From the NCBI RefSeq assembly GCF_024195295.1, contig NZ_JAMFTH010000004.1, positions 124,001 through 188,000 of the forward strand: a stretch of 64,000 nucleotides of DNA, in the 5' to 3' direction. Both the position numbers and the translations under genes were made by a program. Shown one piece after another: positions 1 through 64,000 of this stretch; the stretch's first letter is position 1; each line of letters opens with the position of its first letter. The notes under the pieces are model-generated. The model had not been told where the DNA came from. It worked only from the letters and a program-made list of their open reading frames with translations, and did not search any database. Origin of the DNA: Gilvimarinus xylanilyticus (lineage in GTDB: Bacteria > Pseudomonadota > Gammaproteobacteria > Pseudomonadales > Cellvibrionaceae).

Positions 1-423
1 GCCGCCCATGTCAGCGGCAAAGAAATCGCCAAAGTCATTCGTGCCGCTCTTGCCGACGCCGATATTACCGCTGCCGATATCGCGGCGATTAAACTGCACG
101 GCACCGCGTCGCTGCTAAACGACGAGGCGGAGGCCGCCGCTTTACATCAGGTGTTTGCCACTCTCCCCCAGGGGTTTGCCCTTAAGCCTTATGTAGGCCA
201 TACCCTGGGGGCGTGCGGCGCCCTGGAAACCGCGTTGACCCTGGGCAGCCTGGCCAGAGGAACACTACCGGACAACCCCCGAGCGCTTGGCGATGGCGAG
301 CTGGCCGTGCCTTTACTCAAAGAAAAACGTCCCGCTCAACCTGGTTACTACCTTTTGAATTGCTTTGCCTTTGGCGGTAATAACAATGCTCTGATAATCC
401 GCGATCAGGGAGCTAACGAATGA
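1..423 (+). CDS. Beta-ketoacyl-ACP synthase, C-terminal part (cut by window edge)
   Basis: The reading frame is open from base 1, so only the last 140 residues of a ketosynthase are present. The thiolase-fold C-terminal half is recognisable: HGTAS near residue 33 carries the first active-site His of KAS I/II enzymes, GHTLGACGA near residue 65 carries the second, and NCFAFGGNNNA near the end matches the usual N-S-F-G-F-G-G-T-N-A loop. The active-site Cys lies outside the window. It should catalyse decarboxylative condensation of acyl-ACP with malonyl-ACP. The stop overlaps the ATG of the next gene by 4 bp, so the two are translationally coupled, as ketosynthase/chain-length-factor pairs are. 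A ketosynthase of an aryl polyene-like locus is the best reading; the specific product is inferred. Confidence 0.85.
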   Translation, partial: AAHVSGKEIAKVIRAALADADITAADIAAIKLHGTASLLNDEAEAAALHQVFATLPQGFALKPYVGHTLGACGALETALTLGSLARGTLPDNPRALGDGELAVPLLKEKRPAQPGYYLLNCFAFGGNNNALIIRDQGANE

Positions 424-1262
424 TCTACCTTATCGACAGCTACTCTCTGCTCAACACCATCGCCCCAAACGCCGACGGACTGCCGGATTTAAAAGCCATT
501 ATTCAGCGGTGGCACGGCGAGCGCATTCGGCGTATCGACCGCTACATTCAGCTGTGTGTCGCGGGTGGCTTAAGTTGCGTGGCGGGGCGGTCGCTGCCGG
601 AAAATACCGGAGTCTATTTAGCCAGCCGCAACGGCGCGGTCGCGACCTCGGCGAGAGCCATGAGCAGCATTGAAGCCGACGGCCAGTTGCCCAAGCCTTT
701 ACACTTTGTAAACACACTGGGCAATTCCGCGGGCTTTTACTTAACTCAATTGCTCGGTCTCACCGGCACAGCAGTGGTCTGTTCGGCGGAGCAGTTATCG
801 TTTGAAGCGGCTTTGACCCACGCGTGCCTGGATCTGCAAGCGCGGCAGTGCGACACCGCGCTGGTGGGAAGCTTTGACGAAACGCCTCTCCCTGTGCAGC
901 ACCAACGCCGGCGGTTAAATATCACAGACAGCCAGGCGCCTCTGCTTGAGGGCAGCCACTGGCTTTTGTTATCGCGTCACGCCCAAAACGCTCGGGCAAA
1001 ACTCAGGGCGCCCGAATACACCGAGAGTTTGAGCCAAGCACTACGGCGAGAGGATACGGGTGTGCAACTGGCGTTCTCTCCGAACAAGGCTGAAGCCTCA
1101 AAGCTGCCAGGCAGCCACACTGTTTACAACCCAGTTGAGGGCGCCATCCCTCACGGCAGTTTTTCGGGTGCAGCGCTGGTGGAACAATTGAAACTGCCTT
1201 GCGGCACTCATGTCGCTCGCGAAGGCAAGACCTACTGCACGGTGCGCTGGACATCGGCGTAA
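420..1262 (+). CDS. Ketosynthase-like chain-length-factor type protein
   Basis: A 280-residue protein resembling the N-terminal half of ketosynthases (Pfam Ketoacyl-synt_2 type). Around residues 99-150 it has the NTLGNSAGF and LLGLTGTAVVCS segments that precede the nucleophile elbow in ketosynthases, followed by SFEAALTHA and DTALVGSFDE. I do not see a convincing nucleophilic Cys in the expected SACAS-like position (the text is CSAEQLS), and the C-terminal His motifs are missing. It is therefore probably a non-catalytic partner of the preceding ketosynthase, like the chain-length factors of type II polyketide and aryl polyene systems. The start is fixed by the ATGA overlap with the upstream gene. 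The diguanylate cyclase gene begins 11 bp downstream. Confidence 0.7.
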   Translation: MIYLIDSYSLLNTIAPNADGLPDLKAIIQRWHGERIRRIDRYIQLCVAGGLSCVAGRSLPENTGVYLASRNGAVATSARAMSSIEADGQLPKPLHFVNTLGNSAGFYLTQLLGLTGTAVVCSAEQLSFEAALTHACLDLQARQCDTALVGSFDETPLPVQHQRRRLNITDSQAPLLEGSHWLLLSRHAQNARAKLRAPEYTESLSQALRREDTGVQLAFSPNKAEASKLPGSHTVYNPVEGAIPHGSFSGAALVEQLKLPCGTHVAREGKTYCTVRWTSA

Positions 1263-1273
1263 AGGTTGCACCT

Positions 1274-2902
1274 ATGGACTCTATTGTCACCGCTTTTCAT
1301 TGGACGCCCGCCGTCGCTCTGGCGCTAGCGGTTTGTCTAGGTGTGGGCGGGCTGATTCACTGGACAACCAAACAAAGTCGATTTCCCGGGAAAGCCAGCT
1401 TTGTTGGCACTCACTTGGCAAGCCTTTGGTGGATGCTCGCAGCAGCGGCCGAACTGGCAGCCCTGCCGCCATCAGTAAAAATGTTTTTCGCCGCGATGGC
1501 TTGGCCCGGAATTGTGTTAATGCCGAGTCTCTGGGCCCTGTTTTTATACCAGTACACGCGCAGCGATTATCGCCCCCTGCATCGAGGTGTTTTGTGGCGA
1601 TTAAGTCTAGCCCCTGTCTGCTTTTGGCTGCTGGCGCTAACAAACCCCTGGCATCACGGCTTTTATACTCATGCCAGTGCTCCTATCAACGCCGACTGGG
1701 GCGCCGCTATTAACTACCATCACGGTCCCCTGTTTTATCTTGCCGCCGTCTACGTATACTGCGTTATGCTCGCCAGTATCGCTATGTTAATTAAAGCGAT
1801 TAAACAAACACGCAGTCTGTACCGAAATCATTTTTTGGCCATGTCCGTGGTCACACTTATTCCCTGGGTGGCGAATATTGGCTACGTATTTTTTGACCTT
1901 ACCTTGTTTGGTTTTGATCCTACGCCTTTTACCTTTGCCTTTTCTTTGTCGGCCTTTATCTGGCTGATTCAACAAGCCCGCTTGTTCGATGCCGTACCCT
2001 TGGCGCGTCACCTTCTGCTTGAGGCACTACCCGACCCGGTATTGGTCATCGATAGACGCCAGCGCTTAATCGATGCCAACCCCGCTGCCCTAGCGCTGAG
2101 TCAACCTACGGAACAATGGCAAGCGCAGCCACTGGCGGAGTTGCCGACGCTGGGCTCCCGACTGGCTGAGCTTTTACATGCGACGCCGAAGGAGCAGCAA
2201 CAAACTCTCGAACTGCCAGATCAACGCTTTTACGAAACCCGCATTTTGGCATTGCACAGCGAGGCGGGAAGCCTCTCGGCCCCCATTGGGCAGATGATTT
2301 ACCTGCGCGACATCAGCCACCAACACTTGGCTCAACGTCAACTGACAGAGGCACTGCAATTAAGCGAGCAGCGCCTGGACACCATTTCCCAGTTACATAA
2401 AGAATTGCAGGCTCAAGCGATACGGGACCCCTTAACGGGCCTATACAATCGCCGCTTTCTGGATGAATTTTTTATTCGCGAGCTGGCGAGAGCCAAACGT
2501 GAACACGTACACCTTGCTCTGGCAATGATTGACCTGGATCACTTTAAATCTCTCAATGATCGTTATGGCCATCAAGCAGGCGATGATGTTCTGGCATTTA
2601 CCGCCCATTTTCTAAGCTCAGAATTGCGCGAATCCGATGGCATTTTTCGCATTGGGGGCGAAGAGTTTTTGGTCATATTGCCCGGGCTTAATGCCACACA
2701 GGCGCGAGAACGTCTCAGCTATGTCGGACGGGTGTTTAGTCAAGAGTCGATTTCCACTGGCAAGCACCTATTGCAGGCGAGCTTCTCTGCGGGACTGGCC
2801 GCCTACCCCGAGCAGGGCGAAACACTTGAGGCACTTATTGCCCACGCCGATACAGCACTCTATCGAGCCAAAGCGCTGGGGCGTAACCGCGCCGAAGCTT
2901 AA
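1274..2902 (+). CDS. Membrane-anchored PAS-GGDEF diguanylate cyclase
   Basis: A 542-residue protein. Residues 1 to about 225 hold seven hydrophobic segments resembling the histidine-kinase 7TM sensor region. A PAS-like domain follows (about 235-345, beginning LPDPVLVIDRRQRLIDANP), then a short coiled coil and a GGDEF domain (about 385-542). The catalytic loop reads GGEEF at 461-465, an active variant. RESD at 452-455 sits exactly five residues before it, so the RxxD inhibitory site for product feedback is intact. It should make cyclic-di-GMP from two GTP in response to a membrane or PAS signal. I chose ATG 1274 because an in-frame upstream start at 1199 would lie inside the previous gene. It starts 11 bp after that gene and probably shares its transcript. 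Its end overlaps the opposing gene by 4 bp. Confidence 0.88.
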   Translation: MDSIVTAFHWTPAVALALAVCLGVGGLIHWTTKQSRFPGKASFVGTHLASLWWMLAAAAELAALPPSVKMFFAAMAWPGIVLMPSLWALFLYQYTRSDYRPLHRGVLWRLSLAPVCFWLLALTNPWHHGFYTHASAPINADWGAAINYHHGPLFYLAAVYVYCVMLASIAMLIKAIKQTRSLYRNHFLAMSVVTLIPWVANIGYVFFDLTLFGFDPTPFTFAFSLSAFIWLIQQARLFDAVPLARHLLLEALPDPVLVIDRRQRLIDANPAALALSQPTEQWQAQPLAELPTLGSRLAELLHATPKEQQQTLELPDQRFYETRILALHSEAGSLSAPIGQMIYLRDISHQHLAQRQLTEALQLSEQRLDTISQLHKELQAQAIRDPLTGLYNRRFLDEFFIRELARAKREHVHLALAMIDLDHFKSLNDRYGHQAGDDVLAFTAHFLSSELRESDGIFRIGGEEFLVILPGLNATQARERLSYVGRVFSQESISTGKHLLQASFSAGLAAYPEQGETLEALIAHADTALYRAKALGRNRAEA

Positions 2903-3885
2903 CCCCGATGCCAACGCTTGAGCTGATCCCACACCCCGGCTTCAGCGGCCGCGCTGACACGCAAACGCTCGGCTAAGCCGGCGCGGTCGATAGGCCGATC
3001 ACTTTTACACTCTTTAACCACGGCCACTGCAAACTCGCGCCACAAATCACCCACATCTGTCATCGCCTGAGAGGCCTCAGCCAGGGCATTATCATTCAGC
3101 ATCTGTGCCGCCTCTTGCAAAAAAGACGCGTACACAAAACGAAAACCCGCGCCGCCAGTGCCAATCTCTTCCTGCATTCGCACGATATGCCCCAGGTACA
3201 ATCGTTTATCTTGTTCACTGCCGCGCAAATGCTCGATTTTTTTGGCCATATGGCGAATGCCGCGCACCCCGATCACCGGTAAAGGAGCCCCGGTCATGAC
3301 CTTCATATTTTTGCCAATCGCCTGGCGGATTAAGCGCGGATAATCAATCTCTGATGGCACAGAATCAATGGTGTACATCAAGCCTTTGGGGGCCAATGGG
3401 CCACGCACAAAGCGCGCTTTGTTTAAATCCCGTGGGGCGATTTCCATCAGCTCTTCGAACACCGGGTCACTGATCTGATACACGCCATCGCGCTTGCCGT
3501 ACACCAGTAAATTATGGGCGTTAAAGTGAAAGCGCATTTGCTCGGGAAAGTAAGGCAGGTAGTAAACCGATGTTTGCAATCCCACCAACTGGCCACGCGC
3601 GACACAATCATCCAGTGCCTCGGCCGCATCCATTGGGCTTTTAAAGGTGTGAAATTTAACCCCCACCCCCAAACGCTTACACAAACCCTTGATAATTGCG
3701 CGCGGCGGCAGGCGATAGGCAACCAAGGGTTGGCCACCGATTTTAACAATGGGGATATAAGCAAACGCCAACGCATTGGCCAAGCCAAAGGCCATGGGCT
3801 CACTAATGGACAACCCCTGATGACTGAGCAGCGAGGAAATAACGCCACTCTCACAGTGGGCGGATTGCCGGTGTTGAAAATTCAT
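2899..3885 (-). CDS. BtrH-like acyltransferase (BtrH_N / DUF4872 type)
   Basis: A 328-residue cytosolic protein. The N-terminus (QSAHCESGVISSLLSHQG, then LSISEPMAFGLA) has the Cys and His-containing opening of the BtrH N-terminal domain, a papain-like fold. The rest matches the longer BtrH_N plus DUF4872 layout, including NAHNLLVYGKRDGVYQISDP, where the HN pair could be catalytic. Butirosin BtrH moves an acyl chain from an ACP to an amino group. Here the neighbours are DarA- and DarB-like enzymes, so transfer of an ACP-bound polyene acyl chain to a resorcinol hydroxyl is a reasonable inference, not shown. The start at 3885 overlaps the upstream gene's stop by 4 bp; a longer open frame to 4179 lies over that gene and is not used. 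Confidence 0.72.
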   Translation of the reverse strand: MNFQHRQSAHCESGVISSLLSHQGLSISEPMAFGLANALAFAYIPIVKIGGQPLVAYRLPPRAIIKGLCKRLGVGVKFHTFKSPMDAAEALDDCVARGQLVGLQTSVYYLPYFPEQMRFHFNAHNLLVYGKRDGVYQISDPVFEELMEIAPRDLNKARFVRGPLAPKGLMYTIDSVPSEIDYPRLIRQAIGKNMKVMTGAPLPVIGVRGIRHMAKKIEHLRGSEQDKRLYLGHIVRMQEEIGTGGAGFRFVYASFLQEAAQMLNDNALAEASQAMTDVGDLWREFAVAVVKECKSDRPIDRAGLAERLRVSAAAEAGVWDQLKRWHRG

Positions 3886-4289
3886 GGTCGCTGCTCCGGC
3901 AGTTGGGTGAGTTGTGCGGGGCTTACATCCATGGCCTGGGCGTAGCGGGCCAAAATGGCGGGGCTTAACCGCGCAAACACTCGGGGCGCAAAGTGGCGCT
4001 TCACTCGCCAGCGCCACAGGCCGGTCAATTGAGACAAGAGCACAAGATCCATTCGGCAGTGATGCATATGAAAATACAGAGGCGACTTGCGCCCCGCGTG
4101 CACTTCTTGCCAGGCCTGTCGCGCTCGCTCGCGGTATAGCGCCACGGCATCTAAAGTCGCGGCGGCCTCTACCGCCCAACCACTACTTTGCACACCACAG
4201 TAGCGGCCACTTTCATCCTGCGCATACAAGAGCTTTTTATGCCCGGCGTAGGTCGTACTTTTATCCTGTGGTACTTGATCGGTTCGCAT
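3882..4289 (-). CDS. Uncharacterised 135-residue protein of the DarA/DarB operon
   Basis: I do not recognise a named family. The protein is soluble, with no signal peptide or membrane segment. Visible features are a KKLLYAQDESGRY stretch near residues 18-30, an SSGWAVEAAATLDAV helix near 35-50, two His in FHMHHCRMD near 73-81, a basic Trp-rich stretch (GLWRWRVKRHF) near 90-100, and a C-terminal helix-turn-helix-like segment (ILARYAQAMDVSPAQLTQL). It lies 12 bp after the DarB-like gene and overlaps the BtrH-like gene by 4 bp, so it is translated with them and probably serves the same pathway. A small accessory or regulatory protein is possible; no function can be assigned. Confidence 0.75.
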   Translation of the reverse strand: MRTDQVPQDKSTTYAGHKKLLYAQDESGRYCGVQSSGWAVEAAATLDAVALYRERARQAWQEVHAGRKSPLYFHMHHCRMDLVLLSQLTGLWRWRVKRHFAPRVFARLSPAILARYAQAMDVSPAQLTQLPEQRP

Positions 4290-4301
4290 ACTCTGCTCCG
4301 C

Positions 4302-5450
4302 TTAAACCACTTCCAAAAGCATATACGACACCGAAAACCGACCGCTTTCGGGGACATAGCAGAGTATTTTTTCGCCCTTTTGCAAGCGCCCACTGCGAAA
4401 CAGCTCGTCCAACATAATATAAATGGACGCCGAGCCGGTATTGCCCTTAGTGGATAAATTGGTAAACCAGCGGCTCTGATCTATCGCAAAATTCACCTTG
4501 CGCATACCCTCGTCCAAGCGATCGCGAAAATAGGCCGAAGAGTAATGGGGGATAAAATAATCAACCTGCTCCGGAGTCAGTTGGTGTTGCTTAATAACCT
4601 CGGGCAGGGCCTTTTCCACGGTATAGCGAACGATATTTTCATTGAGTACTTTAACGTCCTGTTTTACCGACATAAAACTCTCAGCGCGGCTTTGCTCGGC
4701 GCTTACCGCCTGCCAGCCCAGCAAGCTTTGATCGCGCTGCTTGCTCGCACCGGCGTACATGCAAACGGGCATTTCCCCGGCGTACGAGCGCAACTCCAGC
4801 CAATGAACCTGTAGCGCGAGCGCGTTAGGCTTCTCCCGTTGCAGCACGCAGGCGCCCGCGCCATCGGAAAGCATCCAGCGCAAAAAATCTTTTTCAAAGG
4901 CAATTTCCGGGTGCTTTTCCAAGGCCTGAATGCGATGGGTCAATTCGGGCAAGAAATTCCCCGCTTTCATACTGTAAGAGGCCGCCTCAGATGCGGCCGC
5001 TACCGCTGTGGAGTGCATGCCGGAGGCGACATTAAGCCAGGCGTATTTAAAAGCGCTCATACCGCTCACACAAATGCCCGACAGATTGGCCACCTCGCAG
5101 GCGGGACTGCCCAGCTCGCCGTGTACCATGGTGCCGTGGCCGGGCATTAACTGATCGGCAATGCTGGTCGCCGCCGCCAGACAGGAAACCTCCTGCAAAG
5201 AAATTTTATTTCCCAGGGCCTTGCGCACCGCCCGCGCACACAACTGCGCATTGGTGTAATTGTGCTCACCGGTTTCGGGGTCAATGGCATAGTAGCGTGT
5301 TTGTATCTGGTTACTGCGCAGCACTAAGCGGCGCGAACGCGACGGCCTTTCCCCCACTTGTCCCAGCAGAGTTTCCATCTGCTCATTGCCGACCGGATTG
5401 TTGGGCAGAAAACTCCCGGTATGGGTAATGTAAACTGGATCTAACGTCAT
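4302..5450 (-). CDS. darB: DarB-like ketosynthase (KAS III family)
   Basis: A 382-residue KAS III type thiolase-fold enzyme, longer than housekeeping FabH (about 320). It opens with VYITHTGSFLPNNPV and a long R-rich LRSNQIQTRYY segment typical of the dialkylresorcinol ketosynthases. The catalytic Cys is C127 in SGICVSGMSA, the His is in DYFIPHYSSA, and the Asn is in TKGNTGSASIY. In the dialkylresorcinol pathway DarB joins two ACP- or CoA-bound acyl units to a diketo product that DarA cyclises. ATG 5450 was chosen because it gives the family N-terminus, lies 7 bp after the DarA-like stop and has GAAGGG upstream. A generic FabH homologue is less likely given the neighbour. Confidence 0.78.
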   Translation of the reverse strand: MTLDPVYITHTGSFLPNNPVGNEQMETLLGQVGERPSRSRRLVLRSNQIQTRYYAIDPETGEHNYTNAQLCARAVRKALGNKISLQEVSCLAAATSIADQLMPGHGTMVHGELGSPACEVANLSGICVSGMSAFKYAWLNVASGMHSTAVAAASEAASYSMKAGNFLPELTHRIQALEKHPEIAFEKDFLRWMLSDGAGACVLQREKPNALALQVHWLELRSYAGEMPVCMYAGASKQRDQSLLGWQAVSAEQSRAESFMSVKQDVKVLNENIVRYTVEKALPEVIKQHQLTPEQVDYFIPHYSSAYFRDRLDEGMRKVNFAIDQSRWFTNLSTKGNTGSASIYIMLDELFRSGRLQKGEKILCYVPESGRFSVSYMLLEVV

Positions 5451-5457
5451 AAAGTAC

Positions 5458-6399
5458 TTACCCTTCGCCCGAGGGCCAGGAATAATATTTTTTTTGCTCA
5501 GCAATGCGTTTTCGCAACAGGGGCTTAAACAGCGTTTTTACGAGCGCGGTCAGGGGTACCACGGTGCCAATCATAAGCACTAAAAAGAGGATATAAAACA
5601 CCGCCAACACCTGCCTTAAGGCCGCATTAGGGCGACCACAAGCCAAAAACAACTTTCCCCATAAATAGAAGCTGCGATTGCCCACCTTTTCGCTGGCGAT
5701 TAACTTGTCATTAATAGTCACCGCTCCCATGCCTTGCCACAGAGTTTCATCCAGGGGCCTGCCCCGGGCAAACGCCTGCTGTATTTTTTCGCCAAAGCGC
5801 TGCGCCGCGGCAACCTCTTGCTCTTTAACGCCGGCCGCCGGAACCAGACCAAACCAGTGGGGCCCCTTGCGGCCGGTTAACACCCATAAGGGGGTGGAGA
5901 AAAAGCTGGCCGCCGAACTCACGCCGTCCGTTAACGCCACATTGCCCACCAAGCGCGCCTGCAACCTGTCCAGGTGGGCTTTAACCTTTTCCTGAGCCTG
6001 CAACCACATATTGCGGCAGGCAATCACCGTGACCACCGGTTTGTCTTTAAGTAACCGGAGCGCCAGCTCACTTTGTAGAAAAGTCGACACCGGAATAGAG
6101 GGCGACAAATACCACACCTGATACGCCAAAATAATCAAATCGTAATCGTCGGCCAGATGGGATGTATCCACACGCAATTGGCAGGGCACCTGATGCGCGG
6201 ACTCGGGAAAAGCGTTGATAAACCGCAACAGTGGCCAGGGAAACGGGTAGGGCTCCACAGGCTGCAGATTGAGAAAGTCCACACTCACGGCGTCGTCTGC
6301 CAGCAGTGGGGCCACTACCGAACGGGCCACCCGCTCCAGCTGCCCACTCTGAGAATAGTGAACTACCAGAACCCGCGATCTGTGTGCTACTTTATCCAA
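5458..6399 (-). CDS. darA: DarA-like dialkylresorcinol-forming enzyme (flavodoxin-like)
   Basis: A 313-residue protein opening with RVLVVHYSQSGQLERVAR, the phosphate-binding loop of flavodoxin-fold proteins, followed by PYPFPWPLLRFINAFPES and LIILAYQVWYLSPSIPV, which I recognise from proteins annotated as dialkylresorcinol condensing enzyme DarA. Near the C-terminus (about 263-290) is one hydrophobic segment (VLAVFYILFLVLMIG) and a basic tail, suggesting membrane attachment. The proposed role is cyclisation/aromatisation of the DarB product to a 2,5-dialkylresorcinol. It is first in a minus-strand operon with the DarB-like, unknown and BtrH-like genes. A 113-bp gap separates it from the divergent gene and must hold the promoter. 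The family call is from remembered sequence, not a search. Confidence 0.72.
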   Translation of the reverse strand: MDKVAHRSRVLVVHYSQSGQLERVARSVVAPLLADDAVSVDFLNLQPVEPYPFPWPLLRFINAFPESAHQVPCQLRVDTSHLADDYDLIILAYQVWYLSPSIPVSTFLQSELALRLLKDKPVVTVIACRNMWLQAQEKVKAHLDRLQARLVGNVALTDGVSSAASFFSTPLWVLTGRKGPHWFGLVPAAGVKEQEVAAAQRFGEKIQQAFARGRPLDETLWQGMGAVTINDKLIASEKVGNRSFYLWGKLFLACGRPNAALRQVLAVFYILFLVLMIGTVVPLTALVKTLFKPLLRKRIAEQKKYYSWPSGEG

Positions 6400-6512
6400 C
6401 CTTTACTCCCAACCCCATGCACTCGGCAATGGCCTCACCAAAATGGGGCGAATTTTAGCACATGTGACTTAGTGCCAGGCAAAGGGCGCCAAGCAAAGAG
6501 AGAAGAGACCAC

Positions 6513-6962
6513 TTGTATATTATCCGATTTATAGCGCCACTAATGATACTGCTATTATTAGTCGACACCCTACAGGCAGAGTCGCCAAGGTTTACTCTAC
6601 AGATAAACGGCAATCAATCGGCGGGCGCCACCCTTTACCTGGCCATTTACCCCGCCGACAGTGACGACTGGCAGGCTGAAGCGCATCAGAACCTGAAACG
6701 TGTGCTGCCTGATACCGAGCAGGTGCAATGGCCGCTTGATCTGCCCGCCGGGCGCTATGCGATTAAAGCCTTTGTCGATCTGAATCACAATGGCCAACTG
6801 GATCGCAAAAACCGCCGCACCCCACTTGAACCCTTTGCCTTTAGCCTGGGGGACGGGCGCGACAAACCCGGCATTAGCTTTAACAAAGCGGTATTTACCC
6901 TGGACGGGGAACACACGACCGCCCGGCTACCACTTCAATACCCTAAACAGCGCGCCCGCTAG
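6513..6962 (+). CDS. Secreted DUF2141-type protein
   Basis: A 149-residue protein with an N-terminal hydrophobic signal (FIAPLMILLLLVDTLQA, cleavage probably after about residue 22). The mature part has the DUF2141 pattern: YLAIYPADSDDW near 42-53, LPAGRYAIKAFVDLNHNGQLD near 77-97, an Asp/Asn-rich loop that looks calcium-binding, and KPGISFNKAVFTL near the end. It is likely a periplasmic or exported immunoglobulin-like domain of unknown function. Members are found near carotenoid or aryl-polyene-like loci, which fits this context, but the role is unknown. Its 3' end overlaps the opposing hotdog gene by 20 bp. Confidence 0.75.
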   Translation: MYIIRFIAPLMILLLLVDTLQAESPRFTLQINGNQSAGATLYLAIYPADSDDWQAEAHQNLKRVLPDTEQVQWPLDLPAGRYAIKAFVDLNHNGQLDRKNRRTPLEPFAFSLGDGRDKPGISFNKAVFTLDGEHTTARLPLQYPKQRAR

Positions 6963-7230
6963 CTTGCAGCCGCACCTGATCGGCCACCTGCAGCACCACC
7001 TTAACAGCGGGCCATTTGCTGTCATCCCAACTCAGGGTGACAGCCTCGCCGGGCAAAACAGGCGCGATAAACTTTACTTTTTTAAGCTCTGCCAGCTCAT
7101 GGCCAGCAAAACGATCGCTAAAACTGGCGTGCACCTGGGCCAGCAAATAGGCGCCGGGCACAATCGCGCCATCCGGAAAGTGCCCCTGGACACAGGGAGA
7201 ATTTTTAGCGACTCGAAATTTATCTGACAT
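6943..7230 (-). CDS. Hotdog-fold 3-hydroxyacyl-ACP dehydratase-like protein (ApeI-like)
   Basis: A short (95-residue) single hotdog protein. VQGHFPDGAIVPGAYLLAQV near residues 14-33 is the FabZ-type active-site helix region with the catalytic His (H17) and a Pro-Gly turn, and LKKVKFIAPVLPGEAVTL near 47-65 is the central beta-sheet. It probably dehydrates 3-hydroxyacyl-ACP intermediates to leave a double bond during polyene chain growth. FabZ is about 145 residues; this shorter size matches the ApeI-like dehydratases of aryl polyene loci. It is divergent from the next dehydratase gene, with 54 bp between them, and convergent with the DUF2141 gene. Confidence 0.7.
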   Translation of the reverse strand: MSDKFRVAKNSPCVQGHFPDGAIVPGAYLLAQVHASFSDRFAGHELAELKKVKFIAPVLPGEAVTLSWDDSKWPAVKVVLQVADQVRLQASGRAV

Positions 7231-7284
7231 GGGTTATCATAGCCTTTTATCTATCATTTTACGGGCAAACGCTGATCGCACTCT

Positions 7285-7725
7285 ATGAGCACTGACTCCC
7301 CTGCCATTGCCGAGCTACTGCCTCACGAACCGCCCATGGTGCTGCTAGATTCTATCATCGCCCACAGCGAGACGGATATTACCTGTATCGCCCATTCCCA
7401 TCTGGACCCGCACAATCCCCTGCGTATCGGCAATACCCTGTCTATTTACGCGGGAATTGAATACGCCGCCCAGGCCATGGCCGCCCACAGTAACCTCTGC
7501 GCAGCGGCGGATCAGCTGCCCCGCCGGGGAGTCGTCGCGGTAGCGTCCAAGCTCCAAGCCCACTACCCAAAGCTCGACAACTTTGCCGTGCCCCTGCAAA
7601 TTGATGTGAATATATTGGTTCGCAACGATACCAATAGCTTGTGTGGCTTTCGCCTTTGCGCGGGCGAGAATGAATTGCTGTGCGGTCAGCTCACGGCCAG
7701 CATCATTGATCCGGCGCGCCCGTGA
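7285..7725 (+). CDS. Hotdog-fold beta-hydroxyacyl-ACP dehydratase (ApeP-like)
   Basis: A 146-residue hotdog protein. The opening IAELLPHEPPMVLLDSI is the conserved substrate-channel strand of ApeP/FabA-like dehydratases, and IYAGIEYAAQAMAAHSNL near 58-75 is the central hotdog helix with the position normally holding the acidic catalytic residue (Glu in GIEYAAQ). VVAVASKLQAHY follows as the next strands. It is expected to act with the shorter hotdog protein in forming conjugated double bonds in the acyl chain. The stop overlaps the GTG start of the phosphopantetheinyl transferase gene by 3 bp, so the two are co-translated. Confidence 0.75.
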   Translation: MSTDSPAIAELLPHEPPMVLLDSIIAHSETDITCIAHSHLDPHNPLRIGNTLSIYAGIEYAAQAMAAHSNLCAAADQLPRRGVVAVASKLQAHYPKLDNFAVPLQIDVNILVRNDTNSLCGFRLCAGENELLCGQLTASIIDPARP

Positions 7726-8387
7726 AACTTCACCTGCTCAGCTGCAAACAAATAGAAAAATCCCATGGGTCGAATCAGGCAAGCTGGTTGAGCGATGCCG
7801 AACAAGCGCGCGCGCAGCGTCTGCGAAGCGTGAACGCTAAACGTACATTTATCTCTAGCCGGCTGTTATGCCGCGCGATTCTCGCACAGGAGCTAGACAC
7901 TCAACCGCAAAACCTCAGCATTGCCCTCAGCCCGGCGGGAAAACCCTACGTAGAAAACGCCCCCGATCTTCACTTTAATCTAAGCCATAGCGGGCAGTGG
8001 ATCGCTTTGGGTGTAAGCCACACAGGACCAGTGGGGGTTGATATCGAACAACCACAAAAACAGCGCCCGCTACTCAAAATCGCCCAGCAGTTCTTTCACC
8101 CGGAAGAGGTCTCACTGCTGCAATCTCTGCCAGCAGGTCAATGTGAGCAGGCTTTTTACCGCCTGTGGACCTTGAAAGAAGCCTTTTTTAAAGCCCGAGG
8201 AACCGGTATTGCCGAGGGCCTGGCACAGGTTAACTTCGCCGCGGGCAATACCCCCACCGCACCGGCCGAATTTACCCCTGGGCAGTGGCACTACTTCTTT
8301 ACCCAACCACCCGTACCCACAGGCGAAGCCCTCTATCTGGCCTGTGTTAGCGCCAGCGACTCGGTAGTGGTTGAGGCATACGATTAG
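7722..8387 (+). CDS. 4'-phosphopantetheinyl transferase (Sfp/AcpT type)
   Basis: A 221-residue enzyme that would attach the phosphopantetheine arm of CoA to the acyl carrier proteins of the locus. Family motifs are clear: GKPYV near 73-77, FNLSHS at 85-90, GVDIE at 105-109 (Mg-binding Asp and Glu) and FYRLWTLKEAFFKARGTG at 145-162 (the W-x-x-K-E-A motif). It is longer than AcpS and has the two-domain Sfp layout. The start is GTG 7722, overlapping the dehydratase stop. This is the last recognisable gene of the metabolite locus; 118 bp then separate it from the xylanase gene. Confidence 0.88.
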   Translation: MKLHLLSCKQIEKSHGSNQASWLSDAEQARAQRLRSVNAKRTFISSRLLCRAILAQELDTQPQNLSIALSPAGKPYVENAPDLHFNLSHSGQWIALGVSHTGPVGVDIEQPQKQRPLLKIAQQFFHPEEVSLLQSLPAGQCEQAFYRLWTLKEAFFKARGTGIAEGLAQVNFAAGNTPTAPAEFTPGQWHYFFTQPPVPTGEALYLACVSASDSVVVEAYD

Positions 8388-8444
8388 ACTAAGCCCATAC
8401 CACACGGGCAATTTCCGTAACCTTTGAACCAGGCAGAGTCGTGT

Positions 8445-8471
8445 TTGACTAATCCCCACACCAGTTATAGT
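8445..8471 (+). promoter_or_regulatory. Possible sigma-70 promoter for the xylanase gene
   Basis: TTGACT at 8445-8450 and TATAGT at 8466-8471 resemble -35 and -10 boxes, but the spacing is 15 bp, shorter than the optimum of 17. It lies 35 bp before a clear AAGGAG ribosome site (8493-8498) and the ATG at 8506. Confidence 0.35.
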
Positions 8472-8505
8472 CTTATGGACAATATAATTATTAAGGAGCG
8501 CCACC

Positions 8506-9678
8506 ATGCCCAACACCAAACGCAGACTCATTAGCAAACCTAAGCTCGTACACCTCGCCCTACTAGCTCTAGGGCTTACAGGTCTTCCCCTCGCCAATGC
8601 CGCCTCGAATTCGCAACCCTTAAAATCCGTTTATCAGCAGGCCTTTAAAATGGGCGCCGCTGTCAACGCCGAGATTGTGAATGGCAACAATGCCCAGGCT
8701 CAACAGATCGTTCTGCGAGAATTTAATAGCATTACCTTAGAAAATGGCATGAAAGCCGGCCCCATTAACCCCGAACCCGGCGTTTATAACTTCGAGCCCG
8801 CCGATAAATTCGTCCAGTTTGGTCGCGAGCACAACTTATTTGTACTGGGGCATACATTGGTTTGGCACAACCAAACCCCCGAATGGTTTTTCACCAATGC
8901 CCAAGGCGAACCCAACACCCCCGAGCAACAGCTGGAAGTCATGCGCCAGCACATCAAAACCGTCGCCGGACGCTACCAAGGCAAAGTCGACGCCTGGGAT
9001 GTGGTCAACGAAGTTATCGCCGATGACGGCTCCTACCGACCCACCACCTGGGTTGAAGGTGTGGGCGATGGAGATACGATGGTAAAGGCGGCGTTTCGCT
9101 ACGCCCAGCAATACGCGCCCGACGCCGAGCTTTACTACAACGACTTTAATGCCTGGCGCCCCGCCAAGCGTGACGGCATTATCCGCATGGTTAAAATGCT
9201 GCAGGAAGCGGGGATTCGTATTGATGGCGTGGGCATTCAAGCTCACTGGGGCCTTAACTACCCCAAAACCGAATACATTGAGCAGGCCATTGACGCCTAC
9301 GCAGCCGCCGGGGTCAAAGTCATGATTACCGAAATGGATATTGATGTGTTGCCGCTGACCAAAGAGGGGCAAATTATTGGCACCGGCATGCTACACCCGC
9401 AGTTTGAGCTGGAAGAGTTTGAAACCTTCCTTGACCCCTACCCACAGGGCCTGCCCGAGGACATTCAAAAGCAATTAAGCGATCGCTACGCCGAGCTGTT
9501 TGGGATCTTTTACCGCAAACGCGACAAAATTGATCGGGTCACCTTCTGGGGCGTCGACGACAGCATGTCGTGGAAAAACGACTACCCCATCAACAACCGT
9601 ACTAACTATCCTCTTTTGTGGAACCGGGACTTTAGCGAAAAGCCCGCGGTGAACGCTGTTCGCGCTGTACCGCAGTAG
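8506..9678 (+). CDS. Secreted GH10 endo-1,4-beta-xylanase
   Basis: A 390-residue glycoside hydrolase family 10 enzyme. A Sec signal peptide occupies residues 1-32 (hydrophobic LVHLALLALGLTGLPLA, ending ANA). The rest is one catalytic barrel with no carbohydrate-binding module or linker. The acid/base Glu is E169 in DAWDVVNEV and the nucleophile is E276 in VMITEMDID; LGHTLVWHNQTPEW near 114-127 and VTFWGVDDSMSW near the end line the substrate cleft. It should hydrolyse internal xylan bonds in the periplasm or outside the cell. AAGGAG lies 7 bp before the ATG. The lack of binding modules is like the simpler or periplasmic GH10 enzymes of xylan degraders, which suggests action on soluble or small xylo-oligomers. 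Confidence 0.95.
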   Translation: MPNTKRRLISKPKLVHLALLALGLTGLPLANAASNSQPLKSVYQQAFKMGAAVNAEIVNGNNAQAQQIVLREFNSITLENGMKAGPINPEPGVYNFEPADKFVQFGREHNLFVLGHTLVWHNQTPEWFFTNAQGEPNTPEQQLEVMRQHIKTVAGRYQGKVDAWDVVNEVIADDGSYRPTTWVEGVGDGDTMVKAAFRYAQQYAPDAELYYNDFNAWRPAKRDGIIRMVKMLQEAGIRIDGVGIQAHWGLNYPKTEYIEQAIDAYAAAGVKVMITEMDIDVLPLTKEGQIIGTGMLHPQFELEEFETFLDPYPQGLPEDIQKQLSDRYAELFGIFYRKRDKIDRVTFWGVDDSMSWKNDYPINNRTNYPLLWNRDFSEKPAVNAVRAVPQ

Positions 9679-9680
9679 CT

Positions 9681-9706
9681 AAAAAAATGCCGGGCTTAGC
9701 CCGGCA
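9681..9706 (-). terminator. Intrinsic terminator of the outer-membrane protein gene
   Basis: An 8-bp stem (TGCCGGGC / GCCCGGCA, 9688-9706, TTA loop on the plus strand) is followed on the minus strand by seven T (9687-9681). It lies just after the minus-strand barrel gene and may also slow readthrough from the xylanase gene. Confidence 0.8.
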
Positions 9707-9727
9707 CCTTCATCAATACGTAAAGCA

Positions 9728-10393
9728 TCAATACATAAAACCAAATTCAAATATGGCCGAACCCACCGATGGGTCGCTTTCGGCATAGTCGATGTCCAGC
9801 CAGCGCTCGTAATACCCCGCGCGGATAAAATGATTCGGACTCAAATCAAAGCGCAAACCAGCCCCCACTCCCCATGAGAAGGAATCGCCGCCGTAGGTCG
9901 GCTGATACCAATCGCACACATAGCCCCACCAGGGGTCCCACCAACACACCTGATCCGGATGCCCGGCAGCGATATTAGAATCGATGCTGGTCCAACCAAT
10001 CATACCGCTCACAAAAGGCGTCAACTTACCCTCAGAGAAGTAATAATCGGCGACACCGGCGGCGCTAAAGGTATCCATGACCCCGCTCACCGACTCTACC
10101 GTTCTGGCGCCATCATCCACAATTCGCTGGCCGTCATAGCGGGTATCATTCCAGGTAAAGCTGGCGCGTAAATTCAAATTGTTGGAATAATTGTACCCGG
10201 CGGTAAAGCCAAAGCCCGGGTCAGAGGCAATATCGGCTGTGGCTCCACCTTCAAAATCTATTGTTTCACCAAACAGATAAGGCACCTGCAGCGAAAACTC
10301 GTACTTGTTTATCCGATCGGCCTGAGATGGTGCCGCCACAATGGCTACCAGGCAACCCAAGGCCCAGAAAGGTTTAAAAATGCGCAGTTTCAT
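9728..10393 (-). CDS. Outer-membrane beta-barrel protein with Trp-rich Cys loop
   Basis: A 221-residue protein with a signal peptide (residues 1-25, cleavage near SQA). The mature part alternates polar and hydrophobic residues in strand pairs (FGFTAGYNYSNNLNLRASFTW, SFSWGVGAGLRFDL, HFIRAGYYERWLDIDY) and ends FGFMY, an aromatic C-terminal outer-membrane signature. It looks like a small 8-stranded OmpA/OmpW-like barrel. Residues 150-160 form CWWDPWWGYVC, probably a disulfide-closed Trp-rich surface loop. Function unknown; surface sugar contact is only a guess from the aromatic loop and the neighbouring xylanase. It has its own downstream terminator. Confidence 0.8.
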   Translation of the reverse strand: MKLRIFKPFWALGCLVAIVAAPSQADRINKYEFSLQVPYLFGETIDFEGGATADIASDPGFGFTAGYNYSNNLNLRASFTWNDTRYDGQRIVDDGARTVESVSGVMDTFSAAGVADYYFSEGKLTPFVSGMIGWTSIDSNIAAGHPDQVCWWDPWWGYVCDWYQPTYGGDSFSWGVGAGLRFDLSPNHFIRAGYYERWLDIDYAESDPSVGSAIFEFGFMY

Positions 10394-11032
10394 ATTTCAT
10401 TCCCTAGAGAGTGGAGTACAACAAACGGCCCCCAGGGCGGGAGCTTTCCTACAGATATAAGAATAACGATATTCACTGCAGTTTTCGACTAGCGATTACC
10501 TAAAACAACGAATACAGTCCAAACGGGATTGGAACACCAAGAAATCATTACTGACCTAGACCGCGGTGCATTGCGTTGCGCACCCAGTTTCGACACTAGG
10601 CCTACAGCAAGACCATTCTCGATATTGCCTGTAAACCGGGCATACTAAACCCGGTAAAACAGATTTTAGGGGCAGACGTTTATCTAAGATACCTCTGATT
10701 AAGCTCTAGCAGCCTATGCGCGCCCCAAATGAGCAATCTATTCCCCTTGACCCACACCTCAAGCAATGGCCATAGCCTCTGACGAGAAGAATAAGAGGGG
10801 GAATGTACCTATAGCCTCCCGGCTTGAAAGGTTTGGCGAGCAAAACGACTACAGAAACAACACCTAATTCAAGTCCGGCCTTGGTTCTTGAAATGGTCTA
10901 AATTTTCTTGTTATCACTTCCCGCATTTCACCGGAAAATCAAGGAATTAACGACGACGAAACCTAGCAGGATATCGTCAGGCAGCCGCAAAACGGACGTC
11001 AGGGTGCCTTGCGGCCCTCCTGACACACGCAG
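10394..11032 (-). other. Gene-free spacer before the repeat array
   Basis: About 640 bp without a credible reading frame. The part next to 10393 must contain the promoter of the barrel gene, but I see no strong boxes. A small inverted repeat (ACCGGG / CCCGGT) lies near 10634-10654. A 17-nt fragment of tRNA-Leu lies at 10868-10884. The rest shows no recognisable gene, RNA or mobile element. Confidence 0.6.
10868..10884 (+). repeat. Inverted 17-nt copy of the tRNA-Leu T-arm
   Basis: TTCAAGTCCGGCCTTGG on the plus strand is identical to the T-arm and acceptor part of the minus-strand tRNA-Leu at 11387-11471, in opposite orientation. A 17-base exact match within 0.6 kb is not expected by chance. 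It may be the scar of an inversion or of an element that used the tRNA 3' end; no integrase gene is nearby. Confidence 0.7.
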
Positions 11033-11070
11033 AAAAGCTGTTCGCTTGTGTGAAGAGCCTTCGTTAATGT
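11033..11070 (-). repeat. Degenerate third copy of the repeat hairpin
   Basis: The text here (AAAAGCTGTTCGCTTGTGTGAAG core) matches the terminator hairpin of the two complete units with several unpaired changes, and is followed toward lower coordinates by sequence that no longer matches. It looks like the decayed end of the tandem array. Confidence 0.6.
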
Positions 11071-11228
11071 GGTGCCCACTAATTTGCCGGGAGCAAATTA
11101 GGATAGCCCGTCGGGGCTGGTCCGAGGACCGAGGCGCAGGGAAGCGCCGAGTCAACGCTGGACCATGGTCCGGCCTGAGACACATAAAGAAAAGGCCCTA
11201 CGCTCTCGCGTAGGGCCTTCCTCTATTC
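11071..11228 (-). repeat. Tandem 158-bp structured repeat, distal unit
   Basis: Read on the minus strand the unit starts after the tRNA-like end of the proximal unit and contains: a strong hairpin with T-run (11192-11219), an imperfect GGACC/GGTCC hairpin, a CGGCGC/GCGCC hairpin, GGTCC/GGACC, AGCCC/GGGCT, TAATTTGC/GCAAATTA, and finally GTGGGCACCA, which equals the 3' end of tRNA-Leu. Compared with the proximal unit, many stem bases differ on both sides while pairing is kept. Confidence 0.85.
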
Positions 11229-11387
11229 GGTGCCCACCAATTTGTCAGGAACAAATTAGGACAGCCCGGCAAGGGCTGGCTCGAAGAGCCGGGGCGCAGG
11301 GAAGCACCCCGTCCACGCCGGACCTCGGTCCGGCCTGGCACACATAAAAAAGGCTCTTCACTTGCGTGAAGAGCCTTCCTATTTAAT
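11229..11387 (-). repeat. Tandem 159-bp structured repeat, proximal unit next to tRNA-Leu
   Basis: Hairpins in minus-strand order: GGCTCTTCAC/GTGAAGAGCC with T-run (11346-11376), GCCGGACC/GGTCCGGC (11317-11334), CGGGGTGC/GCGCCCCG (about 11290-11311), GGCTC/GAGCC (11278-11290), AGCCC/GGGCT (11263-11277) and AATTTGT/ACAAATT (11239-11257), then GTGGGCACCG, like the tRNA 3' end. The unit repeats at 11071-11228 with period 158-159 bp. No reading frame explains it. Confidence 0.85.
11346..11376 (-). terminator. Intrinsic terminator of tRNA-Leu
   Basis: A 12-bp stem (AGGCTCTTCAC/GTGAAGAGCCT) with loop near 11362-11365 is followed on the minus strand by six T (11351-11346). It lies 11 bp after the tRNA CCA end. 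The same hairpin position is repeated at 11192-11219 in the distal unit. Confidence 0.85.
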
Positions 11388-11471
11388 GGTGCCCAAGGCC
11401 GGACTTGAACCGGCACGGCTTGCGCCACTACCCCCTCAAGATAGCGTGTCTACCAATTCCACCACTTGGGC
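11387..11471 (-). tRNA. leuU: tRNA-Leu (anticodon GAG)
   Basis: On the minus strand the acceptor GCCCAAG (11471-11465) pairs with CTTGGGC near the 3' end. The anticodon stem CTATC/GGTAG encloses the loop TTGAGGG, giving anticodon GAG. A long variable arm typical of tRNA-Leu follows, then the T-arm CCGGTTCAAGTCCGG and an encoded CCA (11389-11387). It decodes CUC/CUU leucine codons. It lies downstream of secG, as in many gammaproteobacteria, so it may be cut from a secG-containing transcript by RNase P. Repeats carrying tRNA pieces lie on both sides. Confidence 0.95.
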
Positions 11472-11820
11472 AAAGGGGAGATGCATAAGCATCGAATCTT
11501 TCTTAACGTAATGTGCGAGAGTCCCGACACGCTACGCGTGGTCGCTTTCGGCGTCCTGCCTCTCGCGACACTTGTGTATCCTGCACGTCGTCTACCCTTC
11601 CACCACTTGGGCAAAGGGGAGATGCTTAAAGCATCGAATCTATTTTAACGTAATGTGCGAGAGTCCCGACTCGCTACGCGAGGTCGCTTTCGGCTCTCGC
11701 CTTACGCGACACTTGTACTTTCATTTACATCGGTCGCTCCCGGCGTCCTGCCTCCCGCAACACTTGTACATCCATGTACATCGTCTACCCCTTCTGCCGT
11801 TTAGGCGAAGGGGATGCTTA
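11472..11820 (-). repeat. Repeat array carrying 5' pieces of tRNA-Leu, between secG and tRNA-Leu
   Basis: On the minus strand the sequence GCCCAAGTGGTGGAA, the first 15 bases of tRNA-Leu, recurs at 11612-11598 followed by GGGTAGAC, and a diverged form (GCC-AAACGGCAGAAGGGGTAGAC) occurs near 11805-11783. Each copy is preceded by a GATGC/GCATC hairpin and C-rich tract, and followed by a shared block with CACGC/GCGTG (copy 1) or CTCGC/GCGAG (copy 2) hairpins. Copy spacing is 141 bp and about 193 bp; the longer one contains an internal duplication with GTAC-rich words. No reading frame of note is present. These look like decayed tRNA-Leu 5' halves in a tandem array. Confidence 0.75.
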
Positions 11821-11841
11821 CGCATCGAATTTTGTTAGATC

Positions 11842-12234
11842 TTACTCGGCAGGTACTGCGGGTACTTCACCGGCGTTATTTTCGCTGCCCATGCTGGGTA
11901 CCTCAGAAGCCTCATCATTGGCGGTGGGTACGTCGCTTTCCTGGGCGGCGCCAGCGGGGGCGGATTCTATCATGGAAGGAATTGCCGCGTCAGTCACTTG
12001 GCTGCTATTTTTTGCAATAATTGCCAAGCCAAAGCTGGTGCAAAAAAAGACGACCGCAAAAATGGAGGTGGCACGGGTGAAAAAGTTACCGCTGCCCTCG
12101 CTACCAAATACGGTTTGCGATGCACCGGCGCCAAACGACGCACCGGCGGAGGCACCTTTGCCCTGCTGCATAAGGATCAGTGCGATAATCGCCAGGGCGG
12201 TTAACACGTGTATGATTAAAACAATCTTTTCCAT
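11842..12234 (-). CDS. secG: Preprotein translocase subunit SecG
   Basis: A 130-residue inner-membrane protein with two hydrophobic helices (about 3-20 and 55-75) and the SecG core LMQQGKGASAGASFGAGASQTVFGS between them, part of the SecYEG export channel. The C-terminal 45 residues are Ala/Ser/Glu-rich and low in complexity, longer than in E. coli SecG. ATG 12234 gives the usual MEKIVLIIHV start; the frame stays open to 12297 over the tpiA end and is not used. It lies 32 bp downstream of tpiA and precedes tRNA-Leu, the usual order. Confidence 0.94.
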   Translation of the reverse strand: MEKIVLIIHVLTALAIIALILMQQGKGASAGASFGAGASQTVFGSEGSGNFFTRATSIFAVVFFCTSFGLAIIAKNSSQVTDAAIPSMIESAPAGAAQESDVPTANDEASEVPSMGSENNAGEVPAVPAE

Positions 12235-12266
12235 TACTCGGCTCTCTGCTTTGAGCGTTATAAACG

Positions 12267-13040
12267 TTATTTGTCGGCACTTTCGGCGTGCTGACAAACA
12301 GCAATAAAATCTTCAGCATTTAATGATGCTCCGCCTAAAAGCGCACCATCAATATCCGCCTTGGCAAACAGTTCCGCAGCGTTGCTGGGTTTGACACTGC
12401 CACCGTACAAAATCGTTAGCTGCTGCCCCAAATGTCCGAACGTCTCGCGGATAAATCCGTGCACCTGCTCGGCCTCTTCGGGGGTGGCAGTTTTCCCGGT
12501 ACCCACAGCCCAAATGGGCTCATAGGCAACCACTGCGTGGGCGAATGACTCGAGCCCGGCGTGGTCAATAACCGCATGCAGCTGAGACTCGATAGTCGCC
12601 AATGCCTGTCCAGCCTCTCGCTGTTCACTGGACTCACCCACACATAAAATGGGTATCAAGCCCGCATCCAGCACCGCCGTATACTGCGCGGCCACCTGAG
12701 CATTATCTTCACCCTGTAGACGACGGCGCTCGTTATGACCGACAATCACATAACGACAGCCCATATCCGCGAGCATGGAGGCAGAAACCTCGCCGGTATA
12801 AGCGCCGGCTTGCTCAGCATTGGTACTCTGAGCGCCCCACATAATTTGGCAGGACTTCAGCGCCTGGGCCACCTGCTGCAGGTATACAAACGGTGGGCAA
12901 ATCACCGTATCCGTGTCTTTCAGAGGGTTCCAACCTTGCAAGATCTCTTGCAGCAACCGGTCGTTGCCCTGACGATTGCCGTTCATCTTCCAATTACCGA
13001 CAATCAGTCGACGGCGCCCAGCTGAGGGCTGCGAGGTCAT
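12267..13040 (-). CDS. tpiA: Triose-phosphate isomerase
   Basis: A 257-residue (beta/alpha)8 enzyme interconverting dihydroxyacetone phosphate and glyceraldehyde-3-phosphate. Active-site residues are visible: N16 and K18 in GNWKMNG, the catalytic His in VIVGHNERR, the catalytic Glu in AYEPIWAVGTG, whose following residues form the mobile lid, and the phosphate-binding LYGGSVKPSN. GGAGGG lies 7 bp before the ATG. It sits between glmM and secG in the conserved order. Confidence 0.97.
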   Translation of the reverse strand: MTSQPSAGRRRLIVGNWKMNGNRQGNDRLLQEILQGWNPLKDTDTVICPPFVYLQQVAQALKSCQIMWGAQSTNAEQAGAYTGEVSASMLADMGCRYVIVGHNERRRLQGEDNAQVAAQYTAVLDAGLIPILCVGESSEQREAGQALATIESQLHAVIDHAGLESFAHAVVAYEPIWAVGTGKTATPEEAEQVHGFIRETFGHLGQQLTILYGGSVKPSNAAELFAKADIDGALLGGASLNAEDFIAVCQHAESADK

Positions 13041-13146
13041 ATTCTACCCTCCGTAAAACGGCCGCCAATGGTAGCCGAACACTGCCTAAGATACAACGTC
13101 CATTGCCGCGCTTTGCACGGGTAGGGGCCAGAAACAGTCAACATAT

Positions 13147-14484
13147 TCAGCTCAGCGCCTTTTCGACGGCGGCGGCGAGCTCTTGGGCGAGGGTTTTGAC
13201 CTGCGTGCGATCTTTGCCTTCAACCATTACTCGCACCACAGGCTCAGTTCCCGAGGGGCGCAGCAGCACGCGACCGCTGCCAGCGAGCTGAGCTTCGGTG
13301 TCAGCTACCGCTTTTTGCACGGCCTCATCCTTATCTAAGTCGACCTTTTTAACCCGGTGGACATTGATCATCGTTTGCGGCAGCTTGCGCATTCCCTGTT
13401 TGGCCGCATGCAAGCTTTTTTCCATGGTACAAATGGCCAATAGAACCTGCAGCGCCGAGATAATCCCGTCACCGGTGGTAGTGACATTACTGCATACAAT
13501 ATGGCCCGAGGATTCTCCCCCCAGCGCCCAGCCGTTTTTACGCATGGTTTCGATGACATAGCGATCGCCCACCTTGGCCCGGGCGAAGCCGATGCCCAGC
13601 TCTTTGAGCCCCAACTCGAAGCCAAAGTTACTCATCAAAGTGCCCACCACCCCGGCGCAACCGCCGCCGTATTCCTGCTGATAGGCGGCGATGATATAGA
13701 GCAGCTCATCACCGTCCACGATTTCACCCTTGTGGTCCACAAAAGCCACCCGGTCGCCGTCTCCATCAAAGGCAATGCCCAAATCGGCGCCCATTTCCTG
13801 CACCTTTTCTTTTAACGCCTCGGGGCTTGTGGAGCCGCAACTGCGGTTAATATTGGTACCGTTGGGCTCGGCGGCAAAGGGAATGACCTTGGCTCCCAGC
13901 TCGGAAAACACACTGGGAGCAATGTGATAGGTGGCGCCGTGGGCGCAGTCCACCACAATTTGCAAACCGCTGAGGTTAAACCCCCAGGGCATAGTGCCTT
14001 TGCAGAACTCGATATAACGACCAGCGGCGTCGGTAATGCGGCGCGCTTTACCCAAACGCTCGGCAGTGGTCATTGGCTCGTCCAGTTGCGCTTCTATCTC
14101 ACGCTCGATCTCGTCATCGAGCTTGGTGCCATTGGCGCTGAAAAATTTGATGCCATTATCAAAATAACTGTTGTGGGAGGCACTGATCACAATACCCGCC
14201 TGGGCCTGAAAGGTACGGGTTAAATAGGCAATGCCAGGGGTGGGCATTGGGCCCAACAGGCCGACATCCACACCGGCGTTGATCAGCCCCGCCTGCAGCG
14301 CTGACTCAAACATATACCCGGAAATCCGCGTATCTTTACCGATCAGAATCAATCCCGGCCCATCGTAGCGATCTACTAGCACGCGGCCTGCGGCCCAACC
14401 CAGCTTAAGCATAAAGTCGGGGGTAATCGGCGCCTCGCCGACGCGCCCGCGAATACCATCGGTACCAAAATACTTGCGGCTCAT
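13147..14484 (-). CDS. glmM: Phosphoglucosamine mutase
   Basis: A 445-residue alpha-D-phosphohexomutase that converts glucosamine-6-phosphate to glucosamine-1-phosphate for UDP-GlcNAc, hence peptidoglycan and LPS. The phosphoserine loop [13 protein letters not shown] has the active Ser at 103, the Mg loop is FDGDGDRV, the sugar loop GGESSGHI, and the phosphate loop [12 protein letters not shown] is near the C-terminus. Length is as usual for GlmM. It follows folP by 13 bp, the common folP-glmM pairing. Confidence 0.97.
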
Positions 14485-14497
14485 AGCAATTGTTTCC

Positions 14498-15352
14498 TTA
14501 TCCTTTTAAGGCCATATGCACGTTCAACGCATCGGCCGTTTCACGCACATCGTGCACACGTATTATCTGGGCGCCCCGTTGGGCCGCCTCTAACGCCAGA
14601 GCCAAGGACCCCGGCAAGCGTTCATTCACATCTCGCCCCAGCAAATGCTGCAACATAGACTTGCGCGACATCCCCACCAACAGGGGGCAACCAAAATGCT
14701 TAAAGTGGGCTAACTGCCCGAGCAGAGTCAGATTATGCTCGAGGGATTTACCAAACCCAAATCCTGGATCGAGCAGTATGCGCTCGGAGGGGATGCCCGC
14801 TGCAGTGCAGGACGCTATTCTTTGCGCCAAGAACTCATTCACCTCGGCCACCACATCGTCGTAGGCAGGAGCCTTTTGCATATTTCCCGGCTCACCTCGC
14901 ATGTGCATCAAGCATACGGGCAAGCCTGTCGCGGCCGCCGCCTCCACAGCACCATCGCGTCTGAGGGCGCGCACATCGTTGATTATCGCCGCGCCAGCAG
15001 AAGCCGATTCACGGATAACCGCCGGGGTGCTGGTATCCACCGAAACAGGGCAGTTCAGCTCACGCACTATGGCTTCTACCACAGGCACGACCCGATCAAG
15101 TTCCTGAGATGCACCCACCGGGGTAGCGCCAGGACGGGTTGACTCGCCCCCGACATCAATAATAGCGGCACCGTCGTCCAGCATTTGTTTGGCGCGCGCC
15201 AGGGCTCTGTCGAGATTAACGCTGTCGCCCTGATAACAGTTGCCGCCGTCGGAGAAAGAGTCGGGCGTGGTGTTAAGGATCCCCATGATCAGCGGGCGCG
15301 ACAAATCGAGGCGGTACTGAGCGGCGGTGAGAAATTGAGATTTTGGCGTCAT
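14498..15352 (-). CDS. folP: Dihydropteroate synthase
   Basis: A 284-residue TIM-barrel enzyme of folate synthesis that joins p-aminobenzoate to hydroxymethyldihydropterin diphosphate; it is the sulfonamide target. Motifs: [15 protein letters not shown] near 23-37, [13 protein letters not shown] near 65-77, the Asn in [20 protein letters not shown] and the C-terminal RVHDVRET. It lies 85 bp from ftsH with a terminator between them, so it probably has its own promoter or depends on partial readthrough. Confidence 0.96.
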
Positions 15353-15392
15353 GGATGGAAGATTAACGGGACTCTACAAAAGAACTCTACAG

Positions 15393-15420
15393 TAAAAAGA
15401 AACCCCGCCGCAGCGGGGTT
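15393..15420 (-). terminator. Intrinsic terminator after ftsH
   Basis: An 8-bp GC-rich stem AACCCCGC/GCGGGGTT (15401-15420) is followed on the minus strand by TCTTTTT (15400-15394). It lies 17 bp past the ftsH stop and before folP. Confidence 0.85.
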
Positions 15421-15437
15421 GTTGTTCTGTCGCCCTA

Positions 15438-17375
15438 TCAGCGTCCTTCTGCAGGGCCGCCAATCGGTGCGTCTTTAGACTCTTTGGGTTTATCGGCGTC
15501 ATCGGCTTTTACACCCGCGCCACCACCGCCCGTGTGGCCATTAAAGTCGCCGTCATGCCAATCGCGCGGAGGACGCACTTTGCGCCGCGCCATCAGGTCG
15601 TCTACCTGTTCGGAATCGATGGTCTCGTATTCCATCAGAGCGCCTTTCATGGCTTCCAGAATATCGCGATTGTCATGCAATAATTGCTCGGCGCGCTTGT
15701 AGCAACGATCGACAATATCCCGCACCTCTTCATCGATAATTTTGGAAGTCGCGCCCGAGTAATTGGGATTACCCGAACCCGGCATCATGCCTTCGTCTTC
15801 ACCATAGTGCAGCGGCCCCAGCTTTTCGGATAAGCCCCACTTGGTCACCATGTTGCGAGCCAGCTCGGTGGCGCGCTCAATATCGTTAGAGGCGCCCGTG
15901 GTGATGCCTTCATCGCCCAGGGTCATTTGCTCGGCAATACGTCCGCCAAACAAGGTGCAGATTTGCGATTCAATGGCGCGTCGGCTCAGGCTATATTTAT
16001 CGGCCTCGGGCAAAAACTGAGTGACACCCAGCGCGCGGCCACGCGGAATAATAGTAACCTTGTGAATCGGGTCATGCTCGGGCACGAGGCGGCCGATAAT
16101 GGCGTGGCCCGCTTCGTGATAAGCCGTATTTTCCTTCTCTTTCTCGCCCATCACCATCGAGCGGCGCTCGGCGCCCATCATGATTTTGTCGCGGGCTTTT
16201 TCAAACTCTTCCATGGTGACCAAGCGCTTGTTGGCGCGCGCGGCGAAGAGCGCGGCCTCATTCACCAGGTTGGCCAAATCGGCACCCGAAAATCCGGGAG
16301 TGCCGCGGGCAATAACCGAGGCCTCCACACTTTCGGCGATAGGCACTTTGCGCATGTGCACTTTTAACACCTGCTCGCGGCCGCGAATATCAGGTAAGCC
16401 CACAACGACCTGGCGGTCAAAACGACCGGGACGCAATAAAGCTTTATCCAAGACATCGGGACGGTTGGTAGCGGCAATCACAATCACGCCTTCGTTGCCT
16501 TCAAAGCCGTCCATTTCTACCAATAGCTGGTTAAGAGTTTGTTCGCGCTCATCGTGTCCACCGCCATGGCCGCCACCACGATGACGGCCTACGGCGTCAA
16601 TTTCATCAATAAAGATAATGCAAGGAGACTGCTTTTTCGCCGTTTCGAACATATCGCGCACCCGCGAGGCGCCCACGCCGACAAACATTTCTACAAAGTC
16701 AGAGCCGGAAATGGAGAAGAAAGGCACTTTCGCCTCGCCCGCAATGGCTTTAGCCAGCAGGGTTTTACCCGTACCCGGAGGGCCCGCCATCAGTACACCT
16801 CGGGGGATTTGCCCGCCCAGGCGCTGGAATTTAGATGGATCGCGCAGATACTCGACCAACTCCTGCACTTCTTCTTTGGCTTCATCCACACCTGCCACAT
16901 CGGCAAAGGTGGTTTTAACCTGGTCTTCGCCCAGCAGCTTGGCCTTACTCTTACCAAAGCTCATAGGGCCGCCCCGACCGCCACCAGCGCCGCCCTGCAT
17001 CTGGCGCATAAAGAACAAGAAGACGGCAATAATAATCAGAATAGGGAAGCTGGCCACCAACAGCTGGTGCCAAATGCTGGGCTCTTCCGGAGGTAACACG
17101 GTGATTTCCACGTCGTGAGCGCGCAAATCGGGCATCAGCTCGTCGTCACGAATCAGCGGAAGCGTGGTCTTAAAGGTGGTGTTGTCCATCATCACCCCGC
17201 GCACTTCCAACTCCTGAATGGTCACTTCGCGCACGCGATCTTGCTCAATCGCGGTGACAAATTCAGAGTAAGTGAACGGATCGGACTGTGTTTTGCTCTC
17301 AAAGCCCTGAAAAACGCTGAACAGAACAGCGGCAATAATCAGCCATAAGATCAGGTTCTTAGTCATATCATTCAA
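15438..17375 (-). CDS. ftsH: ATP-dependent zinc metalloprotease FtsH
   Basis: A 645-residue membrane AAA+ protease that degrades membrane proteins and regulators such as LpxC. Two membrane helices (about 7-22 and 104-123) flank a periplasmic domain. The AAA+ domain has Walker A GPPGTGKT at 198-205, Walker B IFIDEID, and the SRH arginine region. The zinc site HEAGH is at 420-424. The C-terminus is Gly/Lys/Asp-rich. I start at TTG 17375 because GAGGG lies 7 bp before it; ATG 17366, three codons later, is a good alternative with a weaker site. Gene order rlmE-ftsH is conserved. Confidence 0.96.
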
Positions 17376-17499
17376 GGTAAAACCCTCAGTTACATCGTAT
17401 TGAGCGCCACGCTGGACACTCGCTTGACCGCCTTGGGGCCATTATCAATGGGTGTATAGCCACAGTATAGCGTCCGAGATCACACTCCGACACGAAAAA

Positions 17500-18120
17500 T
17501 CAATTTTTAAAGCCTCGTCCGACGATGTAAACCTCCCGCGAGCGCGCTCGCGAGGCGTCGGGTTTGCGAGTGACGACCTTGGTAAACGAGGCTCTTACCT
17601 CGGCCAGCCAGGGCTCAAAGCCCTCACCCTGGAACACTTTGGCGACAAAATCACCGCCGGGGGTCAAAATCTGACGCGCCATATCCAATGCCAGCTCAAC
17701 CAAGTACATAGCCCGGGGCTGATCCACCGCCCCTACTCCACTCATGTTGGGGGCCATATCCGAGATTACAAGGTCCACCGGAGCACCGTTAATCGCGGCC
17801 ATCAGCTCCTCAAAAACACTGTCCTCGGTAAAATCGCCCTGGATAAACTCGACCCCGGCGATAGAATCCATCTCCAGGATGTCGGAGGCAAACACTCGCC
17901 CCTTGTGCCCCACGCGCTCGGCCGCCACTTGCGACCAACCACCGGGGGCCGCTCCCAGGTCGACAACCGTCATTCCCGGGCGAAACAAACGGTCTTTTTT
18001 ATCAATCTCGACCAATTTATAGCTGGCACGCGAGCGATAACCATCGCGCTGAGACTGTTTGACGTACTGGTCCGAGAAATGTTCCTGCAACCAGCGCTTG
18101 CTGCTTTTCGAGCGGGCCAT
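17500..18120 (-). CDS. rlmE: 23S rRNA 2'-O-ribose U2552 methyltransferase RlmE
   Basis: A 206-residue SAM-dependent methyltransferase (FtsJ/RrmJ) that modifies U2552 of 23S rRNA in late 50S assembly. The SAM site is [17 protein letters not shown] near residues 54-70, [12 protein letters not shown] carries the catalytic Asp, and the tetrad Lys positions lie in the N-terminal RASYKLVEI and in the later [12 protein letters not shown] 18120 gives the family start [14 protein letters not shown]; the open frame to 18162 is not supported. It is divergent from yhbY, with 81 bp between them. Confidence 0.96.
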
Positions 18121-18201
18121 TAAATCTATCGTCCTGTATGCGTTACAATAGCGTCCCGCCACTGACGGCGGCTACGAATGAATTCTGGTAAAGGTAACTC
18201 T

Positions 18202-18504
18202 ATGCCCCTAAGCGCCGATAAACGCAAACAGTTCCGCACCCTGGGACACAATTTAAAGCCAGTGGTCACCATCGCGGGCAATGGCCTGTCTGAAGGGGTA
18301 ATGACCGAGCTGAACCGGGCCCTGGATGACCACGAGCTGATTAAAGTAAAGCTGGCGTTCGTAGAACGCGAAGAGCGCCAGGAAGCGATTGAAGAGCTGA
18401 AAAAACTGCCCCGAACCGAACTGGTGCAAACTATCGGCAAAATCGCCCTTTTGTACCGGCCGGCGAAGAAGCCTAACCCCAAACTGTCGAATTTGTTGCG
18501 TTAA
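18202..18504 (+). CDS. yhbY: Ribosome assembly RNA-binding protein YhbY
   Basis: A 100-residue CRM-domain (CRS1-YhbY) protein that binds pre-50S particles. The domain signature LKPVVTIAGNGLSEGVMTEL near 20-39 and the GxxG-like loop are visible, as is HELIKVKLAF. I start at ATG 18202, which has AAAGGTAA 6 bp before it, rather than at the in-frame 18178. It is the only plus-strand gene between rlmE and greA, as in many gammaproteobacteria. Confidence 0.92.
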   Translation: MPLSADKRKQFRTLGHNLKPVVTIAGNGLSEGVMTELNRALDDHELIKVKLAFVEREERQEAIEELKKLPRTELVQTIGKIALLYRPAKKPNPKLSNLLR

Positions 18505-18508
18505 AAGC

Positions 18509-18579
18509 CGGACGACTGAAGTCTGATGTCTGACGCCACCAACATCCTCTTTTGCTTCAGTCGTCCGATTTCAGACATC
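18509..18579. repeat. REP-like inverted repeat between yhbY and greA
   Basis: Two 13-bp arms CGGACGACTGAAG (18509-18521) and CTTCAGTCGTCCG (18555-18567) are exact inverse complements. A second 9-bp pair GATGTCTGA (18525-18533) and TCAGACATC (18571-18579) is interleaved with them. The words resemble those at 61987-62018, so this may be a dispersed REP-type element. It lies between convergent genes and could also stop transcription. Confidence 0.65.
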
Positions 18580-18600
18580 CAGCAAAGGGGCTTAGCCCCT

Positions 18601-19077
18601 TTAAATATGCTCTACTTTATCAATTTCGTACTCGACGTCGCCGCCGGGCGCTTTCACCATCACCACATCTCCCTCTTCCTTACCGATTAGGGCGCGGGCG
18701 ATGGGCGAGCTGATGGAGATTTTATTCACCTTCACATCGGCTTCGTCGTCACCCACGATGCGATAGACTTTCTCCTCGTCAGTTTCCACGTTCACAATGG
18801 TGACTGTGGTGCCAAAAATCACTTTGCCCGAGTGCGGAATCGCCTTCACGTCAATGACTTGTGAATTCGACAGCTTACCCTCAATCTCCTGAATACGCCC
18901 TTCGCAAAAGCTCTGCTGCTCGCGCGCGGCGTGGTATTCGGCGTTCTCTTTCAAGTCACCGTGCTCACGGGCCTCGGCAATCGCCTCGATAATGCGTGGG
19001 CGCTGAACCTTTTTAAGGTCGTTAAGCTCGGCGCGCAGGGCGTCGGCACCCTCGACGGTCATGGGGACTTTATTCAT
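18601..19077 (-). CDS. greA: Transcription elongation factor GreA
   Basis: A 158-residue factor that rescues backtracked RNA polymerase by stimulating transcript cleavage. The N-terminal coiled-coil (about 1-75) carries the tip acidic residues in the [20 protein letters not shown] region (D and E near 40-44). The C-terminal FKBP-like domain has [11 protein letters not shown] and [14 protein letters not shown]. The ATG overlaps the carB stop by 4 bp, so greA is translationally coupled to carB. A short AAAGGGGC/GCCCCTTT hairpin overlaps its stop codon. Confidence 0.96.
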
Positions 19078-22000
19078 TGTGCGGCCTCCTTATGCAAGTC
19101 TTGCAGGCGGCGAACTTCAATTTCATTACTGGTGCGAAGCGCCATGCAAACCGCCTCGCCACCGGCCAAGGTGGTGGTGTAGTAAACTCGATGGGCCTCG
19201 GCACTGCGACGGATAGAGGCCGAATCGCGGGTGGCCTGGCGACCTTCGGTGGTGTTAATAATCAAAGCGATCTCGTCGTTTTTGATCATATCCACAATAT
19301 GCGGGCGACCTTCGCCCACCTTGTTCACCACACCCACACTGACACCGGCGCCCTCAAGCACTTTGGCGGTACCGCGGGTAGCCACCAGGCTAAAGCCGAG
19401 ATCAATCAGCTCTTGGCACATGGCAACGGCGCCCGGCTTATCGACATCGCGCACACTGATAAAAGCATGGCCGCCGGTGGGCAGGCGGCTATTGGCGCCC
19501 AGCTGGCTTTTGCCGTAGGCCTCGCCAAAGGTGGCGCCCACGCCCATAACCTCACCGGTGGATTTCATCTCGGGGCCCAGAATCGGGTCCACCGCCGGAA
19601 ATTTATTAAAGGGGAACACCGCCTCTTTCACGTTGTAACAGGTCGGTACGATCTCCTCGGTAAAGCCCTGCTCGGCGAGCGAGATACCCGCCTGACAGCG
19701 CGCCGCCACTTTCGCCAGCGACACACCTACACACTTGGACACAAAAGGCACGGTGCGCGAGGCGCGCGGGTTCACCTCAATCACGTAAATTTTGCCGTCT
19801 TGCCAGGCCAGCTGGGTGTTCATCAAACCCACTACACCCAACTCCAGTGCCATGGCTTTTACCTGAGCGCGCATTTCGTCCTGCACTTCAGCGGGCAGCG
19901 AGTAAGGCGGTAGAGAGCAGGCAGAATCACCAGAGTGAACGCCACACTGTTCGATGTGCTGCATAATGCCGCCAATCACGACTTCTTTACCGTCGGAAAC
20001 GGCGTCGATATCCACTTCAATCGCGGCACTCAAGAAGTGATCCAGCAACACAGGCGCGTCTTCGGAAACCTTAACCGCCGAATGCATATAGGTGCGCAGC
20101 TCTTCTTCTTTGTAGACAATCTCCATTGCCCGGCCGCCCAAAACGTAGGATGGACGAACCACCAGCGGATAGCCCACTTTCTCGGCACTGATCAGCGCTT
20201 CTTCAAGTGAACGTACAATCGCGTTGGGCGGTTGCAGCAGGTCCAGCTTTTCAATCATCTGCTGGAAGCGCTCGCGGTCTTCGGCGCGGTCGATAGCGTC
20301 GGGACTGGTCCCCAGAATCGGTACACCTTCGGCCTCCAGGGCGCGCGCCAGCTTCAGCGGCGTCTGGCCGCCAAACTGCAAAATCACGCCTTTAGGCTGC
20401 TCTTTGTGCACAATTTCCAGCACATCTTCCAAGGTGATGGGCTCGAAATACAGGCGATCTGAGGTGTCGTAATCGGTGGAGACTGTCTCGGGGTTGCAGT
20501 TAACCATGATAGTCTCGTAACCATCTTCACGCATCGCAAGAGCGGCGTGCACACAGCAGTAATCAAACTCGATACCCTGACCAATGCGGTTAGGGCCGCC
20601 ACCGATCACCAGAATCTTCGGCTTACCACTGGGGTCGGCCTCACACTCTTCATCATAACTTGAGTACATATACGCGGTAGAGGTTGCGAACTCGGCCGCA
20701 CAGGTATCTACCCGCTTAAAGACTGGGCGGATATCCTGAGCGTGACGCGCGGCGCGCACCTTGGCCTCTTTAACGCCCAACAGAAGCGCCAGACGCTTAT
20801 CGGAGAAGCCTTTACGCTTCAGCAAGCGCAGGTCGTCTGCGGTCAGGTCGCTGAGCTTGGCGGTACGCACTTTTTGCTCCAGCTCGATCAGCTCGCGCAC
20901 CTGCTCCAGGAACCAGGGGTCAATTTTGGAGGCTTCAAACACCTCATCCACGGTCATTCCTAGGCGGAAGGCGTCGCCCACATACCAAATACGCTCGGCG
21001 CCTGGAGTCGTCAGCTCGCGGCGGATGCGTGCGGGTGTTTCTTCAGCATTTAGGTCCAGCTTGGACTCAAAGCCCGCCGAGCCCACTTCCAGGCCGCGCA
21101 GGGCTTTTTGCATAGATTCTTGCAGGGTGCGACCAATGGCCATCACCTCGCCCACCGACTTCATCTGGGTGGTCAAACGGGCATCGGCATCGCCGAACTT
21201 CTCGAAGGTAAAACGCGGAATTTTGGTAACCACATAGTCGATAGATGGCTCAAACGAGGCTGGAGTGGCACCACCGGTAATTTCATTTTGCAGCTCATCC
21301 AAGGTGTAACCCACCGCCAGCTTGGCGGCGACCTTGGCAATCGGGAAACCGGTGGCCTTAGAGGCCAACGCCGACGAACGAGATACCCGCGGGTTCATCT
21401 CAATCACCACCAGGCGACCGTTATCCGGATTAACCGCGAACTGCACGTTAGAGCCACCAGTCTCCACGCCGATTTCGCGCAACACCGCCAGCGAGGCGTT
21501 ACGCATGATTTGCAACTCTTTATCGGTCAAGGTCTGGGCCGGAGCAACGGTGATAGAGTCGCCGGTGTGTACGCCCATGGGGTCAAAGTTTTCAATCGAG
21601 CAGACGATAATGCAGTTGTCGTTTTTATCGCGCACAACTTCCATTTCGTACTCTTTCCAGCCCAGCAGCGATTCGTCAATCAGCAGCTCGTTAGTGGGCG
21701 ACAAATCTAAGCCGCGAGTACAGATCTCTTCAAACTCTTCCCAGTTGTAGGCGATACCGCCGCCCGAACCGCCCATGGTGAAAGACGGACGAATAATGCA
21801 GGGAAAGCCGAACTCTTTGGGGACCTCTTTGGCCTCTTCCATCGAGTGAACGATTTTGGCGCGGGCGCATTCAAGGCCGATTCGCTTCATCGCTTTGTCG
21901 AACAGGTCGCGGTCCTCGGCCATGTTGATGGCCTCTTCTTTAGCGCCAATCAACTCAACGTTGTACTTTTCCAACACCCCGTGCTTGGCCAAATCGAGGG

Positions 22001-22295
22001 CACAGTTAAGCGCGGTCTGTCCGCCCATGGTGGGCAGCACGACGTCGGGGCGCTCTTTTTCGATGATTTTAGCAACCGTTTCCCACTCGACCGGCTCAAT
22101 GTAGGTGGCATCGGCCATGGCCGGATCGGTCATAATGGTGGCGGGATTGGAGTTCACCAGGATCACCCGGTAACCCTCTTCGCGCAGGGCTTTACAGGCC
22201 TGGGCGCCGGAGTAGTCAAACTCACAGGCCTGGCCGATAACGATAGGGCCCGCGCCCAGAATCAAAATGCTGTTAATGTCGGTACGTTTTGGCAT
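19074..22295 (-). CDS. carB: Carbamoyl-phosphate synthase large subunit
   Basis: A 1073-residue enzyme that makes carbamoyl phosphate from bicarbonate, ammonia (delivered by CarA) and two ATP, for arginine and pyrimidines. The two homologous ATP-grasp halves are clear: [21 protein letters not shown] near residue 10 and [21 protein letters not shown] in the second half. The C-terminal 140 residues form the MGS-like allosteric domain ([14 protein letters not shown], then [10 protein letters not shown]), which senses UMP and ornithine in relatives. It lies 65 bp after carA and overlaps greA. Confidence 0.98.
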
Positions 22296-22360
22296 GTCGG
22301 TCTCGCTGTCAGAATCGGTTTAACGGGTTCAAGGCGTCGTCTTGCGGCGTGCGCTGTCCG

Positions 22361-23500
22361 TCACCGTTTCGCGCTCTCCATCAATTCAATAAAGTGGTCA
22401 AACAGACCGTCGGCATCATGAGGGCCCGGGCTTGCTTCGGGGTGCCCCTGAAAGCTAAACGCCGGCTTATCGGTGCGGTGAATACCCTGCAAGGTGCCAT
22501 CGAACAGCGACTTGTGGGTCACCTTAAGATTGGCCGGCAGGCTCGCCGCATCTACGGCAAAACCATGGTTCTGTGCGGTAATCATCACCCGTCCGGTTTC
22601 GGTATCCTGTACCGGGTGGTTGCCGCCGTGGTGGCCGAACTTCATTTTCAAGGTCTTGGCACCCGAAGCCAGGGCCAGCAACTGATGCCCCAAGCAGATA
22701 CCAAATACGGGGGTATCAGTCTCAAGAATCTCTTTAATCGCGGCAATGGCGTAATCGCAAGGCTCTGGATCGCCCGGGCCATTGGCCAAAAATACGCCGT
22801 CTGGCTTCATCGCCAACACGTCACTGGCCGGAGTTTGTGCGGGCACCACGGTAATATCGCAGCCGCGATCGGCCAGCATGCGCAAGATATTGGCTTTAAT
22901 ACCATAATCGTAAGCCACCACCTTAAAGCGAGTCTCTACCACATCGCGATGGCCTTCGCCCAACTTCCAGGTGCCTTCAGTCCAGCGATAGGGCTTAGTG
23001 CAACTAACCTCTTTCGCCAGATCCATGCCCTTAAGGCCCGGGAAAGCTTTAGCGGCCTCAATTGCTTTAGCCTCGTCAATATCCCCCGCGACAATACAGC
23101 CACTCTGCGCACCTTTGTCACGCAGCAGGCGGGTCAGGCGGCGGGTGTCGATATCGGCAATGCCCACGACATTTTTGGCCTTAAGGTACTCATCCAGACT
23201 CTGGGTCTGACGGAAGTTGCTTGAACGCGCCGGCAGGTCGCGAATCACCAGGCCCGCGGACCAGATGGTGCTGCATTCTTCATCTTCAGGCGTGGCGCCC
23301 GTATTGCCGATATGGGGATAGGTCAAAGTCACGATCTGACGGGCGTAAGAAGGATCGGTGAGGATCTCCTGATAGCCGGTCATGGAGGTATTAAACACCA
23401 CCTCGCCCACCGACAGGCCGTCGGCGCCGATGGCGGTACCTTTAAAAACACTGCCGTCTTCAAGTACGAGCAGAGCGGGTCTTTGGGGCCCTGTAATCAA
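22361..23500 (-). CDS. carA: Carbamoyl-phosphate synthase small subunit
   Basis: A 379-residue glutamine amidotransferase subunit that supplies ammonia to CarB. The N-terminal CPSase domain ([31 protein letters not shown]) is followed by a class I GATase with nucleophile Cys in [13 protein letters not shown] and His/Glu in [13 protein letters not shown]. The start is TTG 23500, preceded by a very strong AGGAGG 5 bp upstream; there is no in-frame ATG that fits. An upstream hairpin with T-run may mark a terminator or attenuator. In relatives carA directly follows dapB; here two foreign genes lie between them. Confidence 0.96.
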
Positions 23501-23611
23501 GTCAACCTCCTCAAGATTTCACTTTCTTTATGCCGAGCGAGACGACCACACCAGCCGGGTGCGTTTGCGCAGCTACATCTCGTCGGAATAATTAAAGCCC
23601 GGCCGCAAGTT

Positions 23612-23650
23612 GCAAAAAAGCGAGATGAAACATGGGGCTTCATCTCGCTT
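23612..23650 (-). terminator. Terminator or attenuator hairpin upstream of carA
   Basis: A 12-bp stem AAGCGAGATGAA / TTCATCTCGCTT (23618-23629 and 23639-23650) is followed on the minus strand by a run of six T (23618-23613). It lies about 115 bp before the carA start. Just after it on the minus strand, TTGCAA (23615-23610) and an AT-rich TAATTA-like box could form a carA promoter. It may end transcripts coming from the right, or act as a leader attenuator. Confidence 0.6.
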
Positions 23651-23841
23651 ATTGTTCACTGTTCTATGGCGACCGCTGGCGCGGCTTGGGTTAATACAAC
23701 TAACCGTGTATTCTAGGTGAATCTCTACTTTTTGTCCAACTTAACTTACCCCTTTCTCCAACCGTTTGTCCCGCTGCCAGAAACACAACTCCAGATGAAA
23801 GCACTGACACCTGAACAATGTCATCGATTTGTCATATTCGT

Positions 23842-23847
23842 TATAAT
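23842..23847 (+). promoter_or_regulatory. Possible -10 box for the LtaS/MdoB-like gene
   Basis: A consensus TATAAT lies 57 bp before the TTG start, in AT-rich sequence. No good -35 box is at the right distance, so an activator or extended contacts would be needed. Confidence 0.3.
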
Positions 23848-23903
23848 CGCCCGTTTTTAGTGACACCTATTCTTTTTACCAATCTCAGGAGGAGAAAAAA
23901 CCG

Positions 23904-25580
23904 TTGAGCAAGCACATCATCAGGGCACTATCCGCCATAGCATTCATTTACCTTTTGGGCTTAGCTCTTGACCACCACCTAAAAATTTTCGACACCCCCG
24001 TCAAACAGCTGGCTAATCTGCTGCCAGCAATCGCTGCACTCGGGCTTTTTTACGGGTTAACCAGAAGACTGTGGACATCCGCAGCCCTAACAGCCGGAAC
24101 ACTGGGACTCATCTTTGCCGCGCATCACCTGAAAATTGAACACTTGCACCAAAGCCTTAAGTTTGCCGACACCTTCCTAGCATGGCAAACAGTAACTAAC
24201 TGGAACCTCTTGTCACTTTACGCTCCTACTTGGCTTATTCCCGTCATAGCCATCGGTATCACTTTTATTGTCGCTATTGCCTATTGGGAAAAGGCCGACC
24301 GATGGTTGATAGGTGCACCCATCCTTGTGGCAGCCCTATTGTGCTTTATTGGCATTAGTCACAAGCAATACAGCCCTAACTCGCTGTACGGCCCACACGC
24401 TCACGGCGCTAAGCCTTGGGACACTCAAAGCAAAACCCAGGCGCAGGGGCTTTTGGCTGCCATCACCTCTGGTGCCCGCTCAGCGCAAATTCACCTCCCC
24501 GAGGTAGATCGGCAAACGCTCGACTCATTTTTGGCCAAATCGCCGCCACGTACCCCAATTACAAACGAGGCTAAGCCCGATATTGTCGTCTGGCTGGCGG
24601 AAAGCTTTTTTGATCCAGGCATTCTTCACGACATCAAAACCTGCGAATATTTGCCCGAATACTGCTCCTTGCTCAACGAATCGCTGCACACCAGCCTCGA
24701 AGTGCCCACCTTTGGTGGTAACACCACGCGCACAGAGTTTGAAGTGCTAACCAGCACTCCTTTTCACGCACTAGGCACAAAAGATTACCCTTATGTGTCA
24801 GTTGTTCACCACAATATGAGCTCCATCGTGTGGTCACTCAAAGCGCTGGGGTATCAAACTACGGCGATTCACCCCAATCACGCCAGCATGTGGCAGCGCG
24901 ACAGAGCTATGCCACTACTCGGATTTGACAAATTTATCAGTAGGGCCGACTTCGATAAACCGGAATTAGATGGGGTCTGGGTATCGGATGCAGAGCTGTT
25001 GCGGCGCATTCAGACCACCCTAGCCGCAAGCGATACTCCACAGCTTGTGTTTGCCATCTCCATGGAGGGGCATGGCCCCTTCCCCAAGCGGGAGGTTGTC
25101 GACCTGCAGCGCAGAGATGCCGTAAAGGTTCCCGAGGGAACTAACACTAAAGCGGCAACGCAGTGGCGCGAGTATATTTACCATGCACAAAATGCCGGCA
25201 GGGCTGTTCACCACCTGAAGAGCGCGATAGAACAAAAAGAACAGCCGACACTGGTAGTATTTTTTGGTGATCACCTGCCCAATTTGAAACATTTATTCAA
25301 ACAGCGGACTTTCAAAAACGGCAAACCTGCATGGCAACAAAAAACACCGGCCCTCGCCTTTGCCAACTACCCATTAAACGTCAGCTGGCTACCAAAAGCG
25401 ACTTACGAACTAGGGGTGTGGTCATTAGCGCTGGCAGGGTTGGTAGAGCACACCAAATACCATTACTTAGCCCACGCCATCGAGCTTAGCCAACAGGAGG
25501 AGTCAAACGACGAACTCGCCCCTGTCATTGAGGCCCTGCAGATCGACAACCTTTACACCACCATTGAGGCCAGCCCGTAA
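23904..25580 (+). CDS. LtaS/MdoB-like membrane phosphotransferase (sulfatase fold)
   Basis: A 558-residue inner-membrane protein. About five hydrophobic helices occupy residues 5-155, then a periplasmic alkaline-phosphatase-superfamily domain. Metal and catalytic motifs are present: AESFFDPG near residue 232, GGNTTRTEFEVLTS near 275 with a Thr in the nucleophile position, MEGHGPF near 390, and FFGDHLPN near 455 with the Asp-His metal pair. Relatives move phosphoglycerol or phosphoethanolamine from lipids to glycans or lipoteichoic acid. In this Gram-negative setting a periplasmic glucan or surface polysaccharide is the likelier acceptor (inference). The start is TTG 23904 with AGGAGGAG 9 bp before it. 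It is a single plus-strand gene inserted between dapB and carA and looks more AT-rich than its neighbours. Confidence 0.8.
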   Translation: MSKHIIRALSAIAFIYLLGLALDHHLKIFDTPVKQLANLLPAIAALGLFYGLTRRLWTSAALTAGTLGLIFAAHHLKIEHLHQSLKFADTFLAWQTVTNWNLLSLYAPTWLIPVIAIGITFIVAIAYWEKADRWLIGAPILVAALLCFIGISHKQYSPNSLYGPHAHGAKPWDTQSKTQAQGLLAAITSGARSAQIHLPEVDRQTLDSFLAKSPPRTPITNEAKPDIVVWLAESFFDPGILHDIKTCEYLPEYCSLLNESLHTSLEVPTFGGNTTRTEFEVLTSTPFHALGTKDYPYVSVVHHNMSSIVWSLKALGYQTTAIHPNHASMWQRDRAMPLLGFDKFISRADFDKPELDGVWVSDAELLRRIQTTLAASDTPQLVFAISMEGHGPFPKREVVDLQRRDAVKVPEGTNTKAATQWREYIYHAQNAGRAVHHLKSAIEQKEQPTLVVFFGDHLPNLKHLFKQRTFKNGKPAWQQKTPALAFANYPLNVSWLPKATYELGVWSLALAGLVEHTKYHYLAHAIELSQQEESNDELAPVIEALQIDNLYTTIEASP

Positions 25581-25665
25581 CAGTAAAATTTTACGGGCCA
25601 ACTGACGCAGCATAGTGCTTTCTCGATTGAGCCACAGAGGCATGCCTGTATTAATTAGAGGTGCT

Positions 25666-27567
25666 CTAATGCTGTAAAAAGTCATCCCAGGTAGGAGCCC
25701 GCTCACGCAGCACCTGACCGGCCTTAACGGCGGCCTCATAACTCATATGATGATCATCATAACTAAACAGCTCACCCGAATAATCCATTTGGCAGCTTCG
25801 CAAATCTTCATCAGCGCACAATAGTAACTGCTTACTGACAAACCGATACGGTTGCTGGGAGGACAATGCCTGCAGTTTATCCTCAAACAGAGCGAAGCTC
25901 TTCACCGTATCGGGAGCCTCTCTGGGGTCAACACCTAGATTAAACAAATCGGGCATCGGTTTATGCAATGCTAAAAAGTTACCAAACACGACAACATCGA
26001 GATCAGCCTCTTTCTCAAGATAGCGAAGGGTTTCACTTAAATGTTCAGGCTGGTACCGCCCCCAATACACAGCGATGACCACCGTGTCGAACTGCCGCAG
26101 AAACTCCGGTGCCAACCGCTCCTGGTTCAGCTGATCGCACTCTTGTAATTTGGACCACCCCGCCCATATATCATAGAGCGTTCCACCCACTGTAGGCGGA
26201 CAACCGCCAAGAGATTTATTAACGTAATACCGTTCCGGATAAGCCGTACGAAGAATGTTATACGCATCCACCGTATGACTATCCCCAATAATCAACACAT
26301 TTTGCTCTCTGTTCGCCGATGGCATCTTGCACTCACTCCAACCTCGCTCTCTGCAATCTGCCGACACAAGTTGAAACCGGCGCTGCTTACCGGCTTCAAT
26401 ATCACTTTCCAGCAGTTGAGTACGAGCGTGGCGCTCCGGAAACCCATCCTGCACCAATGTCCACACTGAGGCACCCAAAACCGCCAGCGCCGTGCCGGTT
26501 GCCAGCGGGGCAAAAAAACGCTTGGAAATAATTGTTGTTTTGCGGCGAAAAGGTGTTTCTACAAAGTGATACATCACCACCGCTAATGCTGCAGATGCAG
26601 CCAACAACCAAAGCTTATCAGCCACCGCAAATTGATGAGCAACATGTTTATAAATAACAATCAAAGGCCAGTGATTGAGGTATAGCGAATAGGATATTAA
26701 ACCGATATACACAATAGGCGACCAACGTAACAACGCAGCCACTCGCGCCTGACCACCGTAAGCGATAACCAAAGCGGTCCCCACACAAGGAATAACCGCC
26801 ATCACACCGGGGAAAAGAGTCGACTCATCAAACATAAACACCGGAACAATAACAGCAACCAGCCCCAGGAACGTTAGAACCTCCCCCAGCAGGGCCTTAA
26901 CCGTTCCTTTTCCCACCAACCAGACAAGTACACCACCAAAGGCAAACTCAGTGATGCGAAAGGGCATCATATAAAATACTAATTCGGGGTGTTGCTCAAC
27001 CCACAGTTGCGCCGCCACTAAGCTGATAAGCCCCAGTCCAACCAGTAGTAAAAAAACAGACCTTTCTTTTTTGACAAAACATAAAAGAAGGGGCCAAAAA
27101 AGATAAAACTGCTCTTCTACTGACAAGCTCCATGTATGCAATAGAGGCTTGAGCGTAGATGCGGTATCAAAATATCCAGATTCGCTCCAAAACAGAACAT
27201 TAGATACCGAAAACAAAGCGAAAATATTTTCTTTGGCAAGCCGCTCCAGATTTGAAGCGGGCAATACAAACCAAGCCACAACAAGTGTAGCCACAAGGGT
27301 CAGCAGCATGGCGGGCAAAAGTCTTCGCGCACGCTTAGCGTAAAACCATTTGAAACTAAAGTAACCCTGTGTAACGGCCGTTCGAATATGCGCAGTAATC
27401 AAGTAACCCGAAATAACAAAAAAGACATCGACACCGATAAACCCACCTGAAAAAAGCACAAACTCTAGGTGAAACAGGATGACGCTCAATACTGCAATCG
27501 CTCGCAGCCCGTCAATATGTGGAAAGTAAGGTTGCTTAGCCGATGGGGCCGTTACTTGAGAGTTCAC
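25666..27567 (-). CDS. OafA-like acyltransferase with C-terminal SGNH domain
   Basis: A 633-residue membrane O-acyltransferase. Residues 1 to about 380 form an acyltransferase family 3 domain with about ten helices: the opening HIDGLRAIAVLSVILFHLE holds the family motif with its catalytic His, and FIGVDVFFVISGYLI and HTWSLSVEEQFYLFWP follow. The periplasmic C-terminus is an SGNH esterase/transferase domain with IIGDSHTVDAY near 425 (nucleophile Ser) and DDHHMSYEAA near 610 (Asp-His). OafA-type proteins acetylate O-antigen or other surface sugars. GTG 27567 is preceded by AGGAAG. Convergent with the LtaS-like gene; the pair probably modifies the same surface glycan, though nothing proves it. 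Confidence 0.88.
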   Translation of the reverse strand: MNSQVTAPSAKQPYFPHIDGLRAIAVLSVILFHLEFVLFSGGFIGVDVFFVISGYLITAHIRTAVTQGYFSFKWFYAKRARRLLPAMLLTLVATLVVAWFVLPASNLERLAKENIFALFSVSNVLFWSESGYFDTASTLKPLLHTWSLSVEEQFYLFWPLLLCFVKKERSVFLLLVGLGLISLVAAQLWVEQHPELVFYMMPFRITEFAFGGVLVWLVGKGTVKALLGEVLTFLGLVAVIVPVFMFDESTLFPGVMAVIPCVGTALVIAYGGQARVAALLRWSPIVYIGLISYSLYLNHWPLIVIYKHVAHQFAVADKLWLLAASAALAVVMYHFVETPFRRKTTIISKRFFAPLATGTALAVLGASVWTLVQDGFPERHARTQLLESDIEAGKQRRFQLVSADCRERGWSECKMPSANREQNVLIIGDSHTVDAYNILRTAYPERYYVNKSLGGCPPTVGGTLYDIWAGWSKLQECDQLNQERLAPEFLRQFDTVVIAVYWGRYQPEHLSETLRYLEKEADLDVVVFGNFLALHKPMPDLFNLGVDPREAPDTVKSFALFEDKLQALSSQQPYRFVSKQLLLCADEDLRSCQMDYSGELFSYDDHHMSYEAAVKAGQVLRERAPTWDDFLQH

Positions 27568-27726
27568 TATTTTTATCTTCCTATACGCCAGCTTGAGCCA
27601 GCAAACGGCTGAAAAGTCCGAATGTTTAACGCCGTTCGAAACATACCAAAATTGGAGGGTAGCGCTGAAAGCGCCAACTCATATGACCAGCGGCGAGTGC
27701 AGTATGAGTGCGCTTGCTCGGGGCTG

Positions 27727-29150
<1,424 letters not shown>

Positions 29151-29166
29151 CGAACTTTCTCTTGCG

Positions 29167-29802
29167 TTAGTGGCGTGCCTGCAAAACCAGTACGCCGTTG
29201 TCTGTACTCATATCCACCAAGCTTAAATAACTGTTGCCCAGTAATATGACATGGGGAGAGCGGCCCACAATCACTACGGCCTCAACGTGCTTGACCTCGA
29301 CCGAGCCCACCGAGACTTTGTCCAACCACACCCGGTAGGCGGTCGCAATACCGTTGGCGGTACTGACCCGAGTCTGGTCGCCCGCCAAATAGTTAATACC
29401 CAGTCTTTGCGCTTGCTGACTGTTCATGGCAATGGAAGTCGCGCCGGTATCCACCATAAAATCCACCGCCACGCCATTAATACGCCCGGCCACTTCGTAG
29501 TGACCTCCGCGGCCGCTAGCTATGCGCACCTCGGCTTTTTCCGCCTGCTCAAACGAGGTGGCAATATGCTTTTGCAGGGTCAGATCGTAAGTTTGACCCT
29601 GATACTCAACCCGGGCACCGCTGCGCGAAGCGCTGATAAGCGTTACGCCTTCGGGACTGGTCTGCCCCGCCCGCAGCATTCTCTGAGCGCCGTTCACCTC
29701 AATCAGCGCCGATCCTTTGGCCAACATTTTTGCGCTCAAATCGGCTGCCTGAGTCGCACCACAAAACCAGCAAAAACAAAGCAACAACAATAATCGGGGC
29801 AT
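29167..29802 (-). CDS. Secreted retropepsin-like aspartyl protease (TIGR02281 type)
   Basis: A 211-residue protein with a signal peptide ([19 protein letters not shown], about 1-19). The mature part has an N-terminal region of about 80 residues and a clan AA single aspartyl-protease domain. DTGAT at 118-122 is the catalytic motif, with flanking VAVDFMV and [13 protein letters not shown], and [10 protein letters not shown] near the end is the usual second hydrophobic-hydrophobic-Gly element. Such proteases act as dimers in the periplasm; substrates are unknown. I start at ATG 29802, preceded by GGGAGGG and AAAGG; the open frame to 29934 overlaps pgpA. Confidence 0.85.
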
Positions 29803-29830
29803 ATCCTTTTCCCTCCCAAAACGCTTTAGA

Positions 29831-30328
29831 TTAGTTGAGCCACCAGGCCAGAGCCTGCAAACATAACCACGCGTATACTGCGGCCAAAATGTCATCCAGC
29901 ATAATGCCCAGACCACCGTGCACCTTGCGATCAATGGCGCCGATGGGCCAGGGTTTTAAAATATCGAAAATCCTAAACAGAACAAAACCCGCCAACATCC
30001 ATAACAGCCCGGCGGGGGCCAAAAACATGGTTAGCCAATAGCCCACCATTTCATCCCAGACAATACCGGGATGATCGTGCACCTGTAGCGCCTTGGAGCT
30101 GCGATCACACCAGTACACCCCCAGGGCAAAAGTGACCGCCAACCACAAAAGGTAAAGCGGTAGACTCAGATCAGCCACTAACCAAAAAATCGGTATCGCC
30201 GCTAAAGTACCGAAGGTACCCGGCGCCTTGGGGGCCATGCCCGAGCCAAAACCAAAAGCAAAAAAATGGCTGGCCTGAGTGTATAGCTGGCGAATACTGG
30301 GCTTGGGAAGTCTTTCTGCGCGATTCAT
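29831..30328 (-). CDS. pgpA: Phosphatidylglycerophosphatase A
   Basis: A 165-residue inner-membrane phosphatase that converts phosphatidylglycerophosphate to phosphatidylglycerol. The family signature FGSGMAPKAPGTFGTLAA is near residues 27-44, DHPGIVWDEMVGYW near 84-98 and FRIFDILKPWPIGAIDR near 118-134. Several hydrophobic helices are present. It follows thiL by 14 bp, the usual thiL-pgpA order. Confidence 0.95.
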   Translation of the reverse strand: MNRAERLPKPSIRQLYTQASHFFAFGFGSGMAPKAPGTFGTLAAIPIFWLVADLSLPLYLLWLAVTFALGVYWCDRSSKALQVHDHPGIVWDEMVGYWLTMFLAPAGLLWMLAGFVLFRIFDILKPWPIGAIDRKVHGGLGIMLDDILAAVYAWLCLQALAWWLN

Positions 30329-30342
30329 GATGTCACCGAGGT

Positions 30343-31323
30343 CTAAAAGTGGCGAAAGCCCTCAGCTTCCACAGAATAAGGTTGGTCATCGAGCAGGCAG
30401 TGTACACCAGCGCCGGCGACAATCCGACCAATCACCGATGCCTGAATCTCTCCGCGCGCCTGCGCCATGGCAAACTCGGGCATCTTGTCGGGGTGCAGGG
30501 TAAACACCAACTCGTAATCATCGCCCCCGCTAAGCGCCCATTGCCGTCCCTGCGCTTGCCCCGGCGCCTGCGCCGCAGCACTGATAGGCAATGACTCGAC
30601 ATCCACCTCGGCGCCGACATCGCTAGCGGCGCAAATATGCCCTAAATCGGCCAACAGTCCATCCGAGACATCCTGAGCACTGGAGGCCAGTGCCCGTAAG
30701 ATCACGCTTTCTTTGATGCGCGGCTCGGGGCAGTAGAAGCGTTGGCTTAGATAATCCCGCTGCTCATCACTAAAAACCGCACTGTCGGTAAAGCTTGCTA
30801 ACGCAGCCGCGCCATCGCCTAACGTATGGGTCACCAGCACAAAGTCTCCCACCGCAGCGCCGTCGCGGCGCAAGGCCTGGCCGGGAGGCACTTGAGCAAT
30901 CATTTGGATGGCAATATTCAAAGGGCCGCTAGTGGTATCACCGCCGATTAACGGGCATTTAAAAGCCTCAGACACCCGCCGCAACCCGCGGCTAAAGCCC
31001 GCAACCCAGTCGCCACGCTCCTGCTCCGACCAGTCTTGGGGCAGAGTTAACGACAGCGTAAACCAGGCGGGCGTGGCGCCCATGGCGGCAATATCACTGA
31101 GGTTTACGCGAAGCGAGCGCTCACCCACAAATTCGGGGTCGGCACCCTCGGGGAAATGCACTCCCGACACCAGAGTATCGGCAGCAACCACCAGCTGTTG
31201 TTCGGGGTCGGGCTCAACAATCGCAGCATCATCACCAATGCCCAGCACCACACCCGCGCCATCGGGCTTATCCGCCGGTGGGCGAAAGTATTGATCGATC
31301 AGCTCGAACTCACCCACGGGCAC
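30343..31323 (-). CDS. thiL: Thiamine-monophosphate kinase
   Basis: A 326-residue ATP-dependent kinase that makes thiamine diphosphate from thiamine monophosphate. Motifs of the PurM/AIR-synthase-like fold: VLGIGDDAAIV near 27-37, DTLVSGVHFP near 48-57, LRVNLSDIAAMGATP near 71-85, LIGGDTTSG near 121, the Gly/Asp motif ASSAQDVSDGLLADLGH and LSGGDDYELVFT. GTG start at 31323; it follows nusB by 8 bp. Confidence 0.95.
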   Translation of the reverse strand: MPVGEFELIDQYFRPPADKPDGAGVVLGIGDDAAIVEPDPEQQLVVAADTLVSGVHFPEGADPEFVGERSLRVNLSDIAAMGATPAWFTLSLTLPQDWSEQERGDWVAGFSRGLRRVSEAFKCPLIGGDTTSGPLNIAIQMIAQVPPGQALRRDGAAVGDFVLVTHTLGDGAAALASFTDSAVFSDEQRDYLSQRFYCPEPRIKESVILRALASSAQDVSDGLLADLGHICAASDVGAEVDVESLPISAAAQAPGQAQGRQWALSGGDDYELVFTLHPDKMPEFAMAQARGEIQASVIGRIVAGAGVHCLLDDQPYSVEAEGFRHF

Positions 31324-31331
31324 AGAGCTGC

Positions 31332-31784
31332 CTACCCTTTTTGCGCTTTGACTTCTAAGCCACGCACATCGGCTGCGGCGCGATCGAGCACGCCATTAAC
31401 GAATTTGTGGCTGTCGGTAGCGCCGAATTTTTTCGCCAGAGCCACGGCTTCGTTAATGACCACTTTGTAGGGCACATCAATGCGGAACTTAAGCTCGTAG
31501 GCGCCCAGGCGCAGCAAAGCCTCGGTCACCGGGTCCAGCTCTTCGCCGCTACGCTCTTGCAGGTGGGGCAGGTAAACTTCTTCGACCTGATCCAAGCGCG
31601 CGGGAATTTGATGCAATAACTCGTGAAAGTAGGCGACATCCACATGCTTCATATCGTAATCGGTACGAAAGGTCGCCTCAATGATATTGATGCTGTTGCC
31701 GGACATTTTCCACTCGTACAAGCCCTGCACGGCGTAGTGGCGGGCCTTGCGGCGCGCCGATGGAGAGATACCATTGTCGCTCAT
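31332..31784 (-). CDS. nusB: Transcription antitermination factor NusB
   Basis: A 150-residue all-helical protein that binds boxA RNA with NusE/S10 for rRNA antitermination. The N-terminal RRKARHYAVQGLYEWKMSG is the arginine-rich boxA-binding part; the C-terminal LRLGAYELKFRIDVPYKVVINEAVALAKKFG is the family signature. Its ATG overlaps the ribH stop by one base. Order ribH-nusB-thiL-pgpA is conserved. Confidence 0.96.
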   Translation of the reverse strand: MSDNGISPSARRKARHYAVQGLYEWKMSGNSINIIEATFRTDYDMKHVDVAYFHELLHQIPARLDQVEEVYLPHLQERSGEELDPVTEALLRLGAYELKFRIDVPYKVVINEAVALAKKFGATDSHKFVNGVLDRAAADVRGLEVKAQKG

Positions 31785-32251
31785 TAAATCTTACCCAACA
31801 GAGAAACCATTTCCAGTGCGGTAGAGGCCGCCTCAACGCCTTTGTTACCGGCCTTGGTGCCCGAGCGCTCGATGGCCTGCTCGATGGTGTCGACCGTCAA
31901 GACCCCAAAGGTGATGGGAACGCCAGCATTCAGAGACACCTGAGCCAGACCTTTGGTGCACTCGCCCGCGACATAATCAAAGTGGGGGGTGCCACCGCGA
32001 ATCACCGCACCCAGCGCGATAATGGCGTCGTACTCGCCTTTGGCCGCAATTTTTTGCGCCACCAAGGGGAACTCAAACGCGCCCGGCGCATAGTAAATGG
32101 TGACACTGTCATCGCTAATACCGTGACGGCGCAGAGTATCCAGGGCGCCCTCTTTTAAGCTCTCGACCACAAAGCTGTTCCAGCGGCTGACGATCAGGGC
32201 GTACTTGCCCTTAGAGGCGGAAAAATCACCTTCAATAATGTGCTTGCTCAT
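31784..32251 (-). CDS. ribH: 6,7-dimethyl-8-ribityllumazine synthase
   Basis: A 155-residue subunit of lumazine synthase, which condenses the DHBP and aminouracil intermediates in the penultimate step of riboflavin synthesis. [11 protein letters not shown] near 23-33 binds the uracil, [14 protein letters not shown] near 54-67 and [19 protein letters not shown] near 80-98 (catalytic His in PHFDYV) complete the active site. It lies between ribBA and nusB in one operon. Confidence 0.97.
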
Positions 32252-32271
32252 AAGTATGTCTCAATAATCAA

Positions 32272-33390
32272 TTAACTGTTATCGGGGCCGACATAGTCGA
32301 CCACCTCTAAATCAAAACCCGACAGCGCCGAGAAACGCATGGGCGCGGACATCACCCGCATTTTCCGCACCCCCAGGTCGCGCAGAATTTGCGAACCGGT
32401 GCCCACCTGTTTATAGACCACATCGGGACTGCGCCGCTGCTGGCGGCCCGACAGCAGCCAGTCGATGGACTCCTCGACATCGGCGGTGGACTCGTCGTGA
32501 CAGATAAGCACCAGCACGCCGCGCCCTTCTTTCTCGATGCGCGCCAGCGCCTCGCCGTAGGTCCAGGAGCAAACGCCATCCACCGCCGGGCGTTTAATCG
32601 CCAATAAGTCTCGCGCAGTGTCCATCACATGCACCCGCACCAGGGTGTCGTCTTCGGGCTCAAGCTCGCCCTTTACCATAGCAAAGTGCAAATCGCCGCG
32701 AGCGGTATCTTTGTAGGTGTGCAGGGCAAACTCGCCGTATTCGGTACACACCTGACGGCGGTTAATACACTCTACGGTTTGCTCTTTGGTGGCGCGGTAG
32801 TGAATCAAATCGGCAATGGTGCCAATTTTAAGGCCGTGGGTCTGGGCAAACTGTTCCAGCTCGGGCCGCCGGGCCATAGAGCCGTCGGGGTTCATCACCT
32901 CGACAATCACCGCCGAGGCGTCAAACCCGGCCATGCGGGCCATATCGCAACCGGCTTCGGTGTGACCGGCGCGACTCATTACCCCACCGGGCTGAGCGAC
33001 AATGGGAAACACATGCCCGGGCTGAACAATATCCGCGGGCTTGGCATTGCCCGCCACAGCGGCGCGGACAGTACGGGCCCGATCGGCGGCGGAAATACCG
33101 GTGGTAACGCCTTCGGCCGCCTCAATCGAGGTGGTAAAGTTGGTGGAGTGTTTGGCCTTATTGTCCTGCACCATTAAGGGTAAACCCAGCTGGGTGCAAC
33201 GCTCTGGGGTAATGGTCAGGCAAATCAAACCGCGCGCATGGCTGGCCATAAAGTTAATATCTTCGGCGCGCACCTGCTCGGCCACCATGATCAGGTCGCC
33301 CTCGTTTTCGCGGTTTTCGTCATCCATTAAGATGATCATCTTGCCCTGACGCAAGTCGTCTATTAGCTCTTCAACGGTATTCAGTTGCAT
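32272..33390 (-). CDS. ribBA: RibBA: active DHBP synthase with a degenerate GTP cyclohydrolase II half
   Basis: A 372-residue protein. The N-terminal half (about 1-205) is 3,4-dihydroxy-2-butanone-4-phosphate synthase, with MIILMDDENRENEGDL near 17-32 (metal and substrate acidic residues), SHARGLICL and RAGHTEAGCDMARMAG. The C-terminal half aligns with GTP cyclohydrolase II (FALHTYKD, VRVHVMDTARDLLAI) but the three zinc Cys and the RQEGRGIG catalytic loop are absent, so only the first activity is expected. The stand-alone ribA supplies the other. I prefer ATG 33390 (MQLNTVEELI, the family start); ATG 33411 is possible and adds seven residues. Confidence 0.93.
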   Translation of the reverse strand: MQLNTVEELIDDLRQGKMIILMDDENRENEGDLIMVAEQVRAEDINFMASHARGLICLTITPERCTQLGLPLMVQDNKAKHSTNFTTSIEAAEGVTTGISAADRARTVRAAVAGNAKPADIVQPGHVFPIVAQPGGVMSRAGHTEAGCDMARMAGFDASAVIVEVMNPDGSMARRPELEQFAQTHGLKIGTIADLIHYRATKEQTVECINRRQVCTEYGEFALHTYKDTARGDLHFAMVKGELEPEDDTLVRVHVMDTARDLLAIKRPAVDGVCSWTYGEALARIEKEGRGVLVLICHDESTADVEESIDWLLSGRQQRRSPDVVYKQVGTGSQILRDLGVRKMRVMSAPMRFSALSGFDLEVVDYVGPDNS

Positions 33391-33452
33391 TGGGGCCTGC
33401 TTTTCGTTCATGGAATTTGCTCAATCGTTGATACCCGGGCGCGTTGAACCGG

Positions 33453-34103
33453 CTATTTATAGCCATTCTCGGCTAAAAACTCGACGCTTAATCCGCTGGG
33501 CGCGGATGTTTCGGCGCCCTGCAGTAGCCGCTCGAGATAGCGCGCCAGTACGTCTACCTCTAAGTTAACCTGCGAGCCCGCCTGGTAACGTCCCATAATA
33601 GTCTCGGCCAGGGTATGGGGCACAATATTGAGCTCAAATTCGGCCCCTTCAACCTTATTCACCGTTAAGCTGGTGCCGTCCACGGTAATGGAGCCTTTGT
33701 GAGCAATATAGCGCGCCAGCGCCTCGGGCGCGCGCAGGCGAAAGCGCTCGGAGCGCGCGTCTTTTTCGCGCCGCACCACTTCACCTAAACCATCCACATG
33801 GCCGCTGACGATATGCCCACCTAAACGCGTGGTGGGCAACAGCGCTTTTTCTAAATTGACCGTCTGGCCGGGGCGCCACCGGCCGATGGTGGTCAGCGAT
33901 AAGCTCTCGCGGGAGACGTCGGCGTAAAAACCGTCGCCGGGCAAGCCCACCACCGTCAGGCAAACACCATTGGTGGCGATAGAATCGCCCATAGCGACAT
34001 CCGCTAAGTCCAGCTTGCCGGTGCGGATACGCAGGCGTAAATCACCACTTTGCGGGGTCGCCTCGACGACCTCACCTACCGCTTCAATAATACCTGTAAA
34101 CAC
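33453..34103 (-). CDS. ribE: Riboflavin synthase, alpha subunit
   Basis: A 216-residue enzyme that dismutates two lumazines to riboflavin. The two homologous lumazine-binding barrels begin MFTGIIEAVGEV and GGHIVSGHVDGLGEV; SIATNGVCLTV and SITVDGTSLTVN are the paired internal repeats, and the catalytic N-terminal Phe is present. GTG start at 34103. The protein lies between ribD and ribBA on one transcript. Confidence 0.96.
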   Translation of the reverse strand: MFTGIIEAVGEVVEATPQSGDLRLRIRTGKLDLADVAMGDSIATNGVCLTVVGLPGDGFYADVSRESLSLTTIGRWRPGQTVNLEKALLPTTRLGGHIVSGHVDGLGEVVRREKDARSERFRLRAPEALARYIAHKGSITVDGTSLTVNKVEGAEFELNIVPHTLAETIMGRYQAGSQVNLEVDVLARYLERLLQGAETSAPSGLSVEFLAENGYK

Positions 34104-34117
34104 TGGCTGTCTCGCTC

Positions 34118-35275
34118 TCAGGAATCAAAATCTGGGACGGCGGTAATGCGCCAGTCCTGGCCTACCGCGCGCATGTCGGTAATTTTTAAAGGCAGCTGCC
34201 CGGCCATGGCGTCCACGGGCAACTCAAACAAACCCCGGGCGCGATTGCCCATCAGTTTGGGCGCCATATAAATGATCATTTCGTCCAGCATGCCCATACG
34301 CAAAAAACTACCGGCAACCTTAGCGCCCGACTCAACCAGCACCCGGTTGCAGCCGCGCTTACCCAGCTCGCGCAATAGGGCGTAGGGATTCACACCGCCC
34401 TCGCGCTCAGGCAATACAATATGTTCAACATGTTCGGGCCATCCCGCGGTATCTACCTCGCGGGTATGCACCAGCAATATCGGCGACGGCGTCTGAAACA
34501 GGGCGCCATCGGGCGGTAAGCGTCCGGTGGTGTCCAAGACAACCCGCAGCGGCTGACGGATCTGTTCTTGCGCGGGCGCTTCGGGCCAGTCTTCGGCGCG
34601 CACGGTCAAACTGGCATCGTCCAGCAGCACGGTATCCACCCCGGTCACAATGGCGCAGCTGGCCGCGCGCAAACGCTGCACATCTTCACGCGCCCGGCGC
34701 CCGGTCACCCAGCGGCTTTCGCCACTGGCCATGGCGGTGCGTCCATCCAGGCTCATCGCCATTTTGCAGCTAACCAGCGGCAGGCCCCGGGTCATGCGTT
34801 TTACAAACCCCCGGTTAAGCGCCAAAGCTTCGTCCTCAAGCACCGGGCCGATCACCTCGATGCCCGCCTCGCGCAACAAGGCAAAGCCCGCGCCGGAGAC
34901 TTCGGGGTTGGGGTCTTCCATGGCGTAAATCACCCGCACGATACCCGCCTCTACCAGCGCCTGGGCGCAAGGGCCGGTGCGGCCGGTGTGGCTGCAGGGC
35001 TCGAGGGTAACGTAGCAGTCGGCGCCCTCACAGGCGCCGCGGCGCGCAGCCGGATCGTTAATATCACCGCCGCTTGCATCCACCGCATCGCGCAGGGCGT
35101 TAATTTCGGCGTGGGGTTCACCGGCGGCGCGATGCCAACCGCTCCCGATCACCCGACCGTCGCGCACTAACACACAGCCGACGGCGGGATTGGGGGTTGT
35201 GGTGGTCAGGCCCCGGCGCGCTAAGCTGAGCGCCTCGGCCATATGGACACTGTGAGATTGCGAACTGACAGACAT
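34118..35275 (-). CDS. ribD: Bifunctional riboflavin deaminase/reductase RibD
   Basis: A 385-residue protein with an N-terminal deaminase (about 1-150; zinc motifs HAEIN and PCSHTGRTGPCAQAL) and a C-terminal NADPH-dependent reductase (about 155-385; SLDGRTAMASGESRWVTG near 180 and LVESGAKVAGSFL near 335). It performs the second and third steps of riboflavin synthesis. It begins 3 bp after nrdR and 14 bp before ribE, so the three are in one operon. Confidence 0.96.
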   Translation of the reverse strand: MSVSSQSHSVHMAEALSLARRGLTTTTPNPAVGCVLVRDGRVIGSGWHRAAGEPHAEINALRDAVDASGGDINDPAARRGACEGADCYVTLEPCSHTGRTGPCAQALVEAGIVRVIYAMEDPNPEVSGAGFALLREAGIEVIGPVLEDEALALNRGFVKRMTRGLPLVSCKMAMSLDGRTAMASGESRWVTGRRAREDVQRLRAASCAIVTGVDTVLLDDASLTVRAEDWPEAPAQEQIRQPLRVVLDTTGRLPPDGALFQTPSPILLVHTREVDTAGWPEHVEHIVLPEREGGVNPYALLRELGKRGCNRVLVESGAKVAGSFLRMGMLDEMIIYMAPKLMGNRARGLFELPVDAMAGQLPLKITDMRAVGQDWRITAVPDFDS

Positions 35276-35278
35276 AAG

Positions 35279-35761
35279 TTAGGGCTGGCTGGAGGGCTCG
35301 GGCTCGCGTTCTTGCCCTTCCAGGCGATCGATCTCCTGACGAAATTCGTGTAAATCTTTAAAACTGCGGTAGACCGAGGCAAAACGCACATAGGCGACTT
35401 CGTCCAACTCGCGCAGCTCGTCCATCACTTTTTCGCCCAGCCTGCGCGAGCGCACTTCGCGCTCGCCGGTGGCCTGCAAAAAGTGCTTAATATTGGCAAT
35501 GGCGGTCTCGATAGACTCGACCGATACCGGGCGTTTCTCTAGGGCTCGCTGCAAACCCGCACGCATTTTTGCCTCGTCGAAAGGCTCGCGGGTACCGTCT
35601 TGCTTGATGATACGCGGCATCACCAGCTCGGCAATTTCGTAAGTGGTGAAGCGCTCATGGCAGGCCAAACACTCACGCCGACGGCGCACCTGATCCCCCT
35701 CGGCCACCAGCCGGGAGTCAATCACCTTGGTTTCTTCGGCGCTACAGAATGGACAGTGCAT
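35279..35761 (-). CDS. nrdR: Transcriptional repressor NrdR
   Basis: A 160-residue repressor of ribonucleotide reductase genes. The N-terminal zinc ribbon uses C3, C6, C31 and C34 (MHCPFC and CLACHERF), and an ATP-cone domain follows (about 49-139; [15 protein letters not shown]). ATG 35761 gives the invariant MHCPFC start; the longer open frame to 35857 is not family-like. Conserved first gene of the nrdR-rib-nusB operon; about 120 bp separates it from hisD. Confidence 0.96.
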
Positions 35762-35880
35762 GAATTTTGCCTCGTTAGGGCGACAGTTGGTCGGCAAATG
35801 GCGCAAAGTGCGCGCATAGTAGCATAAAGCGCCGCCAAAAATGTAACGCCCCAGCACCCGAGTTCAGCGTTCAGCAACGT

Positions 35881-37185
35881 TTACCGCTTGCGATAATCCG
35901 CTGACAGCGCGTGTGCTTCTAAATCCTCACTGCGTGCCAAAGTGGCCGCCGTGTGCGCCAAAGTTGAGGCGCCCTCGGGCGAGGCGTAAATAATCGAACT
36001 GCGCTTTTGGAAATCGTAGACCCCCAATGGCGAGCTAAAGCGCGCGGTACCCGAAGTGGGCAAGACGTGATTGGGGCCAGCGCAGTAATCGCCCAGCGCT
36101 TCCGGGGTGTGGCGCCCCATAAAAATCGCACCGGCGTGGCGAATCTGCGGCAAGAGTGTATCGGGGTCGGCCACCGACACCTCTAAGTGTTCGGGGGCAA
36201 TGCGGTTGGACAAGGCAATGGCCTGATCCATGGTATCGACTTTGATCAGGGCACCGCGATTGCGCAGAGACTCGCGAATAATGGGTTCGCGAGACATCTC
36301 GGGGAGCAAGCGCGCCATGGCGGCTTCCACTTTATCCAAAAACTCGCCATCGGGACTGATTAAAATAGACTGCGCCTGCTCGTCGTGCTCTGCCTGGCTG
36401 AACAGGTCCATGGCAATCCAATCGGGATCGGTCTGGCCGTCGCACAACACCAGAATCTCTGAGGGGCCGGCAATCATGTCGATAGCCACCTGGCCAAACA
36501 CCGCGCGCTTAGCGGTGGCGACAAAAATATTGCCGGGACCGACTATTTTATCCACCTTGGCGACCGTCTCGGTACCATAAGCCAGAGCGGCCACCGCCTG
36601 AGCACCACCGGCAGTAATTACCCGGTCGACTCCGGCGATTGCGGCAGCGGCTAACACCATCTGGTTTAACTCGCCATCGGGGGCGGGCACCACCATGGTC
36701 AGCTCATCCACCCCGGCGACCTTGGCGGGAATGGCGTTCATTAACACGGATGACGGATAAGAGGCTTTGCCACCTGGCACATACAGCCCCACCCGCTCCA
36801 TGGGGGTAATCTGCTGGCCCAGCACGGTGCCGTCGGGCTCGGTGTAGCGCCAGGACTCCTGCCGCTGGTGCTCGTGATAGACCCGCACCCGGCGCGCTGC
36901 CTCTTGCAGAGCCTCGCGCTCGGGGGCGCCAATACTCTCAAGCGCCTTTTGCAGCGCTTCGGGCGGCACCACCAGCTCGGCAAAAGATTGCACGTCGCGG
37001 CGATCAAACCGGTTGGTGTATTCCACCACCGCAGCGTCACCCCGAGTTTTCACCTGATGCAGAATATCCGCCACAGCGTCGGCCACTTTGTGGTCGGACA
37101 CCGAATCCCAGGCGAGCAGTGCGTCAAGCTTGCCGGTAAAGTCGGTGTCTTGGTAATTGAGACGGGTAATCAATGCGTCGGTCAT
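35881..37185 (-). CDS. hisD: Histidinol dehydrogenase
   Basis: A 434-residue zinc enzyme that oxidises L-histidinol to histidine in two NAD steps. [28 protein letters not shown] near 112-139 is the NAD site region; [36 protein letters not shown] and the zinc/catalytic [11 protein letters not shown] are intact, as is the C-terminal [19 protein letters not shown]. It follows hisG by 41 bp. The hisC that often follows is not here. Confidence 0.97.
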
Positions 37186-37226
37186 GGCGTCTTTTGTCGT
37201 ACCTTGATTGTGTTTGTGTGACTTGC

Positions 37227-37862
37227 TTACTCTTGGGCTAGCGCTCCGGATATACCGTCAATAATAGCCTGAATGCCCACGTGCTTCATTTTCATGGAAG
37301 CCTTGTTGACGATCAGGCGCGAGCTGATATCGGCAATATGCTCGCGCGCCTCCAGTCCATTGGCTTTGAGGGTATTGCCGGTATCGACAATATCCACAAT
37401 CTCGTCGGCCAAATTCATAATGGGCGCCAGCTCCATACCGCCGTAGAGCTTGATAATATCCACTTGCCGCCCTTGGGTAGCGTAATACTGCTTGGCGATA
37501 TTGACGTACTTGGTCGCGACGCGCAGGCGCCCGGGCTTGGCCGGGGCTTCTTTAATCGCGGCGGTCATTAAACGGCATTTGGCGATCTGTAAATCCAAAG
37601 GCTCGTAGAGGCCGTCAGCGCCGTTTTCCATCAGGGTGTCTTTGCCGGAGATTCCCATATCCGCCGCGCCGAATTGCACATAGGTGGGCACATCGGCGCC
37701 ACGCAACACCAGCAGCTGCACATCGGGTTTATTGGTGGCAAACACCAGCTTGCGGCTTTTGTCGATATCTTCTTCGGGATGGATATCCGCCGCCGCCAAC
37801 AGCGGCAAGGTCTCTTTTAAAATGCGCCCTTTGGTCAGCGCGATGGTAATCATTTCACTCAT
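37227..37862 (-). CDS. hisG: ATP phosphoribosyltransferase, short form
   Basis: A 211-residue catalytic subunit for the first step of histidine synthesis. It is the short form without the C-terminal regulatory domain, so it needs a HisZ partner encoded elsewhere. Motifs: [14 protein letters not shown] at the start, [28 protein letters not shown] and the PRPP-binding [18 protein letters not shown] near 150. It sits 10 bp after murA. Confidence 0.96.
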
Positions 37863-37872
37863 GGCGTTTTAC

Positions 37873-39138
<1,266 letters not shown>

Positions 39139-39147
39139 CTACCTGTA

Positions 39148-39381
39148 CTATTGCGCCGCTTCTTCGGGGGTTAGCGTTTGCATGTGAACGGCGTGAATCT
39201 CACCGGTGGCGATTTTATCGTTGAGTACGGCATACACCATTTGCTGCTTTTTTACCGGGCTTTGGCCGGCAAAAGCGGGGCTAACCACACGCAGGTGCAC
39301 GTGATTGCCCTCAATTTGTACTTGAGCTTGACTGTCGGCGATGGCGCTTTCTACCAGCGCCTGAATCTGTTCGGCTTGCAT
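39148..39381 (-). CDS. ibaG: BolA-family protein IbaG
   Basis: A 77-residue BolA-like protein that in E. coli pairs with monothiol glutaredoxin and responds to acid stress. The BolA pattern is visible: HVHLRVVSPAFAGQSPVKKQQMVYAVL near 27-53 with the invariant His region and IHAVHMQTLTPEEA at the end. It lies just upstream of murA, as usual. A 137-bp gap to mlaC has no gene, where mlaB is normally found. Confidence 0.93.
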   Translation of the reverse strand: MQAEQIQALVESAIADSQAQVQIEGNHVHLRVVSPAFAGQSPVKKQQMVYAVLNDKIATGEIHAVHMQTLTPEEAAQ

Positions 39382-39518
39382 AGGGTCCCTATAGGGCTAA
39401 CCGCGCCAAATAAAATGGCGCCGATGAATGGATCTCAGGGCGGGAATCTTACCGGATTGCGCGTCCGGACGCACCCATTGCGGGGCGCCCATGACGCTTG
39501 CGAGGGGCAAAAAGGGAA

Positions 39519-40136
39519 TTAAGAGTCGCTGGCGCCATCCCAGTTAGCGATGACCTTGTCGATATCGCCATCGTATTTACCGGCCATCTGCTTAAACTGA
39601 CTGATCATAGAGTTTCCCAAGTTGGCGCCGTTTAAAACCAGGTTGATCAACTTCCACTCACCGTCGCGATTTTTTCCCATCGAGTAGGCCAGCTTGTGAG
39701 TGGCACCCTGATAGCGAACCTGCTGCTCAACCGTGACACGGCTCTTATCGCCCACCTCACCCGGCTGCAGCTCGATATCACTGTCGGCGTAGGTGGCAAT
39801 ACCTTTGGCGTAGGTCTCGACCAGGCTCGTTTTAAAAGTCTCGGCAAAGGCTTGGCGCTGCGCGTCAGAGGCATCATCGTGGTAGTTACCCATCACCACG
39901 TGGGCAATATAATCAAACGCCACCACCGGCTCCAAGGCCGCCAAAACCTTTTTATCAAAGGTCGCCTTATCACCGTCGTCATTGTACTGGCGCGCCGCGC
40001 TCACCAGCTGATCCGTCACATCCGCGACAATGTCGTAGGGATCGGCCGCCTGCGCCTGGGCAAAGCCCGACAACCCTACCAACACTAATGCCAACCAAAA
40101 ACGCTGGGCAAAAACCATCAGGCCCACTTTTTTCAT
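39519..40136 (-). CDS. mlaC: Phospholipid-transport periplasmic protein MlaC
   Basis: A 205-residue protein with a signal peptide (about 1-30, ending AQA). The mature part matches the Ttg2D/MlaC family: DPYDIVADVTDQLV, KVLAALEPVVAFDYIAHVVMGNY, the central YAKGIATYADSDIELQPGE and KLINLVLNGANLGNSMISQFKQM near the end. MlaC shuttles phospholipid between the outer-membrane MlaA complex and the inner-membrane MlaFEDB transporter. Normally it is the fourth gene of mlaFEDCB. Here it stands alone, with the divergent antiporter gene 154 bp upstream and ibaG downstream. Confidence 0.93.
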   Translation of the reverse strand: MKKVGLMVFAQRFWLALVLVGLSGFAQAQAADPYDIVADVTDQLVSAARQYNDDGDKATFDKKVLAALEPVVAFDYIAHVVMGNYHDDASDAQRQAFAETFKTSLVETYAKGIATYADSDIELQPGEVGDKSRVTVEQQVRYQGATHKLAYSMGKNRDGEWKLINLVLNGANLGNSMISQFKQMAGKYDGDIDKVIANWDGASDS

Positions 40137-40290
40137 GTCACTGTCCTTTAAATAAGATTAATCATAATTGAGTTAGGAAGACGCTAATAATTGCTGCGCG
40201 GCAGGTAAAACTATACCATCTCACACCGCGTGAACCCACTATGCCATCCGGAACTGAACCGGACCGACTCCACATCCCGAGAAAGAATTT

Positions 40291-41253
40291 ATGACCCAAC
40301 TCTGGCTTCCTGTACTCTTTGTGATCATCGGTTTTGTCGGCCTTATCTGGAGCGCTGACCGCTTTGTGGGCGGCAGCGCCGCCATGGCCCGCTCATTCGG
40401 TATATCCAAACTCATCATTGGCCTGACTATCGTCGCCTTTGGCACCTCGGCCCCCGAAGTCATTGTCTCAATCAACGCCGGCATCCGAGGAGCGGGCGAC
40501 TTAGCCGTGGGGAACGCGCTCGGCTCCAACCTTGCCAACATTGGCTTGGTTTTGGGTGTGACTGCGCTTATCGCCGCCCTGCCCATTCAGCAGCATCTAC
40601 TAAAAACCGAAGTTCCGGTTTTGCTATTAGTCACCGCCATGGCCGGTTGGTTCCTTTTCGATGCGCACTTAACTCGCCCTGAGGGCTTAATTTTGCTGTT
40701 TACCCTGCCCTGTGCCATGGGCGTTATTATCTGGAGCAAACGCCACCACCCAGAAGAAGTTGAAGACGAAATCCCCGACATGACCCGCGGCCGAGCTTTT
40801 TTTTGGTTTGCAGTGGGTCTGGTTTTACTGATTGTCAGCTCTGATTTACTGGTCCGCGGTGCCAGCGAGCTGGCTTTGGCGTTTGGCGTCAGCCCGCTCA
40901 TAATCGGTTTAACCGTGGTCGCCGTGGGCACCAGCCTACCCGAGCTGGCCGCCTCGGTCGCCAGCGCCCTCAAAGGGCACCACGATATCGCCATCGGCAA
41001 TGTGATTGGCTCCAACCTGTTTAACATCCTGGCGGTTATGGCGATCCCGGAATTAATTCAGCCACTTACCATGGAAGCCAGCGTATTCGGGCGCGACTAT
41101 CTGGCCATGGCCGGACTGACCGCACTACTCGCCGCCGCGCTTTACTTGAGCGCCATTGTGCACAAAAACCGTGGCGGGGCGCGTCTGGGGAAAATAACCG
41201 GATTGCTACTGCTGGCTCTGTATGCGGGCTACTATATCCTGCTGCTGGCGTGA
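40291..41253 (+). CDS. yrbG: Calcium/sodium antiporter (CaCA family, YrbG-like)
   Basis: A 320-residue inner-membrane protein with about ten helices in two inverted repeats. Each repeat has the alpha motif: GLTIVAFGTSAPEVIVSINA near residues 49-68 and GLTVVAVGTSLPELAASVASA near 208-228, followed by GNALGSNLANIGLVLG and GNVIGSNLFNILAVMA. It exchanges Ca2+ for Na+. This gene opens the conserved rightward cluster to kdsD and the lpt genes. Confidence 0.94.
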   Translation: MTQLWLPVLFVIIGFVGLIWSADRFVGGSAAMARSFGISKLIIGLTIVAFGTSAPEVIVSINAGIRGAGDLAVGNALGSNLANIGLVLGVTALIAALPIQQHLLKTEVPVLLLVTAMAGWFLFDAHLTRPEGLILLFTLPCAMGVIIWSKRHHPEEVEDEIPDMTRGRAFFWFAVGLVLLIVSSDLLVRGASELALAFGVSPLIIGLTVVAVGTSLPELAASVASALKGHHDIAIGNVIGSNLFNILAVMAIPELIQPLTMEASVFGRDYLAMAGLTALLAAALYLSAIVHKNRGGARLGKITGLLLLALYAGYYILLLA

Positions 41254-41291
41254 TTGACGTATAATCACCCCACCGATGTCAGAGGTTTTTG

Positions 41292-42260
41292 ATGAGCAGC
41301 TTTGATTACGCCGATTCCGCCAGACGCACCATTCGCCTAGAGGCAGACGCCGTTGCCACTTTGGCCGAGCGGGTGGATGGCGAGTTTAACCGCGCCTGCG
41401 ATCTAATTATGCAATGCCGGGGGCGAGTCATAGTCTCGGGCATTGGCAAGTCAGGGCATATGGGCCGCAAAATCGCCGCGACCCTGGCGAGTACCGGCAC
41501 CCCTGCATTTTTTATGCACCCGGGCGAGGCCAGCCACGGGGATCTGGGCATGGTCACCGCCAGCGACCTGCTGATTGCCATTTCCTACTCTGGCAACTCC
41601 GCCGAGCTGTTGACCCTGCTACCGCTTTTCAAACGCCTGGGCATCCCTTTAATCAGTATGACGGGCGATGCCAACTCCACCCTGGCCCAGGCAGCGGCGG
41701 CCAACCTGTCCATCGCCGTCGAGCGCGAGGCCTGCCCGCTGGCACTGGCGCCCACCTCCAGCGCCACTGTCACAACGGTATTGGGCGACGCCCTCGCCCT
41801 CGCCCTGCTGGAGGCGCGCGGCTTTACCGCCGAAGATTTTGCTTTCTCACACCCGGGTGGGGCTTTAGGGCGTAAACTGCTGCTGCGGGTCAGCGACATC
41901 ATGCACAGCGGCGATCAGCTGCCCTGCACCTCACCGGACCACAGCCTGTCTGACGGACTGCTGGAAATGAGCCGCAAGGGGCTGGGGATGACCACGGTGC
42001 AAGAAAACGACGCTTTGGTGGGCATTTTTACCGACGGCGATCTGCGCCGCTGTATTGATCGCCGCATCGACTTACAAAACGCCCACATGGGCGACGTTAT
42101 GACTCCCGCCCCGCAAACCATCGAAGAAGACACCCTCGCTGCCGAAGCTCTTAAAGTCATGGAAGAGCGTAAAATCACCTGCTTGGTGGTCGCCTCGGGC
42201 GATCAAAAAGCCATCGGCGTTGTCCATATGCACGACCTGCTGCGCGCAGGTGTCCTTTAA
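41292..42260 (+). CDS. kdsD: Arabinose-5-phosphate isomerase
   Basis: A 322-residue enzyme that converts ribulose-5-phosphate to arabinose-5-phosphate for Kdo. The SIS domain (about 40-180) has VSGIGKSGHMGRKIAATLASTGTPAFFMHPGEASHGDLG, and two CBS domains follow (about 205-322). The ATG at 41292 has AGAGG 6 bp before it. A TATAAT box at 41260-41265 may be part of a promoter. Confidence 0.95.
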   Translation: MSSFDYADSARRTIRLEADAVATLAERVDGEFNRACDLIMQCRGRVIVSGIGKSGHMGRKIAATLASTGTPAFFMHPGEASHGDLGMVTASDLLIAISYSGNSAELLTLLPLFKRLGIPLISMTGDANSTLAQAAAANLSIAVEREACPLALAPTSSATVTTVLGDALALALLEARGFTAEDFAFSHPGGALGRKLLLRVSDIMHSGDQLPCTSPDHSLSDGLLEMSRKGLGMTTVQENDALVGIFTDGDLRRCIDRRIDLQNAHMGDVMTPAPQTIEEDTLAAEALKVMEERKITCLVVASGDQKAIGVVHMHDLLRAGVL

Positions 42261-42278
42261 GTTAAAGCACAAAAATTT

Positions 42279-42806
42279 ATGAGCGAACAAACACTGGCCT
42301 TGGCCCAACGCATTAAACTGCTGATTCTCGACGTCGACGGCGTTCTTACTGACGGTCGCCTGTATTACGACAACCACGGCAATGAAATGAAAGCCTTTAA
42401 TACCCAGGACGGCCAAGGCATTAAATCTCTGATGCGCAGCGGCGTGCAGGTGGCGATCATTACCGGACGCTCCAGCGAGGTGGTGGCGCGCCGGGCGCGC
42501 GAGCTGGGCATCGACATCCTGATTCAGGGGCGCGAGGACAAATGGGCTGCGCTGCAGGAAATTTTCACAGAGCTCAACTTAGAGCCAGAGCAAATCGCTC
42601 ATATGGGCGACGACTGGCCCGACCTGTCGATCATGACCCGCGTCGGCCTCGCCCTAACCGTGCCCAACGCCCACAGTACAGTCTCGGAATACGCCCACTG
42701 GATTAGCCATCGCGCCGGCGGCGAAGGCGCTGTGCGGGACGCCTGCGACTTGCTTATGCAGGCCCAAGGCACCTTTGCCGACGCCGTCGCCCGCCACACG
42801 GATTAA
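42279..42806 (+). CDS. kdsC: Kdo-8-phosphate phosphatase
   Basis: A 175-residue HAD-superfamily phosphatase that removes phosphate from Kdo-8-P. The nucleophile motif is LILDVDGVLTDGRLYY with D18 and D20; DGQGIKSLMRSGVQVAIITGR is motif II, and HMGDDWPDLSIM is the Mg-binding motif. It has no cap domain, as usual for this tetrameric family. It lies between kdsD and lptC. Confidence 0.96.
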   Translation: MSEQTLALAQRIKLLILDVDGVLTDGRLYYDNHGNEMKAFNTQDGQGIKSLMRSGVQVAIITGRSSEVVARRARELGIDILIQGREDKWAALQEIFTELNLEPEQIAHMGDDWPDLSIMTRVGLALTVPNAHSTVSEYAHWISHRAGGEGAVRDACDLLMQAQGTFADAVARHTD

Positions 42807-42810
42807 CCCT

Positions 42811-43386
42811 ATGCGCACACGCCAACCTAAACCCTGGATTATTGTCGTCGGTTTCTGCATCGCACTCGGCTACGGCGCGCTTCACTTTACCCCGCGCGAT
42901 CTCGCCCTAAGCGACGCTCCTGTGCAGCCCAAACAGACGTTACCGGAAACCTACATTCTGGGTATGATCGACCGAAGTTTTGACGATGACGGCCGCCTGA
43001 GCTACACCCTCGAAGCCGAACAGGTCACCTACTTTGAGCAAGGCCAGGGCACAGACGGCACCCTAACAAAACCCAAAGTCTTATTTCTTAGCGAAAAGAC
43101 TACCCCCTGGAACCTAGAAGCTGATAAAGGCCATGTCTATTCAGGCAACAACACCGTTATTCTGAATGACAATGTGGTGGCTTACTCTCGCTCAGACGAT
43201 CACGGCGAGCTCACCCTGCTGACCGAAACACTTAACATTGACACCGACAAACAATACGCCCATACCGACAAACCTGTTACTATGCGCAGCGCCCGCAGCA
43301 ACACCCAGGCAGTGGGTCTCAAAGCCGACTTACAGGAAGGTCGCATGGAATTATTATCTGAAGTAAGAGGTCGCTATGAACCCTAA
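42811..43386 (+). CDS. lptC: LPS export protein LptC
   Basis: A 191-residue bitopic inner-membrane protein that passes LPS from LptB2FG to LptA. One N-terminal helix (PWIIVVGFCIALGYGALHF, about 8-26) anchors a periplasmic beta-jellyroll. ATG 42811 follows the kdsC stop by 4 bp and puts the helix at the expected place; the open frame from 42775 overlaps kdsC. It overlaps lptA by 11 bp. Confidence 0.92.
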   Translation: MRTRQPKPWIIVVGFCIALGYGALHFTPRDLALSDAPVQPKQTLPETYILGMIDRSFDDDGRLSYTLEAEQVTYFEQGQGTDGTLTKPKVLFLSEKTTPWNLEADKGHVYSGNNTVILNDNVVAYSRSDDHGELTLLTETLNIDTDKQYAHTDKPVTMRSARSNTQAVGLKADLQEGRMELLSEVRGRYEP

Positions 43387-43900
43387 ACTGGGGCACTTTC
43401 TCAAGGCGGGACTGTTGATCGGAAGCTGGACCTTAGCCATGCCGAGCCTCGCCCTGCCCGAAGACCGCGAACAGGCGTTTCAACTTCAGGCCGACAGCCA
43501 AACCTTTGATCAGAAAAATGGCCGCGTCACTTATAGCGGTGAAGCCCGCCTGCAACAGGGCTCGATGGTGATCGAGGCCGACACTATAACCGTTGACTTT
43601 GCCACCGATAACAGCGTCAGCAAGGTCACCGCCCTAGGCGACCCCGCCAAGTTCCAGCAGCGCCCCAGCCGCGACCGCGGCACCGTCTATGCCGAGGGCG
43701 AGACCATTACCTATGACAGCGACAACAACACAGTATCGCTAGAGCAAGAAGCCAAGCTGGAGCAAGACGGCGCCGTAATGCGCGGTTTTAGCATTCACTA
43801 CGACCTCACCCGCGAACTGGTGCGGGCCGAGAGCGACAAGAGCGAGTCGAGCGAACAACAGAGAATTCAAATGACCATCCCGCCGGCGATGGTTGAGTAA
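43376..43900 (+). CDS. lptA: LPS periplasmic transport protein LptA
   Basis: A 174-residue periplasmic bridge protein. The signal peptide covers about 1-27 ([15 protein letters not shown]). The mature jellyroll starts with [35 protein letters not shown], the OstA motif, and has [29 protein letters not shown]. It ends with a charged Ser/Glu stretch. It overlaps lptC and lies 5 bp before lptB, so the three are co-translated. Confidence 0.94.
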
Positions 43901-43905
43901 ACGTT

Positions 43906-44631
43906 ATGGCAACACTAAGTGCACAGGGGCTGGCCAAGAGCTATAAAGGCCGCCAAGTGGTTATCGACGTCTCCCTGAGCGTTTCCAGCGGCGAAATCGT
44001 GGGCCTGCTTGGCCCCAATGGTGCGGGTAAAACCACCTGCTTCTACATGATTGCCGGCCTTGTCAAAGCCGACCGAGGCCAGGTCACACTTAATGACAAA
44101 GACCTAACCCGCATGCCCATTCACGGACGCGCCCGTGCGGGTATTGGCTATCTGCCGCAAGAGGCTTCGGTCTTTCGCAAATTGTCAGTCAACGACAACA
44201 TCATGGCCATTTTGCAGACCCGCAAAGAGCTGAGTAAAAAGCAGCGCATTGACGAGCTGGAATCGCTGCTGCACGAGTTCCACATCACCCATATTCGCGA
44301 CAACCTGGGTATGTCCTTGTCGGGCGGCGAGCGCCGCCGGGTAGAAATCGCCCGAGCCCTGGCCACCAACCCGGCGTTTATCCTACTGGACGAGCCCTTT
44401 GCCGGGGTGGATCCCATTTCAGTCAGCGATATTCAGCAAATCGTCCGCCACCTAAAAGACCGCGGCATTGGCATTTTAATCACCGACCACAATGTGCGCG
44501 AAACTCTAGGCATTTGCGAAAAAGCCTATATCGTGTCCGAAGGACATATTATTGCCGAGGGTAGCGCCGACGATATCCTCAGCAATGCCAAGGTGCGCAA
44601 AGTCTATCTGGGCGAAAACTTTATGCTGTAG
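43906..44631 (+). CDS. lptB: LPS export ABC transporter ATP-binding protein LptB
   Basis: A 241-residue ATPase driving LPS extraction from the inner membrane with LptFG. Walker A is GPNGAGKTT near 37-45, the signature [16 protein letters not shown] near 139-154, Walker [14 protein letters not shown] near 158-170 and the H-loop [11 protein letters not shown]. It is the last gene before a 133-bp gap holding the rpoN promoter. Confidence 0.97.
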
Positions 44632-44700
44632 GGCGCAGCCCCCTCAACCCTTGACTTTTGCCCTCAAAAGCCCATTAGGCACAATCATTGCTTAAAAGTG

Positions 44701-44729
44701 TTGCTTGCAACGGACAGGCTGTCTACACT
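44701..44729 (+). promoter_or_regulatory. Probable sigma-70 promoter of rpoN
   Basis: TTGCTT (44701-44706) and TACACT (44724-44729) are separated by 17 bp, and the start codon of rpoN lies 35 bp further. It sits in the only sizeable gap between lptB and rpoN. Confidence 0.45.
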
Positions 44730-44764
44730 CTCTAATAAATGCCTGATAGATCACATACAACATT

Positions 44765-46285
44765 ATGAAGCAATCGCTACAGCTAAAGCTGGGCCAACAG
44801 CTCACCATGACTCCTCAACTGCAACAGGCCATTCGCCTGCTGCAGCTATCGACCCTGGATTTGCAACAGGAAATTCAGGAGGCGCTGGACTCCAACCCCA
44901 TGCTGGAGGTCGAGGAGAATCTCGACAGCGAGCCGAGCGACAAAAACGCCGAGGCCAATGACACGAGCGAAACCGCCGAGGCCCGCGAGAGCGCCAATGC
45001 TACCAGCGAAACCCCACAACCGACCAACGACAGCGACGGCGAACCTCAGGCCGACGGCGAGTGGAACGACGCCATTCCCCAAGACTTACCCGTTGACACC
45101 AGTTGGGACGATGTCTACGAAAGCTCGGGCCCGACTTTGCCGGCCAGCAATTACGAAGGCGACGACAGCGATTTCGAGAGCCGCAACACCAGCACCGAAT
45201 CCCTTTACGACCACCTGATGTGGCAACTCAATTTAACCCCGCTGTCCGAGCGCGACGAAATCATTGCCATGGCAATCATTGACGCGGTAGAACCCAGTGG
45301 CCTGCTAAGCGTCACCATCGAAGATATTTACGAAGGCCTGGCAAATAACTTTGAAGAGCTGGAGCTGGACGAAGTGCAGGCGGTACAACACCGCCTGCAA
45401 CAATTCGACCCCTCGGGCGTGTGCAGTGAAAACCTAATGGAATGCTTACTGGTGCAACTGGCCCAGTACGATGCCGACACTCCCTACCTGGAAGCCGCCA
45501 AGCTGATCGTCAAACAGTATCTGCCGCTATTGGGCAGTCGCGACTACCGCCAGCTGATGCGCAAAACACGTCTCAAAGAGCCCGAACTGGCCCAGGCGGT
45601 GGCGCTAATCAAATCCCTCAACCCTCACCCGGGGGACATGATCGACACCCGCGAGACCGAATATGTAGTGCCGGACGTATTTGTAGAAAAACGCGAAGGA
45701 CGCTGGAGCGTAGAACTCAACCCGGATATCGCGCCACGCCTGCGCATTAACTCGGGTTATGCGTCGCTGGTAAAACGCGCCGACTCGAGCAGCGAAAACA
45801 CCTTTTTAAAGAACAATTTACAAGAGGCGCGCTGGTTTTTGAAAAGCCTGCAAAGCCGCAACGAAACCCTGCTCAAGGTCGCCACCTGTATCGTCGAAAA
45901 GCAGCGGGGCTTTCTCGAATACGGCGCCGAGGCCATGAAGCCTCTGGTGCTGCACGACATTGCCGAGCTGGTGGAAATGCACGAGTCCACCATCTCGCGG
46001 GTGACGACGCAAAAGTACATGCACACCCCCCAGGGTATCTTCGAGCTCAAATACTTTTTCTCATCCCACGTCAGCACCGATTCCGGTGGCGAATGTTCCT
46101 CCACCGCAATTCGAGCTATCATTAAGAAGCTAATAGCGGCGGAAAACCCCAAAAAACCACTCAGCGACAGTAAAATCACCGATATGCTGGGCGAACAGGG
46201 GATTAAGGTTGCGCGGCGCACGATCGCCAAATACCGCGAATCGCTACACATTCCACCGTCAAACGAGCGCAAAAGCCTGGTGTAA
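44765..46285 (+). CDS. rpoN: RNA polymerase sigma-54 factor RpoN
   Basis: A 506-residue sigma factor for nitrogen, motility and other enhancer-dependent promoters. Region I (1-50) is Gln/Leu-rich ([19 protein letters not shown]), region II (about 55-120) is acidic and low in complexity, the core-binding domain follows, then the helix-turn-helix and the RpoN box [10 protein letters not shown] at 483-492. It heads the conserved rpoN-hpf-ptsN-rapZ-npr set. Confidence 0.97.
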
Positions 46286-46342
46286 CTCGCCGGATTCGCT
46301 CAGACAGCAAGGTAAAGCACCCAGACGACCGAGGACTCTCGT

Positions 46343-46633
46343 ATGCAAATAAACATCAGTGGCCATCACCTGGAAATTACCGACGCCATAAACGATTACG
46401 TTTTAAATAAGCTGGAGCGTTTAACCCACCACAGTGAATTTATTACCAGTATCAACGTCATTCTCGAAGTAGAAAAAAACACCCAAAAAGCCGAAGCTAT
46501 TATTCACGTCAATGGCAAAGATATTTTCGCCGACGCCGATTCCGAGGATCTCTACGCCGCCATTGACGCGCTCACCGACAAGCTTGACCGCCAACTGATC
46601 AAGCACAAAGAAAAACTCAAAAGCCACCGCTAG
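46343..46633 (+). CDS. hpf: Ribosome hibernation promoting factor, short form
   Basis: A 96-residue HPF/YfiA-type protein that helps form inactive 100S ribosome dimers in starvation. The family pattern MQINISGHHLEITDAINDYVLNKLERL starts the protein and AAIDALTDKLDRQLIKHKEKLKSH ends it. It lies 57 bp after rpoN, and is probably read from the same transcript. Confidence 0.95.
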   Translation: MQINISGHHLEITDAINDYVLNKLERLTHHSEFITSINVILEVEKNTQKAEAIIHVNGKDIFADADSEDLYAAIDALTDKLDRQLIKHKEKLKSHR

Positions 46634-46637
46634 CACT

Positions 46638-47093
46638 ATGGAAATTTCTCAATTTCTCGCCGCCGACCGCACCCTATGCCGCATTGAAGGGGTCAGCAAA
46701 AAGCGCGCCCTGGAAATTCTCGCCAATACCATTGCCGAGAAAGTGCCGGGCATGGATACCGACGACATTTTTCGCCGTCTGATCGCCCGGGAAAAGCTGG
46801 GCTCAACGGGTATCGGCCACGGTATCGCCATTCCCCATTGCCGCATTCCCGGCTGCGACACGACGCTCGGGGCGCTGATCACTCTGGAGCAACCCATCGA
46901 CTTTGACGCTCTGGACGGCGAGCCGGTGGATGTACTTTTTGCCATGCTGGTTCCCGCCGAAGCCGAAGACGACCACCTTAAAACCCTGGCCGCTCTCGCC
47001 GGCGCTTTGAATCAGCCCGAATATCGCAAAAGCCTGCGCGACGCCGAAACCCCCGACCAACTCTATCGGGCGGCGTTGGAACAGACGGACTGA
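46638..47093 (+). CDS. ptsN: PTS IIA-like nitrogen regulatory protein PtsN
   Basis: A 151-residue EIIA-Ntr protein. The phosphorylatable His is H67 in GIGHGIAIPHCRI. It receives phosphate from NPr and regulates potassium, nitrogen and envelope functions, not sugar uptake. It begins 4 bp after hpf and ends 6 bp before rapZ. Confidence 0.96.
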   Translation: MEISQFLAADRTLCRIEGVSKKRALEILANTIAEKVPGMDTDDIFRRLIAREKLGSTGIGHGIAIPHCRIPGCDTTLGALITLEQPIDFDALDGEPVDVLFAMLVPAEAEDDHLKTLAALAGALNQPEYRKSLRDAETPDQLYRAALEQTD

Positions 47094-47099
47094 TTGCTT

Positions 47100-47972
47100 A
47101 TGCATCTGGTGATTATCAGTGGGGTCTCGGGCTCGGGTAAAAGCACCGCCTTGAACGCGTTGGAAGATGCGGGCTACAACAGCATCGACAACTTACCGGT
47201 GAGCCTCTTACCCTCGCTGGTGGCGCAAATTCAAATTCACAAAGATGCCGAGAACCAGCACTTTGCAATCGGTATTGATGTGCGCGACGCCTGGCAGGAT
47301 CTGGACATATTCCCGCAGATGATCGACACCTTAAAAGAGGCCCACCTGCCCTTTACGGTGGTCTTTTTGGATGCCGAGACCAAGAAAATCGTCCAGCGTT
47401 TTAGCGAAACCCGGCGCAAGCACCCGCTCAGCGGCAAACACCGCCACTTAAACGAAGCGATTGATACCGAACACCAGCTGCTCAACCCCATGCGCGACTC
47501 GGCGGATGTAGTCATCGACACCACCGAGCTCAACCTGCATCAGCTGCGCGATTTGATTAAAACCCGGGTGGCGGAGCCGGCCTCAGAGGGCATGGCGGTT
47601 CTGTTTGAATCTTTCGGTTTTAAACACGGCCCCCCCAACAACGCCGACTTGGTATTTGACGCACGCTGCTTACCCAACCCTCACTGGGACCCAGCCCTGC
47701 GCACCCAGACGGGCAAGGATGTGGGAGTTATCGCTTTTTTAGATGGCGAGCCGTTAGTGCAACAGATGTTCGACGACATTAAAAATTACCTGGGGCGTTG
47801 GTGGGAACACTACGAAGCCAACAACCGCAGTTATATCACCATTGCCATTGGCTGTACCGGCGGCCAACACCGGTCTGTGTACCTGTGCGAGAGACTGCAG
47901 CAGTTTTTTAGCCGCAAGCTCGACAATGTACAGGTGCGCCACCGCGAACTCCACCGCAATCAGACTGAGTAG
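47100..47972 (+). CDS. rapZ: RNase adapter protein RapZ
   Basis: A 290-residue protein with an N-terminal P-loop GVSGSGKST (8-16) and a C-terminal domain with IAIGCTGGQHRSVYL that in E. coli binds GlcN6P and the GlmZ small RNA for RNase E cleavage. ATG 47100 gives the family start MHLVIISG; TTG 47094 is possible. The last base overlaps the GTG alternative start of npr. Confidence 0.95.
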   Translation: MHLVIISGVSGSGKSTALNALEDAGYNSIDNLPVSLLPSLVAQIQIHKDAENQHFAIGIDVRDAWQDLDIFPQMIDTLKEAHLPFTVVFLDAETKKIVQRFSETRRKHPLSGKHRHLNEAIDTEHQLLNPMRDSADVVIDTTELNLHQLRDLIKTRVAEPASEGMAVLFESFGFKHGPPNNADLVFDARCLPNPHWDPALRTQTGKDVGVIAFLDGEPLVQQMFDDIKNYLGRWWEHYEANNRSYITIAIGCTGGQHRSVYLCERLQQFFSRKLDNVQVRHRELHRNQTE

Positions 47973-47977
47973 TGTCA

Positions 47978-48253
47978 ATGGCCCAGCGCACCGTCACCAT
48001 TGTTAATAAAAAAGGACTACACGCACGCTCGGCTGCCAAGTTGGTATCCCTGGGCAAAGAGCTGCCCTGTGCGGTCGAGGTTCACTTTTGCGATAAGCGC
48101 GCCGATTGCACCAGCATGATGGCGCTGATGATGTTAGCCGCCGGGCTGGGCTCGCAACTGTCCTTAACGGCCGAAGGTGAACACGCCGACCATGCGCTGG
48201 AGCGTGTTTGCCATTTAATTGAATCCGGCTTTGACGAGCTGGGCGAGGAATAA
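47978..48253 (+). CDS. npr: HPr-like phosphocarrier NPr
   Basis: A 91-residue HPr-family protein of the nitrogen PTS. GLHARSAAKLV near 13-23 carries the phosphorylated His (H15). VHFCDKRADCTSMMALMML is the second conserved segment. GTG 47972, overlapping the rapZ stop, is an alternative start that adds two residues. It donates phosphate to PtsN. Confidence 0.93.
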   Translation: MAQRTVTIVNKKGLHARSAAKLVSLGKELPCAVEVHFCDKRADCTSMMALMMLAAGLGSQLSLTAEGEHADHALERVCHLIESGFDELGEE

Positions 48254-48259
48254 CCCCCC

Positions 48260-48778
48260 ATGATCGATTACGACGACGAATACGAAGAACTGGCCCCCAG
48301 CAAAAGCCAGATTAAACGGGAAATGCACGCTCTGCAGGATATGGGCAAAGCGTTAAGCGAGCTTACCCCCTCTCAATTGGCCGGTATCGAGCTGCCCGAC
48401 GAGGTGCGCGATGCCATTGCCGAGCTGTTGCGTATTCGCAGCAATGAAGCCAAGCGCCGCCAACTGCAATACATTGGCAAATTAATGCGCAAAGTGGATG
48501 CCGAGCAGGTAGCGGCAGATTTAGAGGCTATTAAGGCTCAGGGCACGCTCAGCGTGCAGCGCCAGCACCTGATTGAACAGTGGCGCGACCGCATGCTCAG
48601 TGGTGACAAACAAGCGGTGGGCGACTTTATCGACGCCTACCCCCAGGTGGATATTCAACACCTGCGCCAGCTGGTGCGCCAGGCGTTGAAAGAAAAATCT
48701 CAGCAAAAAGCTCCGGCTCACGCTCGCAAACTCTTTCGCTACCTGCGCGATACCATAGCACTAGCGGACTCACAGTAA
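48260..48778 (+). CDS. darP: Ribosome-associated protein DarP (YjgA, DUF615)
   Basis: A 172-residue acidic-start, mostly helical protein. PSKSQIKREMHALQDMGKAL, then KRRQLQYIGKLMR are the YjgA family signatures; it binds pre-50S particles in E. coli. It follows npr by 6 bp. In Pseudomonas-type genomes it lies near tldD/pmbA, so this position next to npr is a local rearrangement. It is unrelated to the DarA/DarB enzymes despite the name. Confidence 0.92.
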   Translation: MIDYDDEYEELAPSKSQIKREMHALQDMGKALSELTPSQLAGIELPDEVRDAIAELLRIRSNEAKRRQLQYIGKLMRKVDAEQVAADLEAIKAQGTLSVQRQHLIEQWRDRMLSGDKQAVGDFIDAYPQVDIQHLRQLVRQALKEKSQQKAPAHARKLFRYLRDTIALADSQ

Positions 48779-48780
48779 AC

Positions 48781-48806
48781 TTAAAAGGCGCAATGCTTAT
48801 TGCGCC
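48781..48806 (-). terminator. Terminator between darP and yhdP
   Basis: An 8-bp stem GGCGCAAT/ATTGCGCC (48787-48794 and 48799-48806, loop GCTT) is followed on the minus strand by TTTTAA (48786-48781). The yhdP stop codon lies inside the loop and stem. It may stop transcripts from both sides. Confidence 0.75.
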
Positions 48807-51800
48807 TGATCGGCCACTCCCACAAATTCGGTTTGCGGGTCATCCCAACTGCCGGTCACCTTGTAGGTCAAGCTGGTCACCTTATTCATCTGATCCTCAA
48901 ACAGCTTACTCAACACAAACACCCCAGCGGCTACCGGAAAACCGGCGGCCAGGGCGGCGATGACCGTCAGGTTACCGCCCATGGGAATCGTTGCCACCAA
49001 ATGAGTATTAAGGGTCTGCGCCTGCAAATCCACACCACCGGTCAATTGCATCCGGCCCGAGGGGCTCTGCATTTGAATGGGCTCGTCTATGTGCAAGTGC
49101 CCCTCGTTAAAGCTGACAGCGCCATTAATATGGTCAAAGGTCAACCCGCTGGTATAGACATCGGAAAAATCCAGCCGGGCGCGCCTTGCCAGCGAATCGA
49201 AATTAAACAGCCCCAGTAATCGCAACAACCCCTCGCCGGCGCCCCCGCTTGTGCGAATAAAGCGCCCCTCTCCCAATGAGGTCCGCGCCTGCCCCGATAA
49301 ATGCTCCAGCTCAAAGTCCAGGGGGCTGCCCGCCCACCCCAACTCCAGTTGCATTTGGGCGGTTTCGGTTTGAATACTGGCGGGCGCGCCCCAGGCCTGC
49401 AAAACTTGCCCCATATCGGTAGCGTTAAGCCCGGTGGTCAAATGGGTACGCAAGGTTTCACCCAGCTCCAGGCGCAAACTCGCACCGCTTTGATCCCCAA
49501 GCCCGTCAACCGCAATGCCGCGAATATCGCCGGTAATATTATGCAAACCCAGGTGCTCACGGTCGGGGCGAAACTCAAATTGCCAGCGGCCATAATCGGC
49601 GTCACCCAAATGCAAAGATTCAATCGCCACATTGGCGCCGCGCCACTCACTCATGGCCTGCCAATCGAGGGCGGGCTTACGCTCAACTGTGCTATCACTC
49701 TCTGATTCCTGGGTATTTTTCTCTCCCAATAGCGATGAGGGCATAGCAAGCTTGTCGATATGAATATGAAACGGCTCACTCAGATCCAACGGCCAAAAAA
49801 CATCACCCACAACCTGGGGGTGATCCACGTGGAGCTTCCAGGCGTCGGGCTGCTGGGTCGCCAATAGCTGTAAATCCTTTAATGTCCAGTTACCCACGCG
49901 GTGCTCACCCAGCGTCAAACCCAATTCGACCGGAAGACTAAGCCCGGCTTGAGTGACTTCACTGGACGCCTCGGGAGGATGCAACTGACGATACTTTTGC
50001 CACAGGCCCAGCCAGGCATTTTTATCCAGCTGCGCCAAAGAAGCGGTGACTTTAAGCTTGGGCTCAAGATCCAATTCCGGCTCGGACCCAAGGTTAATGG
50101 CGCCGCCCAGCAACTGTTTGCCATTGGGGGATAAGTGCAAGAGTGCGCGCAGATTGTCCCGGTAGTGGATATCCGCCAGCGCGGTCTGTGCCCCCAGAAT
50201 GTAATTGAGGGCCAAACGTCCCGGCTCGCCCGCCGCTTTGCCCAGCGGCGCAGGTAAAGCCACCGACACCTCTTGTAACTCCGCCTGCACGCCAATGGCC
50301 GCGACCCGCTTATCGGCTGAAACAGACTCTTGCTGAGCATAGTTATGGTTCAGCTCCACATGCACATCCAGCGGAATTCGTCCTTCGATCAAACGCAAAC
50401 TTGGCTGATCACTCCACTCGGTCAGCTGTGCGGCGGTGGCTGCAGTGGCAACATCGATAGTGGTTAGGGCGTTCGGCGTCCCGGGGGCGCGAGTGCCAAT
50501 GGCGATTTCGGTTGGCTCATTGAATAGCGTCGCCTGCAAAGACTCAGAGCGCAGCCCCGTCTCGGAGCTATAGGCAATACGCCCGGAAAAGTCTTCCAGC
50601 TCCAGCTTAAAGTTATCCAGCGCAAACATAGAGGCATTCACATCCAATACCAGATTCTGCTGCGCGCCACGCGCCTCCGGCGCCAACGGAATCGCCAAAT
50701 CCACCACGCCGGTCAAATCGCCGTGCAAATACCAGGTGTCCATTTGGTTGCCCACAAAGCGACGCAGCACGCTTTGCCGCAAAATCCGCAAACCATCACT
50801 GGCAATGCCATCGATAGCGCCATTTATCTGCAATAGCTTGCCAACATCGTCCGGATTGTCCGCCAGGGTTAGCTGAATATCCGTAATATCGCTGTTATAG
50901 ATTTGCGCCCGCTCGATACGCGCGTGCACATCGCCATCGTCCACCACCAAGCGGCCGTGGGCATCGTGCAGCTCGGGCCAATCCGGGTGGTACAAAAACG
51001 AGCCATTTTCCAGCGCCAGATCTAAACCCACGCTGTAACTCTGGGGGCCTTTTTCGTTAAGCGTACCGCGATAAATAAAACTGCCCCGGCTGGCAAGGGC
51101 TCGATTGCTGCGACCAATGCCCCGGGTTAAATACTCCGTCAGACTTTGCGGCACCACCTGAGGCAAGTACTTGCGATACTGACCGGCCAAAACATCCGTC
51201 GCCGTGACCGCCAGAGTCAACTCAATGGGACCGGTATTGCGGCGAATAGGCAGCGACAAATGAAACTGCCCTTCGGCTCGCTCTGCCTTGTCGCTTACCT
51301 GCAGCTTGCCCGAATACACATCCACCTGATTGGCATCGGGCTGTACCCGCCACCCCACACTGCCGTGGGCCGAATCGAACTTGAGGGGGCGGGCATAAAC
51401 TTTGTCAAAACCCATGGTGAACGCTTGCTGAGTATCCAGCTGTACATGCCCGGCAAACAGGCCCGTGTGCAAATACCCGGTCACGCCTGAGAGCGCGGGA
51501 ATCCCTTTCCAGCCATCGCCACTGACCTGTTCCAGGCGAGCCTGCAAGCGGGCCGAGCGAGGTTGCTTAAGGGGAACACTGAGGGTTACATCACTCATCT
51601 GGCCGCGCAAATCCATCGCCGTCAATAGCTCGGCATACCAGCGTTCGGAGTCAATCAGCTCACTTTCCAGTAATTGCCGATTAAGCCAACCCACATCCAA
51701 ATCCGCCAGGCGAACTTGCAAGGGCGCCTTGGGATCATCCTGCCCCAACCACAAACGCAATTGCCCTTGGGTGATTCCCAGGGCGGCAACAAAGAGCTTA

Positions 51801-52792
51801 TCCAGCCCCAACTGCCAGCGTCCCTGATGGTAAGAACCACTCAGGTCCGCCTGTATGCGCTCCAGTGAAAAAGTCCGGCTGGGGGACAACGGCAGCTCGG
51901 CATCGGCCAACTGCAGCTCGCCCCGGGCGCTGTAACCTGTGTTGGCATCGGGCCGGTCAATCCACACACTGGCATCCAAACGCCCGGCGAGTTCATCCGC
52001 CGCGCCCTGCCACCACTGCCTCGGCAAGGCAGCGCCTAAGTCAGCCAGGGGGAAATCGCGTACCTGCACATACCCGCGCTGCCGGGCGCTCGAGCGGCGC
52101 GGATCACCCTGCGATTCGAGCAGTACATAAAGCGCATTAGGGTTGCCCGCCGAGCCCAGCTGCAGCAACAAACGATGAAAGTCGCCGCGGTTTTCCAGCA
52201 ACAGGTTAGGCGCCTGCAAATTAATACTGTGACCACTGGCGAATTGGACATCCAGCTGGGTTTGCTCAATGCCAATGCGCCGAGCGGCGAGTAAAATATC
52301 CAATAGCTGGTTTTGTAACTCGGCGGACAGAGGTTCAGCCCGACTGGCGCGTGCGCCGCGCAAGCGCCAGTGCCCAGTTTCATCCTGCAGCAGGGCCAGG
52401 GCGCCGCCGCGCAAGGTGACACCACTCCACACGGGTTTTAGCTGCCAGGCCGAGGCGATTAGATCGAGGCTTAATTGCGCCTCGCTCATTTCCAGTAGCA
52501 GTTCGCCGCCCTGCCCGTGCACGCGGATATTGTCTACTTGCAGCAAAGGGCGCATACCCGACCACTCGGCCTCGAGCGCACCAATTTCAATACGGGTGCC
52601 GGTTTGCTCCGACAAGAGTTCGGCAATGGGTTCGCGGTAATCGCTTAACAGCGGGGTTAAACTGCGGGCCAGCTGCACCAGCACCGCCAGGGTAATAATC
52701 GTAAAGGCGAGCAGCAGGTAAAATTGACGCAGGCAAAAACGCAACACCCGTCTCATGGTGAACTCCGCCAAAGCCCCATCGCTGTTGCCCAT
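48797..52792 (-). CDS. yhdP: YhdP family AsmA-like envelope lipid-transfer protein
   Basis: A 1331-residue protein with one N-terminal membrane helix (about 20-42, LAFTIITLAVLVQLARSL) and a very long periplasmic part rich in beta-strands (DUF3971 and AsmA-like C-terminal domains, TIGR02099 type). YhdP, TamB and YdbH together move phospholipid to the outer membrane in E. coli. The C-terminal region (INGAVSFNEGHLHIDEPIQMQSPSGRMQLTGGVD, then a Gly-rich hydrophobic stretch) is the best-conserved part. It lies 3 bp after rng and ends the mre operon. Confidence 0.92.
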   Translation of the reverse strand: MGNSDGALAEFTMRRVLRFCLRQFYLLLAFTIITLAVLVQLARSLTPLLSDYREPIAELLSEQTGTRIEIGALEAEWSGMRPLLQVDNIRVHGQGGELLLEMSEAQLSLDLIASAWQLKPVWSGVTLRGGALALLQDETGHWRLRGARASRAEPLSAELQNQLLDILLAARRIGIEQTQLDVQFASGHSINLQAPNLLLENRGDFHRLLLQLGSAGNPNALYVLLESQGDPRRSSARQRGYVQVRDFPLADLGAALPRQWWQGAADELAGRLDASVWIDRPDANTGYSARGELQLADAELPLSPSRTFSLERIQADLSGSYHQGRWQLGLDKLFVAALGITQGQLRLWLGQDDPKAPLQVRLADLDVGWLNRQLLESELIDSERWYAELLTAMDLRGQMSDVTLSVPLKQPRSARLQARLEQVSGDGWKGIPALSGVTGYLHTGLFAGHVQLDTQQAFTMGFDKVYARPLKFDSAHGSVGWRVQPDANQVDVYSGKLQVSDKAERAEGQFHLSLPIRRNTGPIELTLAVTATDVLAGQYRKYLPQVVPQSLTEYLTRGIGRSNRALASRGSFIYRGTLNEKGPQSYSVGLDLALENGSFLYHPDWPELHDAHGRLVVDDGDVHARIERAQIYNSDITDIQLTLADNPDDVGKLLQINGAIDGIASDGLRILRQSVLRRFVGNQMDTWYLHGDLTGVVDLAIPLAPEARGAQQNLVLDVNASMFALDNFKLELEDFSGRIAYSSETGLRSESLQATLFNEPTEIAIGTRAPGTPNALTTIDVATAATAAQLTEWSDQPSLRLIEGRIPLDVHVELNHNYAQQESVSADKRVAAIGVQAELQEVSVALPAPLGKAAGEPGRLALNYILGAQTALADIHYRDNLRALLHLSPNGKQLLGGAINLGSEPELDLEPKLKVTASLAQLDKNAWLGLWQKYRQLHPPEASSEVTQAGLSLPVELGLTLGEHRVGNWTLKDLQLLATQQPDAWKLHVDHPQVVGDVFWPLDLSEPFHIHIDKLAMPSSLLGEKNTQESESDSTVERKPALDWQAMSEWRGANVAIESLHLGDADYGRWQFEFRPDREHLGLHNITGDIRGIAVDGLGDQSGASLRLELGETLRTHLTTGLNATDMGQVLQAWGAPASIQTETAQMQLELGWAGSPLDFELEHLSGQARTSLGEGRFIRTSGGAGEGLLRLLGLFNFDSLARRARLDFSDVYTSGLTFDHINGAVSFNEGHLHIDEPIQMQSPSGRMQLTGGVDLQAQTLNTHLVATIPMGGNLTVIAALAAGFPVAAGVFVLSKLFEDQMNKVTSLTYKVTGSWDDPQTEFVGVADQAQ

Positions 52793-52795
52793 TCG

Positions 52796-54265
52796 CTACA
52801 CCAGAACAATATCGTACTGCTCCTGGTTAAAAAGCGGCTCCACCTGAAACTCGATGGTGCGGCCGATGAACGCTTCCAGGTCGGCCACATAGGCGGCGTC
52901 TTCATCCAGCAAGCGATCCACCACCACCGAGGCGGCCAACACCAGAAACTTGTCGTTGTCGTAGGCGCGGGCCTCGCGCAGAATTTCGCGAAACACTTCG
53001 TAACAAATGGTTTCGGCAGACTTAACCTGGCCGCGGCCGGTACACACCGGGCATGGCTCGCACAGCATTTGCCCCAGCGATTCGCGGGTGCGCTTGCGGG
53101 TCATCTCTACCAGCCCCAGCTCGGATACACCGGTAATTTTGGTTTTGGCGTGATCTTTCTCCAGCGCCTTTTCCAAAGTGCGAAGCACCTGACGCTGGTG
53201 CTCCGGGTCCTGCATATCGATAAAATCCAGCACGATAATGCCACCAATATTGCGCACCCGCAGTTGGCGGGCAATGGCGCCGGCCGCCTCCATATTCGTT
53301 TTGAATATGGTTTCTTCCAGATTGCGTCGCCCCACAAACGCCCCGGTGTTTACATCCACCGTGGTCATGGCCTCGGTCTGCTCGACAATCAGATAACCGC
53401 TGGATTTAAGCGGCACCCGGGTGTCCAGGGCGCGGGCGATTTCATCCTCCACGCCGTACAAATCCAGCAGCGGGCGCTCGCCCTGGTAGCACTCGATTAG
53501 GTTGATCAGCTGAGGGGCGTAATCATTGGCAAACTCGCGCATTTGAGTCCAGCTCTGGCGTGAATCCACGCGAATTTTCTCGAGCGGCGAGCGCGCCAAA
53601 TCTCGCAGCGAGCGCAGTGCTAGGGGCATATCTTCATACACCACCGACGACACCGGCAGGGCGCTTAGCTTCTGATTAATGTCCTGCCAAAGCTTCTGCA
53701 AAAAAGGAATATCGGCCACGACCGCATCGGCGCTAATCCCTTCGGCCACGGTGCGCACAATAAAACCGCCGCTGCCATCGCCATCTTTCACTGCCGTCTC
53801 TACCGCCGAGCGCAAGCGCCCGCGCTCGGCCTCATCATCAATGCGAATAGAAACTCCAATGTGCGGGCTGTTGGGCATGTAAACCAAGTAGCGGGATGAA
53901 AGCGTGATATGAGTGGTTAAACGTGCGCCCTTGGTGCTGATAGGGTCTTTGCTAACCTGCACCACCAGCGCCTGCCCCTCGCGCACCAGAGTGCGGATAT
54001 CGGGCAGCTCGCCGCGTTTGCTGTCGCCCTCGGGCACTTCGGGCACCAGCTCCTGGGCGTGAATAAATCCGGTGCGCTCCAGGCCAATATCCACAAAGGC
54101 CGCCTGCATACCGGGCAGCACCCGCACCACCTTGCCTTTATAGATATTGCCCACAAACCCTTTGCGGTGAGTGCGCTCGACGTGCAGCTCCTGCAAGACC
54201 CCGTTATCCACCAGGGCAACCCGGGTCTCCACCGGCGATACGTTAATTAGGATTTCTTCGCTCAC
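52796..54265 (-). CDS. rng: Ribonuclease G
   Basis: A 489-residue endoribonuclease of the RNase E/G family that matures 16S rRNA 5' ends. An S1 domain lies at about 36-128 (RTHRKGFVGNIYKGKVVRVLPG), then an RNase H-like and catalytic DNase I-like part with the metal Asp in TTVDVNTGAFVG and in IVLDFIDM. CEPCPVCTGRG is the zinc-link used for dimerisation. There is no long RNase E scaffold tail. It follows maf in the conserved order. Confidence 0.96.
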   Translation of the reverse strand: MSEEILINVSPVETRVALVDNGVLQELHVERTHRKGFVGNIYKGKVVRVLPGMQAAFVDIGLERTGFIHAQELVPEVPEGDSKRGELPDIRTLVREGQALVVQVSKDPISTKGARLTTHITLSSRYLVYMPNSPHIGVSIRIDDEAERGRLRSAVETAVKDGDGSGGFIVRTVAEGISADAVVADIPFLQKLWQDINQKLSALPVSSVVYEDMPLALRSLRDLARSPLEKIRVDSRQSWTQMREFANDYAPQLINLIECYQGERPLLDLYGVEDEIARALDTRVPLKSSGYLIVEQTEAMTTVDVNTGAFVGRRNLEETIFKTNMEAAGAIARQLRVRNIGGIIVLDFIDMQDPEHQRQVLRTLEKALEKDHAKTKITGVSELGLVEMTRKRTRESLGQMLCEPCPVCTGRGQVKSAETICYEVFREILREARAYDNDKFLVLAASVVVDRLLDEDAAYVADLEAFIGRTIEFQVEPLFNQEQYDIVLV

Positions 54266-54299
54266 CGCTGCACACTCTCAGACTATTCGGTCATATAAA

Positions 54300-54893
54300 T
54301 TATATTTGCCATACAGGGATATTGTACTCGGCCAAGAGCGCCGCTGTCGCCTCCAGCGGTAAGCCCACTACCGCCGAATAGCTGCCCGACATCGAGACCA
54401 CAAACACCGCCCCCAACCCCTGGATGGCATAGCCACCAGCCTTGTCCTGTGGCTCGCCGGTTTCCCAGTAGCGGCTTATCTCGCCATCGCTCAGCTCGCG
54501 AAAGCGGACCCGGCTTTCCACCAGACGACAACTACAGCGCTGCCCGTCGGTAAGCGCAACCGCCGATAAAATACGGTGCTCGCGTCCCGACATGGCCCGC
54601 AACATTTGTGCGCCATGACCCTGATCGCGGGGCTTTTCCAACACCTGGCCGTCCAAAACGCCCAGAGTATCGGCCCCCAGTACAACGCCGGCGTCGCCCG
54701 GCAGGGCGGCAAGACCCGCCCGGGCCTTGTCTTCCGCTAGGCGCTGGACATAGGCCTCGGGCGTTTCCCCGGCGGCGCGCACCTCGGGTACATCCACCTT
54801 TATACGGGTAAAGGGCACGCCAATTTGCGCCAGCAATTCGCGCCGTCGGGGCGAGCCAGAGGCAAGGTATAAATGCGGGATTGATTGGATCAT
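54300..54893 (-). CDS. maf: Maf family nucleotide pyrophosphatase
   Basis: A 197-residue NTP pyrophosphatase that removes non-canonical or surplus nucleotides (YhdE type, dTTP/UTP-like). [16 protein letters not shown] near 9-24 is the family signature; [21 protein letters not shown] near 70-90 carries catalytic acidic residues and the KP motif. I start at ATG 54893; the frame runs open to 54941 over mreD. Confidence 0.94.
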
Positions 54894-54900
54894 AAGCTCA

Positions 54901-55398
54901 TTAAATTTGCCGGGCGATACGCTGAGTACGCCGCAGAGCATCCAAAAGCATCGACAGCAGGGGCCAGAGACTGGCGCTGGCCAGCGCCGGCAGCATAAAA
55001 CCCAGCGAGGTTAACTCGCGCCCCTGCAGCGATTGCACCCAGTAGGATAAACACTGCCCCAGCAACACTAACAAAAACACCCACAGGGCCACCTGCCAAC
55101 GGGCAAAATGGCGCACCCGGCGATAGGTGCGCAGACACAAATAACCCACCAGTACCAGCACCAAGCCGTGCTGCCCCAAGGGCGTGCCCACCACTGTGTC
55201 CTGTACCACGCCCAACACCAGCAGCAAGATCATGCTGGTGCTTTGGGGCAGGATATTAATCCAGTAAATCACCACCAGCAGTACAAACTGCGGGCGAAAG
55301 GTCTGGTACTCAAAAGACAGAGGGTAGATATCCAGCAGTAAGGCGAAGAGAACCGTGGCAAAAATGAGGGTGTGATGGGCGACGCGATCCAGCCACAT
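54901..55398 (-). CDS. mreD: Rod shape-determining protein MreD
   Basis: A 165-residue inner-membrane protein with about five helices. [14 protein letters not shown] near 34-47, [17 protein letters not shown] near 63-79 and the C-terminal [11 protein letters not shown] are typical. It works with MreB, MreC, RodA and PBP2 in side-wall peptidoglycan growth. It lies 1 bp after mreC. Confidence 0.93.
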
Positions 55399-55399
55399 A

Positions 55400-56233
55400 T
55401 CAGCGCTCCACTAACGGCGCATCAAACACCAGCAGCACATTTAATACCCGATCCAATTGAGCCATGGGCTTAACGGTAATCTCAGCAAAAGGCTGGCCCG
55501 GATCGCGCACCACAGACTCTACCACGGCTACCGGGTAACCGGCTGGAAACTTCTGCCCCAGCCCCGAGCTTACCAGTAAGTCGCCCTCGCGAATGTCGGT
55601 AGTATTGGAAACATGGCGCAGCTTTAACTGGTTTAAATCGCCCGTTCCCTCGACAATACTGCGCACACCGTTGCGGTTTACCTGCACAGGCATGGCGTGA
55701 GACGGGTCGGTAAGCAGCAATACCCGGGCACTGTCAGGGGCGACCTCAATCACCTGCCCCACCAAACCCTTGGCATCCAGCACCGGCTGCCCCTCAAACA
55801 CACCGTCTTCGCGGCCGCGATTAAGCACCACCGTGTGGCTAAGCGGATTGGGGGATATGCCAATCACCTCCGCCACTAAGACATCGTCTTCAAGCAGTTC
55901 GGTGGCGTTGAGTAATTGTCGCAGACGCGCGTTTTCGGCGGCCAGGGCGGCCATTTGCTGGAGTTTACGCTGATGGATAAGCAGTTCAGATTCCAGGCGC
56001 TGCTTCTCTTCCAGCAAATCGCCGTGGGAGGTAAACACCTCTTTGCGCCAGGCATCAATGCGGCTGGGCCAGTCGGTAATCTGATACAGGGGTTTGGCAA
56101 TTACGCCCAGCTGACGGCGCGGCTCATCCAGAATATCGGTGTACAGCGACAGCAGCACCAGTATCAGCGCAATCAGGCTGAACAGCGCAAAACGAGAGCC
56201 GACGGCGGGGCCTTTGCTAAAAAGGTTTTTAAT
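55400..56233 (-). CDS. mreC: Rod shape-determining protein MreC, probable ATT start
   Basis: A 277-residue bitopic protein. The only start that leaves the membrane helix whole is ATT at 56233-56231 (then IKNLFSKGPAVGSR), with GGAG exactly 8 bp before it. GTG 56158 would begin inside the helix RFALFSLIALILVLLSLY (about 15-32). After the helix comes a coiled coil (about 70-110, EEKQRLESELLIHQRKLQQMAALAAENARLRQL) and the beta-barrel pair with VIGISPNPLSHTVVLNRG and DLLVSSGLGQKFPAGYPVA. MreC links MreB to PBP2. An ATT start would limit its translation. Confidence 0.9.
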   Translation of the reverse strand: MKNLFSKGPAVGSRFALFSLIALILVLLSLYTDILDEPRRQLGVIAKPLYQITDWPSRIDAWRKEVFTSHGDLLEEKQRLESELLIHQRKLQQMAALAAENARLRQLLNATELLEDDVLVAEVIGISPNPLSHTVVLNRGREDGVFEGQPVLDAKGLVGQVIEVAPDSARVLLLTDPSHAMPVQVNRNGVRSIVEGTGDLNQLKLRHVSNTTDIREGDLLVSSGLGQKFPAGYPVAVVESVVRDPGQPFAEITVKPMAQLDRVLNVLLVFDAPLVER

Positions 56234-56318
56234 GGTTCTTGCTCCGGCTAACGGTGCCGGGCCCGGGTAAATCTAACGGGCCCTGGCGACTGACTCCCGG
56301 CGGGCACCGGGCTTACAC

Positions 56319-57694
<1,376 letters not shown>

Positions 57695-57982
57695 ATGGCT
57701 GTAAATCAATCCGATATCGAAAAACTGGCCGAACTGGCAAAACTGGAAATTTCCACCGAGGCCGCCGGCGCTACGGCCGACAGTATTTCTCAGGTGTTAG
57801 AGCTGGTGGATCAACTGCAGGCGGCCGACACCACAGGCGTGGCCCCCATGGCCCACCCGCTGGATGCGGTGCAGCGCCTGCGCGCCGATCAGGTAACCGA
57901 AGCCGATCAGCGCGAAGCCCTGCAGGCCATGGCCCCGGCCACTGAAGACGGCCTGTATCTGGTACCGCGCGTGATCGAATAA
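57695..57982 (+). CDS. gatC: Asp/Glu-tRNA amidotransferase subunit GatC
   Basis: A 95-residue subunit that stabilises GatA-GatB. SDIEKLAELAKLEIS near 6-20 and VAPMAHPLDAVQRLRADQVTE near 50-70 are family signatures; it ends YLVPRVIE. ATG 57695 has GGAG 8 bp before it; the open frame from 57653 is not used. First gene of gatCAB. Confidence 0.95.
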   Translation: MAVNQSDIEKLAELAKLEISTEAAGATADSISQVLELVDQLQAADTTGVAPMAHPLDAVQRLRADQVTEADQREALQAMAPATEDGLYLVPRVIE

Positions 57983-58042
57983 GCGTCGCCTGTCGCTGAC
58001 CAACCACGAATTCAACGCTCATCCTATTCAAGGACACGGTTC

Positions 58043-59497
58043 ATGCATACCAAGACCATTGCCCAGCTTATTGAGGGGCTGCGCAGTAAAGAATTTTCCA
58101 GCGTCGAGCTGACCCGCCACTATTTACAGCGGATAAAAGAGCGCGACGGCACCTACAACAGCTACATCACCGTCACCGAAGAGGCCGCCCTGGCCCAGGC
58201 CGAGGCCGCCGACCAGCGCCTGGCCGCCGGTGACGACAACCCCCTGTGCGGCATTCCCATTGCCCACAAAGATATTTTTTGCACCACCGGCATTCGCACC
58301 AGCTGCGGCAGCAAAATGCTGGACAATTTTATTGCCCCCTACGACGCCACCATCGTCGAGAACTATCAAAAAGCGGGCGCGGTCATGCTGGGCAAAACCA
58401 ATATGGACGAGTTCGCTATGGGCTCATCCAACGAAACCAGCTATTACGGTCCGGTAAAAAACCCCTGGAACACCAACTGTGTCCCCGGCGGTTCCTCGGG
58501 CGGTTCGGCCGCCGCCGTCGCAGCGCTACTGGCACCAGCGGCCACCGCCAGTGACACCGGCGGCTCGATTCGCCAGCCAGCGGCACTGTGCAACCTGACC
58601 GGCCTTAAGCCCACCTACGGGCGGGTATCACGCTGGGGCATGATTGCCTTCGCCTCCAGCCTGGACCAAGCGGGCACCCTCACCCGCACCGCCGAAGACT
58701 CCGCCATTATGCTCAACGCCATGGCGAGCTTCGATGCCAAAGACTCCACCTGCGTGGATGAACCACTGGAGGATTACACCGCCAAGCTGGGTGATAGCCT
58801 GCAAGGCCTGACCATCGGCATCCCCGAAGAGTACTTCGGCGAGGGCTTAAACCCGCAAACCGCCGAGCGGGTACAGGCGGCGATTAAAGTCTACGAATCC
58901 TTGGGCGCGACCACCAAATCCATCAGCCTGCCCCACACTCATCTGGCGGTACCGGCTTATTATGTGATTGCCCCGGCGGAGTGCTCGGCCAACCTGTCAC
59001 GTTTTGACGGCGTGCGCTACGGCCACCGCTGCGACGATCCGAAAGATCTGGCCGACCTGTACAAGCGCTCACGTGGTGAAGGCTTTGGCGACGAGGTGAA
59101 ACGCCGTATTCTTGTGGGCACCTACGCCCTGTCGGCGGGTTATTACGACGCCTACTACAACAAAGCCCAGCAAGTGCGCCGCTTAATCAAACAGGACTTT
59201 GTGGACGCTTTTAACCAGGTTGACGTAGTACTCGGCCCCACCTCGCCCTCACCGGCGTTTGAGTTTGGCGCCAAGTCAGACGACCCCGTGGCCATGTACC
59301 TCGAAGACATTTACACCATCGCCACCAATCTGGCGGGCCTGCCCGGGCTGTCGATACCCTGCGGCATGGTGGACAACAAGCCCGTGGGCTTGCAGCTGAT
59401 TGGCAACTATTTTGCCGAGAGCAAGCTGCTCAATGTCGCCCATCAATTCCAGCTCGCCACTGACTTTCACCAGCAGTTGGCCCCCGAAACAGCGTAA
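58043..59497 (+). CDS. gatA: Asp/Glu-tRNA amidotransferase subunit GatA
   Basis: A 484-residue amidase that frees ammonia from glutamine. The Ser-cisSer-Lys triad is intact: K76 in [11 protein letters not shown]151 in [10 protein letters not shown] and S175 in [11 protein letters not shown]. With GatB it converts Glu-tRNA(Gln) or Asp-tRNA(Asn) to Gln- and Asn-tRNA. The intervening 60 bp after gatC contain no other feature. Confidence 0.98.
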
Positions 59498-59509
59498 GAG
59501 GTAAGCACT

Positions 59510-60958
59510 ATGGAATGGGAAACGGTTATCGGGCTGGAAATTCACGTACAGCTTTCCACCCAATCAAAAATATTCTCGGGCGCCAGCACCGCTTTCGGCG
59601 CGGCCCCCAACTCGCAGGCCTGCGCCATTGATCTGGCCATGCCCGGCACCCTGCCGGTGGCCAACGAACAGGCGTTTCGCTTTGCAGTGATGTTCGGCCT
59701 GGCGATGAACGCCGAAATCGGCAAGCGTTCAGTCTTCGAGCGCAAAAACTACTTTTACCCCGACCTGCCCAAAGGCTACCAGACCACTCAACTGGAAGAG
59801 CCTATTGTGGGCCCAGGCGTGATCGACATTGAGCTGGAAAACGGCGAGACCAAATCCATCCGCCTGCACCACGCTCACCTGGAAGAAGACGCGGGTAAAT
59901 CCCTGCACGAAGACTACCAGGGCATGAGCGGTATCGACTTAAACCGCGCCGGCACTCCGCTGATTGAAATCGTCTCGGAGCCGGACATGCGCTCGGCCGA
60001 AGAGGCGGTGGCCTACCTGAAAAAAATTCACTCCATCATCACCTACCTGGGCATTTCCGACGGCGAGATGTCTCAGGGCTCTATGCGCTGCGACGCCAAT
60101 GTCTCGGTGCGCTTAAAAGGTGAAGAGGAATACGGCACCCGCTGCGAAATCAAAAACATCAACTCGTTTAAGTTTGTGGAAAAAGCCATTAACGTCGAAG
60201 TTGAGCGCCAGATTGATTTGATCGAAGACGGCGGCAAGGTGGTGCAGGAAACTCGCCTGTACGACGCAGACAAAAACGAAACTCGCTCAATGCGCAGCAA
60301 GGAAGTCGCTAACGACTACCGCTACTTCCCCTGCCCCGACTTGCTGCCGGTAATATTGGACGATGACTATATCGCCGAGATAAAAAGCAAACTGCCCGAG
60401 CTGCCTGACGCCAAGCGTGACCGCTTTGTTTCCGATTACGGGTTGTCCAGCTATGACGCTACCGTGCTGACCGCCGAGCGCGCCACTGCGGATTACTTTG
60501 AAAGCGTTGCCAAAACCTCGGGCGAGCCTAAGCTTGCCGCCAACTGGGTTATGGTGGACCTGGCCGCCTACCTGAATAAGTCCGAGCAAAAACTGGCGGA
60601 CTGCCCGGTAAGCGCCAAACACCTGGCACAATTGATAGCCCGTATCAAAGACGGCACCATTTCCGGCAAAATCGCCAAGCAGGTGTTTGAAGCCATGACC
60701 AATGGCGAAGGCGACCCGGACAGCATTATTGAAAAGCGCGGCTTAAAGCAGGTGTCCGATACCGGCGCCATTGAAAAAATGGTGGATGAAGTCATCGCCA
60801 ACAATCAGGCCCAAGTGGACAACTACAAAAACGCCGACGAGAAAAAACGCCCCAAAATGCTGGGCTTTTTTGTGGGCCAGATCATGAAAGCCAGTAAAGG
60901 CCAGGCGAACCCGCAGGCCGTTAACGAAATCCTACTAAAGAAGCTAAACGAACAATGA
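59510..60958 (+). CDS. gatB: Asp/Glu-tRNA amidotransferase subunit GatB
   Basis: A 482-residue kinase/transamidase subunit. [17 protein letters not shown] near 10-26, [16 protein letters not shown] near 79-94, HLEEDAGKS near 122 and [15 protein letters not shown] near 146-160 form the ATP/Mg site; the C-terminal YqeY-like helical tail (about 400-482) binds tRNA. The stop overlaps the next gene by 4 bp. Confidence 0.98.
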
Positions 60959-61251
60959 CACTGAAAAAAGACAAGCAAAAAGTACTGGGCGAAGTATTTG
61001 ATGACGAGCGCATTAAAAGCTTTTTTAACTACCCCGCCCCCGATGGCATCAATCAGGATTACCACCTGCTAGAAAAAGCCTACCGGGGCATGCGCGAAGA
61101 AAACTTTGCCACTTTTGTAAAGTTCTTTACCGAACAGGGCCGCGACCTAAACGCCGAGGGCCCCGAAGGCAAAACCATTTTGCAAACCATCAAAACCCAT
61201 CGCCACGCGGATGATTATATCGCCGCGCTGGAGCAAGCCGGAGCCAAATAA
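60955..61251 (+). CDS. PA4642-like conserved protein of unknown function
   Basis: A 98-residue soluble protein. It resembles the small conserved Pseudomonas protein known as PA4642: [20 protein letters not shown] at the start, [23 protein letters not shown] in the middle and [26 protein letters not shown] at the end, an ankyrin-like helical pattern. Its ATG overlaps gatB by 4 bp. Role unknown; position suggests co-expression with gatCAB. Confidence 0.8.
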
Positions 61252-62019
61252 GTGCGGGGCAATCCTGCCAAGGCGCTCGACTACCTGAGCCGCGGGGCAC
61301 ATTTAATTACCACCCCGGGGCTCAGGCGCTTTATTGTGGTCCCGCTGCTGGCCAATGTGGTGGTTTTTATCCTCACCACCATTGCGCTAGTGAATTTATT
61401 CAGCGATGTATTAAGCATGCTGATGGGCTGGCTACCCGGTTGGCTGGAGTTTTTAGCCTGGGTACTCTGGGCTATTTTCGCCCTGGCACTGCTGGTGTTT
61501 TACGGCTACAGTTTTAACCTTATCACCAATTTAATCGCCGCTCCGTTCTACGGTTTTTTAGCAGAAAAAATAGAGACAAAACTCACTGGCATTCCCCTGC
61601 CCGAGGAAACCTGGGCGCAACTCATTCCCCGCACTCTGGGGCGCGAGCTAGTCAAGCTGTGGTACTTTTTTACCCGGGGCTTGCTGGTTCTGTTGGTCGT
61701 TATAATCAGCTGGTTTATTCCCGGCTTAAACCTGATTGTGCTGGCCATAACCACCCTCTGGGCCGCCTGGTGCATGTCCGTTCAGTACGTGGACTACCCC
61801 GCCGACAACCACCAGACACCCTTCCCGGAGCTGCGCAAAAAACTCGGCGCCGCACCGCTCACCAGCTACAGCTTTGGCGGCCTGGTCATGCTAGGCAGTA
61901 TGATTCCCATTGTGAATATTTTTGTGATGCCAATCGCCGTAGCGGGGGCGACGGTTTATTGGGTTGAAGAGATGCGAGAGGAAAATGATGTCGGACGTCT
62001 GAGATCGGATGTCAGATGA
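61252..62019 (+). CDS. cysZ: CysZ-like sulfate transporter
   Basis: A 255-residue inner-membrane protein with about five hydrophobic helices. NPAKALDYLSRGAHLITTPGLRRFIVVPLLANVV opens the protein, FNLITNLIAAPFYGFLAEKIE is near 90-110 and QYVDYPADNHQTPFPELRKKL near 178-198, all CysZ signatures. It moves sulfate for cysteine synthesis. Start is GTG directly after the previous stop. The last 10-11 codons are encoded by a repeat, so the tail is not family-like. Confidence 0.9.
   Translation: MRGNPAKALDYLSRGAHLITTPGLRRFIVVPLLANVVVFILTTIALVNLFSDVLSMLMGWLPGWLEFLAWVLWAIFALALLVFYGYSFNLITNLIAAPFYGFLAEKIETKLTGIPLPEETWAQLIPRTLGRELVKLWYFFTRGLLVLLVVIISWFIPGLNLIVLAITTLWAAWCMSVQYVDYPADNHQTPFPELRKKLGAAPLTSYSFGGLVMLGSMIPIVNIFVMPIAVAGATVYWVEEMREENDVGRLRSDVR
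61987..62018. repeat. REP-like element at the cysZ 3' end
   Basis: The words GATGTCGGACGTCTGA and GATCGGATGTCAGATG form an imperfect repeat with TCGGAYGTC cores, similar to those at 18509-18579. It overlaps the final codons and stop of cysZ. Confidence 0.6.
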
Positions 62020-62048
62020 AAAACAAAGGCGGCGCCTTCAGCGCCACC
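62019..62048 (-). terminator. Terminator after yajQ
   Basis: A GC stem GGCGGCGC/GCGCCACC (62028-62035, 62041-62048, one mismatch) is followed on the minus strand by TTTGTTTTT (62027-62019). It lies 10 bp past the yajQ stop, between convergent genes. Confidence 0.7.
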
Positions 62049-62058
62049 TATTAAATTA

Positions 62059-62541
62059 TTAATCCCGAAAATTATTAAACTGCAGTGGCTGGTCAATATC
62101 CGCGCCTTTTAAAAATGCGATGACACTCTGTAAATCATCGCGCTTTTTACCGGTGACTCGCAGCTGGTCGCCCTGAATTTGCGCCTGAACTTTTAGCTTT
62201 TGCTCTTTGATCATTTTCACGATCTTTTTCGCCAAATCTTGCTCGATACCGGTTTGCACCACCACTTCTTGCACTGTGAGTTTGCCGCTGGGACGCGGTG
62301 GCTTGGTGTCCAGACAAGCGATGTCGATGCCGTTTTTCATCAGCGCGCTCTGCAGGATATCCAGCATTTGCTTTAACTGAAAATCGCCTTCAGCGGTCAT
62401 AGTGACCAGATACTCTTTTAAATCAAAGCTGGCTTCTACACCTTTAAAGTCGTAGCGCCCCTTGACCACACGGCCCGCCTGATCAACCGCGTTGGTTAAA
62501 TTGTGCTTATCAACTTCTGACACCACATCAAACGATGGCAT
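62059..62541 (-). CDS. yajQ: YajQ family nucleotide-binding protein
   Basis: A 160-residue protein with two ferredoxin-like halves. [34 protein letters not shown] opens it and [29 protein letters not shown] ends it, both typical. Members bind nucleotides, and a Xanthomonas relative binds cyclic-di-GMP. AAGGAG precedes the ATG by 6 bp. It is a potential partner for the diguanylate cyclase, but nothing shows this. Confidence 0.95.
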
Positions 62542-62550
62542 GATTACTCC

Positions 62551-63441
62551 TTAAAAAATTAATGTAATAACCGCCGCAACCACCACCCAAAGCAGCAGTG
62601 AGCGAGAGAACATGCCCGGCATCTGCTCTATCATTTGCAGACTGAATGCGGGCTCTATTTTAACCGCCTGGGTGCTGCCGGGCTCGGCGGCGTCATTATC
62701 ACCCAAGGCGCCTCGCAGCACTCGCGCCAAATAGACCGGGGTGGTCTCAAACGGGTGCAAACAACCGTGGCGCCAGTGCGCAACACAGGCATCAAAATTA
62801 CCCACCAGCGCCCACGACAACCCCATCAAACAGGCCGCGGGCCACTCAACCCAGGTAATGACTTTGCCCAGCCCCTGGGCGCCTGGGTGATTGCTTTGCA
62901 ATAATTGCTGCCACAATAAAATCAGCAAACGATAAGCCAGTGCGGCCGGCGCGCCCAGCAGCAAAAACCAGAATAATACCGCAAACATCCGCTCAAAGCC
63001 CCGGTAGGCAAACACCCGCAACGCTTCGTGGTTTAAATCGAGCCAATCGTCGGGGTGGGGCTCCGCGCGCAGCGCCGGGTCCAGATTTGACTCGTCTACA
63101 ATCTGCACCGCGCGCACCGACTGATCGGCATGGGCGGCTTCCGTATAGGCCTGCAACGGCTGGGAAAAATCGCCGCGCCCCAAACTGTACAAGAGCACCA
63201 AACAGTTGACACACAAAATTAACAAAAAGCCCGCTGATATCTGATGCAAAGCCCCCCACAGAAGGCTTAGCCCCAGCACAGGCAAGGCGAGGGTCAACCC
63301 CAACCGCAGGGCGACAGGTAGCTTTTTCAGGCCATCCAGACGCTGCCACAAACTTAAAAACCACCGATCTTTATGCAGCGGACGGCCCGACCCCCACCAC
63401 TGCACCACAAGCAACACAATCACAACGCTTAAAAAAGTCAT
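62551..63441 (-). CDS. ampE: AmpE-like inner-membrane protein
   Basis: A 296-residue membrane protein with about four or five helices. GDFSQPLQAYTEAAHADQSV, LNHEALRVFAYRGFERMFAVLFWFLLLGAPAALAYRL and the region WVEWPAACLMGLSWALVGNFD are AmpE/CobD-like signatures. AmpE acts beside AmpD in beta-lactamase regulation, though its role is unclear. It starts 4 bp after the ampD stop, as in the ampDE operon. Confidence 0.88.
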   Translation of the reverse strand: MTFLSVVIVLLVVQWWGSGRPLHKDRWFLSLWQRLDGLKKLPVALRLGLTLALPVLGLSLLWGALHQISAGFLLILCVNCLVLLYSLGRGDFSQPLQAYTEAAHADQSVRAVQIVDESNLDPALRAEPHPDDWLDLNHEALRVFAYRGFERMFAVLFWFLLLGAPAALAYRLLILLWQQLLQSNHPGAQGLGKVITWVEWPAACLMGLSWALVGNFDACVAHWRHGCLHPFETTPVYLARVLRGALGDNDAAEPGSTQAVKIEPAFSLQMIEQMPGMFSRSLLLWVVVAAVITLIF

Positions 63442-63445
63442 TGAG

Positions 63446-64000
63446 CTATCCTTTTAACGCGGCCAAATAGCGGCTCCACTCAAACGCCGGCCCCGGATCA
63501 GTTTTGCGCCCCGGCGCTATATCGCTGTGGCCGGTAATACGAGCTGGTGTAATCTCGGGGTATTCGCGCATTATAGCGTCTGTTAACCCCCGCAAAGCGT
63601 GGTACTGATGCGCGGTATAGGGTTGAGTGTCGGTACCTTCTAGCTCAATCCCAATACTAAAGTCATTGCACTCCTCACGCCCGGCAAAGCGCGATCGCCC
63701 CGCATGCCAGGCCCGCTTATCCAGGCCAACAAACTGCACCAACTCGCCGGTGCGAGAAATCAGTAGATGGGACGACACCTTCAGGTGGGCAATTTCAGCA
63801 AAATAAGGGTGAGCCTTGCAATCGAGGCAGTTGGTAAAAAATCGCTCTATATGGCCGTTACCATACTCGCCTGGGGGCAGACTAATGTTGTGAATCACCA
63901 GCAGGCTGATATCCGAGGCCTCGGGCCTATCGCCATAATTGGGCGACGGACAATGGCGCGCCTGAGTCACCCAACCCTTGTTTATTGTTAATTCAGTCAA
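63446..64000 (-). CDS. ampD: 1,6-anhydro-N-acetylmuramyl-L-alanine amidase AmpD (start at window edge)
   Basis: A cytosolic zinc amidase that cleaves recycled muropeptides and keeps ampC off. LLVIHNISLPPGEYG near 33-47 has a zinc His, RAWHAG near 95-100, NDFSIGIELEGTD near 111-123 and ITGHSDIAPGRKTDPGPAFEW near 154-174 carries the other zinc and catalytic residues. The last visible codon at 64000 is TTG; this may be the start, since the E. coli protein begins at nearly the same point, or a start may lie just beyond the window. Confidence 0.93.
   Translation of the reverse strand: MTELTINKGWVTQARHCPSPNYGDRPEASDISLLVIHNISLPPGEYGNGHIERFFTNCLDCKAHPYFAEIAHLKVSSHLLISRTGELVQFVGLDKRAWHAGRSRFAGREECNDFSIGIELEGTDTQPYTAHQYHALRGLTDAIMREYPEITPARITGHSDIAPGRKTDPGPAFEWSRYLAALKG

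Follow-up and report, generated by a model that had tools for sequence, protein, structure and literature searches.

Tandem units related to tRNA-linked repeats behind the tRNA-Leu(GAG) gene of Gilvimarinus xylanilyticus

In E. coli K-12, 22 tRNA-linked repeats (TLRs) have been described at ten loci (Stenum et al. 2021, PMC8144298) and are defined there, with reference to Rudd 1999, by 18–19 bp identical to the 3' end of the upstream RNA gene. RrA, RrB and RrF of E. coli are presented in the same article as the T1–T2 spacers of rrnA, rrnB and rrnD (the rrnB spacer being the rrB gene), made by read-through of the first terminator, processed, and bound by CsrA and Hfq; binding of RrB to CsrA was weaker once three GGA motifs were changed, deletion or overexpression of rrA/B/F in E. 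coli had modest effects only, and rrB was reported in at least 31 species, all Enterobacteriales (PMC8144298). RtT homologues are known in Pasteurellaceae, with Northern signals in Actinobacillus pleuropneumoniae (PMC4986893), and elements of Enterobacteria similar to rtT are assigned to the BIMEs (PMC2965389). A literature search, in which subscription journals were mostly outside reach, returned no description of such repeats outside Enterobacterales and Pasteurellaceae. REP/BIME palindromes are intergenic repeats near terminators.

The window analysed here, a stretch of 64,000 nucleotides from Gilvimarinus xylanilyticus, contains a tandem array downstream of tRNA-Leu(GAG) (11387..11471, minus strand; ARAGORN; Rfam tRNA 49.8 bits), which is preceded by secG (Pfam SecG). 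All features of the array lie on the minus strand, downstream of the tRNA gene running from 11471 to 11387, and Tandem Repeats Finder reported 11031–11380 with a period of 158 and 2.2 copies. Unit U1 (11229..11386, 158 nt) is composed of a terminator, a T-arm-like hairpin, a forward core and a copy of the tRNA 3' end. Its terminator hairpin GGCTCTTCAC/GTGAAGAGCC was placed at 11350..11379, the T-arm-like hairpin at 11317..11335 (inverted repeat I4, 16 nt, 81%; together with its 5' neighbour it resembles the inverted tRNA 3' end) and the TLR core with hairpins hpI–hpIV at 11233..11316. Unit U2 (11071..11228, 158 nt) has its terminator hairpin GGCCCTACGC/GCGTAGGGCC with a T-rich tail at 11192..11221 and its core at 11075..11156; the two cores score 94.8 bits (U1) and 90.4 bits (U2) with the covariance model R1, of which both are training sequences. 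The consensus terminator scan listed the U2 terminator on the minus strand and the U1 hairpin on the plus strand only. U1 and U2 align with a score of 143, while 500 base-shuffled controls reach 32 at best. The decayed start of a third unit (11019..11062, terminator and adjacent part) matches nt 9–53 of U1 with a score of 48 and U2 with a score of only 17 and is, by these alignments, closer to U1 than to U2; the shuffle control for this remnant, with a maximum of 28, covers the U2/tail alignment only.

The original prediction, made from the sequence alone, had described two units and a decayed third after the tRNA with about six hairpins each, and this layout was recovered with both units at 158 nt and six hairpins per unit (terminator, T-arm-like and the four of the core). 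Each unit had also been said to end with the tRNA 3' sequence; such an end is present as the run TGGGCACC(A), with 8 nt in U1 and 9 nt in U2 shared with the tRNA-Leu end TTGGGCACCA, and the run is not the GTGGGCACC that had been given. The paired stem changes GGCTC/GAGCC to GGTCC/GGACC and those in both terminator arms are present between U1 and U2.

Searches with whole units gave few copies (matches in 12 of 58 genomes, the own genome and several short partial matches included), and many more were recovered with a model of the core. In the core alignment A2 (18 copies) 20 of 25 pairs were changed on both sides, with a covariation score of 0.451; shuffles gave 0.143, and sliding the pairing gave no more than 0.129. 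Model R1, built on 18 core copies, has matches in 62 of 97 genomes (the own genome among them), with at most 47 candidates scored per genome; its E-values are rough by the model's own description, and related copies are non-independent observations. Covariation among copies from related genomes, proposed as a check on the stems, was found: among 147 R1 matches (140 distinct) from the window and 99 loci, all 25 pairs were changed on both sides, 88% of cells were paired and the covariation score was 0.525 versus 0.151, in an alignment that was fitted to R1 and is hence biased towards the structure of the model.

R1 was trained without E. coli sequence and finds the rrnB T1–T2 spacer at 54.7 bits (E 1.4e-9, default filters). 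With filters off, three rtT repeats were detected in the tyrV trailer of E. coli K-12 at 22.1, 19.6 and 19.1 bits (next best 4.4); these matches coincide with Rfam RtT matches of 134–138 bits at a spacing of 178 nt, and the three repeats were missing from the R1 matches in four E. coli stretches under default filters. At argVYZQ two weak matches were obtained (13 bits, E 0.12, default filters), and behind lysV R1 finds nothing at a place where Rfam RtT scores 47.3 bits, above its cut-off (L356:4860-4985, E. coli K-12). A blastn search with the 5S-type unit gave no E. coli match, though R1 later matched. In the opposite direction, Rfam RtT (RF00391) gives a full-length match of 41.6 bits (gathering cut-off 45) to the tRNA-Ser(GCT) unit in locus L130; over 97 genomes it passes its cut-off in 7 and gives an E 0.001 match in 18, the own genome not among them, and it has no match in the window and is absent among the matches up to E 5 in 10850–11850. 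Judged by these model matches, the core of the array is homologous to E. coli rrB and rtT, and the comparison with the tyrT operon, drawn from the layout of its repeats, is one of homology, R1 having found both the rtT repeats and rrB without E. coli training sequence. The suggestion of a new structured RNA family did not hold, the array being a relative of the known tRNA-linked repeats.

Like the E. coli TLRs, which follow tRNA or rRNA genes, the units come directly after a tRNA gene, and they are akin to those repeats in sequence and structure (rrB; rtT with filters off); their identity with the gene end is 8 nt in U1 and 9 nt in U2, and since the 18–19 bp hallmark is missed, the array is a variant of TLRs rather than a plain member. 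With RrA/RrB/RrF it shares a homologous four-hairpin core, a stable RNA gene upstream, a position between two terminators and a copy of the gene 3' end, and it differs from them in lying behind tRNA-Leu and not 5S, in being tandem, in carrying 8–9 nt and not 18–19 bp of the gene end, and in having the core flipped, with the GGA loops antisense. With rtT it has in common tandem units with the tRNA 3' end (158 nt in the window, 178 nt apart in E. coli) and a core that R1 finds in all three E. coli repeats with filters off, whereas the rtT core is reverse and, by reading, without the AT-rich hpIV, and the RtT model misses the window. Two GGA-loop hairpins, in the window on the strand opposite the tRNA, recall TwoAYGGAY RNA (RF01731) and the CsrB-RsmX clan, but RF01731 has no match in the window; RsmY, which shares one Rfam clan with TwoAYGGAY, gave a sub-threshold match on the plus strand at 11125–11217 (18.1 bits versus 57 needed, E 0.066). 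Elsewhere in the own genome, TwoAYGGAY scored 45 bits against a cut-off of 43 at L149:1280-1384 (minus strand), in the vicinity of tRNA-Ala and the copies of the core there.

In 78 of 144 family genomes the tRNA-Leu(GAG) locus was checked by extra GGGCACC copies and repeats, plus reading; some of these genomes have a tRNA end other than GGGCACC, and the extra-copy test cannot work there. Units adjoin the tRNA in 11 of the 78 (G000, G006, G011, G018, G019, G035, G059, G152, G153, G159 and G162), a partial unit lies at the tRNA in G091, displaced units were found in G031 and G004, and in many of the 78 no unit was seen by the repeat/GGGCACC test. Copy number ranges from none up to 6.8, the latter in the array of G035 (period 134), and in the relative G162 the gene-end copy is about 17 nt by reading. 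Among eight Gilvimarinus genomes, units adjoin the tRNA in two, a displaced unit is present in one (G004) and no unit was seen at tRNA-Leu(GAG) in five. In G031 a phage-type integrase island (L021:5267-10244, Phage_integrase), which ends in a partial tRNA end, lies between tRNA-Leu(GAG) and the array, and the tRNA gene looks like an integration site on account of this island. An integrase att-site remnant as the cause of the array was rejected, since the array lies beyond the G031 island and also occurs without one.

A search for the unit elsewhere in the genome had been recommended, and with the core it gave 18 R1 matches in the own genome at E 0.1, of which 16 have a tRNA gene (Leu, Phe, Asp, Ala or Ser) or a 5S gene no more than 500 nt away, 5S genes being located with a typed pattern; the other two are L146, within a tmRNA-like 3' end fragment by reading, and L154, which is unlinked. 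For a genome-wide scan, a pattern of the most constant hairpin and the T-loop sequence was used. At least 118 stretches were found, mostly in Gammaproteobacteria (e.g. Dyella, Rhodanobacter, Rheinheimera, Bowmanella and Shewanella); among the pattern places listed, 86 of 127 had a tRNA or tmRNA gene no more than 350 nt away and 41 had none that close, a pattern that begins with the T-loop sequence favouring such places. At many of these loci the core lies, by reading, inside the T-loop of a partial tRNA copy, in the order GGTTCGA, core, AATCC to CCA. The core is often preceded by an inverted copy of the tRNA end: such a copy (local score at least 12) was found at 30 of 100 tRNAs with a core and 5 of 219 without, and direct copies of the tRNA end at 54 of 100 and 45 of 219. 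Behind Dyella tRNA-Ser(GCT) (L241, L268, L290) the terminator palindrome is extended by the tRNA 3' end copied in inverse orientation; in L241 the palindrome measures 68 nt including the loop. Tandem core copies also occur 5' of tRNA-Ser (L125, L126, L218), in L125 with each unit beginning, by reading, with the tRNA 5' end. In G149, four cores share one strand over no more than 50 kb (L127, L207, L208, L209), L127 with a tmRNA-like 3' end by reading, and these may be stacked islands at the tmRNA gene.

The paired changes between the units had been taken to indicate selection on RNA structure. A stem selected as RNA tolerates G-U on the RNA strand and not A-C; hairpins were grown outward from the loop with G-U and A-C treated alike, and cores were read on the GGA strand. 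In a first count (139 distinct R1 matches and 124 distinct pattern loci, with overlapping windows and possible double counts, and with minimum lengths slightly unequal between cores and terminators) the cores had 18 G-U, 23 A-C and 43 other mismatches among 3,759 cells, and 105 terminators behind 324 tRNA genes, used as control, had 53, 1 and 7 among 1,251 (Fisher p 5.7e-10, which treats non-independent cells as independent). At fixed positions in 195 tRNAs, G-U and A-C numbered 25 and 2 among 1,365 cells of acceptor stems and 40 and 3 among 975 cells of T stems, together 65 and 5 of 2,340. The version to rely on is a recount by one rule and without overlaps, in which cells are likewise not independent: at a net length of at least 4, the cores had 22 G-U, 16 A-C and 52 other of 4,699 cells, and hairpins in the first 70 nt after the 324 tRNA genes had 103, 13 and 85 of 4,152; at a net length of at least 6, G-U and A-C were 13 and 8 of 2,779 in cores and 86 and 5 of 2,932 in controls. 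The recount shifted the G-U:A-C ratio of the cores from 18:23 to 22:16, and the contrast with the control persisted. When R1 matches were divided by context, 69 forward-copy hairpins had 1 G-U and 4 A-C on the GGA strand, 103 hairpins of reverse copies 3' of a gene, which have their GGA loops on the gene strand, had 0 and 7, and the remainder had 11 and 8; over all aligned columns the counts were 95 and 66, much of this from shifted hpII columns. The covariation of the cores is real, carries little or no RNA mark and fits palindromes maintained at the DNA level, and the slight excess of G-U over A-C in the recount leaves room for a weak RNA component. RNA selection as the meaning of the paired changes was thus left unsupported, the two-sided changes lacking the clear G-U excess of tRNA-trailer hairpins and tRNA stems.

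Orientation of the cores was recorded relative to the neighbouring gene, with tandem copies counted singly, Leu including Cys-Leu operons, and a few Ala copies doubled (L149 and L150 overlap). Within 700 nt 3' of the gene, cores are forward on the gene strand at Leu (21 of 21) and Gly (6 of 6) and reverse at Asp (13/13), Ser (13/13), Ala (7/7) and tmRNA (6/6); in addition, one reverse core each was found at Gln, Met and Val, three reverse and one forward at Arg, and two reverse and three forward at Phe. Forward copies have their GGA loops on the antisense strand, kept in 28/28 (hpIV) and 27/28 (hpI) distinct copies, and reverse copies on the sense strand, kept in 41/45 and 37/45, a comparison softened by R1 itself favouring GGA loops. 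The window core is forward on the tRNA strand and so does not present GGA loops on the transcribed strand in the manner of RrB; because the loops are on the other strand, CsrA binding is an unlikely role for a sense transcript at tRNA-Leu.

With a probability of roughly 0.6, the locus is read as an array of TLR-like units whose core pairing is kept at the DNA level and which serves mainly repeated termination behind tRNA-Leu(GAG). Each unit would consist of a partially copied tRNA 3' end and a terminator, with an old and widespread palindromic TLR core built in; units would be gained and lost when the repeated tRNA ends and terminators recombine unequally, and short read-through RNAs would be by-products of the repeated termination. 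The putative DNA-level cause that would keep the core hairpins perfect, in place of selection on a transcript, may be templated correction from arm to arm, a process known from imperfect palindromes, or recognition of the DNA hairpin by a protein. Both would fit this evidence equally. Against the DNA-level reading stand the conservation of the GGA loops, for which palindrome correction is not enough by itself, although the search model favours GGA, and the published member RrB, a processed and CsrA-binding RNA (PMC8144298); the 8–9 nt of gene end, short of the 18–19 bp of E. coli TLRs, also count against the preferred reading as a whole. In an alternative reading, read-through of the tRNA-Leu terminators would yield processed sRNAs like rtT and RrB, with hairpins selected as RNA. 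This is rather unlikely: the homologous RrA/B/F are described as transcribed, processed and bound by CsrA and Hfq (PMC8144298), RtT homologues gave Northern signals in Actinobacillus pleuropneumoniae (PMC4986893), and folding energies of −88.8 and −79.6 kcal/mol (raw, without a shuffle control) were computed for the unit stretches, but the cores show no clear wobble excess, the core at Leu(GAG) is flipped with its GGA loops antisense, many family genomes have no unit at this tRNA by the repeat test, and the reported effects of rrA/B/F deletion or overexpression in E. coli are modest (PMC8144298). Very improbable is an antisense CsrA sponge, in which the plus strand would be transcribed and present the GGA loops; it would account for their conservation on the antisense strand of forward copies, for the terminator-like site of the U1 hairpin on the plus strand and for the sub-threshold RsmY match at 11125–11217, yet a simple consensus scan of 10850–11900 found no sigma-70-like promoter on either strand, and G-U 1 versus A-C 4 on the GGA strand of the 69 forward-copy hairpins speaks against it.

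A mobile palindromic element of REP/RAYT type, inserting at RNA gene ends and still spreading, would explain the same core at many different RNA genes in both orientations and the cores lying, by reading, inside duplicated T-loops, and the assignment of rtT-like elements of Enterobacteria to the BIMEs would agree with it (PMC2965389). Its likeness to the array lies in palindromic intergenic repeats near terminators, some BIMEs being similar to rtT (PMC2965389); TLR cores differ in their greater length, in their link to the ends of RNA genes and in occurring in genomes that have no RAYT match. RAYT-type transposase (PF01797) matches were obtained in 68 of 97 genomes, the window's own genome having two such matches, and eight genomes with at least ten cores (G011, G013, G029, G031, G063, G091, G149, G160) had no PF01797 match; a cognate RAYT in repeat-carrying genomes was thus not found throughout, RAYT transposases do not track with the cores, and RAYT as the mobilising enzyme is unsupported. 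When each of 103 labelled copies was assigned its nearest relative outside the own genome-and-gene group, this was of the same gene kind in another genome in 57, of another gene kind in another genome in 38 and in the same genome in 8, counts that have no null and use coarse gene kinds (all Ser pooled, all Leu pooled). By these counts the core copies look mainly to descend in place, and their spread looks old. BLAST gave no plasmid match for the window array or for the tRNA-Asp unit and no phage match for the core of the latter, and the short hairpin pattern was found in 12 viral contigs. Taken together, ongoing mobility is considered unlikely. The preferred reading, DNA-level pairing in TLR-like units, can be widened tentatively, and with more doubt than belief, to TLR cores at large as a gammaproteobacteria-wide DNA-level palindromic module in copies of stable-RNA 3' ends, its pairing held perfect by a DNA process, and rarely adopted as RNA (RrB, rtT).

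By the homology shown here, one family unites rtT, the sRNA genes of the rrnB T1–T2 type and unannotated repeats behind many tRNA genes, and it extends well beyond Enterobacterales. The cores illustrate that covariation, even if strong, does not have to reflect a selected RNA, and comparing G-U with A-C counts, with nearby tRNA trailers as the control, is a cheap and transferable test. The CsrA role that has been proposed for TLRs has a natural control in the flipped Leu copies. The rrnB T1–T2 spacer is used in many cloning vectors and, if the wider DNA-level reading of TLR cores is true, would be one copy of the TLR module.

Two further features were seen next to the array. Upstream of tRNA-Leu, at 11472–11842 on the minus strand, there is a second kind of repeat in two to three copies, with copies of the tRNA 5' half and GGA-loop hairpins (e.g. 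ACATGGATGT and GGCAGGACGCC), and its arrangement is alike in ten related genomes, some of which were recognised through the repeat test alone. A run of 17 nt at 10868–10884, some 135 nt past the remnant of the third unit, is identical to the inverted tRNA-Leu 3' region (I2, 100%).
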